Assembly (NCBI RefSeq): GCF_004571025.1
Contig: NZ_SPQT01000016.1
Coordinates: forward strand, 124,001-188,000
From: Bradyrhizobium niftali
GTDB lineage: Bacteria > Pseudomonadota > Alphaproteobacteria > Rhizobiales > Xanthobacteraceae
Length of the DNA stretch: 64,000 nucleotides
Direction of reading: 5' to 3'
Numbering within the stretch: the stretch's first letter is position 1; each line of letters opens with the position of its first letter. Below are positions 1 through 64,000 of the stretch, one piece after another. The notes below the pieces were generated by a model that did no database searches, was not told the DNA's origin, and saw only the letters and a list, made by a program, of their open reading frames with translations. The translations under genes and the position numbers were made by a program.

Positions 1-2
1 AA

Positions 3-740
<738 letters not shown>

Positions 741-760
741 GCCGCTCGCTACAATGATTG

Positions 761-788
761 AAAAGGCCCGCTTCGCGCGGGCCTTTTT
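761..788 (+). terminator. Rho-independent terminator of the aminotransferase gene
   Basis: An 11-bp G/C-rich stem (AAAAGGCCCGC with GCGGGCCTTTT), a five-base loop and a following T-run lie 20 bases after the stop codon. Confidence 0.9.
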
Positions 789-889
789 TTATTTGCATTT
801 CGATCGCGCTGAGTCGGATGGACATTTGCCCTGATTGATATCCTGCCATGCCGCTCACCCGGATCGCACCGGACGATGCTTCGCATCGC

Positions 890-1020
890 CGAGGCGATCC
901 GACCTCTCCCCGCCAAAGAGCGGGGAGAGGTTAGGGCGCTTGCGTCGTGAGGGACGCGCCGGTCGCTCGCTCCCTCGCCCCGTTCTTACGGGGAGAGGGT
1001 GGGGTGAGGGGCTCTCTCCG
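890..1020. repeat. Palindromic intergenic repeat, CTCTCCCC family (copy 1)
   Basis: Two stem-loops with arms of the type CCTCTCCCC/GGGGAGAGG lie at about 903-930 and 970-1003. The second closely resembles the palindrome at 3856-3891. The 741-1139 gap holds the terminator and this repeat; I see no gene in it. Confidence 0.7.
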
Positions 1021-1139
1021 CGCGTTCGGTTTCAGACCTGTCCGATCTGGCACCGCCAGGACTCTTGTGGCATAGACCATCGCGCGCCACGGGTAGGGTG
1101 TCCGCTCTGCTCGCATCACATTCATCGCCGGAGACATTC

Positions 1140-1622
1140 ATGCGCCGCTCATTCCTCCTCGCCGGGCTCGCCGCCGCCGGCCTCGTTGCCTCCGTCGCAA
1201 ACGGCGGCGCACAGCAGCAGCGGATGGTGCGGGTCGGCGTGCTCGAATGCCGTGGCGGTGCCAGCGTTGGCTTCATCGTGGGATCGGTGACCAATCTCGG
1301 CTGCGTCCTGCGTGCCGACGGTTTGCCGGAGGATCGCTACGTCGCGACTATCCGCAAAGTCGGTCTCGACATCGGCATCACCCAGGAGACCGCGCTTGCC
1401 TGGGGCGTGTTCGCGCCGGTGGACCGACTCGGACCGGGCGACCTCTCCGGCACCTATGCGGGCGCGCAAGGCAGTGCGTCGGTAGGCGTCGGCCTCGGCG
1501 GCAACGTGCTGGTCGGCGGCTCCAACAATTCGATCGCGCTCCAGCCGCTCAGCGTGCAGGGCCAGGTCGGCCTCAACGTCGCCGCCGGCCTCGAGAGCCT
1601 GGAACTCCGCCCCGGCCGCTAA
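1140..1622 (+). CDS. DUF992 family exported protein
   Basis: Small exported protein of 160 residues and unknown function. The N-terminus is a clear signal peptide (MRRSFLLAGLAAAGLVASVANGG). The mature part shows the DUF992 pattern: a VGVLEC start with the cysteine, a central ERY/DRYVATI..VGLDIGIT segment, and a glycine-rich GVGLGGNVLVGG segment followed by SIALQPLSVQGQ. I chose ATG 1140 because the signal peptide begins there; frames further upstream would put charged residues before it. It stands alone between the aminotransferase and the EF-G-like gene. The family is common in Bradyrhizobium and no activity is established. Confidence 0.85.
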   Translation: MRRSFLLAGLAAAGLVASVANGGAQQQRMVRVGVLECRGGASVGFIVGSVTNLGCVLRADGLPEDRYVATIRKVGLDIGITQETALAWGVFAPVDRLGPGDLSGTYAGAQGSASVGVGLGGNVLVGGSNNSIALQPLSVQGQVGLNVAAGLESLELRPGR

Positions 1623-1772
1623 CAATTATGCGTGTGATCGCGCCGTTCCACCGGCGCGATCACGACGACGCACCGCAGCGACGTTTGACGCTTGCCAAAT
1701 CTCGGGGACGGGCAGAGCATCCGCGTTTGCCGACCCAATCATGGGCCGAGCTCCACACCAAGGAGACGGCGA

Positions 1773-3821
1773 ATGGGACAAGACGTCAGAAGTCCCCGAG
1801 GTCCACGGTGCATTGCGCTGGTGGGCCCATTCCAAAGCGGTAAAACCACACTTCTTGAAGCGATATTGGCACGAACGGGCGCAATCCCGCGTGCCGGCAG
1901 CGTCGATGCCGGAACTTCCGTCGGCGACGCCACGCCCGAGGCCCGTCATCACAAGATGACCGTCGGCCTCACTGCCGCCACCACGAGTTTCATGGGCGAC
2001 AGCTACACCTTCCTCGACTGTCCCGGTTCCGTCGAATTCGCCCACGACATGCGCGCCGCGTTGCCCGCGGTCGATGCCGCGGTCGTGGTCTGCGAAGCCG
2101 ACGAGAAGAAGCTGCCCCAGCTTCAGATCATCCTGCGCGAGCTGGAGGAGCTGAAGATTCCGCGTTTCCTGTTCCTCAACAAGATCGATCGCGCCAACAA
2201 GCGCATCCGCGAGACGCTCGCAACGCTCCAGCCCGCCTCGCGCGTGCCGCTGGTGCTGCGCCAGATCCCAATCTGGAAGGACGAGTTGATCGAGGGCTTC
2301 GTCGATCTCGCGCTGGAGCGCGCCTTCATCTATCGCGAGCACAAGGCCTCCGAGGTGATCGCGCTCGAAGGCGGCGATCTCGACCGCGAGAAGGAGGCGC
2401 GCTTCTCGATGCTGGAGAAGCTCGCCGACCACGACGATGCGCTGATGGAGCAGCTGCTGGAGGATATCCAGCCGCCGCGCGATGCCGTGTTCGACGATCT
2501 CGCCCGCGAATTGCGCGAAGGGCTGATCTGTCCGGTGCTGCTCGGCGCTGCCGGCCGCGAGAACGGCGTGCTGCGCCTGATGAAGGCGTTGCGCCACGAG
2601 GCGCCGGGTGTTGCGGAGACTGCCAAACGTCTCGGCGCCTCCGAGAGCAAGGACGCGCTCGGCTACGTCTTCAAGACGCTGCACTCGCAGCACGGCGGCA
2701 AGCTGTCGCTGACGCGGCTGCTCGCCGGCCATCTCGACGACGGTGCCACGCTGCAATCCTCTTCCGGCGGCGCGGGGCGCATCTCCGGCATCCTCGCCGT
2801 CAACGGCGCCTACGACACCAAGCGCGCCGCGGCGGAAGCCGGTGACACGGTCGCGCTCGCCAAGGTCGATCCGGTCAAGACCGGCGACATGGTCTCGAGC
2901 GGCAAGACCCAGCCGGCAGCGCTTGTCGCCGCAGAACCGACGTCGGCCGTGCTCGCGATCTCGGTTGCGGCCACCGACCGCAAGGACGACGTCAAGCTCG
3001 GCCAGGCGCTGATGCGGCTGCATGAGGAGGATCCTTCGCTCATGGTCGTGCAGAACGCAAAGACCCACGACACCGTGCTGTGGGGCCAGGGCGAGATGCA
3101 TCTGCGCGTCGCCAGCGAACGCCTGCGCGATCGCTTCGGCGTCAAGGTCGCCTCGCATCCGCCCGCGATCGGCTATCAGGAGACCATCCGCAAGCCGATC
3201 ACCCAGCGCGGCCGTCACAAGAAGCAGTCCGGCGGCCACGGCCAGTTCGGCGATGTCGTGCTCGACATCAAGCCGCTGCCGCGCGGCGACGGCTTCAAAT
3301 TCACCGAGAAGGTGGTGGGCGGCGCGGTGCCGCGCAACTACATCCCGGCGGTGGAGGAGGGCGTCGTCGACGGGCTCACGCGCGGTCCGCTCGGTTTCCC
3401 CGTCACCGACGTGCAGGTGACGCTGACCGACGGCTCCTATCACAGCGTCGATTCCTCCGATCTCGCCTTCCGCACGGCGGCGCGGGTCGGACTCAACGAA
3501 GGCCTGCCGCAATGCCAGCCGGTATTGCTGGAGCCGATCCACGTGGTCGAGATCGTCTGCCCGACGGATGCCACCGCCAAGATCAACGCGATCCTGTCGG
3601 CGCGGCGCGGCCAGATCCTCGGCTTCGATACCCGCGACGGCTGGAGCGGCTGGGACTGCGTCCGCGCCATGATGCCGGAAGCCGAGATCGGCGAGCTGAT
3701 CGTCGAGCTGCGCTCGGCCACCGCCGGCGCCGGCAGCTTCACCCGTCAGTTCGACCACATGGCCGAAGTCACGGGCCGCGCCGCCGACCAGATCATCGCC
3801 GCGCATCAGCACGCGGCGTGA
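1773..3821 (+). CDS. EF-G-like GTPase paralogue (translation factor family)
   Basis: Protein of 682 residues with the five-domain EF-G architecture. The P-loop GPFQSGKT is at 18-25, G3 is DCPGS at 82-86, G4 is NKID near 155, and domain IV/V-type sequence is at the C-terminus (residues about 450-680). Canonical EF-G drives ribosomal translocation. This copy departs from it: switch I has HKMT in place of RGIT, and the histidine of DxPGH that activates the hydrolytic water is serine 86. It is probably a divergent paralogue rather than the housekeeping fusA, which normally sits in the str operon. ATG 1773 is preceded by AAGGAGAC at 1760. Confidence 0.88.
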   Translation: MGQDVRSPRGPRCIALVGPFQSGKTTLLEAILARTGAIPRAGSVDAGTSVGDATPEARHHKMTVGLTAATTSFMGDSYTFLDCPGSVEFAHDMRAALPAVDAAVVVCEADEKKLPQLQIILRELEELKIPRFLFLNKIDRANKRIRETLATLQPASRVPLVLRQIPIWKDELIEGFVDLALERAFIYREHKASEVIALEGGDLDREKEARFSMLEKLADHDDALMEQLLEDIQPPRDAVFDDLARELREGLICPVLLGAAGRENGVLRLMKALRHEAPGVAETAKRLGASESKDALGYVFKTLHSQHGGKLSLTRLLAGHLDDGATLQSSSGGAGRISGILAVNGAYDTKRAAAEAGDTVALAKVDPVKTGDMVSSGKTQPAALVAAEPTSAVLAISVAATDRKDDVKLGQALMRLHEEDPSLMVVQNAKTHDTVLWGQGEMHLRVASERLRDRFGVKVASHPPAIGYQETIRKPITQRGRHKKQSGGHGQFGDVVLDIKPLPRGDGFKFTEKVVGGAVPRNYIPAVEEGVVDGLTRGPLGFPVTDVQVTLTDGSYHSVDSSDLAFRTAARVGLNEGLPQCQPVLLEPIHVVEIVCPTDATAKINAILSARRGQILGFDTRDGWSGWDCVRAMMPEAEIGELIVELRSATAGAGSFTRQFDHMAEVTGRAADQIIAAHQHAA

Positions 3822-3855
3822 TGTAGTTCGCTCGGTAAGGAGGCCCCCGCTCTCT

Positions 3856-3891
3856 CACTCCCTCTCCCCGTTCTTATGGGGAGAGGGAGTG
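3856..3891. repeat. Palindromic repeat, CTCTCCCC family (copy 2)
   Basis: A perfect 14-bp inverted repeat (CACTCCCTCTCCCC at 3856-3869, complement at 3878-3891) has an eight-base loop. It is 35 bases after the EF-G-like stop, so it may also help end transcription. Confidence 0.75.
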
Positions 3892-3946
3892 AGGGGCTGC
3901 GTCCGAGCGCACGGCGAAAGTTGGACTCACGCCGCCTCCTCCTCTT

Positions 3947-4033
3947 CGTCATTGCGAGCGTGGCGAAGCAATCCAGACTGTCTCCGCGGAGGCGGTCTGG
4001 ATTGCTTCGTCGCAAGAGCTCCTCGCAATGACG
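3947..4033. repeat. Long palindromic repeat, CGTCATTGCGAG family
   Basis: The ends are CGTCATTGCGAG and CTCGCAATGACG, with nested inner arms GAAGCAATCCAGAC and GTCTGGATTGCTTC, so the whole element can fold into one long hairpin. Elements with these ends are dispersed in Bradyrhizobium genomes. No gene is seen between 3822 and 4138. Confidence 0.75.
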
Positions 4034-4070
4034 GGGGAGACTGACGGGCAGCCCCTTGCATTCGCCCCTC

Positions 4071-4091
4071 AATGATGTATTTTACATCATT
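4071..4091. promoter_or_regulatory. Likely operator of the adjacent XRE regulator
   Basis: A perfect 9-bp inverted repeat, AATGATGTA-TTT-TACATCATT, lies 48 bases before the XRE gene. It is AT-rich in a GC-rich setting, as expected for a small HTH repressor site. Autoregulation is inference. Confidence 0.55.
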
Positions 4092-4138
4092 GTACATGCT
4101 CCAGATATCATTTATAAGCTCTGATACGTGAGGCCAAG

Positions 4139-4411
4139 GTGATCACGTCGTTCCAGATGCGGGCAGCCCGCGCGCTGCTCGGCATCGACCAGAAAACCCT
4201 GGCCGAGCTCGCCGGCGTGTCGCTGCCGACCATCCAGCGGATGGAGGCCAGCACGGGCAATGTTCGCGGCGTGGTCGAGACCTTGATCAAGGTGGTCGAG
4301 GCGTTCGACCGGGCCGGCGTCGAACTGATCGGCGAGCAGGCGCGCAGCGACAGCGGCGGACGCGGTGTTCGCCTGCGGGAGCCCGGGCCGCCGCGTCGCG
4401 TCGGAGCATGA
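4139..4411 (+). CDS. XRE-family helix-turn-helix regulator, SulP-associated
   Basis: Small DNA-binding protein of 90 residues. Residues 8-60 form one HTH_3 domain: RAARALLGIDQKTLAELAGV is helix 1-2 and SLPTIQRMEAS the recognition helix. A tail, GVELIGEQA, follows and is typical of rhizobial regulators found beside SulP transporters. The GTG start at 4139 is used here; ATG 4157 is an alternative that would lose six residues. It lies 94 bases upstream of the SulP gene on the same strand, with a palindrome in front (4071-4091). It probably controls itself and perhaps the transporter. That role is inferred from position only. Confidence 0.85.
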   Translation: MITSFQMRAARALLGIDQKTLAELAGVSLPTIQRMEASTGNVRGVVETLIKVVEAFDRAGVELIGEQARSDSGGRGVRLREPGPPRRVGA

Positions 4412-4505
4412 TCGAGCGTTGATCGTGCTCGGGATCAGAATGACCTAGCGCATCGTCGCGCACGCGGGGGCGCGGGACGCACGATGCTTCGGAGCATTGT
4501 GGGGC

Positions 4506-6266
4506 ATGAGCATCACAAGCGATCACGCAAGCCGGCTGCATCAGCTGCGTCAGCCGACCTTTGCCGAACTGTACCTGCCAAAGCTCGTCACCGTCTGGCG
4601 TGAGGGCTATGGCCTCGCGGATTTCCGCGCCGACGTCTTTGCTGGTCTCACAGTTGCGATCGTCGCGCTGCCGCTGTCGATGGCGATCGCGATCGCCTCG
4701 GGCGTGACGCCGGACCGCGGCCTCTACACTGCCGTTGTCGGCGGCTTCATCGCGTCGCTGCTCGGCGGCAGCCGGTTCCAGATCGGCGGGCCGGCCGGCG
4801 CCTTCATTGTGCTGGTTGCGGCGACCGCGGAGCGGCACGGCGTCGACGGCGTGATCCTCGCCACCATGATGGCCGGCCTGTTCCTGATCGCCGCGGGCCT
4901 CCTGCGTATCGGCACCTACATCAAATTCATTCCCTATCCGGTCACGGTCGGCTTCACCGCCGGCATTGCCGTGATCATCTTCGCCAGCCAGCTCCGCGAT
5001 CTCTCAGGGATCACGCTGGCGGGCAAGGAGCCCAGCGAATTCGTCCCGAAACTCGCCGCGCTGGCCGGAGGCCTGCACACAGTCAACCCGTCGGCGCTTG
5101 CCGTCGCAATCGGCAGCATCGTCATCATCGCCGTGTTGCGGCGCTGGCGGCCGTCCTGGCCCGGCATCCTGATCGCGGTCGTGTTTGCTGCGCTCGCGAG
5201 CGCTGTGCTGTCGCTGCCGGTCGAGACCATCGGTTCGCGCTTCGGCGGCATCCCGCGCGAACTGCCGTCGCCGGCGCTGCCCGCGTTCTCGCTTGCGAAG
5301 GTGCAGGCGGTGCTGCCGGACGCGATCGCCTTCGCGCTGCTGGCCGCGATCGAATCGCTGCTGTCCGCCGTGGTGGCCGACGGCATGACCGGACGCCGGC
5401 ACCGCTCCAATTGCGAATTGGTCGCGCAAGGCGTCGCCAATGTCGGCTCGGCACTGTTCGGCGGCATCTGCGTCACCGGCCTGATCGCGCGCACCGCGAC
5501 CAACATCCGCGCCGGCGCGCGGGGGCCGCTCGCGGGCATGCTGCACTCCGTCTTCCTGCTGCTGTTCATGCTGATCGCAGCACCGCTCGCCAGCTACATC
5601 CCGCTGGCCGCGCTCGCCGCCGTGCTGGTCGTGGTGGCCTGGACCATGGCGGAGAAGCAGGAGTTCGTGACGCTGCTGCGCTCCTCCTGGGGCGACGCCG
5701 TCGTGCTGCTCGCAACCTTCCTGCTCACGATCTTCCGCGACCTGACCGAAGGCATTCTGGTCGGCTTCGCGCTCGGCGCGGTGCTGTTCATCCATCGCAT
5801 GTCGGAGATGACCGGCATCGAGGAGCGCACGCCGCTGGTGGCCGCCGACCGTCCCGACGACGGCAATGGCGAGCGCGTTCCCTACGATCCCGCGCTTGCG
5901 GTCGATCGCGACGTGCTGGTCTATCGCATCACCGGCGCGTTCTTCTTTGGCGCTGCCTCCGCGATCGGAAGCGTGCTCGACGGCATCGCCGACAAGCGCA
6001 AGGGTTTCGTGGTCGATTTCGCCGCGGTGCCGTTCCTGGATTCGACGGCGGCCAACGTGCTCGGCCGCGTCGCCGCCAAGGCCCACCGCCAGGGCATCAG
6101 GCTGTTCATCACCGGCGCCTCGCCCGCGGTCCGCCGCGCGCTGCTGACCCATGGCGTCACCCCGCCGCGCGCCCGCTATCGCGAGACCATCGAGCGCGCG
6201 GTCGCCGACATCAAGGGCGGTGCGGCAAAGCGCGCGGCCGCCCCGGATGGTGCCGCCGCGCACTAG
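4506..6266 (+). CDS. SulP family anion transporter with STAS domain
   Basis: Inner-membrane transporter of 586 residues. It has the SulP signature in the first membrane segments (FAGLTVAIVALPLSMAIAIASG, then YTAVVGGFIASLLGGS and QIGGPAGAF), about 10-12 hydrophobic spans, and a cytosolic C-terminal STAS domain from about residue 455 (VYRITGAFFFGAAS, then VVDFAAVPFLDSTAAN). Members move sulfate, bicarbonate, dicarboxylates or other anions; the substrate is not readable here. ATG 4506 is chosen over TTG 4497 because GGAG at 4491 is too close to the latter. The upstream XRE gene probably forms a unit with it. Confidence 0.92.
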   Translation: MSITSDHASRLHQLRQPTFAELYLPKLVTVWREGYGLADFRADVFAGLTVAIVALPLSMAIAIASGVTPDRGLYTAVVGGFIASLLGGSRFQIGGPAGAFIVLVAATAERHGVDGVILATMMAGLFLIAAGLLRIGTYIKFIPYPVTVGFTAGIAVIIFASQLRDLSGITLAGKEPSEFVPKLAALAGGLHTVNPSALAVAIGSIVIIAVLRRWRPSWPGILIAVVFAALASAVLSLPVETIGSRFGGIPRELPSPALPAFSLAKVQAVLPDAIAFALLAAIESLLSAVVADGMTGRRHRSNCELVAQGVANVGSALFGGICVTGLIARTATNIRAGARGPLAGMLHSVFLLLFMLIAAPLASYIPLAALAAVLVVVAWTMAEKQEFVTLLRSSWGDAVVLLATFLLTIFRDLTEGILVGFALGAVLFIHRMSEMTGIEERTPLVAADRPDDGNGERVPYDPALAVDRDVLVYRITGAFFFGAASAIGSVLDGIADKRKGFVVDFAAVPFLDSTAANVLGRVAAKAHRQGIRLFITGASPAVRRALLTHGVTPPRARYRETIERAVADIKGGAAKRAAAPDGAAAH

Positions 6267-6336
6267 CGGCGCTGGCGCGCTTGACAGAGCCCGCGGGACG
6301 CGAAATGGATCGCCTCGGATACGATCCGGGGAGAAG

Positions 6337-7176
6337 ATGACAGTGACCAAGGCTCCCGCAGCCTGTCTGATCGGATGGCCGGCCGCGCATTCGCGCTCGC
6401 CGCTGATCCATCATTACTGGCTGCGCACGCTCGGTATCGCCGGCGGCTATGTCATCGAGGCGGTCCCGCCCGACGATCTCCGCGATTTCGTGCTGCGGTT
6501 GTCGCTGCGCGGCTTCGTCGGCGCCAACGTCACCATCCCGCACAAGGAGGGCGTGCTGGAGCTGTCGACGCCCGATGCGCGCGCCAAGGCCGTCGGCGCC
6601 GCCAACACGCTGTGGTTCGAGGACGGCGAGCTGCACGCGACCAACACCGACGTCGAGGGCTTCATCAACAATCTCGATGCCAGCGCGCCGGGCTGGGACG
6701 CGGCCGAGGAGGCGCTGGTGCTCGGGGCCGGCGGCTCTGCGCGCGCGGTCGTGTTCGGCCTGCGCGAGCGCGGCATCAAGCGCATCCATCTCGCCAATCG
6801 CACCATCGCGCGGGCCGAGACGCTGGCGAAGGAGTTCGGGCCGAACGTGCAGCCCGTTACGTGGGACGGGATCAACGACGTGCTGCCGCGTGCAAAACTT
6901 CTCGTGAACACGACTTCGCTCGGCATGCACGGGCAGCCTTCACTCGATGTTGATGTTGCACGCCTGCCGGAGGGGACCGTCGTCGCCGATCTCGTCTATG
7001 TCCCCCTGGTGACGCCGCTGCTCGCCGCAGCAAAGGCACGCGGCCTCAAGACCGCCGACGGGCTCGGCATGCTGCTGCACCAGGCGGTGCGCGGCTTCGA
7101 GCTGTGGTTCGGCCGGCGGCCGCGGGTCACGGCCGAGCTGCGCGCATTGGTCGAGGCCGATCTCACAAAGACTTGA
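6337..7176 (+). CDS. aroE: Shikimate dehydrogenase
   Basis: Cytoplasmic enzyme of 279 residues that reduces 3-dehydroshikimate to shikimate with NADPH, in the aromatic amino acid pathway. The substrate-binding serines are in AAHSRSPLIHHYW (residues 16-28). The catalytic lysine is in NVTIPHKEG and the partner aspartate in NTDVEGF. The NADP-binding loop is VLGAGGSARA and the basic patch ANRTIARAE. ATG 6337 directly precedes the conserved CLIGWPAAHS start, and GGGGAGAAG lies just before it. It is 70 bases after the SulP gene. Confidence 0.95.
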   Translation: MTVTKAPAACLIGWPAAHSRSPLIHHYWLRTLGIAGGYVIEAVPPDDLRDFVLRLSLRGFVGANVTIPHKEGVLELSTPDARAKAVGAANTLWFEDGELHATNTDVEGFINNLDASAPGWDAAEEALVLGAGGSARAVVFGLRERGIKRIHLANRTIARAETLAKEFGPNVQPVTWDGINDVLPRAKLLVNTTSLGMHGQPSLDVDVARLPEGTVVADLVYVPLVTPLLAAAKARGLKTADGLGMLLHQAVRGFELWFGRRPRVTAELRALVEADLTKT

Positions 7177-7232
7177 AAGAATAGCAGGCGATCTTCGGAG
7201 TTCTCTATCCGTGGGGACAATCGGAGACAATC

Positions 7233-7859
7233 ATGCCTGTTCAACGTGCAACTTTCACACGTCCGCTCATCGCCGTCGCGATGGTGGCCGCTTCCACCCT
7301 CTATGCCTTCGCGCAGAAGGCGCCGGTGCCGACGCGCGTGCGCGGCACGATCGAGCGCGTCGACGGCGACACCCTGCAGGTCAAGTCGCGCAGCGGCGAG
7401 GACGTCAAGCTCCACATCGCATCCGATGTGCGCGTGTCCGGCATCACCAAAATTTCACTCGCCGACATCAAGCCAGGCTCCTTCGTCGGCGCCACCACGG
7501 TGCCGGGACCTGACGGCGGCGACAACGCCGTCGAGGTGCATGTGTTTCCGGAGAGCATGCGCGGCACCGGCGAAGGCTCGCGCCCCTATGACCTCAAGCC
7601 CAACTCCAGCATGACCAACGCCACGGTCTCGGAGAGCGTGGTCGGCAATGACGGCCATACGCTGCTGGTCAAGTACAAGGACGGCGAGAAGAAGGTGTTC
7701 GTCCCCGACAACACGCCGGTGGTGACCTTCGTGCCCGGCGACAAGACCGACCTGAAGGCCGGCGCCAAGGTGATCGCCTTCATGAAGCAGTTGCCGGACG
7801 GCTCGTTCGAGACCAACCGCGTCAGCGTCGGGCGCGACGGCCTCACGCCGCCGATGTGA
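7233..7859 (+). CDS. Exported protein of unknown function, tandem paralogue A
   Basis: Protein of 208 residues with a signal peptide ending near AFAQKAP. The mature part has a beta-rich OB-like pattern: RVRGTIERVDGDTLQVKSRSGEDVKL, later SMTNATVSESV and LLVKYKDGEKKVFVPDNTPVVTF. Such VKYKDGEKKV/VPxxTPVVTF segments resemble DUF5666-type periplasmic domains. The gene 76 bases downstream encodes a second copy of the same length with the same landmarks, so the pair arose by duplication. No enzymatic residue can be recognised, and the periplasmic location is inferred from the signal peptide. Confidence 0.8.
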   Translation: MPVQRATFTRPLIAVAMVAASTLYAFAQKAPVPTRVRGTIERVDGDTLQVKSRSGEDVKLHIASDVRVSGITKISLADIKPGSFVGATTVPGPDGGDNAVEVHVFPESMRGTGEGSRPYDLKPNSSMTNATVSESVVGNDGHTLLVKYKDGEKKVFVPDNTPVVTFVPGDKTDLKAGAKVIAFMKQLPDGSFETNRVSVGRDGLTPPM

Positions 7860-7935
7860 TCGTCACGGCCGGGAATAGCGGCGGTCACACGGGGTTGCCG
7901 TGTTTGACCGTCGCAACGCCCTGGAGGGGACAATC

Positions 7936-8562
7936 ATGCCGAAGCTGAAAAACTGGATGCCGCGCGCCGTCGTGGCAGCCTTCGCGACCTTTATCGCTGT
8001 TTCCTCTGTCTCGGCGCAGCAGGCGCCGACGGTGCGCATCCGCGGCGCCATCGCGAGCGTCGACGGCAACATGCTCGACATCAAGACGCGCGAAGGCAGC
8101 GACGTGAGGGTGCGCATGACCGACAACGTCGCGGTCTTCGCCGTGGTGAAGACGGAGCTGTCGGAGATCAAGGAGGGCTCCTATATCGGCGTCACCGCCA
8201 TGCCCGAGCCCGACGGCACCCAGAGGGCGATCGCCGTGCACATCTTCCCTGAGAACCAGCGCGGCGCGGCCGAAGGTTTCCGTCCCTGGGACGCGCGCGC
8301 CAACTCGACCATGACCAACGCGACGGTCTCGCAGACGATCAAGGGCACCGACGGTCAGAACATCACGGTGAAATACAAGGACGGCGAGAAGAAAGTCGTG
8401 GTGCCGCCGGACACCCCGATCGTCACCTTCGTCGCCAGCGACAGGTCCGAGATCAAGCCGGGCGCCAGGCTGATCATCTTCGGCGCGGCGAAGAAGGAGG
8501 ACGGCTCGCTGGAGGCAAACCGCGTCAACGTCGGCAGGGACGGGATTACGCCGCCGATGTGA
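7936..8562 (+). CDS. Exported protein of unknown function, tandem paralogue B
   Basis: Also 208 residues, with a signal peptide ending at SVSAQQAP. It aligns end to end with the preceding gene: VRIRGAIASVDGNMLDIK, then a HIFPE..RGAAEGFRPWD segment, STMTNATVSQ, VKYKDGEKKVVVPPDTPIVTF and the C-terminal GRDGITPPM. ATG 7936 has GGAGGGGAC just upstream. The two copies have diverged at many positions but keep the C-terminus almost unchanged. Function is unknown; co-transcription with copy A is likely given the 76-base spacing on the same strand. Confidence 0.8.
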   Translation: MPKLKNWMPRAVVAAFATFIAVSSVSAQQAPTVRIRGAIASVDGNMLDIKTREGSDVRVRMTDNVAVFAVVKTELSEIKEGSYIGVTAMPEPDGTQRAIAVHIFPENQRGAAEGFRPWDARANSTMTNATVSQTIKGTDGQNITVKYKDGEKKVVVPPDTPIVTFVASDRSEIKPGARLIIFGAAKKEDGSLEANRVNVGRDGITPPM

Positions 8563-8596
8563 GGGCGCTGCGCGCAACCGTCGCCACACTTTCCGC

Positions 8597-8764
8597 CGTC
8601 GTCCCGGACAAGCGCGCCCTCAGGCGCGCGCAGATCCGGGACCCATAACCACAGGGAGAAGTTGTTGCGCAAAGCAGGTCACTCCGAGTCCCCGTAACCA
8701 CGCCTGCCTGTGGTTATGGGTCCCGGCTCAGCGCTCCGCTTCGCTGCACTTGTCCGGGACGACG
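8597..8764. repeat. Long palindromic repeat, CGTCGTCCCGGACAAG family
   Basis: A perfect 16-bp inverted repeat (8597-8612 with 8749-8764) encloses inner arms ATCCGGGACCCATAACCAC and GTGGTTATGGGTCCCGG. It lies between the converging paralogue B and lactate dehydrogenase genes and fills most of that 238-base gap. Confidence 0.75.
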
Positions 8765-8800
8765 ATGGTGATTGTGGCGCGTTCTTCGCGCCTCAACGCC

Positions 8801-9937
8801 TCACACCGCAATGATGTGATCGTCGATCTCCTCGATCCTGTTGACGCCGCACAGGCCCATGGTCGTCAGCAGTTCCTTCTGGATGATGTCGATCGCCTTG
8901 GCGACGCCGGCCTGGCCGCCGGCGCCCAGGCCATAGGCGTAGGCGCGGCCGATCATGCAGGACTTTGCGCCGAGCGCGAGTGCGCGCATCACGTCCTGGC
9001 CGGAGCGGATGCCGCCGTCGAACATGATCTCCATCCTGTCACCGACGGCATCGACGATCTCGGGCAGCACCTCGATCGAGGACGGCGCGCCGTCGAGTTG
9101 CCGGCCGCCATGGTTGGAGACCACGATCGCCTGCGCGCCGGTCTTCGCGGCGAGCTCGGCGTCCTCGACGTCGAGAATGCCCTTCAGGATCAGCTTGCCC
9201 GGCCAGATGCTGCGGATCCAATCGATGTCGCTCCAGTTCAGCGAGGTGTCGAACTGCGAGTTGATCCAGGTCGACAGCGAGGTGATGTCGTCGCTGACCT
9301 TCAGATGACCGGCGAGATTGCCGAAGGTGCGGCGCTTGCCCTGCAGCACACCCGACACCCAGGCCGGCTTGGTGGCGAAATCGATCAGCTTCGAGAGCGA
9401 CCATTCCGGCGGCACGGTCATGCCGTTCTTGATGTCCTGGTGGCGCTGGCCGATCACCTGGAGATCGACGGTCAGCACCAGCGCCGAGCATTTCGCCGCG
9501 ATCGCGCGTTCGATCAGCGCCTTGATGAAGCCGCGGTCCTTCATCACGTAGAGCTGGAACCAGAACGGCTTCTCGACGCTGGCGGCGATGTCCTCGATCG
9601 AGCAGATCGACATCGTCGACTGCGTGAACGGGATGCCGGCGGCCTGCGCGGCGCGGCAGGCGTGGATCTCGCCGTCGCCATGCTGCATGCCCAGGAGGCC
9701 CACGGGCGCGAGCACCAGCGGCATGGTCGAGGGCTCGCCGAGGATCGTCGTCGAGGTGTCGCGCTTGGAGACGTCGACCAGGATGCGCTGGCGGAACTTG
9801 ATCGCCTGCATGTCCTCGCGGTTGGCGCGCAGCGTCTCCTCGGCATACGAGCCGCGGTCGCAATAGTCGAAGAACGCCTTCGGCACGCGGCGCTGATGCA
9901 GCGCGCGAAGATCGTCGATACAGGTGATGTGCTTCAT
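8801..9937 (-). CDS. lldD: FMN-dependent L-lactate dehydrogenase / alpha-hydroxy acid oxidase
   Basis: TIM-barrel flavoenzyme of 378 residues that oxidises L-lactate or a related 2-hydroxy acid and passes electrons to the respiratory chain. Visible family landmarks are LAPVGLLGMQHGDGE (FMN phosphate side), PFTQSTMS, FWFQLYV, LVLTVD, the catalytic SNHGGRQLDGAPSS with its histidine and arginine, and FDGGIRSGQDV. The start at 9937 (MKHITCIDDLR) matches the usual N-terminus; extending upstream adds 20 unconserved residues. It stands alone on the minus strand. The symbol is by family; other hydroxy acids remain possible. Confidence 0.88.
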   Translation of the reverse strand: MKHITCIDDLRALHQRRVPKAFFDYCDRGSYAEETLRANREDMQAIKFRQRILVDVSKRDTSTTILGEPSTMPLVLAPVGLLGMQHGDGEIHACRAAQAAGIPFTQSTMSICSIEDIAASVEKPFWFQLYVMKDRGFIKALIERAIAAKCSALVLTVDLQVIGQRHQDIKNGMTVPPEWSLSKLIDFATKPAWVSGVLQGKRRTFGNLAGHLKVSDDITSLSTWINSQFDTSLNWSDIDWIRSIWPGKLILKGILDVEDAELAAKTGAQAIVVSNHGGRQLDGAPSSIEVLPEIVDAVGDRMEIMFDGGIRSGQDVMRALALGAKSCMIGRAYAYGLGAGGQAGVAKAIDIIQKELLTTMGLCGVNRIEEIDDHIIAV

Positions 9938-10001
9938 GAACGTGTCCCCGGCCCGTCTCGTATCCGAAAGTCTTGCATCGGAAGATCGAGGGGTCATCTA
10001 G

Positions 10002-10211
<210 letters not shown>

Positions 10212-10433
10212 GGGCGGGTTCCGCCCCGTTCCTAGTTCCCTAACGGGAAATATAGTGTTAACAATCAGTTAGCGCGGCGAAGCTGGCCCCTATTCCGTAA
10301 TGATTAATCACATTTTTTGAAGCCAAGTTAGCCGCGATGGCCTTATAAGACCTCAGCAAATCAGGGATGCGGGGCCCGTTCTGGCACTCCGTGGTTGTAG
10401 AGGGGATTCCCTGGTTGTTGCGTGGGGGACGAT

Positions 10434-11777
10434 ATGAGCCGCAAATATTTCGGGACGGACGGGATTAGGGGCCGCGCCAACGGACTGATCACGCCGGAGC
10501 TCGCGCTCAAGGTCGGCCAGGCCGCAGGCCTTGCGTTTCAGCGCGGCGACCACCGCCACCGGGTCGTGATCGGCAAGGACACCCGCCTGTCCGGCTACAT
10601 GATCGAATACGCGATGGTCGCCGGCTTCACCTCGGTCGGCATGGACGTGCTGCTGGTCGGCCCGATGCCGACGCCGGCGGTCGCGATGCTGACCAAGTCG
10701 ATGCGCGCCGATCTCGGCGTGATGATCTCGGCCTCGCACAATTTGTTCGAGGACAACGGCATCAAGCTGTTCGGTCCGCAGGGCTTCAAGCTTTCCGACG
10801 ACGTCGAGAAGCAGATCGAGCAGCTGCTCGACGAGCCCATCGAGAAGCGGCTGGCACAAAGTGCCAGCTTGGGCCGCGCCCGCCGTATCGACGGCGTGCA
10901 TGACCGCTACATCGAATTCGCCAAGCGCACGCTGCCGCGCGATCTGTCGCTCGAGGGCCTGCGCGTCGTGATCGATTGCGCCAACGGCGCCGCCTACAAG
11001 GTGGTGCCCGAAGCGCTGTGGGAGCTGGGCGCCGACGTGGTGCCGATCGGCGTCGAGCCCGACGGCTTCAACATCAACAAGGATTGCGGCTCCACTTCGC
11101 CGGAAGCGCTGTCGAAGAAGGTGCGCGAGATGCGTGCCGACATCGGCATTGCGCTGGACGGTGACGCCGATCGCGTCATCCTGGTCGACGAGCGCGGCCA
11201 TGTCGTCGACGGCGACCAGCTGCTCGCGGTGATCGCGCAGAGCTGGAAGGAAGACGGCCGGCTGTCGCGGCCGGGCATCGTCGCCACCGTGATGTCCAAT
11301 CTCGGGCTCGAGCGCTTCCTGAAAGGGCAGGGGCTCGATCTCGTGCGCACGCCGGTCGGCGACCGCTACGTGCTCGAGCAGATGCTGAGCGGCGGCTACA
11401 ATCTCGGCGGCGAGCAGTCCGGCCACATCATCCTGTCCGACTACGCCACCACCGGCGACGGCTTCGTTGCCGCCTTGCAGGTGCTGGCCGTGGTGCAGAA
11501 GTCGCGCCGGCCGGTGTCGGAAGTCTGCCACCGCTTCGATCCGCTGCCGCAGATCCTCAAGAACGTCCGCCACAAGGGCGGTAAGCCGCTCGACGATTCC
11601 GACGTCAAATCGGCGATCTCCGACGGCGAGAAGCGCCTCAACGGCCATGGCCGCCTGCTGATCCGCTCCTCCGGCACCGAGCCCGTGATCCGCGTCATGG
11701 GCGAAGGCGAGGACCGCATCCTGGTCGAGGACGTCGTCGACACCATCGTCTCGGCGCTCGGACAGGCGGCGGCCTGA
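10434..11777 (+). CDS. glmM: Phosphoglucosamine mutase
   Basis: Cytoplasmic enzyme of 447 residues that converts glucosamine-6-phosphate to glucosamine-1-phosphate for peptidoglycan and lipopolysaccharide. It begins [16 protein letters not shown], as the family does. The phosphoserine is S101 in ISASHN, the metal loop is DGDADR near residue 245, the sugar loop is GGEQSGH, and the phosphate-binding loop is [12 protein letters not shown] near the C-terminus. The length is normal. ATG 10434 is preceded by GGGGGA. The 10212-10433 leader has a weak CtrA-like half-site pair at 10258-10272 and no other feature I can support. Confidence 0.96.
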
Positions 11778-11785
11778 GCTCGTAG

Positions 11786-11884
11786 CCATCCTTCGAGACG
11801 CCCGCCTTTGGCGGGCCCTCAGGATGAGGTCTTGTTTCTCGGCGAAATCTGAAACCCTCATGGTGAGGAGCCCTCTCGAACCAT
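11786..11884. repeat. Dispersed repeat, CCATCCTTCGAGACGCCCGC family (copy 1)
   Basis: It starts CCATCCTTCGAGACGCCCGC and ends CTCGAACCATG, with a GCCCGCC-TTTG-GCGGGC hairpin inside. A second copy with the same order of blocks lies at 23828-23940. It sits between glmM and the MFS gene. Confidence 0.7.
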
Positions 11885-11983
11885 GCAAGCCGCGCGGCTT
11901 CGCGGTGAAACCGGCCGCGAAGCGCATCCCAGCCATCGACGTTTGGCGGTGGTTCCACCGCCACTTGCATCGTAGTTAGGCGG

Positions 11984-13270
11984 ATGCGGCGGTTCGCCGC
12001 GCCTCCTGGGATTGGTCCGTTGAACAAGCCTGTCGTCGTCTCTGAGGAAACGCTGACCGAGCCCGTCGTCGTCAGCGACGTCGCGCCCGCTGCCGCCAGA
12101 GCTGCGGGGCCGGCCTATGTCGTGCTCGCCGGCATCAGCTTCTCGCACTTCCTCAACGACACCATGCAGTCGCTGATCGCCTCGGTGTACCCGATCCTGA
12201 AGGACACCTACGCGCTCGACTTCGCGCAGATCGGCATGATCACGCTGGCCTTCCAGTTCACGGCCTCGCTGCTTCAGCCGGTGGTCGGGCACTACACCGA
12301 CAAGAAGGCGCAGCCTTATTCGCTGGCGATCGGCATGGCCTCGACCTTCTTCGGTCTCCTGCTGCTCAGCGCCGCGCACCAATATCTCGTCATCCTCGTT
12401 GCCGCTGCGCTGGTCGGTCTCGGCTCGGCGGTGTTTCATCCGGAATCCGCGCGCATCGCGCGGCTCGCCTCCGGCGGCCGCTACGGCTTTGCGCAATCGG
12501 TGTTCCAGCTCGGCGGCAGTTTCGGCACGTCGATGGGCCCGGTGCTGGCGGCGCTGATCGTGGTGCCGTTCGGGCAGGGCAGCATCGCCTGGTTCTCCTC
12601 GATCGCGTTCCTTGCCATCGTCGTTCTCTGGCGCATCGGCCGCTGGTACGCGCCGCAGATCAAGGCGAAGAAGACGGCGGCGGTCCAAGCCCATCCTGAT
12701 GCGCCGAGCTCGCGCCGCGTCGCGGTCGCGCTCGCCGTGCTGGTGGCGCTGCTGTTCTCAAAACAGCTCTACGTCTCGAGCTTGTCGAGCTACTACATCT
12801 TCTATCTGATCGACCGCTTCGGCGTGTCGACGCAGGCCGCCCAGATCTATCTCTTCGTCTTCCTTGCCGCGAACGCGGTCGGCGCGTTTCTCGGTGGTCC
12901 GCTCGGGGATCGCTTCGGGCGCAAGATCGTGATCTGGATCTCGATTCTGGGCGCGCTGCCGTTCACGCTGGCGCTGCCCTATGCCGGGCTCTACGCCAGC
13001 GCGGTGCTCAGCGTCATCATCGGCCTGATCATCTCCTCGACGACGTCGTCGATCATCGTGTTCGCGCAGGAACTGGTGCCGCACCGCTTCGGCATGATCT
13101 CCGGCGTGTTCTTCGGCGTCGCCTTCGGCATCGGCGGCCTGGGCGCGGCCGTGCTCGGCAAGCTCGCCGACCACACCTCGATCGAGTTCGTCTATCAGGT
13201 CTGCGCCTATCTGCCGGCGATCGGGCTGCTCGCGGTGTTCCTGCCCAAGCTGCCGCGGCAGACGCGTTAA
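11984..13270 (+). CDS. MFS exporter, fosmidomycin resistance (Fsr) type
   Basis: Inner-membrane transporter of 428 residues with twelve predicted spans. The family signature around the first helices is present: FSHFLNDTMQSLIASVYPILK, then FQFTASLLQPVVGHYTDKK and GLGSAVFHPESARIARLASGGR. The second half repeats the fold, with GGPLGDRFGRK. Relatives export fosmidomycin or other small compounds by proton antiport; the real substrate is unknown. The ATG at 11984 gives about 40 residues before helix 1; a TTG at 12020 could be the true start. No regulator is adjacent. Confidence 0.9.
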   Translation: MRRFAAPPGIGPLNKPVVVSEETLTEPVVVSDVAPAAARAAGPAYVVLAGISFSHFLNDTMQSLIASVYPILKDTYALDFAQIGMITLAFQFTASLLQPVVGHYTDKKAQPYSLAIGMASTFFGLLLLSAAHQYLVILVAAALVGLGSAVFHPESARIARLASGGRYGFAQSVFQLGGSFGTSMGPVLAALIVVPFGQGSIAWFSSIAFLAIVVLWRIGRWYAPQIKAKKTAAVQAHPDAPSSRRVAVALAVLVALLFSKQLYVSSLSSYYIFYLIDRFGVSTQAAQIYLFVFLAANAVGAFLGGPLGDRFGRKIVIWISILGALPFTLALPYAGLYASAVLSVIIGLIISSTTSSIIVFAQELVPHRFGMISGVFFGVAFGIGGLGAAVLGKLADHTSIEFVYQVCAYLPAIGLLAVFLPKLPRQTR

Positions 13271-13400
13271 CGGATCCTGTTTCGCTGCATTGCGGCTTCA
13301 TACATTGTTAGTAATTGGGACGCGAGGCGCTGCATTTTTGCAATGCGACCGCCGCATCCCCGCGTGTGCAGTCACAAAAAATCAACCTTAAAAATTAGGG

Positions 13401-13415
13401 TTAAGTGGCGCTTAA
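13401..13415 (+). promoter_or_regulatory. CtrA-type box before the porin gene
   Basis: TTAA-GTGGCGC-TTAA is an exact match to the TTAA-N7-TTAA consensus bound by the cell-cycle regulator CtrA in Alphaproteobacteria. It lies 84 bases before the start codon of the porin gene. Binding is inferred. Confidence 0.45.
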
Positions 13416-13498
13416 ACATTTGCTGCCATCGTCCGCCCGTGAGTTTCCAGAACGTGAGGCGGCTGCATTGTGCCTCACCGGCCATAAGGACGAAGCCA

Positions 13499-14317
13499 AT
13501 GCGTAGCGTTAAGTCTCTCCTTGCCGCGGGTGCGGCAACCCTGATCTCGTCGATGGCGTTCGCCGCCGATATGCCGATCGCGGCGCCCCCTCCCATGTAC
13601 GCGCCGCCGGCCCCTGCGGCCGACTTCGGCGGCTGGTATCTGCGCGGCGACATCGGCTTCAGCAATCAGAAGGTGAAGCAGCTCAACCCGAGCTTCGTCG
13701 ATCCCGGCATCAGCATTGCGTCCACCCAGGGGCTCGGTTTCGACACGGCCGGCATCTTCGGCCTCGGCGCCGGTTACAGGTTCAACAGCTGGTTCCGCGC
13801 CGACGTGACCGGTGAATATCGCGGCAACGCCAATCTGCATGGTCTCCAGATCATCAATTTCAACGGCGCCCCGGCCTTTACCGACGAGTATCATGGCAGC
13901 AAGTCGGAATGGCTGGTGCTCGCCAACGCCTACGTTGACCTCGGCACCTGGTGGTGCATCACCCCGTTCATCGGTGCCGGCGTGGGTGCTTCGCGCAACA
14001 CCATTTCAAACTTCCAGGACATCAACACGGTGAACGGCGGCGTCGCTTACGCGCCGAACGCTTCGAAGTGGAATTTCGCGTGGGCCGCGCACGCCGGTCT
14101 TGCCTACAAGGTCAACCCGAGCCTGACGCTCGAACTCGCGTATCGCTATGTCGACCTCGGAGACGGCGTCACCGGCGCTCTCACCGACTTCACCGGTTTC
14201 ACCCGCGGCCGCACCATGCAGTTCAAGGACATCACCTCGCATGACCTGAAGTTCGGCGTGCGCTGGGACCTCAGCAGCCCGCCGGTCTACGCGCCGCCGC
14301 TCGTCACCAAGGGCTGA
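13499..14317 (+). CDS. Outer membrane beta-barrel protein, Omp25/31 family
   Basis: Porin-like protein of 272 residues. The signal peptide is MRSVKSLLAAGAATLISSMAFA, cut before ADMP. A proline-rich neck (PPPMYAPPAPAADF) follows, then an eight-strand barrel pattern starting GGWYLRGDIGFS, with WFRADVTGEYRG, TPFIGAGVGAS and LTLELAYRYVDLGD, ending HDLKFGVRWDL. ATG 13499 follows AAGGA at 13487. The C-terminal tail after the last strand (SSPPVYAPPLVTKG) is unusual for a barrel, which normally ends on an aromatic residue. A terminator follows. Structural or adhesion role is known for the family. Confidence 0.87.
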   Translation: MRSVKSLLAAGAATLISSMAFAADMPIAAPPPMYAPPAPAADFGGWYLRGDIGFSNQKVKQLNPSFVDPGISIASTQGLGFDTAGIFGLGAGYRFNSWFRADVTGEYRGNANLHGLQIINFNGAPAFTDEYHGSKSEWLVLANAYVDLGTWWCITPFIGAGVGASRNTISNFQDINTVNGGVAYAPNASKWNFAWAAHAGLAYKVNPSLTLELAYRYVDLGDGVTGALTDFTGFTRGRTMQFKDITSHDLKFGVRWDLSSPPVYAPPLVTKG

Positions 14318-14346
14318 TCGGCAAGCCCCATCGCTTAATCTCTCTT

Positions 14347-14374
14347 AACGGCGCGGGACCCTCCCGCGCCGTTT
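14347..14374 (+). terminator. Rho-independent terminator of the porin gene
   Basis: Stem AACGGCGCGGGA / TCCCGCGCCGTT with a three-base loop and a short T-run, 30 bases after the stop. Confidence 0.85.
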
Positions 14375-14485
14375 TGCTTTGCGTATTTTTCATTGCTCGT
14401 GGCAACGAAGGGCTCCGACGCAACCATTGGTTAAGGTTAACGAGCCATGATCATGGCGAAAGTTCGAGTTCGATGGAGCGTTCCG

Positions 14486-15247
14486 ATGCGTAGGCTTTTG
14501 TTGGCGGCGGCGATGTTGGGGACGGTGTCTGCCGCGCACGCGGCCGACATGCCGGATCTGCCGTTCCTGCGCGGCAGCTTTACGGACGGTCTGTCGAGAT
14601 CCAACGTCAACTGGGAAGGCTACTATGTCGGCGGTCAGGGCGAGTACGGCGCGATCACGTCGAAGATCTCCTCCACCATCAACAGCGACATCCAGTCGAC
14701 CTTCGTCACACCGGGCCCGGCCTACAATTGGCAACCGCTCGCGTTCGCGCACAGCAACAGCGCCGGCTATGGCGCGTTTGCCGGCTATAATGGGCAATGG
14801 GACGACGTCGTGCTCGGCGTCGAGGCCAACTACATTCATGGTGGTTTCAAGTCGACATCGAACTCGGTCGGACAGACGTTCAACAACCTCAACGCGGTCA
14901 TTGCCACCACCGTGACATCCGCAGTCGTCGGCGTGTCTGACTTCGGATCCCTGCGCGCGCGAGCCGGCTATGCCTGGGGATGCTTCCTGCCTTACGCCTT
15001 TATCGGTGGCGGGGTCGGCAGCCAGACCGTCGATCGCTACGCCTCGGCGTCTCCGTCGTCGGTGCAGCCTGCGACGACCTTCGCGAGCAAGAGCAAGCTG
15101 GTCTACGGTTATTCCGGCGGCCTCGGCTTCGACGCCATGCTGGTCGGCGGCCTGTTCGTCCGTGTCGAATACGAATATTTGCGGGTGACGTCGGACATCG
15201 AGTCGAACGTCAATAGCGTCCGCGCCGGGCTCGGATACAAGTTCTGA
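14486..15247 (+). CDS. Outer membrane beta-barrel protein (porin-like), second
   Basis: Exported barrel of 253 residues. The signal peptide MRRLLLAAAMLGTVSAAHA is cut before ADMP. The mature part starts with NWEGYYVGGQGEYG, and further strands include AFAGYNGQWDDVVLGVEANYIHGG, GSLRARAGYAWG, YAFIGGGVGSQ, FVRVEYEYLRV and a last strand NSVRAGLGYKF ending in phenylalanine, as outer-membrane barrels do. ATG 14486 is chosen because GGAG lies seven bases before it and the signal peptide starts there; ATG 14447 would add 13 residues. Only distantly similar to its neighbour at 13499. Confidence 0.85.
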   Translation: MRRLLLAAAMLGTVSAAHAADMPDLPFLRGSFTDGLSRSNVNWEGYYVGGQGEYGAITSKISSTINSDIQSTFVTPGPAYNWQPLAFAHSNSAGYGAFAGYNGQWDDVVLGVEANYIHGGFKSTSNSVGQTFNNLNAVIATTVTSAVVGVSDFGSLRARAGYAWGCFLPYAFIGGGVGSQTVDRYASASPSSVQPATTFASKSKLVYGYSGGLGFDAMLVGGLFVRVEYEYLRVTSDIESNVNSVRAGLGYKF

Positions 15248-15321
15248 GCGCCGCGCATGGCGCCGATTGACAGGCCCTGCGAGCCCTGATGCTCTGTCGC
15301 CAGACAGTGGGGGCGGCAGCG

Positions 15322-15912
15322 ATGCAGATCTACGGCGATACCAATTCCGGCAATTGTCTCAAGGTGAAGTGGGTTTGCGACAAGCTCGCATTGCCCTACG
15401 ACTGGATTGAGATCGACACCCGTAAGGGTGAGACGCGCACGCCGCAATTCCTTGCCATGAACGGCGCCGGCCAGGTGCCGACCGTCGCCTTCGACGATGG
15501 CCGTACGCTGGCGCAATCCAATGCCATCATCCGCTATCTCGCCCGCGACAGCGCGCTGATTCCGCGCGACGCCTTTGTTGCTGCCAAGATGGATGAATGG
15601 TTGTTCTGGGAGCAGTACAGCCACGAGCCCTATATCGCGGTGTGCCGCTTCCAGCTCGTCTATCTCGGCAAGGACGCCTCCGAGCTCGACCCCGAAAAGG
15701 TCAAGCGCGGCTATGCGGCGCTCGACCGCATGGAGCAGCATCTCTCCGGCAACCGCTTCTTCGCGGGCGAAGCGGTCTCGCTCGCCGACGTCACGCTGCT
15801 CGCCTATACCCGCGTTGCGCATGAAGGCGGCTTCGATCTCGGCCGTCATGCGGCCGTTCGCCGCTGGATCGGCGAGACCGAGGCCTTTCTCGGCCTTCCG
15901 CCGGCGCGCTGA
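15322..15912 (+). CDS. Glutathione S-transferase family protein
   Basis: Cytoplasmic protein of 196 residues. The N-terminal thioredoxin fold runs through MQIYGDTNSGNCLKVKWVCDKL and contains the cis-proline glutathione site GAGQVPTVAFDDGRTLAQSNAIIRYL (QSNAI is the gamma-glutamyl loop). The all-helical C-terminal domain carries the N-capping box SLADVTLLAYTRV. The active residue is probably serine or asparagine in TNSGNC rather than a tyrosine, as in beta/theta-like classes. ATG 15322 fits the fold start. The next gene begins 14 bases after the stop, so the two are probably co-transcribed. Substrate unknown. Confidence 0.9.
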   Translation: MQIYGDTNSGNCLKVKWVCDKLALPYDWIEIDTRKGETRTPQFLAMNGAGQVPTVAFDDGRTLAQSNAIIRYLARDSALIPRDAFVAAKMDEWLFWEQYSHEPYIAVCRFQLVYLGKDASELDPEKVKRGYAALDRMEQHLSGNRFFAGEAVSLADVTLLAYTRVAHEGGFDLGRHAAVRRWIGETEAFLGLPPAR

Positions 15913-15926
15913 GTCCGGAGTATTTC

Positions 15927-16391
15927 ATGAACGCCGGAACCGTTTCCATCCGTCGCGCGCGCCGCGAGGACGTCGCAGCGATCGTGGCGATGCTCGCCGA
16001 CGATCATCTCGGGCGCACCCGTGAGCGGGTGGAGGATCCGCTGCCCCCGGCCTATTACGAAGCGTTCGAGCGGGTCGAGCGCGATCCAAATCTCACGCTG
16101 GTGGTTGCCGAGAGCGAGGGCAGGGTGGTCGGCTGCCTGCAACTTGCTGTGCTGTCAGGCATCAGCTCGCAAGGCGGCACCCGCGGTCTGCTCGAAGACG
16201 TGCGCGTTGCCACTGATTGTCGCAGCCGCGGCATCGGCGAGCAATTGGTGCAATGGGCCATCGCGGAAGCGAAAGCGCGCGGCTGCAATCTGGTCGAACT
16301 GTTGACGCATCAGACGCGAGTGGACGCGCAGCGCTTCTACAAGCGGCTCGGATTCACAGCTAGTCATGTCGGCATGACTGTCCGCTTTTGA
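15927..16391 (+). CDS. GNAT family N-acetyltransferase
   Basis: Protein of 154 residues with one GNAT fold. Motif A, which binds the acetyl-CoA pyrophosphate, is DVRVATDCRSRGIGEQLVQWAI (residues about 91-112). Motif B is RVDAQRFYKRLGFTASHVGM. The domain covers the entire protein, with no extra module. It follows the GST gene by 14 bases, with CCGGAG before its start. Acceptor substrate (an amine of a small molecule or protein) is not readable. Related stand-alone acetyltransferases often confer tolerance to toxic amines. Confidence 0.9.
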   Translation: MNAGTVSIRRARREDVAAIVAMLADDHLGRTRERVEDPLPPAYYEAFERVERDPNLTLVVAESEGRVVGCLQLAVLSGISSQGGTRGLLEDVRVATDCRSRGIGEQLVQWAIAEAKARGCNLVELLTHQTRVDAQRFYKRLGFTASHVGMTVRF

Positions 16392-16491
16392 GGCAGCTCG
16401 CCGCGCACCTTGCGCAATCAGCAAATTCGGATCGCGCATTCGTTCATGTTAAGAGCCGGTAAACTACCCAGCCGTCGTTCACGTTGAGGTG

Positions 16492-16517
16492 GGAACGATC
16501 GGTGCTACGGCAGCGTC
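16492..16517 (+). promoter_or_regulatory. Weak sigma-EcfG-like promoter before the 68-residue gene
   Basis: GGAAC-N17-CGTC differs at one base from the general-stress sigma-EcfG consensus GGAAC-N16/17-CGTT. The start codon is 32 bases downstream. Confidence 0.3.
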
Positions 16518-16549
16518 AGACACCGAGCTCGGTCGGTTCGGGGATTTCG

Positions 16550-16756
16550 ATGACAAGCTATTCGATGATCAAGGTCGGCAACGGCTACGTTGTGCAGGCC
16601 AACGACAAGTGCATTTTGAAGGTCGGCAGCCGACGCAAAGCCGCGCAATTGATCAGCGAGGCCACGGACTTGCTGAACGCGCTCGCTACGGTCGAATCCC
16701 CCGATATCGCGCCGGAAGCGCCATCACTCGCGCGTGAGGTCCCGGAACTTCCTTGA
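16550..16756 (+). CDS. Small conserved hypothetical protein
   Basis: Protein of 68 residues of unknown function. The first 45 residues look like a small beta-beta-alpha unit (SYSMIKVGNGYVVQANDKCILKV, then SRRKAAQLISEATDLL); the tail is rich in proline, glutamate and serine. ATG 16550 is chosen because the coding pattern starts there, with GGGGATT before it. The stop is 79 bases before serC, and the serC leader RNA occupies most of that gap. A possible stress promoter is at 16492. Confidence 0.65.
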   Translation: MTSYSMIKVGNGYVVQANDKCILKVGSRRKAAQLISEATDLLNALATVESPDIAPEAPSLAREVPELP

Positions 16757-16785
16757 CGACTCTTCCCGTTTCCCGTATCAGCCGC

Positions 16786-16835
16786 GGCGGGACACCTCCC
16801 CCCAACGGGAGGCTTACTATCTGGAAGGGTAGAAT
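16786..16835 (+). ncRNA. serC leader RNA motif (candidate cis-regulatory element)
   Basis: Two stem-loops directly abut the serC start. Stem 1 pairs CCTCCC (16795-16800) with GGGAGG (16807-16812). Stem 2 pairs 16817-16822 with 16827-16832 around a GGAA tetraloop and includes the GGAAGGG ribosome site four bases before ATG. Layout and position match the serC RNA motif described for Alphaproteobacteria, which lies at the serC start codon. Masking of the ribosome site is inferred; the ligand is unknown. Confidence 0.6.
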
Positions 16836-18008
16836 ATGACTGTAGCGAAGCCCGCTTCGCGGCCCACCGTGCCGCATTTTTCCTCCGGCCCCTGCGCCAA
16901 GCGCCCCGGCTGGAACGCCCAAAATCTCAAGGACGCAGCGCTCGGCCGTTCGCATCGCGCGAAGGTCGGCAAGACCAAGCTCAAGCTCGCGATCGATCTG
17001 ACGCGCGAAGTGCTTGAAGTGCCCGCCGATTATCGCATCGGCATCGTGCCGGCCTCCGATACCGGCGCGGTCGAGATGGCGCTGTGGTCGCTGCTCGGTG
17101 CACGGCCCGTCACCACGCTCGCCTGGGAATCCTTTGGCGAGGGCTGGGTCAGCGACATCGTCAAGGAATTGAAGCTCAAGGACGTCACCAAGCTCAATGC
17201 GGCCTACGGTGAAATCCCCGATCTCTCCAAGGTCGATCCGAAGTCGGACGTCGTCTTTACCTGGAACGGCACCACCTCGGGCGTCCGTGTGCCGAACGCC
17301 GACTGGATCAGCGCGACCCGCGAAGGCCTGACCATTTGCGACGCCACCTCGGCGGCATTCGCGCAACCCCTCGACTGGCCCAAGCTCGACGTCGTTACCT
17401 TCTCCTGGCAGAAGGCGCTCGGCGGCGAGGCCGCGCACGGCATGCTGATCCTCTCCCCGCGCGCGGTGGAGCGGCTCGAGACCTACAAGCCGGCCTGGCC
17501 GCTGCCGAAGATCTTCCGCATGACCAAGGGCGGCAAGATCAACGAAGGCATCTTCGTCGGCGAGACCATCAACACGCCGTCGATGCTCTGCGTCGAGGAT
17601 TATCTCGATGCGCTGAACTGGGCCAAGTCGATCGGCGGCCTCAAGGCGCTGATCGCGCGCGCCGACGCCAACACCAAGGTGCTGGCCGACTGGAAGGCGA
17701 AGACGCCCTGGATCGACTTCCTGGCCAAGGACGCTTCGATCCGTTCCAACACCTCGGTATGCCTGAAGTTCACCGATCCCGCGCTCACCGCGCTCTCGGA
17801 CGACGCGCAGGCCGACTTCAGCAAGAAGCTGGTCGCGCTGGTCGAGAAGGAAGGCGCCGGCTACGACTTCGCCTATTACCGCGATGCGCCGGCCGGCCTG
17901 CGCATCTGGTGCGGCGCCACCGTCGAGGCCAAGGACGTTGAGCTGCTGACCCAGTGGATCGACTGGGCCTTCGCCGAGACCAAGGCACAGCTCGCCAAGG
18001 CGGCTTAA
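16836..18008 (+). CDS. serC: Phosphoserine aminotransferase
   Basis: PLP enzyme of 390 residues. It turns 3-phosphohydroxypyruvate and glutamate into phosphoserine, the second step of serine synthesis, and also acts in pyridoxine synthesis in some bacteria. It has the alphaproteobacterial form that begins [14 protein letters not shown]. The PLP lysine is K193 in [15 protein letters not shown], the phosphate-site segment is [11 protein letters not shown] and the cofactor aspartate is in [13 protein letters not shown] 16836 is directly behind the leader RNA. serA follows 125 bases later, so the first two pathway enzymes are adjacent. Confidence 0.96.
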
Positions 18009-18027
18009 CGCGTTCTAACTCATTTTC

Positions 18028-18098
18028 GTCATGGCCGGGCTTAACCCGGCCATCCATCGATTGAGAGATGGACCCGCGGGTCAGGCCCGCGGGTGACG
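18028..18098. repeat. Palindromic repeat, GTCATGGCCGGGCTTnACCCGGCCAT family (copy 1)
   Basis: The hairpin ATGGCCGGG-CTTAA-CCCGGCCAT is followed by a second G/C hairpin (ACCCGCGGGT..CCCGCGGGT). It lies inside the serC-serA gap. A second copy is at 19743. Confidence 0.75.
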
Positions 18099-18133
18099 TT
18101 CCGTAAATGCAGCTCGCACCACGGATCATCCCC

Positions 18134-19723
18134 ATGACCAAGCCCAAAGTTCTCATTTCCGACGCGCTCTCGCCCGCTGCCGTGCAGATCTTCAAGGATC
18201 GCGGCGTCGAGGTCGACTTCCAGCCCAATCTCGGCAAGGACAAGGACAAGCTCGCCGAGATCATCGGCAATTACGACGGCCTTGCGATCCGCTCCGCAAC
18301 CAAGGCGACCGCCAAGATCCTCGAGAAGGCGACCAACCTCAAGGTGATCGGCCGCGCCGGCATCGGCGTCGACAACGTCGAGATCCCCGCCGCCACGGCC
18401 AAGGGCATCATCGTGATGAACACGCCGTTCGGCAATTCGATCACGACCGCCGAGCACGCCATCACCCTGATGCTGGCGCTCGCCCGCGAGATCCCGCAGG
18501 CCGACGCCTCGACCCAGGCCGGCAAGTGGGAGAAGAACCGCTTCATGGGCGTCGAGATCACCGGCAAGGTGCTCGGCGTGGTCGGCTGCGGCAACATCGG
18601 CTCGATCGTCGCCGACCGCGCGCTCGGCCTGCGCATGAAGGTGGTCGCGTTCGATCCGTTCCTGTCGCCGGAGCGCGCCAAGGACATCGGCGTCGAGAAG
18701 GTCGATCTCGACGACCTGCTCAAGCGCGCCGACTTCATCACACTGCACACTCCGCTCACCGAGAAGACGAAGAACATCATCGATGCTGCCGCGATCGCCA
18801 AGATGAAGAAGGGCGTGCGGCTGATCAACTGCGCCCGCGGCGGCCTCGTCGACGAGCAGGCGGTGGTCGATGCGCTGAACTCCAAGCACATCGCCGGCGC
18901 CGCCTTCGACGTCTTCGTCGAGGAGCCCGCGAATGCCAACGTGCTGTTCGGCCATCCCAACGTGATCTGCACGCCGCATCTCGGCGCCTCCACCACCGAA
19001 GCGCAGGAGAACGTCGCGCTCCAGGTCGCCGAGCAGATGTCGGACTATCTGCTCACCGGCGCGATCTCGAACGCGGTCAACTTCCCCTCGATCACGGCTG
19101 AAGAAGCGCCGAGGCTGAAGCCGTTCATCGCGCTCGCCGAGAAGCTCGGCTCGTTCGCCGGCCAGCTCACCGAGAGCGGCATCCTCAAGGTCGAGATCAC
19201 CTATGAGGGGCATGTCGCCGAGATGAAGATCAAGGCGATCACCTCCGCCGTGCTGTCGGGCCTGCTGCGGCCGATGCTGGGCGAGGTCAACGTGGTGTCC
19301 GCGCCCGTCGTCGCCAAGGAGCGCGGCATGGTGGTGGACGAGATCGTGCGCGCCGCGCAGAGCGACTATGAGAGCCTGATCACCGTCACGGTCGCGACCG
19401 AACGCCAGGAGCGCTCGGTCTCCGGCACCGTGTACCATGACGGCAAGCCGCGATTGGTTGACGTCAAGGGCATCCGCGTCGACGCCGAGTTCGGCAAGTC
19501 GATGATCTACGTGACCAACGAGGACAAGCCGGGCTTCATCGGCGCGTTCGCGAGCCTGCTCGGCGACGCTAAGCTCAACATCGCGACCTTCCATCTCGGC
19601 CGCGTCAAGCAGGGCGGCGACGCCATCGCGCTGGTCGAGGTCGACGGCGCGGTGCCGGCCGACGTGCTCGCCAAGGTGCTGGCCCTGCCGCAGGTCAAGC
19701 AGGCCAAGGCGCTGACGTTTTAA
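18134..19723 (+). CDS. serA: D-3-phosphoglycerate dehydrogenase
   Basis: Cytoplasmic enzyme of 529 residues that oxidises 3-phosphoglycerate with NAD in the first committed step of serine synthesis. Order of domains: substrate/catalytic halves (1-310), with the NAD loop VVGCGNIGSIVADRAL near 150, catalytic arginine in NCARGGLVDE, glutamate in VFVEEPA and histidine in CTPHLGAST; an intervening ASB domain (about 320-450); and a C-terminal ACT domain from IYVTNEDKPGFIGAF. This is the long type 1 form, in which serine feedback is commonly mediated by ACT/ASB. ATG 18134 matches the family start MTKPKVLISD. Confidence 0.97.
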   Translation: MTKPKVLISDALSPAAVQIFKDRGVEVDFQPNLGKDKDKLAEIIGNYDGLAIRSATKATAKILEKATNLKVIGRAGIGVDNVEIPAATAKGIIVMNTPFGNSITTAEHAITLMLALAREIPQADASTQAGKWEKNRFMGVEITGKVLGVVGCGNIGSIVADRALGLRMKVVAFDPFLSPERAKDIGVEKVDLDDLLKRADFITLHTPLTEKTKNIIDAAAIAKMKKGVRLINCARGGLVDEQAVVDALNSKHIAGAAFDVFVEEPANANVLFGHPNVICTPHLGASTTEAQENVALQVAEQMSDYLLTGAISNAVNFPSITAEEAPRLKPFIALAEKLGSFAGQLTESGILKVEITYEGHVAEMKIKAITSAVLSGLLRPMLGEVNVVSAPVVAKERGMVVDEIVRAAQSDYESLITVTVATERQERSVSGTVYHDGKPRLVDVKGIRVDAEFGKSMIYVTNEDKPGFIGAFASLLGDAKLNIATFHLGRVKQGGDAIALVEVDGAVPADVLAKVLALPQVKQAKALTF

Positions 19724-19742
19724 TCGCGCTCTCGCCACTTGC

Positions 19743-19828
19743 CGTCATGGCCGGGCTTGACCCGGCCATCCACGCCTTGCCGCTCGGCACGAAGAACGTG
19801 GATGCCCGGGACAAGCCCGGGCATGACG
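19743..19828. repeat. Palindromic repeat, GTCATGGCCGGGCTTnACCCGGCCAT family (copy 2)
   Basis: The first hairpin is nearly identical to the one at 18028. It is followed by GATGCCCGGG-ACAAG-CCCGGGCATGACG. It lies 20 bases after serA. Confidence 0.75.
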
Positions 19829-19891
19829 CGTGGATAGAGCGGGGCGCGCGCCCCCGGAATGACGCGTATCATATATTCCGACCCGCGGAAC

Positions 19892-19926
19892 AACGCCGCC
19901 TCCCTCACCGGAGGCGGCGTTTTTAT
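19892..19926 (+). terminator. Rho-independent terminator after serA
   Basis: Stem AACGCCGCCTCC / GGAGGCGGCGTT with a six-base loop, followed by a T-run (TTTTTATTT). Confidence 0.85.
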
Positions 19927-20006
19927 TTCTCCCGCAGCCTGCCGACTTTGTGTACCAATGGCGACCAGGACGCTCCGTTCAAAATTGTTCGACAAGGGAG
20001 AAAACA

Positions 20007-21179
20007 ATGCGTGAAGCCGTCATCGTTTCCTATGCGCGCACGGGCCTCGCGAAATCCGGCCGCGGCGGGTTCAACATCACGCCGCCGATGTCGCTCGCGG
20101 CCCATGCCATCCACCACGCGGTCGATCGCGCCGGCGTCGAGAAGGACTATGTCGAGGACTGCTACCTCGGCAATTGCGCCCACGGCGCGCCGAACATCGG
20201 CCGCCAGGCCGCGCTGCTCGCCGGCCTGCCGAAGACCACCGCCGGCGTCTCGGTCAACCGCTTCTGCTCCTCCGGGCTGCAGACCATCGCGATGGCCGCC
20301 AACTCGATCCGCTCCGACGGCGCCGACTGCATCGTCGCCGGCGGCGTCGAGAGCATCTCGATGCCGGGCGGCGGCACGCCGAAGGAATCGATCGACCCGG
20401 AGCTGCTCAAGGTCGCGCCTGATATCTTCATGGCGATGATCGACACCGCCGACATCGTCGCCGAGCGCTACAAGCTCAGCCGCGAATACCAGGACGAGTT
20501 CTCGCTGGAATCGCAGCGCCGCATGGCCGCGGCCCAGCAGGCGAACAAGTTCAAGGACGAGATCGTCCCGATGAAGTCGAAGATGAAGGTCGTCGACAAG
20601 CAGACCAAGGCCGAGAGCATCGTCGACTACGTCGTCGACCGCGACGAGTGCAACCGGCCCGAGACCACGATGGAAGGCCTTGCCAAGCTCGAGCCCGTGA
20701 AGGGGCCCGGCAAGTTCGTCACCGCCGGCAATGCCAGCCAGCTCTCGGACGGCGCCGCCGCCGTGGTGCTGATGGAAGCCAAGGACGCCGAGAAGCGCGG
20801 CCTCAAGCCGCTCGGCCGCTTCGTCGCCTGGGCGACCGCCGGCTGCGAGCCCGACGAGATGGGCATCGGACCGGTGTTCGCGATCCCGAAGCTGCTCAAG
20901 CGCACCGGCCTCAAGATCGACGACATCGATCTGTGGGAGCTCAACGAGGCCTTCGCCAGCCAGTGCCTGTATTGCCGCGACCAGCTCGGCATCGATCCCG
21001 CCAAGTACAACGTCAACGGCGGCTCGATCGCGATCGGCCATCCCTTCGGCATGACCGGCGCACGTCTCACCGGCCACCTGCTCCAGGAAGGCGCGCGGCG
21101 CAAGGCGAAGTGGGGTGTGGTGACGATGTGCATTGGCGGCGGCCAGGGCGGCGCCGGCCTGTTCGAGATCTACAGCTGA
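20007..21179 (+). CDS. Acetyl-CoA C-acyltransferase (thiolase)
   Basis: Cytoplasmic thiolase of 390 residues, which cleaves 3-ketoacyl-CoA or condenses two acyl-CoAs. The acyl-carrying cysteine is C87 in NRFCSSGLQ. The GGSIAIGHPFGMTGAR motif carries the active histidine and CIGGGQGGAGLFE the second cysteine. The start MREAVIVSYART at ATG 20007 follows GGGAGA and fits the family. Degradative FadA/PaaJ-type use is more likely than PhbA-type because of PFGMTGAR instead of the biosynthetic pattern, but this is not certain. It is a single gene with its own terminator, so it is not in a fad operon here. Confidence 0.92.
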   Translation: MREAVIVSYARTGLAKSGRGGFNITPPMSLAAHAIHHAVDRAGVEKDYVEDCYLGNCAHGAPNIGRQAALLAGLPKTTAGVSVNRFCSSGLQTIAMAANSIRSDGADCIVAGGVESISMPGGGTPKESIDPELLKVAPDIFMAMIDTADIVAERYKLSREYQDEFSLESQRRMAAAQQANKFKDEIVPMKSKMKVVDKQTKAESIVDYVVDRDECNRPETTMEGLAKLEPVKGPGKFVTAGNASQLSDGAAAVVLMEAKDAEKRGLKPLGRFVAWATAGCEPDEMGIGPVFAIPKLLKRTGLKIDDIDLWELNEAFASQCLYCRDQLGIDPAKYNVNGGSIAIGHPFGMTGARLTGHLLQEGARRKAKWGVVTMCIGGGQGGAGLFEIYS

Positions 21180-21199
21180 GGCGAAGCGAGATGAATGCG

Positions 21200-21230
21200 A
21201 AAGGGCACGGCGCGCGCCGTGCCCTTTTTG
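21200..21230 (+). terminator. Rho-independent terminator of the thiolase gene
   Basis: The near-perfect palindrome AAAGGGCACGGCG-CGCGCCGTGCCCTTT is followed by five T residues. Confidence 0.9.
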
Positions 21231-21267
21231 TTTAGGTTCGCGCCCCAGGCTTATTCGCGCGCCTAAA

Positions 21268-21292
21268 GGAAATCTTTGGCTCGCAAAGCGTT
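21268..21292 (+). promoter_or_regulatory. Sigma-EcfG-like promoter (one mismatch)
   Basis: GGAAA-N16-CGTT, with one mismatch to GGAAC-N16/17-CGTT. It ends 32 bases before the start codon of the gene at 21325. Confidence 0.4.
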
Positions 21293-21324
21293 GAGCGCGA
21301 CGGGGCAGATGGAGGAGAACGCTC

Positions 21325-21726
21325 ATGCGCTCAACAATGGCAGCAATCCTTATGACGGTCCCGCTCATAGCGGCGCCGGCGATGGCGCAGCAGGCGGCGC
21401 CGAACCAGAACTTGCAGAGTGAGGCCGACAAGGGCATTAAGACGCAGAACTCGGGCGCCTCGGGTTATGTCGGCGAGCAGGACAAGCCCGGCTCGGCCGC
21501 GAACATGCCGGGAGATCGCGCCAACGACGCCAGTGGCGCTGCCACCTCGCCCAGCGCGCAGAATTCAGGGGCGGGCATCGCGGGAGCCCCGGGCAACAAG
21601 AACGGCCCGCCCGCGCATACCGGAACCGTCGGCTCGAGCTCGCAAAACATGTCGGTGCAGGAGCAGGATCCCTCGAACGTCAAGGGCCTGCCCGGCAACA
21701 AGAGCGGCCCGCCAGCCAAGCGCTAG
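21325..21726 (+). CDS. Exported low-complexity protein with PGNKxGPPA repeats
   Basis: Protein of 133 residues with a signal peptide ending APAMAQQAAP. The mature part is disordered-looking, rich in Gly, Ala, Asn, Pro and Ser. It holds two copies of a short motif, APGNKNGPPAH near 90 and LPGNKSGPPAK at the end. There are no cysteines, membrane spans or enzyme motifs. It is a single gene with a possible general-stress promoter in front. Function unknown; a hydrophilin-like periplasmic role would fit the composition, which is inference only. Confidence 0.7.
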   Translation: MRSTMAAILMTVPLIAAPAMAQQAAPNQNLQSEADKGIKTQNSGASGYVGEQDKPGSAANMPGDRANDASGAATSPSAQNSGAGIAGAPGNKNGPPAHTGTVGSSSQNMSVQEQDPSNVKGLPGNKSGPPAKR

Positions 21727-22006
21727 CTGAGTCCGGCAACGGTCCTCTGCACGCTAACAATCGTCGCGCGAGCGGCATCGCTCGCGCAGGCGTTAAGCGT
21801 CCTGCTTTTTTCGTTGCGGAACCAGTGCGACGAAACTATATAGACGCCGTCGGAAAAGGCAGATTTGGTCTGGTAAGCCCAAATCCTTTCGGTAACGAAA
21901 GCTCTGGTCTTTGGCCTTGTGCACGAGATCCCCACGACGAACCGCGGGCGCCACGCAGGCGCTCAACCGTTCGTCCGTGTGATCCTTGCCGCGCTGGGAA
22001 CGCTCC

Positions 22007-22021
22007 GGTCGAACATCGACC
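22007..22021. promoter_or_regulatory. Small inverted repeat just before the monooxygenase ribosome site
   Basis: GGTCGA-ACA-TCGACC is a perfect 6-3-6 palindrome three bases before AGGAG. It could be an operator or a leader hairpin. The rest of the 21727-22034 gap shows no gene. Confidence 0.3.
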
Positions 22022-22034
22022 ACAGGAGCGTCTC

Positions 22035-23585
22035 ATGCAAACCCAATCCACTGATATCTACGACGTCATCATCGCCGGTGCCGGCCCCGTCGGCCTGTTT
22101 CTCGCGTGCGAGCTGCGGCTTGCCGGCCTCTCGGTGCTGGTGCTGGAGCAAGCGCAGGATCCGCACTCTGCGCTGAAGCGACTGCCGTTCGGGCTGCGCG
22201 GCCTTTCGACCCCGACAACCGAGGCCTTTCACCGGCGTGGCTTGCTGGACGAGATCGTCGCCGCGCAGCGCACGAAGTCAGGCGCGATCAGGAGTGCTGC
22301 ACACTGGATGCAGCAGGCGCGACGGCCCGCAGGTCATTTCGCCGGCATCCAGTTCTATCACGACGACGTCGATGCCGCGCGATGGCCCTGGCGCCTGCCG
22401 ACGCCGGCCGATGCCAGCGTCGCCGTCAATATGGAAACGCTCGAAACGGTCTTGGCCGCGCGTGCAAACAGTATGGGCGTCGAGCTCCGGCGCGGTTTTG
22501 GCGTCATCGCCATTGACGCTTCAGACGACGACGTGACCGTGCAAGCGGCCGGCGAGACGTTTCGGGGGCGCTGGCTCGTCGGCTGCGACGGCGGCCGCAG
22601 CACGGTGCGCAAGAAGAGCGGCTTCGACTTCGTCGGCACCGACCCCGAATTCACCGGCTATTCCATCGAGGTCGAGCTGGCCGATCCGGAGAAACTCAGC
22701 CCCGGCCGCAACTACACGCCGACGGGCGTGTACACCTATGCGCAGCCAAGCACGATCGCGATGGTCGATTTCGACGGCGGCGCGTTCCACCGCACTGCGC
22801 CGATGACAATAGACCATGTGCAGAGCGTCCTGCGACGTGTTGCCTGCACTGATGTCACCATCACCGCGCTCCACCTGGCCGCCACCTGGACGGACCGGGC
22901 TCGTCAGGCCACAACCTATCGCAAGGGGCGCGTGCTGCTCGCGGGCGATGCCGCCCACACCCATTCGCCGCTGGGCGGCCAGGGTCTCAATCTCGGTCTT
23001 GGCGATGCGATGAACCTGGGCTGGAAGCTGGCTGCCACGATCCGCGGCCACGCGCCGGCAAATCTGCTTGATACTTATTCGCATGAGCGGCATCCCGTCG
23101 GCGCGCATATCCTCGACTGGTCGCGCGCGCAGGTCGCGATCATGCGGCCGACGCCGAGTGCCCGCGCGCTCCAGGCCATCATGCGCGATCTCATCGCGAC
23201 GCGGGACGGCGCGACTTATGTCGCGGAACGCGTCCGCGGTGTCTCGCTCCGTTGCGATCTTGGCGGCAGCCATCCGCTCGTGGGACGGAGTGTTCCCGAT
23301 TTTGAACTCTCGGACGGTGCGACGATCGCAGGGCGCCTCAGGCCGGGGAAAGGCGTATTGCTGGACTTCGACGCGCGCGCATCGCTTCGAGCGCTTGCAA
23401 GCCGCTGGGGTGATCGGATCGCCTATTTTGCAAGTCAGCCCAGGGATCGGCTGGGCTTGAGCGCTGTGTTGGTGCGCCCCGACGGCGTTGTCGCGTGGGC
23501 CAGCGACGGCGCAACTGATGACGACGAAGCAGCCCAGGCCACGTCGCGCTGGTTCGGCGAACCCACGGCGCGCGGATGTCCCTGA
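22035..23585 (+). CDS. FAD-dependent aromatic monooxygenase (PheA/TfdB type)
   Basis: Flavoprotein hydroxylase of 516 residues. The FAD dinucleotide loop is DVIIAGAGPVGLFLACELRLAGL at 9-31, the DG motif WLVGCDGGRSTVRKKSG is near 178-195, and the GD motif is VLLAGDAAHTHSPLGGQGLNLGLGDAMNLGWKL. A C-terminal thioredoxin-like domain follows (VPDFELSDG.., LLDFDARASL), as in phenol and polyketide hydroxylases and the rifampicin monooxygenases. It uses NAD(P)H and O2 to hydroxylate an aromatic compound, identity unknown. ATG 22035 is chosen because the flavin domain begins there and AGGAG precedes it. No regulator is adjacent. Confidence 0.9.
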   Translation: MQTQSTDIYDVIIAGAGPVGLFLACELRLAGLSVLVLEQAQDPHSALKRLPFGLRGLSTPTTEAFHRRGLLDEIVAAQRTKSGAIRSAAHWMQQARRPAGHFAGIQFYHDDVDAARWPWRLPTPADASVAVNMETLETVLAARANSMGVELRRGFGVIAIDASDDDVTVQAAGETFRGRWLVGCDGGRSTVRKKSGFDFVGTDPEFTGYSIEVELADPEKLSPGRNYTPTGVYTYAQPSTIAMVDFDGGAFHRTAPMTIDHVQSVLRRVACTDVTITALHLAATWTDRARQATTYRKGRVLLAGDAAHTHSPLGGQGLNLGLGDAMNLGWKLAATIRGHAPANLLDTYSHERHPVGAHILDWSRAQVAIMRPTPSARALQAIMRDLIATRDGATYVAERVRGVSLRCDLGGSHPLVGRSVPDFELSDGATIAGRLRPGKGVLLDFDARASLRALASRWGDRIAYFASQPRDRLGLSAVLVRPDGVVAWASDGATDDDEAAQATSRWFGEPTARGCP

Positions 23586-23636
23586 TCCCTGCCGTGCACT
23601 CCTGCGTGCATTGTGTCACAATACACGTAGTCTTAG

Positions 23637-23774
23637 GTGCCCGCTCGCGTCAGCGAATTGTCGCGCGCGGCCGCGCGCATCGGCGACGTGGTCGAGCTGA
23701 TCAACGCGATCGCGGGCCAGACCAACCTCAAGCTCGAGGTCAGCAGGTTCTTGGACACCGTCCGCGCGGCGTGA
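23637..23774 (+). pseudogene. Chemoreceptor (MCP) remnant: signalling tip fused to C-terminus
   Basis: The 45-residue frame contains AARIGDVVELINAIAGQTNL, which is the conserved hairpin-tip segment of methyl-accepting chemotaxis proteins. It then jumps directly to KLEVSRFLDTVRAA and a stop, which resembles the C-terminal end of Bradyrhizobium chemoreceptors. The intervening LALNATIEAARAG part and the whole sensor half are missing. A TAG stop lies directly before the GTG. This is a decayed gene with an internal deletion. Confidence 0.75.
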
Positions 23775-23827
23775 GGTTGCGTGCGTTGGACTTTCGCGAG
23801 GAGGCTGAGGAGCAGCGTCTTTGCGGC

Positions 23828-23940
23828 CCATCCTTCGAGACGCCCGCTTTGGCGGGCTCCTCAGGTGAGGTCTTGTTCCGCGGTGGGATTTTAAATCCTC
23901 ATGGTGAGGAGCGCCGCCTTACGGCGCGTCTCGAACCATG
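23828..23940. repeat. Dispersed repeat, CCATCCTTCGAGACGCCCGC family (copy 2)
   Basis: Same block order as at 11786: CCATCCTTCGAGACGCCCGC, a GCCCGC-TTT-GGCGGGC hairpin, CTCATGGTGAGGAG, and a GTCTCGAACCATG end that is nearly the complement of the beginning. Confidence 0.7.
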
Positions 23941-23964
23941 AAGGCCGAACTCGTCCCGCCGCCC

Positions 23965-26900
23965 TCAAGCCCGCGCCAGCGCGGGTGCGAACACCACTTC
24001 GATCAGCGTGCCCTGGCCTGCGCTCTTGATGTTGAAGCGGGCGCGGTTGGCTTCGACCAGCGCCTTGGTCAGCGACAGGCTCAGCGCCGAATTGTCCGCG
24101 GCATCGCCCGGCGGCGGGGTGCGGAACGGCTCCATCGCGGCCGCGACCTCGCGCTCGGACAGGCCATGGCCGGTGTCGCGGATGCGAAGGGCGATCTCGC
24201 CGCGATCGGTGAGCGCGGTCGAGACGATGACCTGGCCGCCGGCGCTGGCAAGCCGGATCGAGTTCGAGATCAGGTTCATGGTGATCTGCCGCATCGCGCG
24301 CGCGTCCACCGTCACCTGCGGCAGCGCATGGGCGAGCGAGGTGCGGATGATGATGCGTTCGCGGTTGGCCTGCGGCTGCATCACGACGACGCAAGCCTCG
24401 ACCAAATCGTTGAGGTTGAGGTTGGCGAAGTCGAGGTCGAGCTTGCCGGTCTCGATCCGCGACAGCTCCGAGAGGTCGTCGATGATCGCGATGACGCGCT
24501 CGCCGGAGGCGCGGATGTCCTTCATGTATTCGCCGTAGCGCTCGTTGCCGAGCGCGCCGAAGCGTTCGGAGATCATCACCTCGGCAAAGCCGATGATGGC
24601 GTTGAGCGGCGTGCGGATCTCGTGGCTGATCCGCGCCAGCATGTCGGCCTTGGCGTTCGCCGCGCCGTCGACGAGACGGCGGGCCTGCGTCAACTCGCTC
24701 TCGCCCTTCTTGCTCTGGGAGAGGTCGCGGAACACGGCGAAGAAGTTCGGGCCGTCGGGCCTGGTGCGGCCCATGATCATCGCGAGCGGAATGACGCCGC
24801 CCTTCTTCTCGCGCCCCAGCACCTCGCGGCCGTGGTCGAGCAGGCTCGAAATGTCCTGGCTCTTGATGCTTTCGAGATAGTCGGCGACGACCTGCTGGCT
24901 CTCCGGCGCGAACAGCGTCACCAAATTCTGCTCGAGCAGCGCTTCGCCGTCGTAGCCGAACAGCGCCTCGGCGCTGCGGTTGCAGACGTGGATGTTGCCT
25001 TCGGCATCGAACATCACGATGCCCTCGGCGGTGGTGTCGAGGATCGCGGCGAGATCCTCGGCGTCGGCATCGCCGGCCTGGGATTCGAGCTCGGAGGCGT
25101 AGGGGAAGGACTCCTCGACAAGAGGCTCGGCGACAAGAGGCGCGGCGGCAACGGGCTCGGCGGCAACGGGCGGCGCGGCGACAGGCTCGGCAACCGCGGG
25201 CGCAGCCGCAACAGGTGCAGGATTGGGCAGCGCGCAGATCAGCGCATGCGCGCTCTCGCCGTCCCAGTCGATCGTGTGCAGATGCGCCTCGGTGGTCGGC
25301 AGCGGCTCCTCGCCATTGGCAAGCGTCGCGCTGATCGTCACCGGCGTGCCGCCTTGCGAGGTGCTGCTGGCGGTCGACACGCCCGGCTCGACATAGAGCG
25401 CATCGAGCCCGCCGGCATGCTCCAGCGCGCTCACGCTGGCATGGCCCATGCGCGCGAGGAATGCCGGGTTGGCGTAGAGCAGGCGGTCGAGGCGATAGAT
25501 CAAAATGCCCGTCGGCAGCAGGTCGAGCAGCGCGCGGTCGCGCATGCTGTGGCCGCGCGCCGGCGGCGCCGGCTCGGTCAGCCATTCGGCCGGCGTGTGC
25601 GGCGCCTCCGGCGCCTCGATCGGCGGTTCGGGTGCGGTCTCCGCCGCAGGCTCGGTCGCGCTGGCTGAGATCGTCTCCCGCTCGCGTTCGAGGCGCTCGG
25701 ACAATTGCCGGGCGAGCTCGTTGAACGCGCTGTTCTCGATCGGCGTCAGCGTCGGCGATCTGGCATCGCCGGGCGGGCGGAACGGCACGACGTTGGGGGG
25801 CGTTTCCACTGGCGTTTCCGGATCGGTTGGGTGTGAAGTCGCGTCGGGTGCGGGCAGTTCAGCTTCAGGTGCGGGCTCAGGCTCAGGCGTGGGCTCAGGC
25901 TCAGGTGCGGGCGGCTCGGCCGGCGGAGGCGGCGCCTCTGCCACGGGCTCCGGCTCGGGCTCGACGATGTCGGCGGGCAGGCGGTGCTGCGCGTGCGGTT
26001 CGGCGAGCTGCTCGAAGCGCCTCAGCGCATCGAGCCGGTTGAGGCCGTCGAGATCGCGGCAGACGCCAAAGCCCTTGAAGCCGGCGAAATTGCGCGCGTG
26101 GTCGTAGACCGGCAGGCCCGCGAGTTCGACCGGCAGATGCTCGCCGCCATCGGCCGGCCAGTTCACGGTGATCCCGGCCCAGGTGTCGTGGCTGGCCAGC
26201 GCCTGCGCCACGCGTCCCTCCGGGTCGAGCGAGAATTGCTCGGCGATCTCGCGCCAGGGGCGGCCGAAGCCGGCGGCCGTGCGCGCGCCCATCAGGCGGA
26301 TGAACTCGCCGGTTGCGAGCACGAAGCGGCCCTCTGCATCCATCTGCCAGAGGAAGCGCAGCGGATGCTGATGCGGCGCGGGCGTCTCTGTGGGACCCGA
26401 CGGCGGCTCGACCATGCCGGATGTGATCGGCGCGGCCTGCGGCGACACAATGGCTTGGGGGTGGTTTTCAACCGGAGTTTTGGGCGCGGCGTCGTCCGGT
26501 TCTTGGACAGTCTCTTGGACCGCTTCGTCGACGGCTTGCAGGGCTGCTGCGATCTCCGGCGCCGCCTCTTGCGCGGGCAGCTCGGCGATCGTCGCGGCTG
26601 GCGCGGGCGTTTCGGCCGGCTCGGCGAAGGCGTCGAAGAATGCGATGGTGACCGGCGCGTCGCTCGGCGGCGGCGCGTTCGGCGCCTCGGCGGCTTGCGG
26701 CGTGGATTGAGCCGGCGCCGCGGGCGTGACATCAGGCGTGCGCGCGGGCGCGGATGCCGCCGGCGCGGCATCGCTCGCCGCTGCCACCGGCGCGGCATCG
26801 CTCGGCGCTGCCGCTTGCGCGGCGGCCGGCTCGATCAGCGCGACCAGGCCGATATCGGCCCCGAGCCCAACCCGTTGCAGCACCATCTGGCCGATGCCGA

Positions 26901-27471
26901 TCGGCGTCTCGGCGCGGCCGCTGCGAAGCGCATCGCTGCGGGCCTGTTCGAGTCCGGCTTCGCCGAGATCGCGGAAGCCGAGCAGGGCGCGGGCGGCCTC
27001 GCTGGCGCCGACGAACATTCCGTCGGGCGCGAACGCCGCCATCGGCATCCTGGCGCCCGCAACGAGGCGATGCAGGCGCTCGACCAGCGGCATGGTGCGC
27101 ACCGATGGATCCATCGCGGTGACGAGCACGGCCTGGCCGCCATCGGCGAAGCTCAGCCGTGTGCAGGCGCAGGTCATCAGCATGCCGAGCCGGGCACCGA
27201 AGCCGCGCAGCCGTTCGAGCCTGACAGTGCCGTTCGCCGGCAGCTGGCGGGCGAGCCGGGCGACCTGGCGGCGATGGCTGTCAGCCGGGCCGAAAACCTT
27301 GTCCGCCAGCGCTGCGGCATGGGCCGCGCCGAAGAATTTTGCGCCGACCGGATTGGCCCACAGCACGCGCGTGCCGTCGACCGACCAGAGCCACGCGGGC
27401 AGCGGGGACGTCGCATGCACGGCCAGCCGGGGATCGCCCACGCCTCGCAACTGGAAATCCGAATGACTCAT
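23965..27471 (-). CDS. PAS-containing sensor histidine kinase, PdhS/PleC-like
   Basis: Protein of 1168 residues with no signal peptide or clear membrane span. N-terminal PAS-like segments start at PAWLWSVDGTRVLWANPVGAKFFG; then come long Ala/Pro/Glu-rich linkers (about 230-380 and 500-640), further PAS domains (FRLDRLLYANPAFLARMGH-like and IMFDAEGNIHVCNRSAEALFGYDG), and a HisKA box ISHEIRTPLNAIIGFAEVM. The ATPase part has NSIRLASAGGQVIV and DTGHGLSE. The kinase core, including ERFGALGNERYGEYMKDI and MQPQANRERIII, resembles PdhS, which controls cell division through DivK in Brucella. No receiver domain is attached. ATG 27471 is used; the frame extends 35 residues upstream without conservation. 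Confidence 0.87.
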   Translation of the reverse strand: MSHSDFQLRGVGDPRLAVHATSPLPAWLWSVDGTRVLWANPVGAKFFGAAHAAALADKVFGPADSHRRQVARLARQLPANGTVRLERLRGFGARLGMLMTCACTRLSFADGGQAVLVTAMDPSVRTMPLVERLHRLVAGARMPMAAFAPDGMFVGASEAARALLGFRDLGEAGLEQARSDALRSGRAETPIGIGQMVLQRVGLGADIGLVALIEPAAAQAAAPSDAAPVAAASDAAPAASAPARTPDVTPAAPAQSTPQAAEAPNAPPPSDAPVTIAFFDAFAEPAETPAPAATIAELPAQEAAPEIAAALQAVDEAVQETVQEPDDAAPKTPVENHPQAIVSPQAAPITSGMVEPPSGPTETPAPHQHPLRFLWQMDAEGRFVLATGEFIRLMGARTAAGFGRPWREIAEQFSLDPEGRVAQALASHDTWAGITVNWPADGGEHLPVELAGLPVYDHARNFAGFKGFGVCRDLDGLNRLDALRRFEQLAEPHAQHRLPADIVEPEPEPVAEAPPPPAEPPAPEPEPTPEPEPAPEAELPAPDATSHPTDPETPVETPPNVVPFRPPGDARSPTLTPIENSAFNELARQLSERLERERETISASATEPAAETAPEPPIEAPEAPHTPAEWLTEPAPPARGHSMRDRALLDLLPTGILIYRLDRLLYANPAFLARMGHASVSALEHAGGLDALYVEPGVSTASSTSQGGTPVTISATLANGEEPLPTTEAHLHTIDWDGESAHALICALPNPAPVAAAPAVAEPVAAPPVAAEPVAAAPLVAEPLVEESFPYASELESQAGDADAEDLAAILDTTAEGIVMFDAEGNIHVCNRSAEALFGYDGEALLEQNLVTLFAPESQQVVADYLESIKSQDISSLLDHGREVLGREKKGGVIPLAMIMGRTRPDGPNFFAVFRDLSQSKKGESELTQARRLVDGAANAKADMLARISHEIRTPLNAIIGFAEVMISERFGALGNERYGEYMKDIRASGERVIAIIDDLSELSRIETGKLDLDFANLNLNDLVEACVVVMQPQANRERIIIRTSLAHALPQVTVDARAMRQITMNLISNSIRLASAGGQVIVSTALTDRGEIALRIRDTGHGLSEREVAAAMEPFRTPPPGDAADNSALSLSLTKALVEANRARFNIKSAGQGTLIEVVFAPALARA

Positions 27472-27533
27472 CCAACCGGCTTTAGGTACTCGCTGACACG
27501 CGTCTGGTCGCAAGGCTGCCGGGAATGACAGCC

Positions 27534-27548
27534 TTAAGAAAGGGTTAG
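27534..27548. promoter_or_regulatory. CtrA-like half-site pair before the PdhS-like kinase (one mismatch)
   Basis: TTAA-GAAAGGG-TTAG differs by one base from TTAA-N7-TTAA. It lies 63 bases upstream of the kinase start. Weak on its own. Confidence 0.25.
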
Positions 27549-27732
27549 TATCGCGCGCAGGCGCGGGCAGGTCCACGGCCCCAGCCTACGGGGAAGGCCC
27601 TAAAGCCGCGATAACCTTAATCCGGCCAGACCCGCAAGCCGCGCAGGCGCTACATCCGCAGGATTCGCGGGGGGAGCCAGTGTCAGCCAAGCCGCGATGG
27701 ATGCGGCCCGGCCGAAACACGCGAGCCCCTCC

Positions 27733-27840
27733 GTCATTCCGGGGCGCGCCATTTGGCGCGAGCCCGGAATCCATGTCCCTTCAATCTCCGCGGCCGGATG
27801 GCTTCCGGGCTCCCTCGCTCCGCTCCGGCCCCGGAATGAC
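27733..27840. repeat. Long palindromic repeat, GTCATTCCGGGGC family
   Basis: A perfect 13-bp terminal inverted repeat (27733-27745 with 27828-27840) encloses a nested hairpin GCGCGCC-ATTT-GGCGCG. It occupies the middle of the 27472-28086 gap, in which I see no gene. Confidence 0.75.
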
Positions 27841-28086
27841 CTCAACCATGGGTTCCCTCAGGCAGGAACCTCATCCTCTCCGGGATTAAATTTTCCCTGC
27901 GCACCCCGGATCGCGTTGCGCTGCACAATGTTGACATGTTACCCAGTGATACTGCTGGGCGTTGGACGAGCCATCTTTTTCGTTACGCGTATCCAGACTT
28001 CGTACCCGCCAACAGAAGGGCCCCGGTTGGCCGGCGGGCGCGCCAGAAGGCTCACTCCATTTTTTTCATAAGCGTGAGGGACGACC

Positions 28087-28521
28087 ATGACAGGTGCGAC
28101 TGATCCATTCTCTGCCTCGATCATCCCGTTCGAGGTTCCCGAGCAGATGCGTGCGTTCGCCGAAAAGGGCGTTTCGCAGGCCCGTGAGAGCTACGCCAAG
28201 TTCAAGGACGCGGCCGAAAGCCATAACGGCACCATCGAGGCCGTGTTCTCGTCCGCCAGCAAGGGCGCGAACGAGTACACCGCCAAGCTGATGGAGTTCA
28301 TGAAGGCCAACACCACGGCCCATCTGGACTTCACCCAGGAGCTGCTCGGCGTGAAGTCGCCGTCGGATGCGTTCGCGCTGTGGACGGGCCATTCCAAGAA
28401 GCAGCTCGAGACCTTCCAGGCCCAGGCCAAGGAGCTCGCCGAGATCGCCCAGCGCGCCGCAACCGCCGCCGCCGAGCCGATCAAGGCCAACGCCGCAAAG
28501 CTCTACCCGCCCGCCGCCTGA
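28087..28521 (+). CDS. Phasin family protein
   Basis: Protein of 144 residues that fits Phasin_2, the surface proteins of polyhydroxybutyrate granules. It is all alpha-helical. Landmarks are EVPEQMRAFAEKGVSQARESYAKFKDAAE, the central LMEFMKANTTAHLDFTQELLGVKSPSDAFALW and ETFQAQAKELAEIAQ, then an alanine-rich end. ATG 28087 follows GTGAGGGAC. It is a single gene with a strong terminator, upstream of tRNA-His. Phasins limit granule size and are abundant when polymer builds up, which is normal in Bradyrhizobium. Confidence 0.93.
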   Translation: MTGATDPFSASIIPFEVPEQMRAFAEKGVSQARESYAKFKDAAESHNGTIEAVFSSASKGANEYTAKLMEFMKANTTAHLDFTQELLGVKSPSDAFALWTGHSKKQLETFQAQAKELAEIAQRAATAAAEPIKANAAKLYPPAA

Positions 28522-28545
28522 GCGATCGGCCTGATTTGACTAGGA

Positions 28546-28573
28546 AACCCGGGCCCAGCGCCCGGGTTTTGCT
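28546..28573 (+). terminator. Rho-independent terminator of the phasin gene
   Basis: AAACCCGGG / CCCGGGTTT stem with a six-base loop and a T-run, 25 bases after the stop. Confidence 0.9.
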
Positions 28574-28712
28574 TTGGAAATAACGTTGTTTGAGGCGCGA
28601 TTATCGGGTTTTGCGGCCTTGCCAAAAACGCCCGTTGCACCTAGTTTCCGCCCCGTCCAGCCCCCCTCGGTGACCGGCCCGTCAGGGCGCCCCCAGGGCG
28701 GCTCGCAAGGAT

Positions 28713-28789
28713 GCAGTTGTAGCTCAGTTGGTTAGAGCGCCTGTCTGTGGAACAGGAGGTCGGTGGTTCGAGCCCACCCAACTGTACCA
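28713..28789 (+). tRNA. tRNA-His (GTG)
   Basis: A full cloverleaf is readable. The acceptor is GCAGTTG/CAACTGT, the D arm is GCTC..GAGC, and the anticodon stem CCTGT/ACAGG closes the loop CTGTGGA with anticodon GTG. The variable loop is AGGTC, the T arm is GGTGG-TTCGAGC-CCACC, and CCA is encoded. The discriminator is A73 and the base before position 1 is T, so the universal G-1:C73 pair is absent. This is a known alphaproteobacterial peculiarity. Confidence 0.96.
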
Positions 28790-29148
28790 GCAAAATCAGT
28801 AACTTACTCAACTGCTCACTCGAAACCGACGAACGCTAGCTACCGCATAGCTACCGCGGCGATCGAAACGCGTAAAAGCAGTCATTCGTAATGACGAGGT
28901 GACAGGTTCGAGTACCGTTTGCGACGTCGCTCGATCTGATGAAATCGCTTCCGAATCCTTGCGCGATTCGCGGTGTGATAACGTGGGAACTCAAGTCAGT
29001 GCCGGTGACCCATGGGAAGCGAATTCCCTACGCCGTCGAACCGGCTGATCGCGGCGGCCTGTCAAGGTCGGCGTCCACCAGGTTCGCAGTGCGCTATCGG
29101 TAGCGAGCCAAAGACGTTCATGGAAAAGCAAGTCAGGCGAAAAGTACC
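28790..29148. other. Non-coding left edge of the accessory island, with a tRNA-Thr(CGT)-like fragment
   Basis: No convincing gene. A direct repeat TAGCTACCGC occurs twice at about 28838-28858. At 28878-28920 a sequence folds like the anticodon arm of a tRNA with anticodon CGT (stem GTCA/TGAC, loop TTCGTAA), followed by AGGTG and a T-loop-like GGTTCGAGT with only three of five stem pairs. There are no matching D or acceptor arms, so it is a fragment. Confidence 0.4.
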
Positions 29149-29807
29149 GTGAGTTTCTTCGAGCGTCTAAAGACGAAAGCATCCGCTGAGTGGCGGGCCT
29201 TCACCGAGCATCCCTTCACGAACGGATTGGCAGACGGCTCGCTCCCCGAAGCGGCGTTTCGTCACTACCTCGTTCAGGACTACCTGTTTCTCATCGAGTT
29301 TGCTCGCGCCTACGGGCTCTCAGTCTACAAGTCGCCCAAACTTGCCGACATGCGTGAAGCAGCGGCTGGCCTTTCGGCCATCCTTGATGTCGAGATGAAC
29401 CTGCATGTGAAACTCTGTGCCGGTTGGGGTCTATCCCTGAGCGACCTTGAACAAACCCCTCCGGCGGAACACGCTACGTGCTCGACGCGGGAATGCGCGG
29501 CGATCTGCTGGCACTCAAGGTGGCGCTTGCTCCCTGCGTGATCGGGTACGCGGAGATCGCAGCGCGGCTCGCCTCGCGACCCGATGCGGACGCTGCGACA
29601 AACTCCTATCGCGTTTGGATCGCCGAGTACGCCGGCGTGCCGTACCAGGAGGTCGCCGCAAAAGCGCGGGCGCACATCGAACATCTCGCCGATCTCTACG
29701 CCACGCCGGCCCGCGAGGCAGAGCTGATTGCAATCTTCAAGGAAGCCACCCGACTCGAGGCAGACTTCTGGGAGATGGGCTGGCGCGCGGGCCAGCGTGT
29801 TGAATAG
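29149..29807 (+). pseudogene. tenA: TenA/thiaminase II family gene, frameshifted
   Basis: The first frame (from GTG 29149) reads FFERLKTKASAEWRAFTEHPF, AAFRHYLVQDYLFLIEFARAYG and MNLHVKLCAGWGLSLSDLEQTPPAE, the N-terminal half of TenA. From about 29470 homology continues in another frame: RYVLDAGMRGDLLALKVALAPCVIGYAEI (catalytic cysteine) to EADFWEMGWRAGQRVE. A deletion that is not a multiple of three near 29465-29472 separates the halves and removes the few residues expected between PPAE and RYVLDAG. TenA hydrolyses thiamine breakdown products to HMP for salvage. As written the gene is inactive; a sequencing error cannot be excluded. Confidence 0.85.
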
Positions 29808-29879
29808 CTCTCGGCAATCATTAGGCTCACAACCTGAAGATCATAGGTTCAAATCCAATCCGGGATTTGAACCTACTCG
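29808..29879. other. tRNA-like fragment (anticodon CAC) overlapping an 11-bp inverted repeat
   Basis: Sequence TTAGG-CTCACAA-CCTGA forms a perfect five-bp anticodon arm, followed by AGATC and a T arm ATAGG-TTCAAAT-CCAAT with one mismatch. Overlapping it, GGTTCAAATCC (about 29847-29857) is complemented by GGATTTGAACC (29864-29874). The 5' half of a tRNA is missing. It may be an old attachment site; that is inference. The remainder to 29991 shows no gene. Confidence 0.4.
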
Positions 29880-29991
29880 GCGGGCAGTATGGGCAGTGAA
29901 GGACAGCGTGAAGATGATGGAGTCAGGGCACCCCCGCAGACCCCCCCAGAAGGGTGCGAGCGAGTGAGCGACTATTTGCGGATACCTGCCG

Positions 29992-31671
29992 TCATTTTTT
30001 GGCGAACTGCCGAAGCGTTTTCAAGCTGGCTATGAAGATGCCGACGCCGAGAACAGCTAATATGATGCAGAAGAAGCCGAACGGCAAAACATTACGATGC
30101 GAATATGCAAGATCGGCAACCTGATCAATAATTGATGGTGTCTCCGTCTCCCATCGAAGCGCGATGATGATCGCGAGGTGAAGAAGCGAGCCGCATGCTA
30201 TAGCTAGCAAGAGTACTGAGATGCCGGCCTTTCGCTCCCTATCACACCGCAACAGCAGTCGACTCGCGACCACGAAGATCGCCGCGAAGGCAAGTAGCCA
30301 TATCCACGCCGATTTGAAGACGGTTCTCTCGATCCACCCCCCAGCTTCGATGAAGAGCGTGGGAGCGTCAAAACCGAAACCCAGCATGAGCCCACCGATA
30401 ATATTATTCGTGCTACCCATCGTCAGAAGTGGAAGCTGATAAGCTGCGGCCAATGCGATTGCCAGGACCGCGCACCGTGACATCTCTAGCCGCATATCCG
30501 CCTTGTGCGCGAACCAAAGTGTGCCCATCACTGAGGCCACCAAGGCAGTGGAAATGAACCAGGAAAGGAATGAGAAGAACACGATCAGCCGAGTGTGACC
30601 GAACCCTTCGAGAAATGGACTGGATTGAACAATCAGCGAAATCCCAAGGCCCAATGCGAAGTAACGAAGTTTGGGCATTACGATGTCGATGGGATGGGTC
30701 AGGAACGATAGCCGCTCCGGTCCGGACAGGTGGGTTAAGCTCAGGCTGAAGAGCGATTTGAGCCGGGCCTTGAATTGCAGCTGTGGGACCACCGAGGCCT
30801 GCAGCGTCGACACGACTGCGCTCCTGCTGTCCGCAACCGCAGCAGCAGCCAGGTCAGCTCGAAGCTCGCGGAGGGAGAATACCACGCCCGCATAGCGAAG
30901 CATTAAGATCCAAGCTGCAAGAAGAGAGAGTCCCCAAGTTACCGCGACAAGCACGACCAAGCCGAGATACAACGGCCGGTCGGCGACACCCACCAAGCTC
31001 GCCAGACAGGCAAGCCCGACAGCCGCACTCGAGATTGGCCAGCTTGCGAGCAGGGCCCTCAAGACCGCAAATTGTGTCGGGTCGCCATGTCGGATATGGG
31101 CAAGTTCGTGGAGCGTCACGATCTCAACAAGTGCGGGCGTAATGTAAAGTTGAGAAAGCAGCCCGAGGCTGATCGTAACGATGGGTCTTGAGTTCGTACC
31201 GATAACGCGTGCAGAGGCGCGCGCGTTCATTGACCAATAGATCGGCGGTTGGTCGCGCGTGCAAGCCAGCATTCTGCGGTAGCAACGATCAAATAGGGGA
31301 TAATAGTCTTCGCCGGCTCCAGTTCTCGGAAGTAGTTCAAGTACCGGAGTTGGGCGGCCTAGCAACGATACTCCGAGCGCGCCGGAGCGAAATTTGTTCA
31401 AAAGATTTGAAACGCCACGAGTTTGCGGCGTGGTCAGGACGCGGAAGCGAGAGGCAAACACGAAAAAACTGGTTGTCACTCCAAGCATGAGCACGGCCCA
31501 ACCGGGACCCGAGATCCCTTCGGCCCAATAGACTGCGTATGGTGGCAGCAATACACCGTAGCCGAACAAGAGTAGGTAAACGGCATAGAAGACCGCAGTG
31601 TGTATCCTGCTCTCGAACATCGACGCTGCGTCGAGGAGAGTAGGGTCATATTCCGCAGGAGGAGCGCTCAA
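29992..31671 (-). CDS. Integral-membrane zinc metallopeptidase, M48/M56-like
   Basis: Protein of 559 residues with about nine hydrophobic spans. The zinc motif is HELAH at 188-192 (TLHELAHIRHGD). The likely third ligand is E269 in LRELRADLAAAA, the ExxAD pattern of M48 peptidases. Two N-terminal spans precede the cytosolic catalytic part, and six or so spans form a long C-terminal membrane domain (about 330-555) that typical HtpX and Ste24 lack. Its start overlaps by four bases (ATGA) with the end of the small gene upstream on the same strand, so the two are translationally coupled. Substrate unknown. It is cargo of the tRNA-bounded island. Confidence 0.75.
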   Translation of the reverse strand: MSAPPAEYDPTLLDAASMFESRIHTAVFYAVYLLLFGYGVLLPPYAVYWAEGISGPGWAVLMLGVTTSFFVFASRFRVLTTPQTRGVSNLLNKFRSGALGVSLLGRPTPVLELLPRTGAGEDYYPLFDRCYRRMLACTRDQPPIYWSMNARASARVIGTNSRPIVTISLGLLSQLYITPALVEIVTLHELAHIRHGDPTQFAVLRALLASWPISSAAVGLACLASLVGVADRPLYLGLVVLVAVTWGLSLLAAWILMLRYAGVVFSLRELRADLAAAAVADSRSAVVSTLQASVVPQLQFKARLKSLFSLSLTHLSGPERLSFLTHPIDIVMPKLRYFALGLGISLIVQSSPFLEGFGHTRLIVFFSFLSWFISTALVASVMGTLWFAHKADMRLEMSRCAVLAIALAAAYQLPLLTMGSTNNIIGGLMLGFGFDAPTLFIEAGGWIERTVFKSAWIWLLAFAAIFVVASRLLLRCDRERKAGISVLLLAIACGSLLHLAIIIALRWETETPSIIDQVADLAYSHRNVLPFGFFCIILAVLGVGIFIASLKTLRQFAKK

Positions 31672-32162
31672 TCCGCTTTGGCTACAGTTTTGAGGGCCGA
31701 CTCGTCTTTCACCAACTTTAACAATCGCTGGGCGCTATCCGGATCGATGCCAGCCTCTTTTCCATATTTTTCCAACGCTTGAGCGAATTGGCCTCCAAGT
31801 CGGTCTGGGTGGTCTTCGGCGTCCTTTCGGAATAGCTTCTTCACTTCCTCGAGGGTGATCTGCACGCCCTTGTTGGCCGCGTCTTCCGTCAACTTCTTAA
31901 TATACGTCTTGAAGAACTCCTGCATTGTAGTGAGCAGGAAGGTTACCAAAGCGGCGCCGGCTAATTCCAATCCAAACTCGCCCGGCTGAGCCTTCTGACC
32001 GCCCGACAATTCCTGCACAGTCTGGTCGAGGGTCGTCGTCCCGGCCTCTATTCCTCTCCTGATGCGATCCAGAGCCAATCGACTTGATTTGTCATCGGCC
32101 GCGCGGCTCAACCCGTCCGCCAGCCAAAGGGCGCTTTGATCGATCGCATCCTGGCGCATCAT
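31668..32162 (-). CDS. Small protein with one hydrophobic helix, coupled to the metallopeptidase
   Basis: Protein of 164 residues; I do not recognise the family. Residues 1-60 are a charged helical region (DAIDQSALWLADGLSRAADD..). One hydrophobic segment, LELAGAALVTFLLTTMQEFF, lies at about 66-85. The rest is a Lys/Glu-rich helical tail (KKLTEDAANKGVQITLEEVKKLF..). It has no signal peptide, cysteine or known catalytic motif. Two adjacent ATG codons start it. Its stop overlaps the protease start, so it may be a membrane-anchored substrate, sensor or inhibitor of that protease. That role is inference from coupling. Confidence 0.7.
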   Translation of the reverse strand: MMRQDAIDQSALWLADGLSRAADDKSSRLALDRIRRGIEAGTTTLDQTVQELSGGQKAQPGEFGLELAGAALVTFLLTTMQEFFKTYIKKLTEDAANKGVQITLEEVKKLFRKDAEDHPDRLGGQFAQALEKYGKEAGIDPDSAQRLLKLVKDESALKTVAKAD

Positions 32163-32606
32163 TTCTCTCCCGCATTAGCGATTGCAGCATAGTGCCTATA
32201 TCACCTCAACACCACTTCCTGAGGCTGCGGTACCGGAACTCTCCGTTCACTATCTCTACGGGCAAGCGTTGCCCCGGTAAAGACGTCACGCCTCGGGCGT
32301 ACGCCGCCACCGGTAGGTACAGGAGCCCTCAAACCTCGGATCAATGCGGCGGAGCCCGATCTAACGCTCGGCGCATGCATTCCGTCAATGGGGAGGAACT
32401 GCTGGGCTTCAGTGCAGATAGTTCTTGCGCAAATCATAGGCCTCTGAATCAGGCGATATGTCTGAATTGCGATTACTCACATCGAGCCACCAGCATGACA
32501 TCGTCGAGATCAGGAGCGCGACTGTCTAGATCCGCCAAAATCGATCCCCTTCCAGGACGAGATGCACAAGCGTCGACAATCTTAACCGGCCTGACGCTAA
32601 GGTGAC
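32163..32606. other. Intergenic stretch of the island without a supported gene
   Basis: 444 bases between the protease pair and the integrase. Open frames exist on both strands, but none has a ribosome site, familiar motif or normal composition. On the plus strand a short stretch near 32220-32279 reads VPELSVHYLYGQALPR then a stop, which may be the tail of a lost gene. Confidence 0.4.
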
Positions 32607-33977
32607 TCAACCCTGCGCGCCTCCCTTGATCGGCCTCACCTTCTTGGGATCGAGCCAGTGGTCGATCCGATCGGCCCAATGCTGCATTAGCTTCGTGCGC
32701 GAGCCGATCAGCGCGAGCGGTCCGTGCTTCTTGTAGAGACCCTCCACGGTAGAGTTATCGAGATGCGCGAGCTGCAGCTCGACGACATCGCCATCCCATG
32801 CCTTGGCGTCCTTGATCTCTTCGTGATGAGACAGGGTTGAGAAGGTGGTCCGGAAGCCGTGGGCACAATGATCCGTCTTGGTATCAATGCCAAGCAGCCG
32901 CAAGCGCTTGTTGAGCGTGTTGTTTGATAGCGGCGCGTCCTTCGAGCAGGAAAACGCGTATCGGCGATGTCCGGTTAGCCTCTGAACGCTTCGCAGGATA
33001 GCAAGTGCCTGCCGTGACAAAGGCACGACATGGTCCCAGCCGGTCTTCATCTTCGCGGCTGGAACAGTCCAGCGTTCGGCGTCCCAATCGACCTCGCTCC
33101 ACTCCATTTCATTGACCATGCCGGGGCGGGGAATGGTCAGCGCATCGAAGCGCAAGGCGAGGCCAACAACGTCACCAAACCTCGCTCTCGTCCACGGTGC
33201 GTTGATGAGCTTGAAGACGCGCGTCACGTCACGTGGTTCGGTGACGCCGGGACGTGGCGTCGAAATGTTGGCGATCATCTGCCCCTTCAGGTTGCGGAAT
33301 GGATTGTAGCCGTCGCCTTCGACATCGGCATAGTCGCAGATTTGCTCACCGATGCTGCGCACGCGGTCGCGCGTTTCCAGCTTTCCCTCGGTTTCGTATG
33401 AACGCATGAACGCGAGAACGTCCGGACGCTTGATGTCCAGCCTAGATAACTTGCCGAAGCGAGCTTTGACGTAGCCGACACGCAGCTCAAGCACCTCGAT
33501 GGTCTTGGGGTCGCGCACCGCGACGATCCTGCCGCGTTTGACTTTTTCGATTTTCTTCTTTGCGAGCCACTCGTCGGCCCATTGCCCGAACGAGCGGGCG
33601 GCCGTCTGCCGGTGCTTGTCGAGCTGCTTCTCGGTGCTCGGGTCTTTGCCTTCTTTGAGCAGGTCTTTGGCCTTGTTACGCTCTCGCCGCGCGTCGGCGA
33701 GCGAGAACGTGCCATCCTTGCCGTTGCCGTAAGGGCCGATGGAGTAGGTTTTCCGACGGGTGTGGAAGCGGTAGTCCATCCGCCAGAGCTTGGAGGCAGC
33801 GTTGCAGGGCTTGCTCTGGTCGGGTGTGACGAAGAGATAGAGACCGCCGCCGGTCACGTCGGAGATCTTGGCGGGGCTCCACGTGCCGTTGTCGAATTTC
33901 GGTCGCGCGGCTCGGCAGTCGACGTCTGTCTTGATCTGCTTGGGGTTGGCGCACACGCCATCGTTCTTGCCGGCCAT
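32607..33977 (-). CDS. Tyrosine integrase, P4 type
   Basis: Site-specific recombinase of 456 residues. The N-terminal DUF4102-like arm-binding domain is recognisable (GGGLYLFVTPDQSK..WRMDYRFHTRRKTYSIGPYG, then LADARRERNKAKDLLKEGKDP). A central SAM-like core-binding domain follows, then the catalytic domain with arginine in IPRPGMVNEMEWSEVDW, HGFRTTFST (H-x-x-R), LAHLDNSTVEGLYKK with the histidine and the nucleophilic tyrosine. The catalytic set is complete, so the enzyme may be active. It starts 214 bases from the 3' end of tRNA-Leu, the usual position for integrases of this family that use a tRNA end as attachment site. Confidence 0.93.
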   Translation of the reverse strand: MAGKNDGVCANPKQIKTDVDCRAARPKFDNGTWSPAKISDVTGGGLYLFVTPDQSKPCNAASKLWRMDYRFHTRRKTYSIGPYGNGKDGTFSLADARRERNKAKDLLKEGKDPSTEKQLDKHRQTAARSFGQWADEWLAKKKIEKVKRGRIVAVRDPKTIEVLELRVGYVKARFGKLSRLDIKRPDVLAFMRSYETEGKLETRDRVRSIGEQICDYADVEGDGYNPFRNLKGQMIANISTPRPGVTEPRDVTRVFKLINAPWTRARFGDVVGLALRFDALTIPRPGMVNEMEWSEVDWDAERWTVPAAKMKTGWDHVVPLSRQALAILRSVQRLTGHRRYAFSCSKDAPLSNNTLNKRLRLLGIDTKTDHCAHGFRTTFSTLSHHEEIKDAKAWDGDVVELQLAHLDNSTVEGLYKKHGPLALIGSRTKLMQHWADRIDHWLDPKKVRPIKGGAQG

Positions 33978-34021
33978 CAGCTCAAAATCCCTTCATCCGG
34001 AGAAGCGAAAGTCGCCGTGAA

Positions 34022-34089
34022 CGTTTGTTCTCTAGATACCGACAAAAATACCGACAAATCGGGCGGCTGGGATTGGATGAGAACAAACG
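34022..34089. promoter_or_regulatory. Inverted and direct repeats upstream of the integrase (possible Int/Xis sites)
   Basis: An 11-bp perfect inverted repeat, CGTTTGTTCTC (34022-34032) and GAGAACAAACG (34079-34089), encloses two direct copies of ATACCGACAAA (34036-34046 and 34048-34058). This lies between integrase start and tRNA-Leu, where arm-type integrase or excisionase sites are expected. Confidence 0.45.
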
Positions 34090-34190
34090 GTGACGAACAC
34101 CGATGTACGCGGAAGGGCCTATTTTTCAAGGGGTTCTGCGTGCTGCGCGGACGGTTGCGGACGCTTTAGAACTGGCTTGAACAGCCTAGT

Positions 34191-34275
34191 TGGTGCCCCT
34201 GGCCGGAATCGAACCAGCACTCCTTGCGGAACTCGATTTTGAGTCGAGCGCGTCTACCAGTTCCGCCACAGGGGC
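34191..34275 (-). tRNA. tRNA-Leu (CAA)
   Basis: On the minus strand it starts GCCCCTGTGGCGGAACTGG. The anticodon arm is CTCGA-CTCAAAA-TCGAG (anticodon CAA), a long class II variable arm follows, the T arm contains GGTTCGATTCC, and it ends CAGGGGC-A-CCA. It is 85 nt with CCA encoded. The 3' end faces the integrase, so it is the likely attachment gene. Confidence 0.96.
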
Positions 34276-34430
34276 CCTCGGTCGGCCCCAGTGCGGGCGT
34301 CGCGAAGCCGGCGGACTATAGCCATGGACGGGGCAGGGTCAACCCGCGCCAAAGTGATCCCGGCCGTTCTCGACAGCCGCTTGGGCTGGGGCTAGAGGCT
34401 AAGGAAAGCGACCCAGCGGAAGAGGCTGCC

Positions 34431-34970
34431 GTGACGACCCAGAGTGCCGCAATACCTGCGTTCAAGCCGGCGGCGGCGAGCCCCGCGCTGGCCGCCTCCC
34501 TTCTCGTCACGCTGATTGCGGCAGCCACGATCGCGGGCGCCTGGTTCTTCCAGCTCGTGCTGGAGATCGTGCCCTGTCCGCTTTGCCTGGAGCAGCGTTA
34601 CGCCTATTACCTCGCGATCCCGCTCGGCGCGCTCACCGCGCTTGCGGCGAGGAGCGGCGCGCCGCGGCCACTGCTGCTCGCGGGGCTTGCGATCCTCGCG
34701 CTCGCGACGCTCGCCAATGCCGGGCTCGGCGCCTACCACTCCGGCGTCGAATGGGGCTTCTGGAAGGGACCGACCGACTGCTCCGGCCCCGTCGTCAATC
34801 TCGGCAATGCCGCCGACCTCCTGTCGAAGCTCGACACCGTGAAGGTGGTGCGCTGCGACGAGGTGCAGTGGCGCTTCCTCGGCCTTTCGCTCGCCGGCTA
34901 CAACGTGCTGATCTCGCTGCTGATGGCCGCGATCGCGGCGTGGGGATTTGTGCGGACGGCGAAGCGCTGA
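34431..34970 (+). CDS. dsbB: DsbB family disulfide bond formation protein
   Basis: Inner-membrane protein of 179 residues with four spans. The first periplasmic loop has the redox pair CPLCLEQR, next to the quinone-site arginine, and the second loop has a cysteine pair (TDCSGP and VVRCDEV). DsbB re-oxidises DsbA and passes electrons to quinone. The GTG start at 34431 is chosen because upstream frame codes for tRNA-overlapping nonsense and the first span begins near residue 17. It converges with the AbrB-type gene, three bases apart. A DsbA-family gene is at 39975. Confidence 0.88.
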   Translation: MTTQSAAIPAFKPAAASPALAASLLVTLIAAATIAGAWFFQLVLEIVPCPLCLEQRYAYYLAIPLGALTALAARSGAPRPLLLAGLAILALATLANAGLGAYHSGVEWGFWKGPTDCSGPVVNLGNAADLLSKLDTVKVVRCDEVQWRFLGLSLAGYNVLISLLMAAIAAWGFVRTAKR

Positions 34971-34973
34971 AGC

Positions 34974-36059
34974 TTAATCGTCCACGTCGTCCTGCGTGCG
35001 GCCGAACAGGTGCACGATGCCGGGCGTCGCGATCGTCACGAACACGAAGCGCGACAGATGATGGGCGCCGACGAAGATCGGGTCGATGTGCAGCGTCAGG
35101 GCCAAGGCCAGCATGGCGTCCATCGCGCCCGGCGCGAAGGCGACGACGACGTCCGAGAACTTCACCTGCGTGGTGAGGGCGACGATGCCGACGAAGATCG
35201 CGGAGACGGCGATGGCCACGGTAAATGATCCCAGCGCCGCGTTGATGTGGCCGGCGAGGGTCTTGATCCGCATCCGCGCGAAACGGCTGCCGATCAGGGC
35301 GCCGATGCCGATCAGCGCCACGCCGCGCACCCAGTTCGGCAGGCCGCCCTCGACCCAGCCGGCACCATGCAGCACGCTGGAGGCGATCATCGCGCCGAAC
35401 ATCCAGCTCGCCGGAAACTTGATCAGCCGCAGGACGAGCGCCGCGGCCAGCGAGGCCGCAACCAGCTCCACGAGGTCGAGCGGCGAGGCAATGGCCGTCG
35501 TCAGGGACGGCGCAGCAGAAGACGACACGCCCGCAAGCGCCAGCACCATCGGCAGCGCGGCGGTGAGGATGATGACGCGCATGGTCTGCACCACCGCGAT
35601 GCCCGGCAGGTCGGCGCCGCGCTCGACCGCCAAAATCGTGATCTGCGACAGCGCGCCGGGGCTGCCGGCAAGAAAGGCCGAGGTGCGATCCCAGCCATGA
35701 ACGCGCTGGAGGTAATAGCTCGAGCCGAAGGTCGAGCAGAAGGTCGCGAGTGCGAGCAGGCCGATGGTCAGAGGATAGGCGCTGACCTGCTGGATCAGGT
35801 GGCGCGAGACGACCGAGCCCAGCGAGATGCCGAGCAGCACCAGCACGGTCTGGGTCAGGATCGGCGGCAGCGTCAGCTGCCGGCCGACGATCGCGGCGAT
35901 GCCGACCGCGATCATCGAGCCCGAGATCAGCCCGCCGGGAAGATTGGCGACGAGAAACACGAGGCCGCCGGCAGTGCCGATGACGAGTGTCTCCACCGTG
36001 CTCAGGATCTTGGCACGGCTCGGCCATTCGAACGGCAGGGAGGCGGTGATTTGCTTCAC
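34974..36059 (-). CDS. AbrB family membrane protein (ammonia monooxygenase-like superfamily)
   Basis: Inner-membrane protein of 361 residues with about ten spans. It is made of two similar halves, each with a motif of the type PGGLISGSMIAV (near 42) and PASWMFGAMIASSVLHG (near 220), which defines the AbrB duplication. A GSPGALSQI / APGAMDAML pair is also repeated. The databases call the family AbrB or ammonia monooxygenase, but it has no resemblance to AMO and no proven transport activity; in Escherichia coli AbrB was linked to aidB regulation. It stands alone, converging with dsbB. Confidence 0.85.
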   Translation of the reverse strand: MKQITASLPFEWPSRAKILSTVETLVIGTAGGLVFLVANLPGGLISGSMIAVGIAAIVGRQLTLPPILTQTVLVLLGISLGSVVSRHLIQQVSAYPLTIGLLALATFCSTFGSSYYLQRVHGWDRTSAFLAGSPGALSQITILAVERGADLPGIAVVQTMRVIILTAALPMVLALAGVSSSAAPSLTTAIASPLDLVELVAASLAAALVLRLIKFPASWMFGAMIASSVLHGAGWVEGGLPNWVRGVALIGIGALIGSRFARMRIKTLAGHINAALGSFTVAIAVSAIFVGIVALTTQVKFSDVVVAFAPGAMDAMLALALTLHIDPIFVGAHHLSRFVFVTIATPGIVHLFGRTQDDVDD

Positions 36060-36150
36060 GCCACCTTATTGCAAATCAGCGAGAGGCGCACAATTGCAGG
36101 CTCGTCATGCCGCAATGCGCGCGCCTCTCGCCGAAGCCGGGGGGACTGAT

Positions 36151-36438
36151 TTACTTCTTGTCCGCGGCAGCCGGCGCGGCCATGCCGGTCTTGGCGGTCT
36201 TGATGCATTCGGAGCGGAATTTCTTGCGCTCCTTGCCATGCAGCCCCTTGGCATCCGCCTGCTTGGAGCATTCGAGCGACTCGGCCGAGTGCTCCTTTGG
36301 CGCCTTCTTGTCCGTGGGCGCGGCGGTTGTGGTCTTGGTGTCGGTCTTGGCTGCCGGAGCGGCGGTCTGCGCAAAGGCGGTGCCGGTGGCGAGCAGGGAG
36401 GCGAGGGCGACGGCGGCGAGGCGGGAGGCGAGGGTCAT
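36151..36438 (-). CDS. psiF: PsiF family exported protein
   Basis: Protein of 95 residues with a signal peptide ending GTAFAQTAAP. A Thr/Ala/Lys-rich linker leads to one PsiF repeat, ESLECSKQADAKGLHGKERKKFRSECIK, with two cysteines that probably form a disulfide in the periplasm. PsiF was named as phosphate-starvation inducible in E. coli, where two repeats are present; here there is one. It is divergent from the cysteine-rich gene at 36639. No Pho box is evident in the 200-base shared region. Function unknown. Confidence 0.85.
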   Translation of the reverse strand: MTLASRLAAVALASLLATGTAFAQTAAPAAKTDTKTTTAAPTDKKAPKEHSAESLECSKQADAKGLHGKERKKFRSECIKTAKTGMAAPAAADKK

Positions 36439-36638
36439 GGTGTTGCACTCTTCCTGGGAAAATGGCGAAGGGTGGAACGTCGGCTCGCGTTGCTGAACGC
36501 GACATGAATGGGCCGAGCGACGGGATCACTATATTTTGCCGGCGAAAGCCATCGTATCCTTGTCGCAAGCGATCGGCACGCTAGGATAGCAATCCTCGTT
36601 TAACTTCCGTCGGGGAAGACCAAGGAGGAGACCTAGGG

Positions 36639-37136
36639 ATGACCATTCAGACAAAATTGTTGTGTGCGATTATGGCGTCGGGTGTCGCGGCATTGGTGGC
36701 CGCCGCACCGGCGCAGGCGCTGACCTCGCAGGAGTGCAGCGCGAAATATCAGGCAGCCAAGAAGGACGGCTCGCTCGGCACCATGAAGTGGAATGACTTC
36801 CGCAAGGCCCAGTGCGGTGCGGACGCGACGCCCGCCGCCGCGCCGACCGCGGCTGCTCCGGCTGCGCCCGCCGCTCCGGCAGCGCCGAAGCAGGCGAAGA
36901 AGGAGGCAGCCCCCGCTGCCGCTCCGGCGCCGACATTGCCGGCCGGTCCCGCGATCTATCCGAACGCGGTCGATCCGAAATACGCCAAGGAAACGGCCGG
37001 CAAGGCCCGCCTGCACACCTGCGTCGACCAGTACAACGCCAACAAGACCACCAACGGCAATGGCGGCATGAAGTGGATCGAGAAGGGCGGCGGCTATTAC
37101 AGCGAATGCAACAAGAAGCTGAAGGGCGCCGCCTGA
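36639..37136 (+). CDS. Exported protein with two Cys modules joined by an Ala/Pro linker
   Basis: Protein of 165 residues with a signal peptide ending APAQALTS. Module 1 (about 28-60) reads SQECSAKYQAAKKDGSLG and TMKWNDFRKAQCG. Module 2 (about 120-163) reads TCVDQYNANKTTNGNGGM and KWIEKGGGYYSECNKK. Both have a C-x-x-Y start, a KW and a late cysteine, so they are probably repeats of one disulfide-stabilised unit. The linker is almost only Ala, Pro and Lys. Similar proteins occur in Bradyrhizobium, some grouped with PsiF; no function is known. AAGGAGGAG precedes ATG 36639. Confidence 0.75.
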   Translation: MTIQTKLLCAIMASGVAALVAAAPAQALTSQECSAKYQAAKKDGSLGTMKWNDFRKAQCGADATPAAAPTAAAPAAPAAPAAPKQAKKEAAPAAAPAPTLPAGPAIYPNAVDPKYAKETAGKARLHTCVDQYNANKTTNGNGGMKWIEKGGGYYSECNKKLKGAA

Positions 37137-37183
37137 GGCTTCGGCATGATGCGATGGCCGGGGCAGAGCTCCGGCCATTCCGC

Positions 37184-37732
37184 TCAGTCCAATAGTTTCT
37201 CTGCCGATTTCGCCACGAGCTGCGATCGCTTGCGCGGACCGCGCTCGACGAACAGCAGGCTCTGGCCGAAGATGAAGCAGTAGAACAGGAAGGCCTGCGC
37301 CTCGGCCTCCTCGGCCTCGAGGCCGGTCGCGCGATAGAGCTCGGCGACGTGCTTGAGCCGCGCGGCATCCACGCTCGCCACCGCCGCCGCGGCATTCTCG
37401 TCCGAACGGGCCCATTGCCGGATCGCGAGCTCGATCGCCATGCCCTCCGGGTTGAGCCGCTCCGAATAAAGCTGGATCACCGCCCTCAGCCGCTCGCGGG
37501 GCGCCTGCCCGTCGAGGCTCGTCTGCTGTGCGATGGACGCCGCGCGCCCCTCGCGCCAGCGTTCCAGCATGGCCCCGAGCAGTGCGGCGCGGTCGGCGAA
37601 GCGGCGGTAGAAGCCACCCTTGGTGACGCCGAGGTTCTTGGCGAGCACCTCGACCCTGACGCCCTCGACCCCCGAGCGGGCGAGCTCGGTAAACCCTGCC
37701 TCGACCCAGACATCGCCCTTGCCGTCGCTCAT
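37184..37732 (-). CDS. TetR/AcrR family repressor
   Basis: Protein of 182 residues. The N-terminal HTH (about 10-55) is GFTELARSGVEGVRVEVLAKNLGVTKGGFYRRFADRAALLGAML, with the typical TKGGFYRRF recognition helix. The helical C-terminal ligand domain contains IELAIRQWARSDENAAAAV. It is transcribed away from the thioesterase gene, and the shared region holds two copies of a palindrome GATACGsTrCCGTAT, probably its operators. The likely effector is an acyl-CoA or a compound handled by the neighbouring thioesterases; this is inferred from context. Confidence 0.9.
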   Translation of the reverse strand: MSDGKGDVWVEAGFTELARSGVEGVRVEVLAKNLGVTKGGFYRRFADRAALLGAMLERWREGRAASIAQQTSLDGQAPRERLRAVIQLYSERLNPEGMAIELAIRQWARSDENAAAAVASVDAARLKHVAELYRATGLEAEEAEAQAFLFYCFIFGQSLLFVERGPRKRSQLVAKSAEKLLD

Positions 37733-37751
37733 GAAGGAAGCCTCACCGGTT

Positions 37752-37808
37752 CTTGATACGGTGCCGTATTGCTAACGCGTCTGACGCTTGATACGCTACC
37801 GTATCAAG
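37752..37808. promoter_or_regulatory. Double TetR operator between regulator and thioesterase genes
   Basis: Site 1 contains ATACGG-TG-CCGTAT (37756-37769). Site 2 is the 9-bp palindrome CTTGATACG-CTAC-CGTATCAAG (37787-37808). Both fit CTTGATACGsTrCCGTAT, and their centres are 35 bases apart, a little over three helical turns. Confidence 0.75.
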
Positions 37809-37828
37809 ATCAACAAGCAGGGCAGGGA

Positions 37829-38263
37829 ATGGCGATGGAGCGGGAGGCGACCTATCGCGGCACGGTCTATCCGTGGCAGTGCGATCATGTCGGCCACATG
37901 AACATCATGTGGTACGTCGGCAAATTCGATGAGGCCAACTGGAATCTGTTCGCCCGCCTCGGACTGACGCCGAGTTATTTGCGCTCCTCCGGCCGCGGCA
38001 TGGCCGCCGTGCAGCAGAACATCAGCTACAAGCGCGAGCTGCTCGCCGGCGACATCGTCGAGATCCGCAGCCATCTGCTCGACGTCCGCGAAAAATCGAT
38101 CCGCTTCCGGCACGATATGATCAATGCCGAGACCGGCGAGATCGCCGCTTTCTGCGAGATTACCGGCGTGCATATGGACCGAAGCAAGCGCAAATCAGCG
38201 CCGTTCGAGGATGGGATCCGCGAGGTCGCTCTTACATATCTCACCGAACCGGCCGAGGCTTGA
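37829..38263 (+). CDS. Acyl-CoA thioesterase, 4HBT hot-dog fold
   Basis: Cytoplasmic protein of 144 residues that hydrolyses an acyl-CoA thioester. The family signature is QCDHVGHMNIMWYVGKFDEANW (about 17-38), with the catalytic aspartate in its first residues, as in 4-hydroxybenzoyl-CoA thioesterases. The hot-dog strands follow: VQQNISYKRELLAGDIVEIRSHL. ATG 37829 is preceded by GGGCAGGGA; ATG 37835 would shorten it by two residues. It is followed after three bases by another hot-dog gene, so they form an operon under the adjacent TetR regulator. The acyl group is unknown. Confidence 0.9.
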   Translation: MAMEREATYRGTVYPWQCDHVGHMNIMWYVGKFDEANWNLFARLGLTPSYLRSSGRGMAAVQQNISYKRELLAGDIVEIRSHLLDVREKSIRFRHDMINAETGEIAAFCEITGVHMDRSKRKSAPFEDGIREVALTYLTEPAEA

Positions 38264-38266
38264 GCC

Positions 38267-38740
38267 ATGACCGCGTTCGAGCCGAAGAACCCGGGCTATC
38301 GCGCCGCGGCCATTGCCATGTTCGACGGTCAGCCGGCGATGCGCACGCTTGGCGTCACGATCGTCCGCCTTGCGCCGGGCGAGGCCGAGCTGGCGATGCT
38401 GCACTCGCCCAAATTCACGCAGCAGAACGGATTTGTCCATGCCGGCATCATCACGGCCGGGCTCGACAATGCGTGCGGCGTTGCCGCCTTCACCCTGATG
38501 CCTGACAAGGCCGATATCCTCACCGTCGAATTCAAGACCACGCTGCTCGCGCCCGCCCGCGGCGCGCGCTTCGTCTTCAAGGCCGAGGTGGTCAAGCCCG
38601 GCCGCACGCTGACCTTCTGCGAGGCCAGGGCCTTTGCTGAGCACGAGGGCAAGACCACGCTGATCGCCACCATGACCGGAACGTTGATGGCGATGCTGCC
38701 CCGCGTTGCTTCGCCCGAAGTGCGCGCGCCCCGTGCATAG
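38267..38740 (+). CDS. PaaI family thioesterase, hot-dog fold
   Basis: Protein of 157 residues. Landmarks are the GVTIVRLAPGEAELAM strand, FTQQNGFVHAGIITAGLDNACG (the HAG-x-x-x-x-x-x-D catalytic turn of PaaI-like enzymes) and TVEFKTTLLAPARG. It hydrolyses acyl- or phenylacyl-CoA of unknown identity. It begins three bases after the previous stop, so translation is coupled. Two thioesterases of different hot-dog subfamilies in one TetR-controlled unit suggest release of CoA from a stalled or toxic acyl-CoA, which is inference. Confidence 0.9.
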   Translation: MTAFEPKNPGYRAAAIAMFDGQPAMRTLGVTIVRLAPGEAELAMLHSPKFTQQNGFVHAGIITAGLDNACGVAAFTLMPDKADILTVEFKTTLLAPARGARFVFKAEVVKPGRTLTFCEARAFAEHEGKTTLIATMTGTLMAMLPRVASPEVRAPRA

Positions 38741-38784
38741 CGGCGATTGACAAGCCTGCCGGCGCATCTCTTGATGCGCTTGTC

Positions 38785-39168
38785 ATGCTCGCAAGTCTCG
38801 GCCTCATCCTGCTCTGCCAGTTGATCGGCGAAGCCGTCGTGCGCGGCCTCGGCCTGCCGCTGCCGGGACCCGTGCTCGGCCTGCTGCTGCTGTTGATCCT
38901 GCTGCTTGCACGCGACCGCTTTGCGCTGCTTGCGTGCGGGCCGTTGCGCAACGGCGGCGTAGAGACCGCCAGCAAGGGATTGCTGGCCCATCTGTCGCTT
39001 CTGTTCGTGCCGGCCGGTGTCGGCGTCGTGCAGAAGCTCGATCTGCTCGCATCCCACGGCGTCGCCATCATTCTCGTACTCGCGCTCTCGGTGGTCGTCA
39101 CGCTGCTTGCGACGGTGCTGACCTTCCGCCTCGTCAGCCGTCTCCTGAGGCAACAGGACGCGCGATGA
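38785..39168 (+). CDS. lrgA: CidA/LrgA family holin-like protein
   Basis: Inner-membrane protein of 127 residues with four spans. The signature is LGLILLCQLIGEAVVRGLGLPLPGPVLGLLLLL followed by AHLSLLFVPAGVGVV. CidA/LrgA proteins were proposed as holin/antiholin pairs; more recent work links them to export of small metabolites such as pyruvate or acetate. It overlaps the LrgB gene by four bases (ATGA). It lies 44 bases after the thioesterase pair, so it could belong to the same transcript. Confidence 0.92.
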   Translation: MLASLGLILLCQLIGEAVVRGLGLPLPGPVLGLLLLLILLLARDRFALLACGPLRNGGVETASKGLLAHLSLLFVPAGVGVVQKLDLLASHGVAIILVLALSVVVTLLATVLTFRLVSRLLRQQDAR

Positions 39169-39887
39169 AGGACAACCCGTTCTCGCTCTGGGTCTATCTC
39201 TCGCAGTCCCCCCTGCTGTGGCTGACCGTGACCCTGCTGGTCTATGCGAGCACGGATGCGGTGTCGCTGGCGAGCCGGCGCCATCCGCTCGCCAATCCCG
39301 TGCTGCATGCGATGTGGATCATCGGAGCGTTCCTGCTCGTAACCGGCACCTCCTACACCACCTATTTCGCCGGTGCGCAGTTCGTGCATTTCCTGCTGGG
39401 GCCCGCCACCGTTGCGCTCGCCGTGCCGCTCTACGAGAACCGCAGGCGCGTGGTGTCGTCCATCGTGCCGATGCTGGTGGCGCTCGTGGCCGGCTCGGTC
39501 ACGGCGGTGGTGTCGGTCGTGCTGCTGGCCGAACTCGCCGGGCTGCCGCGCGACGTCGTGCTGTCGCTGGCGCCGAAATCGGTCACGGCCGGCGTTGCCA
39601 TGGGCATCGCCGAATCCCTGCACGCCGATCCCTCGCTGGCGGCGGTCGCGGTGATCCTCACCGGCATCATGGGCGCGATCATCGTGACGCCGCTGATGAA
39701 CCGCACCGGCGTCACCGATTTCCGCGCGCGCGGATTTGCCGCCGGCCTCGCCGCGCACGGCATTGGCACCGCGCGCGCGTTCCAGGTGGATGAGATCGCC
39801 GGCGTCTTTTCCGGCATCGCCATGAGCCTGAACGCTTTGGTGACCTCGTTCCTGGTCCCGCTGGCGGTCACGCTGCTGGTGCGATGA
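39165..39887 (+). CDS. lrgB: LrgB family protein
   Basis: Inner-membrane partner of LrgA, 240 residues with about seven spans. Landmarks of the family are GPATVALAVPLYENRR (near 80), LAPKSVTAGVAMGIAESL (near 140) and ARGFAAGLAAHGIGTARAFQ (near 185). ATG 39165 overlaps the lrgA stop, so the pair is made in fixed proportion. No LytSR-type two-component gene is in the window, so the control described in Gram-positives is not evident. Confidence 0.94.
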   Translation: MKDNPFSLWVYLSQSPLLWLTVTLLVYASTDAVSLASRRHPLANPVLHAMWIIGAFLLVTGTSYTTYFAGAQFVHFLLGPATVALAVPLYENRRRVVSSIVPMLVALVAGSVTAVVSVVLLAELAGLPRDVVLSLAPKSVTAGVAMGIAESLHADPSLAAVAVILTGIMGAIIVTPLMNRTGVTDFRARGFAAGLAAHGIGTARAFQVDEIAGVFSGIAMSLNALVTSFLVPLAVTLLVR

Positions 39888-39974
39888 CATCGCCGCCGCG
39901 ACGCTCTATATGAAGCGTAACACTTCCCGGTCTCCAACCGTATTTGCGGGGATGGGACCGAAACGGGACGAGAT

Positions 39975-40637
39975 ATGACTGGATTCAGGAATAAGGGCCT
40001 CTTGGTACCGACGCGGCGTGCGGCGCTCACGCTGATCGGGGTGGGCGCGCTCGCAGCGGGCGGCATCACCTCGGCGTGGGCCGCCGCCGCCGATGACGAG
40101 GTGCTGACCGAAACCAAGGTGCTGCGCGATCCGGACACGCCCGTCGCCGGCAATCCCGAAGGCAATATCACCATCGTCGAATGGTCCGACTACAATTGCC
40201 CCTATTGCCGCAAGCTCGAGCCCGAGCTGCGCCAGGTCGTCCAGGACGACGGCAAGGTGAGGCTGGTGATGAAGGACTGGCCGGTCCTCGGGCCGGTGTC
40301 GGTCACGGCGGCGCGGATCGCGCTCGCGGCGAAATTCCAGGACAAGTACCACCAGGCCCATGACGCCATGATGGGCGTCAGCTCCCGCCTGACCGAGCCG
40401 CGCATCAATGAGCTTCTGGCGGCTGCCGGCGTCGACATGGACCGGTTGAAGCGCGATCTCGCCGACCATGCCAGGGACATCGACGCCATCCTAAAGCGCA
40501 ACAACGAGCAGGCCGAAGCCTTCGGCTTCCGCGGCACCCCGTCGTTCATCGTCGGCAAGTACCGCGTGCCGGGCGCGCTCAGCATGACCGAGTTCGAGCA
40601 GGTCATCGCCGACGCGCGCAAGGCCAAGATGAACTAA
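39975..40637 (+). CDS. DsbA family thiol-disulfide oxidoreductase, exported
   Basis: Periplasmic thioredoxin-fold protein of 220 residues. The N-terminus has a twin arginine and a hydrophobic stretch (TRRAALTLIGVGALAAG) and is cut near AWAAAAD; Tat or Sec export is possible. The redox site is NCPYCRKLEPEL near 75. An inserted helical domain follows, and the cis-proline site is GFRGTPSFIVG near 185. The CPYC site and the overall form resemble ScsC/BdbD-like members. dsbB is 5 kb upstream and is not co-transcribed. A hairpin follows at 40668. Confidence 0.9.
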   Translation: MTGFRNKGLLVPTRRAALTLIGVGALAAGGITSAWAAAADDEVLTETKVLRDPDTPVAGNPEGNITIVEWSDYNCPYCRKLEPELRQVVQDDGKVRLVMKDWPVLGPVSVTAARIALAAKFQDKYHQAHDAMMGVSSRLTEPRINELLAAAGVDMDRLKRDLADHARDIDAILKRNNEQAEAFGFRGTPSFIVGKYRVPGALSMTEFEQVIADARKAKMN

Positions 40638-40667
40638 GGCGCCCGCCGCAACCGACTGGCCAACACA

Positions 40668-40698
40668 AAGGCGCCGCCGCAGACCGCGACGGCGCCTT
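40668..40698. terminator. Stem-loop between converging genes (possible bidirectional terminator)
   Basis: AAGGCGCCG and CGGCGCCTT arms flank a 13-base loop. It lies between the DsbA-family stop and the stop of the small minus-strand gene. T-runs are short, so strength is uncertain. Confidence 0.5.
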
Positions 40699-40717
40699 GT
40701 TCATGATGTCGGCAACG

Positions 40718-40924
40718 TTACTTCGACGAGATGCGGACCCAGTCCTTGTGCGCGCGATCGCGCAGAGCATCCCAGTCGGCCTTGGCGACATCCCAGTTCA
40801 CGATGGTGCGGTTGGCGGTCGCGACCTCGCCATTGGCGACGGATGAGGTCTGCATGGAATCATAGACATAGACGCCGCCCGCAAGAAGCAGCGCGCCCAA
40901 AATCATTCCGAAAAAAGTCTTCAT
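40718..40924 (-). CDS. Small membrane-anchored protein under a sigma-EcfG promoter
   Basis: Protein of 68 residues. One N-terminal span (FFGMILGALLLAGGVYVYDS) is followed by a soluble tail that holds NRTIVNWDVAKADWDALRDRAHKDW with three regularly spaced tryptophans. It is not a known family to me. The start at 40924 is chosen because the span begins there; an upstream GTG/ATG would add arginines. The promoter at 40950-40974 exactly matches the general-stress consensus, with the start codon 26 bases downstream. A role in envelope stress is inference. Confidence 0.75.
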   Translation of the reverse strand: MKTFFGMILGALLLAGGVYVYDSMQTSSVANGEVATANRTIVNWDVAKADWDALRDRAHKDWVRISSK

Positions 40925-40949
40925 AGCGAACCTCCGGTGTCGCGCCGAT

Positions 40950-40974
40950 AACGTCGGCACGGCGCGATGGTTCC
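40950..40974 (-). promoter_or_regulatory. Sigma-EcfG (general stress) promoter, exact match
   Basis: On the minus strand GGAAC (40974-40970), 16 bases, CGTT (40953-40950). This is the exact PhyR/EcfG-dependent consensus GGAAC-N16/17-CGTT of rhizobia. Confidence 0.7.
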
Positions 40975-41006
40975 GCGGCCATGCGGCGCATCTAAGGAGA
41001 GGTTGT

Positions 41007-42077
41007 TCATTCTCCGTTCAGCCACGCCAGCAGCTCCGCATTGATCTCGCGCGGATAGGTGTGGCTGAGATCGTCGATCTCGCGATAAGTGACGTCGGCG
41101 CCGGCGGCGGAGAGCGCCGCTTGCGTCTGCCGCGCGGTCTGCACGGGAAACATCCAGTCGAGCTTGCCGTGGGTGATGAAGATCGGCAGGCCCTGCAGGC
41201 GCGCAGCATCCGCCATCTCCGCCATCAGCGGGTGGAAGGTCGCCGCCACCGGCGCGAGATGCGTAAAGGGCGAGGCGCCATCGAGCCCGCTGACGTAGCA
41301 GAAAGTGCCTCCGTCGCTCATGCCGGTCAGCAGCATGCGCGAGCCGTCGATGGTCCAGCGGCTGCGCACGGTCTCGAGGATGCGCATGAGGTTGGGCGTA
41401 TCAGTGTCGTCGCTCATCAGCGCCCAGGTTTGACCGGTCGCCGTCGGCGCCACCAGGATCGCACCCAGGCTGCGGGCATCGCGTAACCAGCTCCACAGGA
41501 AGCCACGGCCATTGCCGCTGCCGCCATGCAGCGCCATCACCAGCGGCATGGCACGATCGGGCGTGTAATATTCGGGGACATAGACCGAGAAGCCGCCGCG
41601 GCTGCCGGGCTCGTTGTGATCGTGGAAGATGCCGGTGTGCTCGCCCGCGCCGGCCGCGAGCCGTGCCAGCAGGTTCTCATCCTCGCGCCCCGCGGCGTTG
41701 AGGAAGAAGCTGCTTACCGGCGGAAACTGCACTGCAAGCGGATAAAGCGCCTCCAGCGCGCGCGGCACGTGGCGCAGTGCGCGGAAGAGGGCGACGAGAT
41801 CGCCGTTGCCGCGCTCGACCTCGCGAATGCCGCCAAAGGCGGCGAGCGTCTCGTTGCAGGCACCATCGAACCGGTTGCGCAAGCCGGCGAACTGTTCAGG
41901 CCAGGCGCCGATCGCGGCGCGCGCCGCTTGCAGCGCGTCGTCCGGCGCACCGATCGCATTCATCACGGAGGCGAAGGCCGGCGGATGCAGGTGGCGGGCG
42001 AAGAAGCCGAGCGCCTCCAGCGCATCGAGCAGCGGCGGCAGTACGGCCACGATGTCGTCTACGACGGCCTCGGTCAT
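41007..42077 (-). CDS. Alpha/beta hydrolase (phospholipase/carboxylesterase-like)
   Basis: Cytoplasmic protein of 356 residues. The first 150 residues are helical, with no family I know. The C-terminal part is an alpha/beta hydrolase: oxyanion strand PLVMALHGGSGNGRGF, nucleophile elbow LTGMSDGGTFC (serine in GxSxG-like GMSDG), acid in HGKLDWMFPV and histidine in DLSHTYPRE. It lies 28 bases downstream of the trypsin-like gene on the same strand, probably in one unit. Substrate is unknown; esterase or depolymerase activities are possible. Confidence 0.82.
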   Translation of the reverse strand: MTEAVVDDIVAVLPPLLDALEALGFFARHLHPPAFASVMNAIGAPDDALQAARAAIGAWPEQFAGLRNRFDGACNETLAAFGGIREVERGNGDLVALFRALRHVPRALEALYPLAVQFPPVSSFFLNAAGREDENLLARLAAGAGEHTGIFHDHNEPGSRGGFSVYVPEYYTPDRAMPLVMALHGGSGNGRGFLWSWLRDARSLGAILVAPTATGQTWALMSDDTDTPNLMRILETVRSRWTIDGSRMLLTGMSDGGTFCYVSGLDGASPFTHLAPVAATFHPLMAEMADAARLQGLPIFITHGKLDWMFPVQTARQTQAALSAAGADVTYREIDDLSHTYPREINAELLAWLNGE

Positions 42078-42105
42078 CGCCGCTTCCTTGCTTCAGTTCG
42101 GCCGG

Positions 42106-43077
42106 TCAGTGCAGCTTGGGCGCCTTCAACAGCTTGAAGCGGTCGGTCGAGGTCACGGTGACGTCGAAGGTGACGCCTTCATGATGCACGGTGAGCGGCA
42201 CGTCGACGCCGGCGGCGCCGAGCGCCCACATCTTCTTGTAGAAGGCGGTCTGGCTCGTGATCTTCTCGCCGTCAACGGCGAGGATGACGTCGCCGGTCTT
42301 GAGCTCGGCGCGAGCGGCCGGACCATTGGCGGAGATTCCGATCACCACCACGCGGTTGTCGATCTCGGTCGAATAGAGTCCGAGCCAGGGCCGCGACGGC
42401 TTGTTGACGCGGCCGAACTTGCGCAGATCCTCCAGGATCGGCTTCAACAGGTCGATCGGCACGATCATGTTGACGTGCTCGCCCTTGCCGTCGCGTTCGC
42501 GCTCGAGCTGAAGCGAGCCGATGCCGATCAACTCGCCGCGCTCGTTGAGCAAGCCGGTGCCGCCCCAGTTCGGGTGCGCGGGATAGGTGAAGACAGCCTC
42601 GTCCAGCAGATATTCCCAGTAGCCGGCGAATTCCTGCTTGGCCACGATCTGGCTCGCAACCGATCGCGTGCGGCCGCCGGCGCCGCCGACCACGACGCGG
42701 TCGCCGACCCGGGTCTGCGCCGAGTTGCCGAGCGGCAAGGGTTCGACGTCGAGCTTACCCAGCGCCTGCACGAGGCCGAAGCCGGTGACGGAATCGAAAC
42801 CCAGGGCATGTCCTTCGACGACGCGCCCGTCGGCGAGGTGCAGCCACACCGATTCCGCCTCGGTGATGAGATAACCGATGGTCAGCACCAACCCGTCGTC
42901 GATCACGACGCCGTTGCCGGCGCGCTCGGTGCCCAGCGTCTCGGCGCTGAACGCGTCGGGCGGGATGATGGCGTGCAGGCCGACGACGGACGCGAGCGCG
43001 CGGTCGAGATCGAAACCGTATTCGCTCGCACGCGGCTGATTGGCCGGCGGCACTCTCCATTCGGTCAGGGCGGGCAT
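42106..43077 (-). CDS. Trypsin-like (S1C/DegP fold) protein with PDZ domain, catalytic triad lost
   Basis: Protein of 323 residues with the chymotrypsin-like fold of DegP (about 45-190) and a C-terminal PDZ domain (about 225-310, ISANGPAARAELKTGDVILAVDGEKI). All three catalytic positions are changed: the usual LTNxHVV is LTIGYLI (Y69), the DLAVL aspartate is G99 in DSVTGFGLV, and GNSGGPL is PNWGGTG (W171). It should not cleave peptides. No signal peptide is seen. The surrounding fold is well kept, which suggests selection for binding. The start at 43077 follows an AGGAGAA-like site. Confidence 0.82.
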   Translation of the reverse strand: MPALTEWRVPPANQPRASEYGFDLDRALASVVGLHAIIPPDAFSAETLGTERAGNGVVIDDGLVLTIGYLITEAESVWLHLADGRVVEGHALGFDSVTGFGLVQALGKLDVEPLPLGNSAQTRVGDRVVVGGAGGRTRSVASQIVAKQEFAGYWEYLLDEAVFTYPAHPNWGGTGLLNERGELIGIGSLQLERERDGKGEHVNMIVPIDLLKPILEDLRKFGRVNKPSRPWLGLYSTEIDNRVVVIGISANGPAARAELKTGDVILAVDGEKITSQTAFYKKMWALGAAGVDVPLTVHHEGVTFDVTVTSTDRFKLLKAPKLH

Positions 43078-43369
43078 GGAGTTCTCCTGGCTAGTGCATC
43101 GCTCCGCCGTGGCCGGCGGGACGACGCGCGAAGCACGCATAATTTAGGCTGGAGAAGGCCGTCTTGAAAGCCTCGTTCCTCAACTATTCCGCAGAACGCG
43201 GCGTGAAATCTTCGAAAGTCGCGGGATCGTTTCGCGCGCGGTCGGCGGCCCGGCGGCCCTTCGATCCGGCATCCGCCGCATGGCTGCTGTCCGGCGAGGT
43301 GCTAGGCGCCGTGCATTGAAGCTGCTAACGATTGCCGCTTCGTTTGACCAAGAGATCACGGACCGAAGC

Positions 43370-44788
43370 ATGGATAACCGCAGCGACATCTGGCGTGGCG
43401 TCGACACGATCAAGACGCGTTTCATCGACCTCAGCGACAAGGTCTGGGGCATGCCGGAGGTTTGTTACACCGAGGCGCGGTCGGCCGCCGAGCATCTCGC
43501 CGAGTTGCGCCATCAGGGCTTCCGTATCACCGAGAACGTCGCCGGCATCCCGACCGCGCTGATCGGCGAATGGGGCGAGGGCGGACCGCTCATCGCCTTC
43601 ATGGGGGAATATGACGCGCTGCCGGGCCTCAGCCAGGAGGCAGGCGTTGCGGAACACCGTCCCGTCGAGACCGGCGGCCACGGCCATGGCTGCGGTCACA
43701 ATCTGCTCGGTTCCGCGGCGCTGCTGGCCGCGACCGCGGTGAAGGACTGGCTCGCCGAGAACAAGGTGCCGGGCCGCGTGCGCTACTACGGCTGCCCGGC
43801 TGAGGAAGGCGGCGCGGCAAAGGCGTTCATGGTGCGCTCCGGTGCGTTCGAAGACACCGACATCGCCATCACCTGGCATCCGCACAGCTTCTGGGAAGTG
43901 GCGGTGACGCCGTCGCTCGCCAATACGCGGGCCGACTTCATCTTCACCGGCCGCACCTCGCACGCCGCGGCCTCGCCGCATCTCGGCCGTTCCGCGCTCG
44001 ATGCGGTGGAGCTGATGAATGTCGGCGTGAACTACATGCGCGAGCACATGCCGAGCGACGCGCGGGTGCATTACGCGCTGCTCGACACGGGCGGCATTGC
44101 GCCCAACGTGGTGCAGGCGCATGCGCGTGTGCGCTACTCGATCCGCGCCCGCGACCTGCCCGGAATGAACGAGCTGGTCGGACGCGTCAGCAAGATCGCA
44201 GAGGGCGCGGCGCTGATGACCGAGACCAAGGTCGAGATGAAGATCATCTCCGCGGTCTCCAACATCCTGCCGAATACGCCGCTGGAGCAGGCGCTGCATC
44301 GGGTCATGGAAGAGCTCGGACCGCCGCATTTCGACGACGCGGACAAGGGATTTGCCACCCAGATCCGATCGACGCTGAGCGACAAGGACATCGCCTCGGT
44401 CTACTACGCGATCGGGATGGAGCCGACCGATCGGCCGCTGGCCGACTTCCTGGTGCCGCTCGATGCCAAGCGCAATCCGCTGGTCGGCTCGACCGACGTC
44501 GGCGATGTGAGCTGGGTGGTGCCGACGGTGCAGGTTCACGCACCAACGGTTGCAATCGGCACGCCGTTCCACACCTGGCAGGTGGTGGCGCAGGGCAAGA
44601 GCCCGCACGCCCATAAGGCCATGGTGCAGGCGGCCAAGGCGATGGCGGGTATCGGCATCAAGGCGCTCACGGAACCGGAGCTGATCAAGGCCGCGAAAGC
44701 CGACCTTGCGAGGCGAACGGCCAAGACACCTTATGTCTGTCCGCTGCCGGACCACGTCGCGCCACCGCTGACTATGTCCGTGGTGTAG
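43370..44788 (+). CDS. M20 family metallo-amidohydrolase (AbgB-like)
   Basis: Cytoplasmic zinc amidohydrolase of 472 residues. Metal ligands are in GGHGHGCGHNLLG (near 103), CPAEEGGAA (near 145), ITWHPH and the dimerisation domain GRTSHAAASPHLG; a late histidine is in VQVHAPTVAIGTPFHTW. Length and pattern are close to the AbgB subunit of p-aminobenzoyl-glutamate hydrolase; N-acyl amino acids or peptides are also possible. ATG 43370 is chosen at the beginning of the domain. A complete peptide ABC transporter starts 262 bases downstream on the same strand, so uptake and hydrolysis are probably linked. Confidence 0.88.
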   Translation: MDNRSDIWRGVDTIKTRFIDLSDKVWGMPEVCYTEARSAAEHLAELRHQGFRITENVAGIPTALIGEWGEGGPLIAFMGEYDALPGLSQEAGVAEHRPVETGGHGHGCGHNLLGSAALLAATAVKDWLAENKVPGRVRYYGCPAEEGGAAKAFMVRSGAFEDTDIAITWHPHSFWEVAVTPSLANTRADFIFTGRTSHAAASPHLGRSALDAVELMNVGVNYMREHMPSDARVHYALLDTGGIAPNVVQAHARVRYSIRARDLPGMNELVGRVSKIAEGAALMTETKVEMKIISAVSNILPNTPLEQALHRVMEELGPPHFDDADKGFATQIRSTLSDKDIASVYYAIGMEPTDRPLADFLVPLDAKRNPLVGSTDVGDVSWVVPTVQVHAPTVAIGTPFHTWQVVAQGKSPHAHKAMVQAAKAMAGIGIKALTEPELIKAAKADLARRTAKTPYVCPLPDHVAPPLTMSVV

Positions 44789-45050
44789 AATTTCGTCTCG
44801 ATACTTCGTCTGATCCGGCGAACAAATTTTCCGCAGTGCAACGTGGATTTCGGCGTGTTTTGACGCCGGATTGCCGAACGCTTGGGCTGCAGAACGCAGT
44901 TTTGCCCAACGGACAGCCAGAACACCGTTTGCATACACACGGTCGCAGTTGACGGGCGGCCTATTCAGTGTGCCATCTACGGCCAGACAAAACCCGGCGG
45001 TCGCATCGCGGCCGCCTGCATCCATTCGGGAACCAGACGGGGGACAAACC

Positions 45051-46841
45051 ATGCTGGATAAAGAACTGCGTTCGATGATCGGCCAAGTGAAGGACGGACG
45101 GATGGATCGCCGTGCCTTCATCCAGCGTCTCGCCGCTGTCGGTCTGACTGCCCCGCTGGCCAACCAGATCCTCGCGCTGGGCGGCGTCGCCATGGCGGAA
45201 GGCGTTTCAACCTACAAGCCGACCAAGCGCGGCGGCGGCGGTGCGCTGAAGCTGTTGTGGTGGCAGGGGCCGACCCTGCTCAACCCGCATTTCGCCACCG
45301 GCACCAAGGACCAGGACGGTTCGCGCCTGTTCTACGAGCCGCTTGCCTGTTGGGATCCGGACGGCAACATGAAGCTGGTTCTGGCCGCGGAAATCCCGTC
45401 GATCCAGAACGGCGGCCTCGCCGCCGACGGCAAGTCGGTGACCTGGAAGCTCAAGCCCGGCGTCAAATGGCATGACGGCAAGCCGTTCACAGCCGACGAC
45501 GTCGTGTTCAACTGGGAATATTCCAAGGATCCCGCGACATCCGCGGTCACGATTGCGACCTATCGCGACATCGTCGTCGAGAAGGTGGATGACCTCACCG
45601 TCCGCATCCTCTTCAACAAGCCGACGCCGTTCTGGGCCGACGCTTTCGTCGGGGCTCCGAACTCCATCATCCCCAAGCATCTGTTCGCGGATTACAAAGG
45701 CGCCAAGTCCCGCGAGGCGCCGAACAACCTCTCGCCGGTCGGCACCGGCCCGTACAAGTTCCTCGAGTTCAAGCCGGGCGATATCGTCCGTGGCGAGCTC
45801 AATCCCGACTATCACATGCCGAACCGCCCGTATTTCGACACGCTCGAAATGAAGGGCGGCGGCGATGCCGTCTCGGCGGCGCGCGCGGTGATCCAGACCG
45901 GCGAATACGATTTCGGCTATAACATCCAGGTGGAAGACGACGTGCTGCTGCGCCTGGAGAAGGGCGGCAAGGGCAAGGCCATCTACGCCGTGGGCGGAGA
46001 TACCGAGTTCATCGCGCTGAACTTCACCGACCCGAACACCGAGGTCGACGGCGAGCGCTCTTCGATGAAGACGAAGCACCCGCTGTTCTCCGATCCCGCC
46101 GTGCGCAAGGCGCTGGCGCTGCTGGTCGATCGTGAAGCGGTGAAGAAGGTGATCTACGGCCGCGCAGGCCGCACCACGGCGAACTTCCTCAACGGCCCCG
46201 AAAAGTTCGTCTCCAAGAACACCAGCTGGGAATTCAGCATCGAGAAGGCGTCGAAGATGCTGGACGACGCCGGCTGGAAACCGGGTGCGGACGGCATCCG
46301 CGAGAAGGACGGCAAGAAGCTGAAGCTTCTGTACCAGACCTCGATCAACGGCCCGCGCCAGAAGACCCAGGCCATCGTCAAGCAGGCCTGCCAGAAGGCG
46401 GGCATCGACGTCGAGCTGAAATCGGTCGTCGCCTCGGTGTTCTTCTCCTCCGACGCCGGCAATCCCGACATCTACCCGAAGTTCTATGCCGACATGGAGA
46501 TGTTCCAGATCCCGATGAGCCAGCCGGATCCGTCCCAGCACATGCGGCGCTATATGTCGGCCAACGTGGCGACCAAGGAGAACAAGTGGCAGGGACAGAA
46601 TTTCCCGCGCTACGTCAACAAGGAGTATGACGAGGCGATCCTGGCCGCGGAAGGCGAGATGGACCCCGTCAAGCGCGCGGCGTTCTACATCAAGGCCAAC
46701 GACATCCTGATCGCAGACACCGTCTTCATCCCGGTGCAGCATCGCCTCAAGGTGGAGGCCGCTGCCAACAACCTGGTTTGCGTGATCAGCGGCTGGGCGA
46801 ACGAGACCGACAACCTGTTCGACTGGTACCGGGAGGCATGA
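45051..46841 (+). CDS. Peptide ABC transporter, periplasmic binding protein (SBP family 5)
   Basis: Exported protein of 596 residues. The signal is of Tat type: MDRRAFIQRLAAVGLTAPLA near 18. The family 5 core is seen in VTWKLKPGVKWHDGKPFTADDVVFNWEY, NNLSPVGTGPYKF and PAVRKALALLVDREAV. It binds peptides or similar molecules in the periplasm for the two permeases and two ATPases that follow. ATG 45051 is preceded by GGGGGAC. It is longer than typical DppA (about 530), mainly because of the N-terminal extension. Confidence 0.93.
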   Translation: MLDKELRSMIGQVKDGRMDRRAFIQRLAAVGLTAPLANQILALGGVAMAEGVSTYKPTKRGGGGALKLLWWQGPTLLNPHFATGTKDQDGSRLFYEPLACWDPDGNMKLVLAAEIPSIQNGGLAADGKSVTWKLKPGVKWHDGKPFTADDVVFNWEYSKDPATSAVTIATYRDIVVEKVDDLTVRILFNKPTPFWADAFVGAPNSIIPKHLFADYKGAKSREAPNNLSPVGTGPYKFLEFKPGDIVRGELNPDYHMPNRPYFDTLEMKGGGDAVSAARAVIQTGEYDFGYNIQVEDDVLLRLEKGGKGKAIYAVGGDTEFIALNFTDPNTEVDGERSSMKTKHPLFSDPAVRKALALLVDREAVKKVIYGRAGRTTANFLNGPEKFVSKNTSWEFSIEKASKMLDDAGWKPGADGIREKDGKKLKLLYQTSINGPRQKTQAIVKQACQKAGIDVELKSVVASVFFSSDAGNPDIYPKFYADMEMFQIPMSQPDPSQHMRRYMSANVATKENKWQGQNFPRYVNKEYDEAILAAEGEMDPVKRAAFYIKANDILIADTVFIPVQHRLKVEAAANNLVCVISGWANETDNLFDWYREA

Positions 46842-46870
46842 TCGCGCAGGCCTAGGCGGGGTCTTTCCCT

Positions 46871-47830
46871 ATGAGTCAATATGTCCTGCGTCGCCTGCTG
46901 ATCGCCATTCCGAGCCTGCTCGGCATTTCGCTCGTGCTGTTCGTCGTGCTGGCGCTCGCCCCCGGCGATCCGTTCTCGGAACTGGCGACCAATCCGAACG
47001 TACCGCCCGAAGTCGCTGCCGCGCTTCGGGCGAAGTTCGGCCTCGACGATCCGATCTATCTGCGCTACCTGCACTGGCTCTCCGCCATGGCGCATGGCGA
47101 TTGGGGCTTTTCCTTCGTCAGCCGGATGAACGTCGATGCGCTCATCCTACAGCGCCTGCCGGCGACGCTCTATGTGATCGGCTCGGCGCAGATCCTGGCG
47201 CTCCTGATCGCGATTCCGGTCGGCGTCTACGCGGCGACCAAGCCGTATTCGCTGTTTGACCAGATCGCCAACGTACTGGCCTTCGTCGGTTTCTCGCTGC
47301 CCACCTTCTTCACCGGCATCCTGTTCATCCTGATCTTCTCGGTCACGCTGGACTGGCTGCCCTTCGTCTATTCCAGCGACATCAAGGCCACCGGCATCCG
47401 CTGGGTGCTGGAGATGATCCGGCAGGCGATCATGCCGGTGGCGGTGCTCGGCCTGTTCCAGGCGGCGTCGATGACGCGCTTCGTGCGCTCGGCGATGCTG
47501 GACGTGATCCGGCTCGACTACGTCACCACGGCGCGCGCCAAGGGACTCGGGCAGGCCAAGGTCATCGTCAAGCATGTGATGCGCAATGCGATGATCCCGG
47601 TCGTCACGCTGATCGCGCTCCAGATGCCGGCGGTGTTCGGCGGCGCCATCGTCACCGAGCAGATCTTCCGCATCCCCGGCATCGGCTCGCTGCTGATCTC
47701 CTCCATCCTTTCCAACGACACGCCGGTGGTGATGGCCGTCACCTTCGTCTTCGCGTGCCTTGTGGTCCTGTTCAATCTCATCGCGGACGTCCTGTATGGC
47801 TGGCTTGACCCTCGCATCTCCCTCCGCTGA
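46871..47830 (+). CDS. Peptide ABC transporter permease, DppB type
   Basis: Inner-membrane protein of 319 residues with six spans. It begins YVLRRLLIAIPSLLGISLVLFVVLALAPGDP, typical of DppB/OppB. The EAA loop that touches the ATPase is DYVTTARAKGLGQAKVIVKHVMRNAMIPVVT near 215, and the end is FNLIADVLYGWLDPRI. It starts 30 bases after the binding-protein gene. The next permease gene overlaps its last 35 bases. Confidence 0.95.
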   Translation: MSQYVLRRLLIAIPSLLGISLVLFVVLALAPGDPFSELATNPNVPPEVAAALRAKFGLDDPIYLRYLHWLSAMAHGDWGFSFVSRMNVDALILQRLPATLYVIGSAQILALLIAIPVGVYAATKPYSLFDQIANVLAFVGFSLPTFFTGILFILIFSVTLDWLPFVYSSDIKATGIRWVLEMIRQAIMPVAVLGLFQAASMTRFVRSAMLDVIRLDYVTTARAKGLGQAKVIVKHVMRNAMIPVVTLIALQMPAVFGGAIVTEQIFRIPGIGSLLISSILSNDTPVVMAVTFVFACLVVLFNLIADVLYGWLDPRISLR

Positions 47831-48712
47831 GCGGCGCGTCTACTCGCCCTGGCGCGAGACGTGGCGGCGCTATAGCCGCCACAAGCTTGCCGTGGTCAGT
47901 GCGTTCCTGCTCCTCATTCTGGTGCTGGCGGTGGTCGCCGGCCCCTTCGTCTGGCGGGTCAAGATCGACGACATCGACATCGTGGCGGGCATGCAGGGGC
48001 CCTCGCTCGCCCATCCCTTCGGCACCGACGATCTCGGGCAGGACATCCTCGCCCGCATGATCTACGGCGGGCGCATCTCGCTCGCGGTCGGCCTTGCCGC
48101 GATGCTGGTCTCGGTGTTCGTCGGTACGCTGATCGGTGCGCTTGCCGGCATGTCGCGCGGTGCGCTCGGTCACGGGCTGATGTGGCTCACCGATCTCTTC
48201 CTGTCGCTGCCGCAGCTGCCGCTGCTGCTGCTGCTGATCTATCTGTTCCGTGACGGGCTCAAGGCCGCGTTCGGACCCGAGGGCGGCATCTTCATCCTGA
48301 TCGTGCTCGTGATCGGGGGCCTGCGCTGGATGCCGGTCGCCCGCCTCGTGCGCGCGCAGTTCCTGTCGATCCGCGAAAAGGAGTTCGTCGAAGCCGCGCG
48401 CGCGCTCGGCGCCAGCCCGGTGCGGCAGGTGGTGCGCCACATCCTGCCCAATGCGCTCGGTCCGGTGATTATCGCCGGCACCATCGACGTCGCCGCCGCC
48501 ATCATCGCGGAATCGACGCTGTCCTTCCTCGGCCTCGGCTTTCCGCCGGATACCCCGACCTGGGGGCGGCTGTTGTACGACGCCAAGGACTTCCTCGACA
48601 TCGGCCCGCACTGGGCACTGTTTCCGGGCGGCGCGATCTTCATCGCGGTGGTCGCAATCAACTTCATCGGCGACGGCCTGCGTGACGCGCTCGATGCGCG
48701 ACGGGTGATCTG

Positions 48713-48713
<1 letters not shown>
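47796..48713 (+). CDS. Peptide ABC transporter permease, DppC type
   Basis: Inner-membrane protein of 305 residues with six spans. The N-terminal cytosolic segment WRETWRRYSRHKLAVVSAFLLLIL and the signature HPFGTDDLGQDILARMIYGGRISLAVGL are typical. The EAA loop is EFVEAARALGASPVRQVVRHILPNAL. ATG 47796 lies inside the dppB-type gene (35-base overlap); this start gives the normal N-terminus, and no later start would keep the first span. Its stop overlaps the next start (TGATG). Confidence 0.94.
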
Positions 48714-49704
<991 letters not shown>

Positions 49705-49708
<4 letters not shown>

Positions 49709-50673
49709 GCGAACCCTTGCTCCGCGTCAGCGGTCTGAAGAAGCATTTCCCCGTTTTTGGCGGCTTGCTGTCGCGCCAGGTCGCCAGCGTCTATGCGGTC
49801 GACGGCGTGTCGTTCTCGGTCAATCGCGGCGAGACGCTCGGTCTCGTCGGTGAATCCGGCTGCGGCAAGTCGACGACGGGGCGCTGCGTGCTGCGCCTGA
49901 TCGAGCCGACCGACGGCGAGGTCGTGTTCGACGGTCAGGACGTGCGCCAGCTCGGCGGCAACGATCTGCGCGCGATGCGGCGGAACATGCAGCTCGTGTT
50001 CCAGGATCCGTTTGCCTCGCTCAATCCGCGCATGACGGTGGGTGCGATTCTCGGCGAGGCGCTCATCATCCATAAGCTCGGCTCATCGGCCAAAGAGCGG
50101 GAGGAGCGCGTCGCGAGCCTGCTGGTCAAGGTCGGGCTCAAGGCCGAGCACATGCGCCGCTACCCGCACGAATTCTCCGGCGGCCAGCGTCAGCGCATCG
50201 TGATCGCGCGCGCGCTCGCGGTCGAGCCGAAGCTGATCGTCTGCGACGAGCCGGTCTCCGCGCTTGACGTGTCGATCCAGGCCCAGGTCATCAATCTGCT
50301 GGAAGATCTCCAGGCCGAGCTGAACCTCACTTATCTCTTCGTCGCGCATGACCTCTCGGTGGTCGAGCACATCTCCGACCGCGTAGCGGTGATGTATCTC
50401 GGCCGCATCGTCGAGCTGGCGAAAGCCAGCGACCTCTACCGCAACCCGCAGCATCCCTACACCAGGGCGCTGTTGTCAGCGGTGCCGGTGCCCGATCCCA
50501 AGCTCAAGCGTGAGCGCATCCGCCTCAAGGGCGACGTGCCGAGCCCGATGAAGCCGCCGTCAGGCTGCCACTTCCACACCCGTTGTCCGATCGCCCAGCC
50601 GCGCTGCGCGGAAAGCGCGCCTGAGCTGAAGGAGGGGGCGGGCGGCCATTTCGTGGCGTGCCATCTGGCCTGA
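49705..50673 (+). CDS. Peptide ABC transporter ATP-binding protein, DppF type
   Basis: Second ATPase, 322 residues. Walker A is [10 protein letters not shown], the signature [16 protein letters not shown], Walker [15 protein letters not shown] and the switch [13 protein letters not shown]. The C-terminal extension [18 protein letters not shown] is present. It forms a heterodimer with the DppD-type protein to power peptide import. ATG 49705 overlaps the previous stop by four bases. It is the last gene of the five-gene unit; the next gene is convergent. Confidence 0.95.
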
Positions 50674-50697
50674 CGCCGGGCAAAGCAGGACGCGTAT

Positions 50698-51321
50698 TCA
50701 TTCGCCCTGAAGCAGGCCGTACGCCGAAAGGGCCTGCCTGAAAGCCTGCACCGACGTGTGGTGATGCGCGAACAGGCCCGCCTCGCGCGCGCCGGCAACA
50801 TTGGCCGGGAGATCGTCGACGAACAGCGCGGTCTCCGGCATCACGCCGAGCTCGGTCAGGCAGAGGCGATAGCAGCGCGGGTCCGGCTTTGCCGTCTTGA
50901 ACTGGGCCGAGGTGTAGATCCGGGAGCCGAACAGCGGCAGCAAGTCCGGCAGCAGCGTGTCGATGTGATCGGCGACGAGCGTGGTGTTGTTGGTCAGGAC
51001 GGCAATATCGACGGTTTCGCGCAGACGTCGGGCAATCTCCAGCATCGCGCGATCGGCCTGCATTGAACGGCGCCGCGCCTCCACCCACTCGTCGAGCGAC
51101 AGCGGGTAGCCCATGCGCTCGCCGAAGCCTCGCAGATAATCCCCGGCATCGAGAGCGCCGGAATCGCCGAGCGATTCGAAGCCGCTGTCCCAGATCGCGT
51201 TGTGGACGAACTCGCTGGTCGATCCCGCGAGCTCTGCCAGACACGCGACACGCTGTCCCCTGTCGTAGTTGCAGAGGACATTGTCCATGTCGAAGAGGAC
51301 GAGCTTGATCCCATCGGGCAC
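50698..51321 (-). CDS. HAD-IA family hydrolase
   Basis: Cytoplasmic phosphatase-like protein of 207 residues. HAD motif I is VLFDMDNVLCNYD (nucleophile and acid/base aspartates, residues 8-20), motif II is VLTNNTT near 112, motif III the lysine of TAKPDPRCY near 150, and motif IV FVDDLPANV near 172. A helical cap lies between I and II. The variant FDMDNVL resembles the YihX/alpha-D-glucose-1-phosphate phosphatase group, but the substrate cannot be assigned. GTG 51321 is used as start. Confidence 0.88.
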   Translation of the reverse strand: MPDGIKLVLFDMDNVLCNYDRGQRVACLAELAGSTSEFVHNAIWDSGFESLGDSGALDAGDYLRGFGERMGYPLSLDEWVEARRRSMQADRAMLEIARRLRETVDIAVLTNNTTLVADHIDTLLPDLLPLFGSRIYTSAQFKTAKPDPRCYRLCLTELGVMPETALFVDDLPANVAGAREAGLFAHHHTSVQAFRQALSAYGLLQGE

Positions 51322-51523
51322 AGCAACACTCTCGGATCGGCCGAACCTCCGGCCGTGATCGCAGTCATATCCCGCCCGAACGCGGGCGACAAATCCGGGA
51401 AAGGGCCGATCGCCGCGATGCTGCCTGGTCGGCGGCGGCGCGTTTCGAAGGCGAGTTCTCGAACGTCACCCGCGGCTATGCTCGGGGCAAGCGTTCGCTA
51501 CGCCTGGGCGGTTGGCGATTGCG

Positions 51524-53428
51524 TCACGCGCTCTTCGCGGGCCAGGGCACGACCTGTCCCGATGCGATCAGCCGGTCGCGGCCGCTGTCCTTGGCGGCAT
51601 AGAGCGCGCGGTCGGCGGCCGCCACGAGCGCGCTGGAGTCGGTCGTGGTCTCGGATGGAAACCCCGTCGCGGCGCCCACGCTCACCGTGACGAGCCGTGA
51701 GGGCGGATTCTGCGCGTGCAGCATGGCGAGGTCGCGCAACGCGCCGCGAATCTCCTCGCCGACCCTGGCGCAGCCGTCTGCATCGGTGTTCGGCAGCAGC
51801 ACGGCGAACTCCTCGCCGCCGTAGCGCGCCGCGAGGTCGGCCGGCCGCCGGGGATGAGCGGACAGGATCCGCCCCAGCGCGCGCAGGCAGCCGTCGCCGG
51901 CCAAATGCCCGTAATGGTCGTTGAACGCCTTGAAATGATCGACGTCGATCAGCAGGAGCGAGAGTGGGGTGCCGTCGCGGCGGGCGCGGGCCCATTCGTC
52001 CGCGAGGCGCTCATCGAATGCGCGCCGGTTGGCGAGCCCGGTGAGGCCGTCGGTCGCCGCGAGCGAGGCGAGCTTGTCCTGCAAGTCCTTCTGCTCGGTC
52101 ATGTCGCGCACCACCGCGACGACGCCGTCGATCTCGCCGCTGTCGGACGCCCGGGTCACGTGCAGGGCCGACTCGGCCCAGATCTCGCCCTTGTCGCGAT
52201 GGCGCTGCCGGTAGACGAACCTTGCCTCCTCCGCCTCGCCGTTCTTCAGCGCGGCAATCGCCTGCTCGACCCGTTCCATGTCGTCCGCGTGAACCCCGGC
52301 TACGGCCGACGTCCCCAGTAGTTCGCTGGAAGACCAGCCGATGATGCGCGCGCATGACGGAGAAACGTAGATCAGCCGGTTGTCCAGTCCGATCCGGGTC
52401 ACCATGTCGCTGGATTGCTCGGCCAGCAGGCGGAAATGGGCTTCTTTGGCGATCAGAGCCTGTGCCATGCGCTGCCGCTGCAAGAGCTGGCGGACCAGGT
52501 AAAAGCCGATCGCCGCGATCAGCAGGACGAGGCCGAGGACTATGGTCATGCGTGCGACCGCCGCGCGGCGCCAAGGGGCCAGCACGTCGTCCTGCGACTT
52601 GCTCGCCAGCACCATCAGGGGATAGCGGCTGCTGCGCTGGTAGTAGCTGAGCCGCTGCACGTCATCCAGCGGCGACTTGAAATAGTAGACTGCCGCAGCC
52701 GGACGGGTTTTCCATTGCTTGAACAACGGCGCGTTGGACAGGTCGCGTCCGACGAAGGCGCCGCTCTCGTCGCGGCTGCGCGCCAGCATGATGCCGTCGT
52801 TGTTCAGCAGCGACGCCGAGCTGTGCGGACCGAGGTCGAAGCGCTCGTAGAACCTGACGAAATAGCTGACGTCGATCGTGAGCAGGGCAACGCCGGCGAA
52901 GCTGCCGTCGGGGTGGTTGATCCGGCGAGACGCGGTGATGATCCATTGGCCCCCGGAGCGGCTCTTGATGGGTCGTCCGATCAGCGTGCCCGGGTCCGGC
53001 GAGTCGCGATGGCGCTGGAAATATTCGCGGTCACTGTTGTTGAATTTGGAGAAGTCGACCTGCTCGGTCGTGGCAAGCCAGCGGCCGGTCTCGTCATAGA
53101 CGAAGATGCCGTGGATGCGGTCCGATGATTTGCGGGTCGGCAGATAGGTCTGGAGCTTTGCGATCGTGTCCGGACCCGTTCCGTCGAGCTCGAGCCGATG
53201 GACCAGTCCGACGAGGATGGTATCGACGAGCTCGAACGTGTCGTCGGCATGCTGGACCAGCGAATGCGCGAGGTTGGCCACGTCGATTTCGGCGGTTCTG
53301 AGCTCGGCATTGCGCGTTTCCCATTCGCGCCAGCCGCTCAAGCCCAGGATGGCGAAGCAGGTCAGCATGACGAAGCCCGCCGCCCAGAGCGGAAGACGCG
53401 TCTTTCCGAGGTCGCGGCCCGTACTCAT
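51524..53428 (-). CDS. Diguanylate cyclase with periplasmic dCache, PAS and GGDEF domains
   Basis: Membrane-bound c-di-GMP synthase of 634 residues. Span 1 is near 15-35. A dCache-type periplasmic sensor follows (about 45-285, GIFVYDETGRWLATTEQVDFSKFNNSDREYFQRHRD is its middle). Span 2 is near 295-315, and then a PAS/PAC unit (about 330-450: RLLAEQSSDMVTRIG). GGDEF is last (about 455-620): TDGLTGLANRRAFDERL and the active loop ARYGGEEFAVLL. No RxxD inhibitory site stands at the usual five residues before GGEEF. Start 53428 is chosen for its GGAG site at a spacing of eight bases. Confidence 0.93.
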   Translation of the reverse strand: MSTGRDLGKTRLPLWAAGFVMLTCFAILGLSGWREWETRNAELRTAEIDVANLAHSLVQHADDTFELVDTILVGLVHRLELDGTGPDTIAKLQTYLPTRKSSDRIHGIFVYDETGRWLATTEQVDFSKFNNSDREYFQRHRDSPDPGTLIGRPIKSRSGGQWIITASRRINHPDGSFAGVALLTIDVSYFVRFYERFDLGPHSSASLLNNDGIMLARSRDESGAFVGRDLSNAPLFKQWKTRPAAAVYYFKSPLDDVQRLSYYQRSSRYPLMVLASKSQDDVLAPWRRAAVARMTIVLGLVLLIAAIGFYLVRQLLQRQRMAQALIAKEAHFRLLAEQSSDMVTRIGLDNRLIYVSPSCARIIGWSSSELLGTSAVAGVHADDMERVEQAIAALKNGEAEEARFVYRQRHRDKGEIWAESALHVTRASDSGEIDGVVAVVRDMTEQKDLQDKLASLAATDGLTGLANRRAFDERLADEWARARRDGTPLSLLLIDVDHFKAFNDHYGHLAGDGCLRALGRILSAHPRRPADLAARYGGEEFAVLLPNTDADGCARVGEEIRGALRDLAMLHAQNPPSRLVTVSVGAATGFPSETTTDSSALVAAADRALYAAKDSGRDRLIASGQVVPWPAKSA

Positions 53429-53606
53429 CAGGCTTGCTCCATTTCGGTGCAAACCTCGCACTTTGGTCTTAACGGGCTGTTGCGTCATCCGCGCTGATTG
53501 TGTGAATCCTGTATCCGGCCGGAACCAGTCCTCGATGTTTCGACGGGTTATCGTCGGAGGATGTTAACCATGCTGACCTCACGTCGGATTGGCGTCCCCT
53601 GCCTCA

Positions 53607-53825
53607 CTATTCCAGTGTAAACCCGACCCGCAGCGTCACCTGATAGTGGCGCACGGCGTTGTTCTCGATGTGGCCGCGCGTCTGCACCACCTCGAACCAT
53701 TTCATCTCGCGGATGGTCTTGGCGGCGCGGCTGATCGCGTTCTTGATCGCATCCTCGATCGAAGTTTCGGATGATCCGACCAGTTCCAGGATCTTGTAGA
53801 CGTGATCCTTCTCGGCTGTGGGCAT
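53607..53825 (-). CDS. Dodecin (flavin-binding)
   Basis: Small cytoplasmic protein of 72 residues that assembles to a hollow dodecamer storing FMN or riboflavin. The entire family pattern is present: [38 protein letters not shown] (with the flavin-stacking tryptophan) and [16 protein letters not shown] 53825 gives the standard length. An exact sigma-EcfG promoter lies 73 bases upstream (53898-53922), consistent with general-stress control. Single gene. Confidence 0.94.
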
Positions 53826-53897
53826 GGCGCGTCTCCCCTTGTGCTGTGACGGGCCCGGATACGTCTGTCGCGATACATCCGGCCGGCCTCCACCTTG

Positions 53898-53922
53898 AAC
53901 GGATCCGGGCGCCCCGGGTTCC
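53898..53922 (-). promoter_or_regulatory. Sigma-EcfG (general stress) promoter of dodecin, exact match
   Basis: On the minus strand GGAAC (53922-53918), 16 bases, CGTT (53901-53898), matching GGAAC-N16/17-CGTT. Confidence 0.7.
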
Positions 53923-54116
53923 GTCCCCGGCGATCGGCCGCGCCACAAGCCGACCGCGGTCCATGGCGGTGTCCAGTTTGTGCAAGTGCACGAAAATATG
54001 GGTCGCGCGTTCGGCCGGTGCCCCCAAATTCGTCCGCGGCCGCCTGGCCGCTCTTGCTCGCTCCAATGCGGGCGCGTTAGCCTCGGTCCGTTTCCTTATA
54101 CCTTCGATGTGCAGCG

Positions 54117-55118
54117 ATGATCGGCCGTTGGACGAGGAGCGCTCTGGTCGCAATCAGTCTGTCCGCCGTGCCAGCGCTGGGCGCGGTGCCGGACGATCTC
54201 GACGACGCGCCCGGCACCATGTCGCTGCAGGTGACGACCGATCCGTCCACGATCGAATGCCGCAAGCTCGAAACGGTCAATCCTGCCTCGCTGATCTTCC
54301 GGCCGCTGCGGCGGACGTTCAACGAGGATTTCGACGAGCATCCGCTGTCGGGCGGACGCTGGGTGCCGCATTATGCCGGCGGCGCGGCGTGGCCGGAGGC
54401 GCGCTACTGGGGCGGCGACGGCTCCGACTTCAAGCGCAAGACCAGCGCCAATGGCGAGCAGCAGATCTATGTCGATCCGCGCTATTCGGGGCGCGCCGCG
54501 GCGCCGCTCGGGCTCGATCCGTTCAAGGTGAAGGACGGCGTGCTCTCGATCGTCGCGAGCCGTACACCGCCGGAATTGAAGTCCGTTCTGTTCAACAACG
54601 AGTACATCTCCGGGATCCTGACGACGCAGGGCACGTTCGCGCAGAAGCACGGCTATTTCGAAATCCGCGCCAAGCTCCCGGTCGGCCATGCGGTGTGGCC
54701 GGCGTTCTGGATGCTGGCGGACGACGGCGGCTGGCCGCCGGAGGTCGACGTGCTGGAAGGCCGCGGTGAGCGGCCGGGCGATCTCGTGATGACGACGCAT
54801 TGGCGGATTCCGTCGACCCAGAAGATCCAGTCCTGCGGCTTCGACTTCGCGGTCGGCGACGCTTCGAGCTCATTCCACAATTACGGTGTGCTGTGGGAGG
54901 AGGATCGCCTGGTCTATTTCATCGACCGCAAGCCGGTGTCCGACATCAAAGTGCCGATCGGCTTCGACGATCCCATGTACATGATCGTCAATCTCGCGAT
55001 CGGATCGAAGTTCTTTCTCGGCGTCGGTCCCGTCGATGCGGAATCACCGCCGGCCGTCGCATTCGAGATCGACCGGGTTTCCGCCTATCAGATCGAGATG
55101 GAGCAGGCGCGGAGATAG
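54117..55118 (+). CDS. Glycoside hydrolase family 16, exported beta-glucanase-like
   Basis: Exported protein of 333 residues. The signal peptide ends near SAVPALGAVP. The GH16 jelly-roll follows: FNEDFDEHPL, GYFEIRAKLPVGHAVWPAFWML and the active-site signature EVDVLE near 215 (nucleophile and acid/base glutamates in ExDxxE), then FHNYGVLWEEDRLVYFID. GH16 enzymes cut or transfer beta-1,3/1,4-glucans or galactans. The GH1 gene starts two bases after the stop, so the pair probably processes one glycan. Cyclic beta-glucans of rhizobia are a possible substrate, which is inference. Confidence 0.9.
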   Translation: MIGRWTRSALVAISLSAVPALGAVPDDLDDAPGTMSLQVTTDPSTIECRKLETVNPASLIFRPLRRTFNEDFDEHPLSGGRWVPHYAGGAAWPEARYWGGDGSDFKRKTSANGEQQIYVDPRYSGRAAAPLGLDPFKVKDGVLSIVASRTPPELKSVLFNNEYISGILTTQGTFAQKHGYFEIRAKLPVGHAVWPAFWMLADDGGWPPEVDVLEGRGERPGDLVMTTHWRIPSTQKIQSCGFDFAVGDASSSFHNYGVLWEEDRLVYFIDRKPVSDIKVPIGFDDPMYMIVNLAIGSKFFLGVGPVDAESPPAVAFEIDRVSAYQIEMEQARR

Positions 55119-55120
55119 AT

Positions 55121-56584
55121 ATGTCGGCGGATTTCTCGCGGCGTCATCTTGCCAAGCTCGCCGGCCTTGCCGCGCTGGGAGCGGCGACGGGCGTCGGCGC
55201 TGCGGAGAGCGAAACGCCAGCATCGGCCGGGCACGGCGCGCCGTTCCCGAAGGATTTCTTGTGGGGCACCGCGACCTCGTCCTACCAGATCGAAGGCGCC
55301 GTCAACGAGGACGGACGCGGCAAATCGATCTGGGACATTTTCAGCCACACGCCCGGCAAGATCGAGGACGGCTCCACCGGCGACCGCGCCAACGAGCATT
55401 ATCACCGCTACAAGGAGGACGTCGCGCTGATCAAGGCGCTCGGCGTCAAGGCCTACCGCTTCTCGATCGCGTGGCCGCGGGTGTTTCCCGATGGGGCGGG
55501 GCAGCCCCATCCCAATGGGCTCGATTTCTACAATCGCCTGGTCGACGAGCTGCTCGCAAACGGCATCGAGCCCTATGCGACGCTCTATCACTGGGACCTG
55601 CCGCAGGCGCTCCAGGACCGCGTCGGCGGCTGGCAGTCGAGCGACACCTCGAAGGCCTTTGCCGACTACGCCGCGTACGTCGCCGCACGCCTGACCGATC
55701 GCGTGAAAAACATCTTCACCGTGAACGAGGTCGGGCGCTTCGTGAATTTCGGCTACGGCTGGGGCATCGACGCGCCCGGCCTCAAGCTGCCGGCGGCGCA
55801 GTTGAACCAGGTCCGCCATCACGTCGCGCTGGCGCACGGGCTTGCCGTGCAGGCGATCCGCGCCTCAGGGCGCGCCGGCACAAGGGTGGGCGCAGCCGAG
55901 AATATCGCGGCCTGCGTGCCGGCGATCGCAACGCCGGAAAACATCCGTGCCGCCGAGATTGCAACGCGCGAGCTCAACGCCGGCTTCCTCGGCGTGGTGC
56001 TGGAGGGCAAGTATACCGACGGCTTCCTCGCCTATGCCGGCGCGGACGCGCCGAAATTCACCGCCGAGGAGTTGAAGATCATCGGCACGCCGAACGACTT
56101 CGTCGGCCTCAACATCTACGCACCGCAGTTCTATGTCACCGCCTCCGACCGCGCGCCCGGCTTCCACGTGCTGCCGTTCCCCACCTCGTTCCCGCACATG
56201 AATTCGGAATGGCTGCGGATCGGCCCCGAAGTGATCTACTGGGCGCCGCGCCTCGCCGCGAAGATCTGGAACATCGAGACCATCTACATCAGCGAGAACG
56301 GCACCTCGTCGGAAGACAAGATCTCCGCCGACGGCCAGGTCTACGACCTCGACCGCATCATGTTCCTGCGCAACTATCTGACCCAGATGCAGCGCGCGGT
56401 CACGGAAGGGGTGCCGATCCGCGGCTACTTCCTGTGGAGCCTGATGGACAACTTTGAATGGATCTTCGGCTACGGGAAACGCTTCGGCCTGTATCGGGTC
56501 GACTTCGAGACGCAGGCGAGGGTGCCGAAGCTGAGTGCCGCGTTCTATCGGGACGTGGTGGCGAGGAACGCGATCGGGGTGTGA
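55121..56584 (+). CDS. Beta-glucosidase, glycoside hydrolase family 1, Tat-exported
   Basis: Protein of 487 residues. The N-terminus FSRRHLAKLAGLAALGAATG is a Tat-like signal. The GH1 barrel begins FPKDFLWGTATSSYQIEGA. The acid/base glutamate is in FTVNEV near 206, where the usual NEP has lost its proline. The nucleophile is in YISENGT near 395, and the sugar-binding WSLMDNFEW motif follows. GH1 beta-glucosidases are normally cytoplasmic; export here matches the preceding exported GH16 gene, so oligosaccharides would be split in the periplasm. ATG 55121 is two bases after the GH16 stop. Confidence 0.92.
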   Translation: MSADFSRRHLAKLAGLAALGAATGVGAAESETPASAGHGAPFPKDFLWGTATSSYQIEGAVNEDGRGKSIWDIFSHTPGKIEDGSTGDRANEHYHRYKEDVALIKALGVKAYRFSIAWPRVFPDGAGQPHPNGLDFYNRLVDELLANGIEPYATLYHWDLPQALQDRVGGWQSSDTSKAFADYAAYVAARLTDRVKNIFTVNEVGRFVNFGYGWGIDAPGLKLPAAQLNQVRHHVALAHGLAVQAIRASGRAGTRVGAAENIAACVPAIATPENIRAAEIATRELNAGFLGVVLEGKYTDGFLAYAGADAPKFTAEELKIIGTPNDFVGLNIYAPQFYVTASDRAPGFHVLPFPTSFPHMNSEWLRIGPEVIYWAPRLAAKIWNIETIYISENGTSSEDKISADGQVYDLDRIMFLRNYLTQMQRAVTEGVPIRGYFLWSLMDNFEWIFGYGKRFGLYRVDFETQARVPKLSAAFYRDVVARNAIGV

Positions 56585-56595
56585 GTGGATGTGCT

Positions 56596-56724
56596 GCGAC
56601 ACATAAGCCTGTCAAATTAACCAAGAATCCTCAATGATTCCGGAGCCTGTGCGACACATAAAAATGTCGCGTGCGACTCAAAAGACTGTATCGGCTGGCA
56701 TTTTGCGACACATAAGAGTGTATC
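56596..56724. repeat. Array of three GCGACACATAA repeats (likely IS21-family left end remnant)
   Basis: GCGACACATAA occurs at 56596, 56651 and 56705 (spacings 55 and 54), each followed by a TGTC/TGTA block that makes it partly palindromic; a shorter copy GCGACACAT is at 56958. IS21-family ends carry multiple repeated terminal sequences, and an istB fragment lies downstream in matching orientation. Assignment is inference. Between 56725 and 57070 no gene is seen. Confidence 0.5.
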
Positions 56725-57070
56725 AAAATCGAAAATCCGACTTCGGCGCGCTTGCTAGTTGCATGCGCTAATCGCAAAAATGTGGATTTCTGCTGCGGTC
56801 GCGTGCCGGTGTTCGCGAACACAGTTGGCTCAGACGAATCTGATGACCGCGCTTACCGACTGCTTCTCAGGGACCATCCGGGCGATCTGGCCGCCTAGAG
56901 GCCTGGTCAGGAGCGCGACATAGGGTCGCTCGCCGCTTCAACATTCAAGGACCCACCGCGACACATCCCTCAGGTGCACCGCAGGCGGGCGCGCCGGGAC
57001 TTGAGCTGCCTAACGAGATGCGACGACCTTCTGGTCCTGTGCAGCGCAGCGCACGATGCGCACGTCGGGG

Positions 57071-58300
57071 TTATTTCGATTGGCAGCCAGTTGGGACAAG
57101 CTGGCTGTTCCTCCTTGCGCGCCCAGCGATCATCAGCAAGACGCCGCCGAGCTGAGGGAGTAAAGCCAAGAGCACCAAGCGCAGCATATTGAAGTCCTCG
57201 GCAGTCGGTTTCAGTTTTCCGGCGCTGATCCAAGCCACGATCTTGATGGCCGCGTCGCTTTGGGGGTCGCTGGCCTGTTCGACCGAACTCAATGCCGCAT
57301 CGAGCGCGCGCTGGCGCTCGGTCACTACTTTCTCGCGCTCGTGACAGAACCGGCCCACCCCACCGGCACATTCCCGGTTGCGTGCCGTGATGGCGTCATC
57401 TAGCGCAGCTCGCGCTGTCGTCACCGCGGGCGTAACGCGTGACGCGCGCGCAAGCGTCACGTCGGTGACGTTAATTGAAGCGAACCCGATGCTGCCGATG
57501 AAGGCGAACACTGAGGCGATCAACCATACCAGCCAAGCTGCCGCAGCCGTAATCCGCTTACGTGCCCGCCAAATCTGCGCAGCAGTTGAAGGCACGGTGT
57601 GGACAACGAGATCAGCGGCCACGCCAAGGGCGAGAAACAACCGCCCGGAGCGGTCGGTTGACGCCAGCGACTGGGCAAACAGACCATTCATCGCGATGGC
57701 AACGCCGCAGAGGACGAGAGCAACTGCCGTCAAGCAGTGCGAGATGACCCACCGTCCGCGCGTTGCGAGAACGTGTGACAACGTGACGGGCGTGACACCG
57801 GCCGTGACCGGTAACGTGACGGCGGGAGCGCTGGGCGTGACACCGGCCGTGACCGGTAACGTGACGTCGGGGACGCCGAGCGAGACGTCGGCCAGGACCG
57901 GTAGCGCCACCGAGGGAGCGACGGACAGCGCCACGGACGGAGCGACGGACGTGACGTCGGCCGTGGCCGGTAATGCGACGGCAAGAGTGGTGGGCGTGAT
58001 GGCGGCAGGGGCCGCTAACGTGGCGTCGGCCGCGACTGCTAACTTATCGGCGGACGTGACAGGCAGGTTGCTTTGAAGGACTTCGGGCAGGACAGCAGCC
58101 AGCGCAATCTGGCGCTGCTGCCGCTTGCGCTGCCGACAGGCGCGTTGTCGTTCGGCCGCCGTTTTAGGCCGGCGGGTCTGGTGCAAAGGGCCAGCTATTG
58201 CAGGGCCATCGACGTTTACCTGATTAATCACCGACTGGGCACCCGGCAGATTCGCGGCGGAATCGTCAGTGTCCTTGGCCGAAATTCCTGAAAACTTCAT
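57071..58300 (-). CDS. Unknown membrane protein with tandem VTLPVTAGVTP repeats
   Basis: Protein of 409 residues; family not recognised. Residues 40-65 are very basic (TRRPKTAAERQRACRQRKRQQRQ), a motif often seen in plasmid- or phage-borne proteins. Residues about 75-180 are Ala/Val/Thr/Pro-rich repeats. Four hydrophobic spans follow (CLTAVALVLCGVAIAMNGLF, LFLALGVAADLVV, AWLVWLIASVFAFIGSIGF and LVLLALLPQLGGVLLMIAG), with a coiled region between the last two. DNA here has a 45-base tandem unit (57788-57866). It is divergent from the gene at 58404. Accessory origin is likely. Confidence 0.6.
   Translation of the reverse strand: MKFSGISAKDTDDSAANLPGAQSVINQVNVDGPAIAGPLHQTRRPKTAAERQRACRQRKRQQRQIALAAVLPEVLQSNLPVTSADKLAVAADATLAAPAAITPTTLAVALPATADVTSVAPSVALSVAPSVALPVLADVSLGVPDVTLPVTAGVTPSAPAVTLPVTAGVTPVTLSHVLATRGRWVISHCLTAVALVLCGVAIAMNGLFAQSLASTDRSGRLFLALGVAADLVVHTVPSTAAQIWRARKRITAAAAWLVWLIASVFAFIGSIGFASINVTDVTLARASRVTPAVTTARAALDDAITARNRECAGGVGRFCHEREKVVTERQRALDAALSSVEQASDPQSDAAIKIVAWISAGKLKPTAEDFNMLRLVLLALLPQLGGVLLMIAGRARRNSQLVPTGCQSK
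57788..57866. repeat. 45-base tandem repeat inside the unknown membrane protein gene
   Basis: A 34-base block starting GGGCGTGACACCGGCCGTGA recurs exactly at 57788 and 57833, a period of 45 (15 codons). Related, degraded units continue to about 57980. It encodes the VTLPVTAGVTP repeats on the minus strand. Confidence 0.85.
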
Positions 58301-58302
58301 CT

Positions 58303-58358
58303 GTTCGGGATAGTACTCTGAACGTCAATGATCAATCGTTCGGTGTATTATCCCGAAC
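58303..58358. promoter_or_regulatory. Inverted repeat in the divergent promoter region
   Basis: GTTCGGGATA (58303-58312) is perfectly complemented by TATCCCGAAC (58349-58358), with a second inner dyad GAACG..CGTTC. It lies between two divergent unknown genes and could be the shared operator. Confidence 0.5.
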
Positions 58359-58403
58359 GGATGGTTAACGTGCTATTATCACTTGGGCGGTCAACTTCTC
58401 CCT

Positions 58404-59329
<926 letters not shown>

Positions 59330-59456
59330 AACACGCGTCGCAAGCGACGGGTCTTCGCAGCGCAATGCAAAGCAGCTCCGATGATGCTGGCGGGCTGGTC
59401 GTGCATCGCCGATCCGGTCGGCGTTGCCGACTGATCCGGTTTGCAAATCCGCCAGA

Positions 59457-59486
59457 TTGACAGTCTCTGTGCCCCGCTTAATGTAT
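59457..59486 (+). promoter_or_regulatory. Possible sigma-70 promoter of the cyclodeaminase operon
   Basis: A perfect -35 hexamer TTGACA (59457) is followed by AT-rich AATGTATAG around 59480-59488, with 17-19 base spacing. The -10 match is poor. Confidence 0.3.
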
Positions 59487-59511
59487 AGACATATTATCGG
59501 GAGCCACCGCC

Positions 59512-60516
59512 ATGATGCCGCCGATCTACATCTCCTACCTGAACCGCCTCGACATCGAGGAACTGAAGATCACCGACGAGGAGATACTCACGGCGATCGA
59601 GACCAGCCTCGCGGCGCAGGGCCGCGGCAACACGGTTATCGAGCCGCGCGTCCATCTGGAGCCTGGCGTCGCCAACGGCCACTTCAACGTGCTGCGCGGC
59701 GCGATCAAGGCGCCGATTGACCGGGCCGGCATCAAGATCGTCGGCGACTTCGTCGACAACTATAAGCAAGGTCTGCATTCGGAGCTGGGCATCCTGGCGC
59801 TGTTCGATCCCTCCAACGGCGCGCCGAAGGCGATCATGGACGCAAGCGGCATTACCGACATGCGCACGGGCGCGGTCACCGCGATCGGCGCAAAATACCT
59901 CGCCCGCAAGAACTCCAAGGTGCTCGGCCATATCGGCGCACGCGGCACTGCCTATTGGAACGTGCGGCTGCTGGATCACCTCTTCGATTTCGACGAGATC
60001 CGGGTGCATTCGCGCCGCGAGGAAAGCCGCAATAGCTTTGCCGAGAAGCTCAGTCAGGATCTCGGCAAGAAGGTTGTTGCGACCGAGGATTGGCAATCCT
60101 GCCTCCAGGGCGCGGACATCGTCGTGGAGGCCTCGCGCCTCGACAAGCCAACGCCGATGCTCAAGACGGAATGGATCAAGAAGGGTGCGTTCGTGGTGCC
60201 CTATGGCACGATGAGTGCGATCGAACTTTCGCTGACCGATATCATGAGCAAGCTCGTGGTCGATGATTGGGGACAGTGCAAGGGCGGCAAGTTCGGCAGC
60301 CTCCGCGCCCATGTCGAAGCCGGGAAACTGTCGGAGACAACGCTTCACGCCGAACTCGGGCAGATCGTTGCTGGGCTGAAGCCGGGACGGCAGAGCGATA
60401 ACGAGACCAATCTGCTCTGGCATCGCGGATTGTCGCTCTCCGATATCGCCCTGGGCCATGCGATGCTTGAAAAGGCGGAGCGGATCGGCGTCGGCCAGCG
60501 CCTGCGCTTTGCATGA
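59512..60516 (+). CDS. Ornithine cyclodeaminase / mu-crystallin family protein
   Basis: NAD-dependent enzyme of 334 residues. Family members deaminate ornithine to proline, reduce cyclic imino acids or dehydrogenate alanine. Visible landmarks are the dimerisation part with GDFVDNYKQGLHSELGILALFDPSNGAPKAIMDAS, then ITDMRTGAVTAIGAKYLARKNSKVLGHIGARGTAYWNVRLL, where the dinucleotide loop normally reads GxGxQA and is here GARGTA. VHSRREES and DIVVEASRL follow. The altered loop makes the cofactor use uncertain. The next gene overlaps by four bases. Confidence 0.88.
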   Translation: MMPPIYISYLNRLDIEELKITDEEILTAIETSLAAQGRGNTVIEPRVHLEPGVANGHFNVLRGAIKAPIDRAGIKIVGDFVDNYKQGLHSELGILALFDPSNGAPKAIMDASGITDMRTGAVTAIGAKYLARKNSKVLGHIGARGTAYWNVRLLDHLFDFDEIRVHSRREESRNSFAEKLSQDLGKKVVATEDWQSCLQGADIVVEASRLDKPTPMLKTEWIKKGAFVVPYGTMSAIELSLTDIMSKLVVDDWGQCKGGKFGSLRAHVEAGKLSETTLHAELGQIVAGLKPGRQSDNETNLLWHRGLSLSDIALGHAMLEKAERIGVGQRLRFA

Positions 60517-61346
60517 CCGGCCGGCCGCCAGCGCCGCGATACGTCGCCAATGCGCGGATGTATTCGCCGGCGCCAGGGGCGGCCGCGGCATGGAAGGGGC
60601 TATTCGCGTGGCTCGCGCGCGAGAGCGGCGTTGATCTCGACGTGGTCGATCACGCCTTCCCGCTTGCGCTCTCAGATCTCTGGGCGCGCAAGGATCTCGG
60701 CGCAGCCTTCATGTGCGGATTTCCGTTCATGCTCACAGGCGATCGTCCGCGGCCGGTTGCGGCGCCCATCCCAAGTGGTGCGCTCTATGGCGGGAAACCG
60801 GTCTATGCGACCAGGCTTGCCGTCGGCGCAAACACGCGCTTTCAATCGCTTGAGGACACGTTCGGCGGCCGGCTCGGCTACACCGCCTCCGACTCGCATT
60901 CCGGCTACAACGCGCTGCGCCATCATCTATTGCCGTACTTCAAGAGACACGGAGCGAAGCTGTACCAGAAAAGCGTCGGGCCGCTGACGACACCGCGCCG
61001 GGTGATTGAGGCGCTTCTAGCCGGCGATATCGATGTTGGGCCGCTCGACAGCTATGCGCTGGACCTGATGCTGCGCCACGATCCGGCGCTCGCTTCGCAG
61101 ATTCGCGTCGTCGCAACGACCGATCTTGCGCCGATTCCGTTCCTGGTCGCGGCGGCCGATTGCCCCGACGAGATCATCACAAGATTGCAGGCTACGCTTC
61201 TCACACTTGCTGCAGCGCCAGCCTGCGCCCCCCTGCGCGATCGGCTCTGTCTCGACACTTTCGCGCCGGTCGACATCGCCGTCTACGATCTCATGCTGCG
61301 CTGGGATAACGAGGCGCGCTGCGTCGGCTACGCGCAGCCCCGCTGA
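60513..61346 (+). CDS. PhnD-like phosphate/phosphonate-type binding protein without signal peptide
   Basis: Protein of 277 residues with the type II periplasmic-binding fold of the PhnD group: ANARMYSPAPGAAAAWKGLFAWLARE, LWARKDLGAAFMCGFPF, TFGGRLGYTASDSHSGYNALRHHLLPY and LLAGDIDVGPLDSYALDLML. No signal peptide is seen from ATG 60513, which overlaps the cyclodeaminase stop (ATGA). It may therefore be cytoplasmic, perhaps a ligand sensor or enzyme-like relative, not a transport protein. It converges with the ABC binding protein gene eight bases away. Confidence 0.82.
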   Translation: MTGRPPAPRYVANARMYSPAPGAAAAWKGLFAWLARESGVDLDVVDHAFPLALSDLWARKDLGAAFMCGFPFMLTGDRPRPVAAPIPSGALYGGKPVYATRLAVGANTRFQSLEDTFGGRLGYTASDSHSGYNALRHHLLPYFKRHGAKLYQKSVGPLTTPRRVIEALLAGDIDVGPLDSYALDLMLRHDPALASQIRVVATTDLAPIPFLVAAADCPDEIITRLQATLLTLAAAPACAPLRDRLCLDTFAPVDIAVYDLMLRWDNEARCVGYAQPR

Positions 61347-61354
61347 CGGCGCCC

Positions 61355-62395
61355 TTACTTCGCCTTCGCACCGTCGACGAAGAGGTTAGTCCACAGATCG
61401 TCCTTGGTCGCCGCGGCGTCGAAATCCTTGCCGAAATTGTTGCCTACTTCCTTGTTGAAGTTCAGCGCGTTCTTCATGCCGTCGACGTCGATCTTGCCGA
61501 GGTCGGCGACGCCGTTGCTCATGCTCTTGACCGCCGAGCTGATCGCCTGCGGATCAGCCTTGGCGAAGAACTGCTTCTGGATCGCATCGGCCGTCTCGGT
61601 AGGCTTCTCTAGCACCGCTTTGCTGGCAGCTTGCATCGCCGCCACTGCCTTGGTGATGAGGTCCGACGTCGCCGGGCTGATCGGCTTTTTCGCAACCAGC
61701 ACGAGATAGGGCTGCTTGGCGAGCAGCGGGAATTCATCGCCCATCGAGACGAGGACGACGCCGCTCCCCGCCTTCTCCGAGAGAAAGCCTTCGGGAGGAG
61801 ACAGCACATAAGCATCGATCCGCTTGGCTTCGAGCGCCGCCTGGATCGCGACTGGATTGCCGATCTGCGCCACCTTGATGTCGTTTTTCGCGTCGAGGCC
61901 GCCTTGTCCCGCGAGCCAGCGCGCCGCGGCTTCCTGGGCGCCGGCGAGCGCGGTGGCGCCGAAGGTCGCGCCTTTGAGCGCTGCCAAGCGCTTCTGCATC
62001 GGATCGGTCGGCTTCACGCCGGTGCGCTCAAGGAAGTCCTTGGAAACAACGAGCTGCAGCGTCACCTTCGACATCAGGGAGTAGACGATCTCGAATGGTT
62101 GGCCTTTCGCGGCCGCGCGCAGCATCGAATCCGGGCCGACTGCGGCTAGATCGATATCGCCGGCATCGAGCGCCGCGAGCGCGGACGCATCGCCGCCCGG
62201 CAGCGCTGCGACTGTGGCAGTGAGGCCTTGCGGCTTGAACGTGTCGAGCGCGCGCCCCGACCAGATCGGCAGGAAGCTCAGCGTCGGTGCACCCAGGCCG
62301 ATCTTCACGGCTTGCTGGGCTTCGGCCAGACCGGGCAACAATGCGAGCGCCGCAGTGAGTGTAGCGATCTTCGCCCAATTCATCGTCACGCGCAT
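61355..62395 (-). CDS. ABC transporter substrate-binding protein, NitT/TauT family
   Basis: Exported protein of 346 residues. The signal peptide ends PGLAEAQQAVK. The fold of SsuA/ThiY-like proteins follows: VKIGLGAPTLSFLPIWSGRALDTFKPQGL, LDAGDIDLAAVGPDSMLRA, LKGATFGATALAGAQEAAARWL and ALEAKRIDAYVLSPPEG. It captures a small molecule (a sulfonate, nitrate, pyrimidine or similar) for the permease and ATPase encoded next on the same strand. Ligand is unknown. ATG 62395 has GAGGATGG in front; ATG 62383 is possible. Confidence 0.9.
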   Translation of the reverse strand: MRVTMNWAKIATLTAALALLPGLAEAQQAVKIGLGAPTLSFLPIWSGRALDTFKPQGLTATVAALPGGDASALAALDAGDIDLAAVGPDSMLRAAAKGQPFEIVYSLMSKVTLQLVVSKDFLERTGVKPTDPMQKRLAALKGATFGATALAGAQEAAARWLAGQGGLDAKNDIKVAQIGNPVAIQAALEAKRIDAYVLSPPEGFLSEKAGSGVVLVSMGDEFPLLAKQPYLVLVAKKPISPATSDLITKAVAAMQAASKAVLEKPTETADAIQKQFFAKADPQAISSAVKSMSNGVADLGKIDVDGMKNALNFNKEVGNNFGKDFDAAATKDDLWTNLFVDGAKAK

Positions 62396-62413
62396 TGCAC
62401 CATCCTCTTCGGT

Positions 62414-63262
62414 TTAGGCATCGATTGGGCCGGAGCCCGAAAATGTTCGCCAGCGTAGCAGTCGCCGTTCGATGGCGCCGGCGATCAAATTGGCGATCGT
62501 GACGAAGCCGAGCAGGATCACGATCCCGGCGAATACGCCGGCAGGATCGTAGGTTGAGGACGCCTCGTGGATGAAGAGGCCGAGCCCCTGGATCGAGGAC
62601 GTGAACTCGCCGACGATCACGCCGATGACGCTGTACGGAATTGCAAGCCGCATGCCGAGCATGACGAAAGGCGCCGCGGCAGGCAGGAACACGTGATAGG
62701 TCAACTGGCGCTGATTGGCGCCCATCACCAGCGTGAGATTGACGAGCTCGCGATCGACGCTGCGGACGCCGGCAAACACGTTATAGAAGACCAGGAAGAA
62801 CACCATGATCGAGGCAAGCGCGACCTTCGATCCGATGCCGATTCCGAACCAGATGATGAAGAGCGGCGCCAGGGCGATCTTGGGAATGCCGTAGAAGGCC
62901 ATCACATAGGGCTCGAAGATCCGCGCCAGCCGGGGCGAGCGGCCGAGTGCATAGCCCGCGAACACGCCGCCGGCGACGCCGATGACATAGCCGAGCACGA
63001 GCTCCTGTCCGGTGACCCACAGATGCGGGTAGATCTCTCCGGAGGCGAACAACTCGTAAAGCCGCGCGATGACCGCTGTCGGCTTGCTGACATAGATTTC
63101 CTTGATTAGCCGGCCGGATGCCCATTGCCAGAAGATCAGGAGTGCGATGCCCGGCAGCAGCTTGACCGCTACTTGGACGGTTTTCGAGCCAATCGCAGCC
63201 AGTCCGTTCGACGCAGTCGACGACTGGTAGGCAACATCATTGATTGCCTTTTGCTCGTTCAA
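62414..63262 (-). CDS. ABC transporter permease, NitT/TauT (SsuC/TauC) family
   Basis: Inner-membrane protein of 282 residues with six spans. After about 35 cytosolic residues comes LLPGIALLIFWQWASGRL, then GYVIGVAGGVFAGYALGRS. The EAA loop that meets the ATPase is NLTLVMGANQRQLTYHVFLPAAAPFVMLGMRLAIPYS, and GEFTSSIQGLG is typical of the SsuC group. Its start overlaps the stop of the ATPase gene by four bases, and the binding-protein gene lies 18 bases downstream. Confidence 0.93.
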   Translation of the reverse strand: MNEQKAINDVAYQSSTASNGLAAIGSKTVQVAVKLLPGIALLIFWQWASGRLIKEIYVSKPTAVIARLYELFASGEIYPHLWVTGQELVLGYVIGVAGGVFAGYALGRSPRLARIFEPYVMAFYGIPKIALAPLFIIWFGIGIGSKVALASIMVFFLVFYNVFAGVRSVDRELVNLTLVMGANQRQLTYHVFLPAAAPFVMLGMRLAIPYSVIGVIVGEFTSSIQGLGLFIHEASSTYDPAGVFAGIVILLGFVTIANLIAGAIERRLLRWRTFSGSGPIDA

Positions 63263-64000
63263 TGTATCTGTCCGACTTGAATTTGGGAACGGAACTCGGT
63301 CCAGACCGCGTCATAGGCGGCATCAAAGCCCGGGTTTTTAAATGGCTCAAACATGTTGCGCGGCCGCGGCAGGTCGATGGCGATGTTGGCCAGCAGCTTC
63401 GACGGCCGCTGGCTCAGCACGACGACATTGTCGGCGAGCAGCACGGCTTCGGTGATGTCATGCGTGACGAAGATGACGGTGGCGCCGGCTTCCACTGACA
63501 ATGTCTGCAGATCGCTCTGCATCACCATGCGTGTCTGGGCATCGAGCGCGCCGAACGGCTCGTCCATGAGGATGACGTCTGGCCGATAGACCAGCGTGCG
63601 CGCGATTGACCCGCGCTTCTGCATGCCGCCGGAAAGTTGGCTGGGAAAATGCTGCTCGAAACCCAACAGGCCGACCGAGCGGAGAACATCAGTAACACGC
63701 TTCTGCCGTTCCGGCGCAGAGACTCCGCGCAACACCAGCGGCAATTCGACGTTCTCGAAAAGCGTCTTCCAGGGCAGCAATTGCGCTTGCTGCGGCACGA
63801 AGCCAACCTCGGTGTTAACGGACGTCACGTTGTGCCCGCGATGATGCACCGAGCCGCGCGTCGGAAACAGCAGGCCGGCAGCCATGTGCAGCAGCGTGCT
63901 CTTGCCACACCCGCTGGGCCCGATCACCGCGATGAACTTGCCGCGATCAACCTCGAAGCTGATCCCGTCCAGCACTCGCACCGGCGTGCGCTGCCCCGGC
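63259..64000 (-). CDS. ABC transporter ATP-binding protein, NitT/TauT (SsuB/TauB) family (5' end outside window)
   Basis: ATPase, 246 residues visible. Walker A is GPSGCGKSTLL, the Q loop VPQQAQLLPWKT, the signature LSGGMQKRGSIARTL, Walker B VILMDEPFGALDAQTR and the switch FVTHDITEAVLLAD. In the signature the usual Q-R after MQ is MQKR, a common variant. The frame remains open to the end of the window (GQRTPVRVLDGISF), so the true start is outside. It is the first of the three transporter genes seen here; more may lie upstream. Confidence 0.93.
   Translation of the reverse strand, partial: PGQRTPVRVLDGISFEVDRGKFIAVIGPSGCGKSTLLHMAAGLLFPTRGSVHHRGHNVTSVNTEVGFVPQQAQLLPWKTLFENVELPLVLRGVSAPERQKRVTDVLRSVGLLGFEQHFPSQLSGGMQKRGSIARTLVYRPDVILMDEPFGALDAQTRMVMQSDLQTLSVEAGATVIFVTHDITEAVLLADNVVVLSQRPSKLLANIAIDLPRPRNMFEPFKNPGFDAAYDAVWTEFRSQIQVGQIH

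Follow-up and report, generated by a model that had tools for sequence, protein, structure and literature searches.

The described systems closest to the gene pair reported here are the membrane protease BlaR1 and two conflict systems in which a protease takes part. For BlaR1, the catalytic residues are given as H201EXXH, Asp210 and E242XXXD (PMC9834060). In the EACC1-caspase system (System 4 of Kaur et al. 2020, PMC7159879), a 5' gene encodes a small protein with one transmembrane helix and alpha+beta tails, and a 3' gene encodes a peptidase that has membrane helices in at least a third of cases; the 3' gene carries a caspase domain or, less often, a cNMP cyclase (PMC7159879). System 3 of the same work, NucA-trypsin, is mostly alphaproteobacterial (Kaur et al. 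2020, PMC7159879). The word M48 has a count of 0 in PMC7159879.

Here we analyze two minus-strand genes in a stretch of 64,000 nucleotides from Bradyrhizobium niftali (hereafter the window). An earlier note on this DNA had reported them as encoding 559 and 164 residues with an overlap of four bases, and the open reading frames are indeed as described. We compare the pair with the systems above and with the M48 proteases HtpX and Ste24.

The two proteins

The second gene of the pair (29992..31671, minus strand) starts with TTG in the ORF list and encodes an integral-membrane zinc metalloprotease of 559 residues, an M48/M56-like gluzincin according to the ORF call, Pfam PF01435, hydropathy, a profile and a fold match. 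The multi-span nature and the HELAH and ExxAD motifs that had been claimed for it are all found: HELAH stands at residue 188, ELRAD at residue 269, and simple hydropathy gives 11 hydrophobic stretches. Membrane helices at the N-terminus are followed by the catalytic core (residues 118-295, approximately) and then by a C-terminal membrane domain. The catalytic residues are intact (H188, E189, H192, D197, E269 and D273), and three features are shared without exception by all eight aligned proteases, namely HExxH, ExRAD and the Asp that follows the second His by five residues; the protease of locus L030 also has HEVAH and EMRAD. Because this set is invariant and its spacing matches that of BlaR1, the window protease is very probably catalytically competent. 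By analogy with BlaR1 and HtpX, it would reside in the inner membrane with the active site facing the cytoplasm.

Peptidase_M48 (PF01435) is the sole family above the Pfam cut-off for the window protease (21.8 bits against a cut-off of 20.3) and matches six of the eight aligned proteases at E<=0.01. The NCBIfam HtpX model NF003965 stays sub-threshold (E 4.8e-7, 29.4 bits against 245), and the other HtpX equivalogs score 15.4 against 341, 14.9 against 422 and 14.8 against 369 bits. PADLOC, PHROGs and a single-sequence search of the PDB yielded no match to the window protease; a profile search of the PDB found the HtpX domain 3cqb (E 3e-9). The structure model has an overall mean pLDDT of 52 and is fair in the core alone, with block means of 61-85 for residues 121-210 and 65-82 for residues 251-290. 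Its top fold match with VIA-align is BlaR1 (Z 10.0, 206-212 residues, rmsd 4.7), followed by ZMPSTE24 (Z 8.2), the HtpX domain (8.0) and BepA (7.6), where it should be considered that best Z values of 7-8, and higher ones for helical models, are possible without a clear relative. In fold class, the core resembles these proteases.

The first gene (31668..32162, minus strand; ORF call, hydropathy and structure model) starts with ATG, shares 4 bases with the protease gene and encodes the small helical partner of 164 residues. A single hydrophobic helix had been noted in this protein earlier; the helix is present, but in the window copy it is a borderline membrane span, with a best 19-residue mean hydropathy of 1.38 (1.35-2.02 over the eight copies measured). 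The model, made from a four-sequence input (mean pLDDT 77, pTM 0.77), is all-helical, with three N-terminal helices, a long helix at residues 66-95 that carries the hydrophobic stretch, and a C-terminal helical part. In the alignment no conserved C-terminal motif is seen, and the invariant or nearly invariant positions are few and fall in other parts of the protein.

Database searches gave little for this partner. It has no family above the cut-off in Pfam and none in NCBIfam, PADLOC or PHROGs (the PHROGs search with four proteins returned nothing), and the PADLOC models have 0 families at E<=1 for either protein of the pair. Scattered weak Pfam matches among ten small proteins, to HrpB1_HrpK (E 0.009, one member) and Phage_holin_6_1 (E 0.017, two members), were read as chance. 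The small-protein profile found nothing below E 0.037 among PDB sequences, and the model has no match at E<=0.001 in the PDB and viral fold libraries, which is not proof of a new fold. In the loci searched, no neighbouring protein was found to carry a fused portion of the small protein, as the idea of an effector-associated domain would have it.

Conservation and distribution of the pair

With the window protease alone, no relative was recovered from the genome contig collection (36 pattern matches) and nothing at all from the plasmid collection. The window small protein found three rhizobial plasmids, one of which has an annotated M48 protease adjoining, and protease queries from those plasmids added one Agrobacterium plasmid. 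Protease queries and the small-protein query match the same four plasmid records, and the small gene lies directly upstream of the protease in all four records matched by the protease queries (three of them first found with the small gene). When genome contigs were scanned with the protease alignment, four loci emerged, in Rhizobium sp. WYCCWR10014, Xanthobacter autotrophicus AM5, Bradyrhizobium manausense and B. uaiense, again with the small gene directly upstream in four out of four. Outside the window, queries with the small gene led to eight protease-bearing loci, of which G1028 was new.

Overall, the small gene is directly upstream in 10 of 10 loci with a long protease, the window included. 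L004/L005 and L014/L015 are near-duplicates with the same neighbours within each, so that about eight independent settings are left. The genome and plasmid searches therefore bear out the earlier expectation that the pair is conserved together and contradict an absence of conservation. Homologues of the protease at core loci without the partner had been named as evidence to the contrary, and the long protease showed none. A small-gene match is lacking from the loci of two short M48 matches, G054 (E 6.7e-5, frame of 357 aa) and G750 (E 7.7e-14, frame of 303 aa); these two were left out of the ten-locus count and are taken as putative ordinary HtpX-type relatives.

Of the seven pairs in which both genes are intact, six have overlapping reading frames (by 4-38 bases), and in the remaining one 16 bases separate the genes. 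In the alignment, the proteases are 18-45% identical to that of L009. Both genes are conserved at the protein level, with dN/dS values of 0.25 (protease) and 0.21 (small gene) between L004 and L005, and of 0.18 (small gene) and 0.35 (first 310 protease codons) between L014 and L016. Nonetheless, the small gene is not strictly tied to the protease, since it is also found without it, once intact (G384, L011/L018) and once as a remnant of about 41 residues (G151, L017). The intact G384 copy adjoins a protein read by eye as haloperoxidase-like, for which Pfam gives nothing. Furthermore, the small gene is broken in two of the ten loci (L012, by a frameshift, and L030) with the protease frame open in both, and the protease of L015 (= L016) has an internal deletion. 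Consequently, the pair does not appear to be under constant need, or the broken copies may alternatively be draft-assembly errors.

The pair is rare and patchy, and its hosts are soil bacteria, which carry it on plasmids or, as in the window, in an island. We found the small protein in three out of 146 genomes of the genus (one being the G151 remnant), two out of 397 of the order, three out of 394 of the family of G914 (one being G993, dropped as described below), one out of 119 of the family of G915 and one out of 398 of the phylum. The protease was found in two out of 60 relatives, and its profile in two out of 385 genomes of the class, the second being a short match in each case. These counts include the own or centre genome, and they are lower bounds because in each genome the alignment searches scored only part of the candidates (9 of 71 in one case). 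Phage records gave no match to the L009 protease, and viral contigs gave 222 pattern matches and no relative with the protease alignment. Two weaker candidates were dropped: the profile match in G993 (E 9.9e-4) sits in a protein read by eye as a P-type ATPase, and the frame of an N-domain-like match in L014 (E 0.002) overlies another gene.

The integration site in the window

The interval that holds the pair is bounded by a tRNA-His(GTG) on one flank (28713..28789, plus strand; ARAGORN) and, on the attachment side, by a tRNA-Leu(CAA) (34191..34275, minus strand; ARAGORN). A tyrosine integrase (32607..33977, minus strand; Arm-DNA-bind_3, Phage_int_M and Phage_integrase in Pfam) combines Arm-DNA-bind_3 and a catalytic domain beside a tRNA 3' end, as is characteristic of P4-type islands. 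Because 213 bases separate its start from the tRNA-Leu 3' end, the element is assigned to tRNA-Leu and not to tRNA-His, where the earlier note had placed the island. The pair is the only intact cargo, as had been stated: the other recognizable gene of the interval is a TenA/THI-4-like gene broken over two frames (29149..29807, plus strand; TENA_THI-4 in both frames, Pfam), which partly duplicates a locus on contig C92, also in this genome, where the counterpart has 224 aa. In the interval there is no recognized defence gene or effector, and no NucA or trypsin gene; hence the module works alone there or is an orphan. GC content in 1-kb windows is 0.55-0.61 inside the interval and 0.64-0.68 outside, and no far-end direct repeat of the tRNA-Leu 3' end was found in the window (12-base exact matches, or up to 6 mismatches in 25).

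Comparison with 17 same-genus loci at tRNA-Leu (L033-L049) shows that similarity to the window ends within a few bases of 34191, the 3' end of the tRNA, in 12 of them (including L040 and L041, which have extra short matches of 63 and 126 bases at 33858-34069). It runs past the tRNA into integrase DNA in four (L035, L036, L043 and L045) and fails to reach the tRNA in one. Integrase DNA of relatives at the same tRNA-Leu is 84-91% similar. For three integrase bearers (G002, G004 and G017), the match to the window breaks off at 32600-32603, next to the integrase stop codon, so that the cargo differs there; that of G017 includes a Tle1-like (DUF2235) protein after the integrase. The cargo of this tRNA-Leu integrase site varies between genomes of the genus.

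On the tRNA-His side similarity ends at 28789-28806 in all 14 relatives compared (L056 has an additional 69-base match at 29085-29153). The two tRNA sites are at least 393 kb apart in each of the nine relatives that have both on one contig (G002, G004, G005, G008, G009, G010, G011, G015 and G017), and a second full-length copy of either flank is absent from the own genome. Given this distance and the single-copy flanks, the interval represents either a rearrangement that brought two integration sites together or a join made during assembly. A shared attachment site, with the tRNA-Met of L004 set against a tRNA-like stretch at about 29820-29865, was rejected: in a tRNA scan of the DNA downstream of the protease in seven loci, a tRNA was seen in L004 alone.

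Neighbouring genes in other loci

Outside the window, the pair is found among a range of defence-type and hydrolytic genes. In L012 the Septu genes PtuA and PtuB lie directly downstream, with a weak alpha/beta-hydrolase match upstream and a patatin-like protein nearby; the upstream proteins of L012 and L013 share 46% identity over 364 residues, that of L013 having no Pfam match itself. L009 holds a Tle1-like protein with PDC-M01A/B, and L014 a retron type XI RT-protease with PDC-S39. XendoU, S8 and MBL (LmuA-like) proteins are present in L004 and L005 (profiles run on L004). L003 combines a weak trypsin-like match, a PLD protein, a weak AbiEi-like protein and an annotated nucleotidyltransferase, and in L030 a trypsin-NucA fusion is located directly upstream of the pair.

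At E<=1e-30, seven out of 20 neighbour proteins match PADLOC models, spread over four of the seven loci tested (PtuA, PtuB, PDC-M01A, PDC-M01B, the LmuA-like MBL protein, the retron RT-Protease_XI and PDC-S39); the other 13 have no match at this threshold and three loci have none. Among ten control proteins, drawn from the same four plasmids at a distance of about half a record, one matches at E<=1e-30, namely NodI through a part-length ATPase match; neighbours and controls were both hand-picked, and accessory genes abound on these plasmids. Proximity to known defence genes, as anticipated earlier, is thus seen often in the other loci (four out of seven with PADLOC), with a patchy occurrence that is frequently on plasmids. 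Because of these defence-type neighbours (Septu, the type XI retron, candidate PDC genes and the trypsin-NucA fusion), a role in conflict is likely for the pair, judging from gene content.

Proposed function and alternatives

We propose, at about an even chance, that the pair is a two-gene membrane-seated proteolytic response module on mobile elements, most likely directed against phages or other invaders. The extra C-terminal membrane domain of the protease would sense a membrane disturbance or a phage product. Its helical partner, translated together with it, may bind the protease and keep it quiet, or may be its first substrate, so that inhibitor, substrate and adaptor are all conceivable roles. 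Once activated, the protease would cleave the partner, and perhaps other proteins, and so release the response, which might be growth arrest or membrane damage alone; in some loci a neighbouring effector might be released or activated. Such a module would follow the logic of BlaR1-BlaI and the layout of EACC1-caspase. What the analysis establishes is the pairing of the genes, their conservation at the protein level, the intact catalytic residues, the fold class of the core, and the patchy setting with its defence-rich surroundings in other loci; that the two proteins bind each other, that the partner is cleaved, that the C-terminal domain is the sensor and that defence results is inferred.

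Other explanations deserve to be weighed. HtpX is a membrane protease with a similar core layout, and the core of the window protease is closest in sequence to HtpX (the sub-threshold NCBIfam match at E 4.8e-7 and PDB 3cqb), both of which would suit an HtpX-like accessory protease for envelope quality control that has its own membrane adaptor and serves stress tolerance and not conflict. We consider this unlikely, as the score of 29.4 bits is far from the HtpX cut-off of 245, the protease has a long extra C-terminal membrane domain, and the pair is rare, has plasmid copies and adjoins defence genes in several loci. It might also be argued that the protease is a toxin and the small upstream protein its antitoxin, together forming an addiction module on mobile elements: the small gene comes first, the genes overlap, and the setting is one of plasmids and an island. 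Yet a tight antitoxin should forbid what is seen in L012 and L030, where the small gene is broken and the protease frame is open, and addiction toxins are not usually multi-span proteases of 560-596 aa, which leaves this explanation with a rather low probability.

A third possibility is that protease and partner merely process a secreted or membrane product, as in peptide maturation. A metallopeptidase with a small, rapidly diverging protein has already been described (Kaur et al. 2020, PMC7159879), but the small protein of the pair lacks a conserved C-terminal motif and is modelled as helical throughout, and we regard peptide maturation as improbable. Chance cargo, with a small ORF that merely happened to land next to an ordinary M48 gene, would fit a window interval without any other gene hinting at a system; it is nonetheless highly improbable in view of the pairing in 10 of 10 loci at low identity, the gene overlap and the purifying selection.

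Returning to the proteolytic response module, a bolder version, which we put forward as a doubtful but possible extension, would make the pair a portable trigger, in which a metalloprotease built around a BlaR1-like membrane gluzincin senses the membrane and, together with an adaptor, is combined with interchangeable effectors (Tle1-like or other hydrolases, the trypsin-NucA nuclease, XendoU with S8 and MBL, PLD). It would then be a third protease-gated conflict system beside the EACC1 caspase and the NucA trypsin. If the pair does guard against phage, a membrane metalloprotease acting as a BlaR1-type switch would join the known or predicted protease-gated conflict modules. With two genes and a catalytic mutant that suggests itself, the pair would also be a compact unit in which to study the step from membrane signal to proteolysis.

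Comparison with known systems

With BlaR1/MecR1 the pair shares a membrane-scaffolded gluzincin with the same catalytic set and spacing (our own comparison), and with BlaI/MecI included also the logic of a membrane protease and a small partner. However, the penicillin-binding sensor domain has no Pfam match at E<=1 in the window protease, which has C-terminal membrane helices instead, and a BlaI-type repressor has no Pfam match at E<=1 among the ten small-protein members. For HtpX and Ste24, the common ground with the window protease is the M48 Pfam match and the fold matches to the HtpX domain and ZMPSTE24 given above. The window protease nevertheless scores far below the HtpX equivalog cut-offs and has a longer C-terminal membrane domain, and the pair differs by its constant small neighbour and its rare, patchy occurrence.

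The EACC1-caspase system has the same layout, a small 5' gene with one hydrophobic helix and a 3' peptidase gene, whereas the peptidase of the pair is an M48-like metalloprotease and not a caspase (M48 alone is above the Pfam cut-off). The partner is modelled as all-helical against alpha+beta for EACC1, and has no EACC1 match in Pfam, a library that may lack an EACC1 model. The NucA-trypsin system is touched in other loci, by the trypsin-NucA fusion directly upstream in L030, the weak trypsin match in L003 and the S8 gene near the pair in L004 and L005, whereas none of its genes is recognized in the window interval. Septu (L012), retron type XI and PDC-S39 (L014/L015) and PDC-M01 (L009) are separate systems that are neighbours of the pair.

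Since defining features of BlaR1 (sensor domain and BlaI-type partner), HtpX (equivalog score) and the EACC1 system (caspase or cyclase in the 3' gene) were looked for and not found, the pair is not assigned to any of the three. In the literature searched (with most subscription papers and bioRxiv outside it) no description of such a protease/small-protein pair was found. The parts are of known kinds, namely an M48/M56 membrane gluzincin and a two-gene membrane conflict module, and it is their combination, together with the family of the partner, that appears to be new.

Junction of two tRNA sites

In nine relatives, the two chromosomal sites that meet in the window's interval between tRNA-His and tRNA-Leu (28789-34191) are separated by 393 kb or more. 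The junction is either an assembly join or the product of a large rearrangement between integration sites. A stretch of roughly 53 bases from the 3' end of tRNA-His recurs on contig C60 of B. niftali's own genome (locus L085, approximately 8754-8804), and similar end copies are carried by genomes G004, G010, G014, G017 and G018; tRNA-His may therefore be an integration hotspot. Following the copy in L085, the end of the contig holds what appears by eye to be the start of another integrase. The same interval of the window also contains a TenA/THI-4-like gene (29149-29807) that is split across two frames; the stretch holding it shows 89% identity to a locus on contig C92 of the same genome, where an ORF of 224 aa is found.

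Gene content at related loci

In G017, the tRNA-Leu integrase site that corresponds to the window's (locus L068, 2290-7941) has as its cargo a Tle1-like (DUF2235) protein with an adjoining 313-aa ORF. Here the integrase ORF is shortened, and ORFs judged by eye to be transposase-like are located between the tRNA and the integrase.

In the G384 locus (L011, 142-1950) the small partner gene is present without the protease, preceded at a distance of 117 bases by the gene for a 408-aa protein, which looks haloperoxidase-like by eye and has no Pfam match. Among the loci with the pair, very long ORFs are found close to it in L012 (810-7235, 2141 aa) and L009 (10086-17147, 2353 aa), and on the S. meliloti plasmid (L004) a tRNA-Met gene (10377-10452) is convergent with the protease gene.
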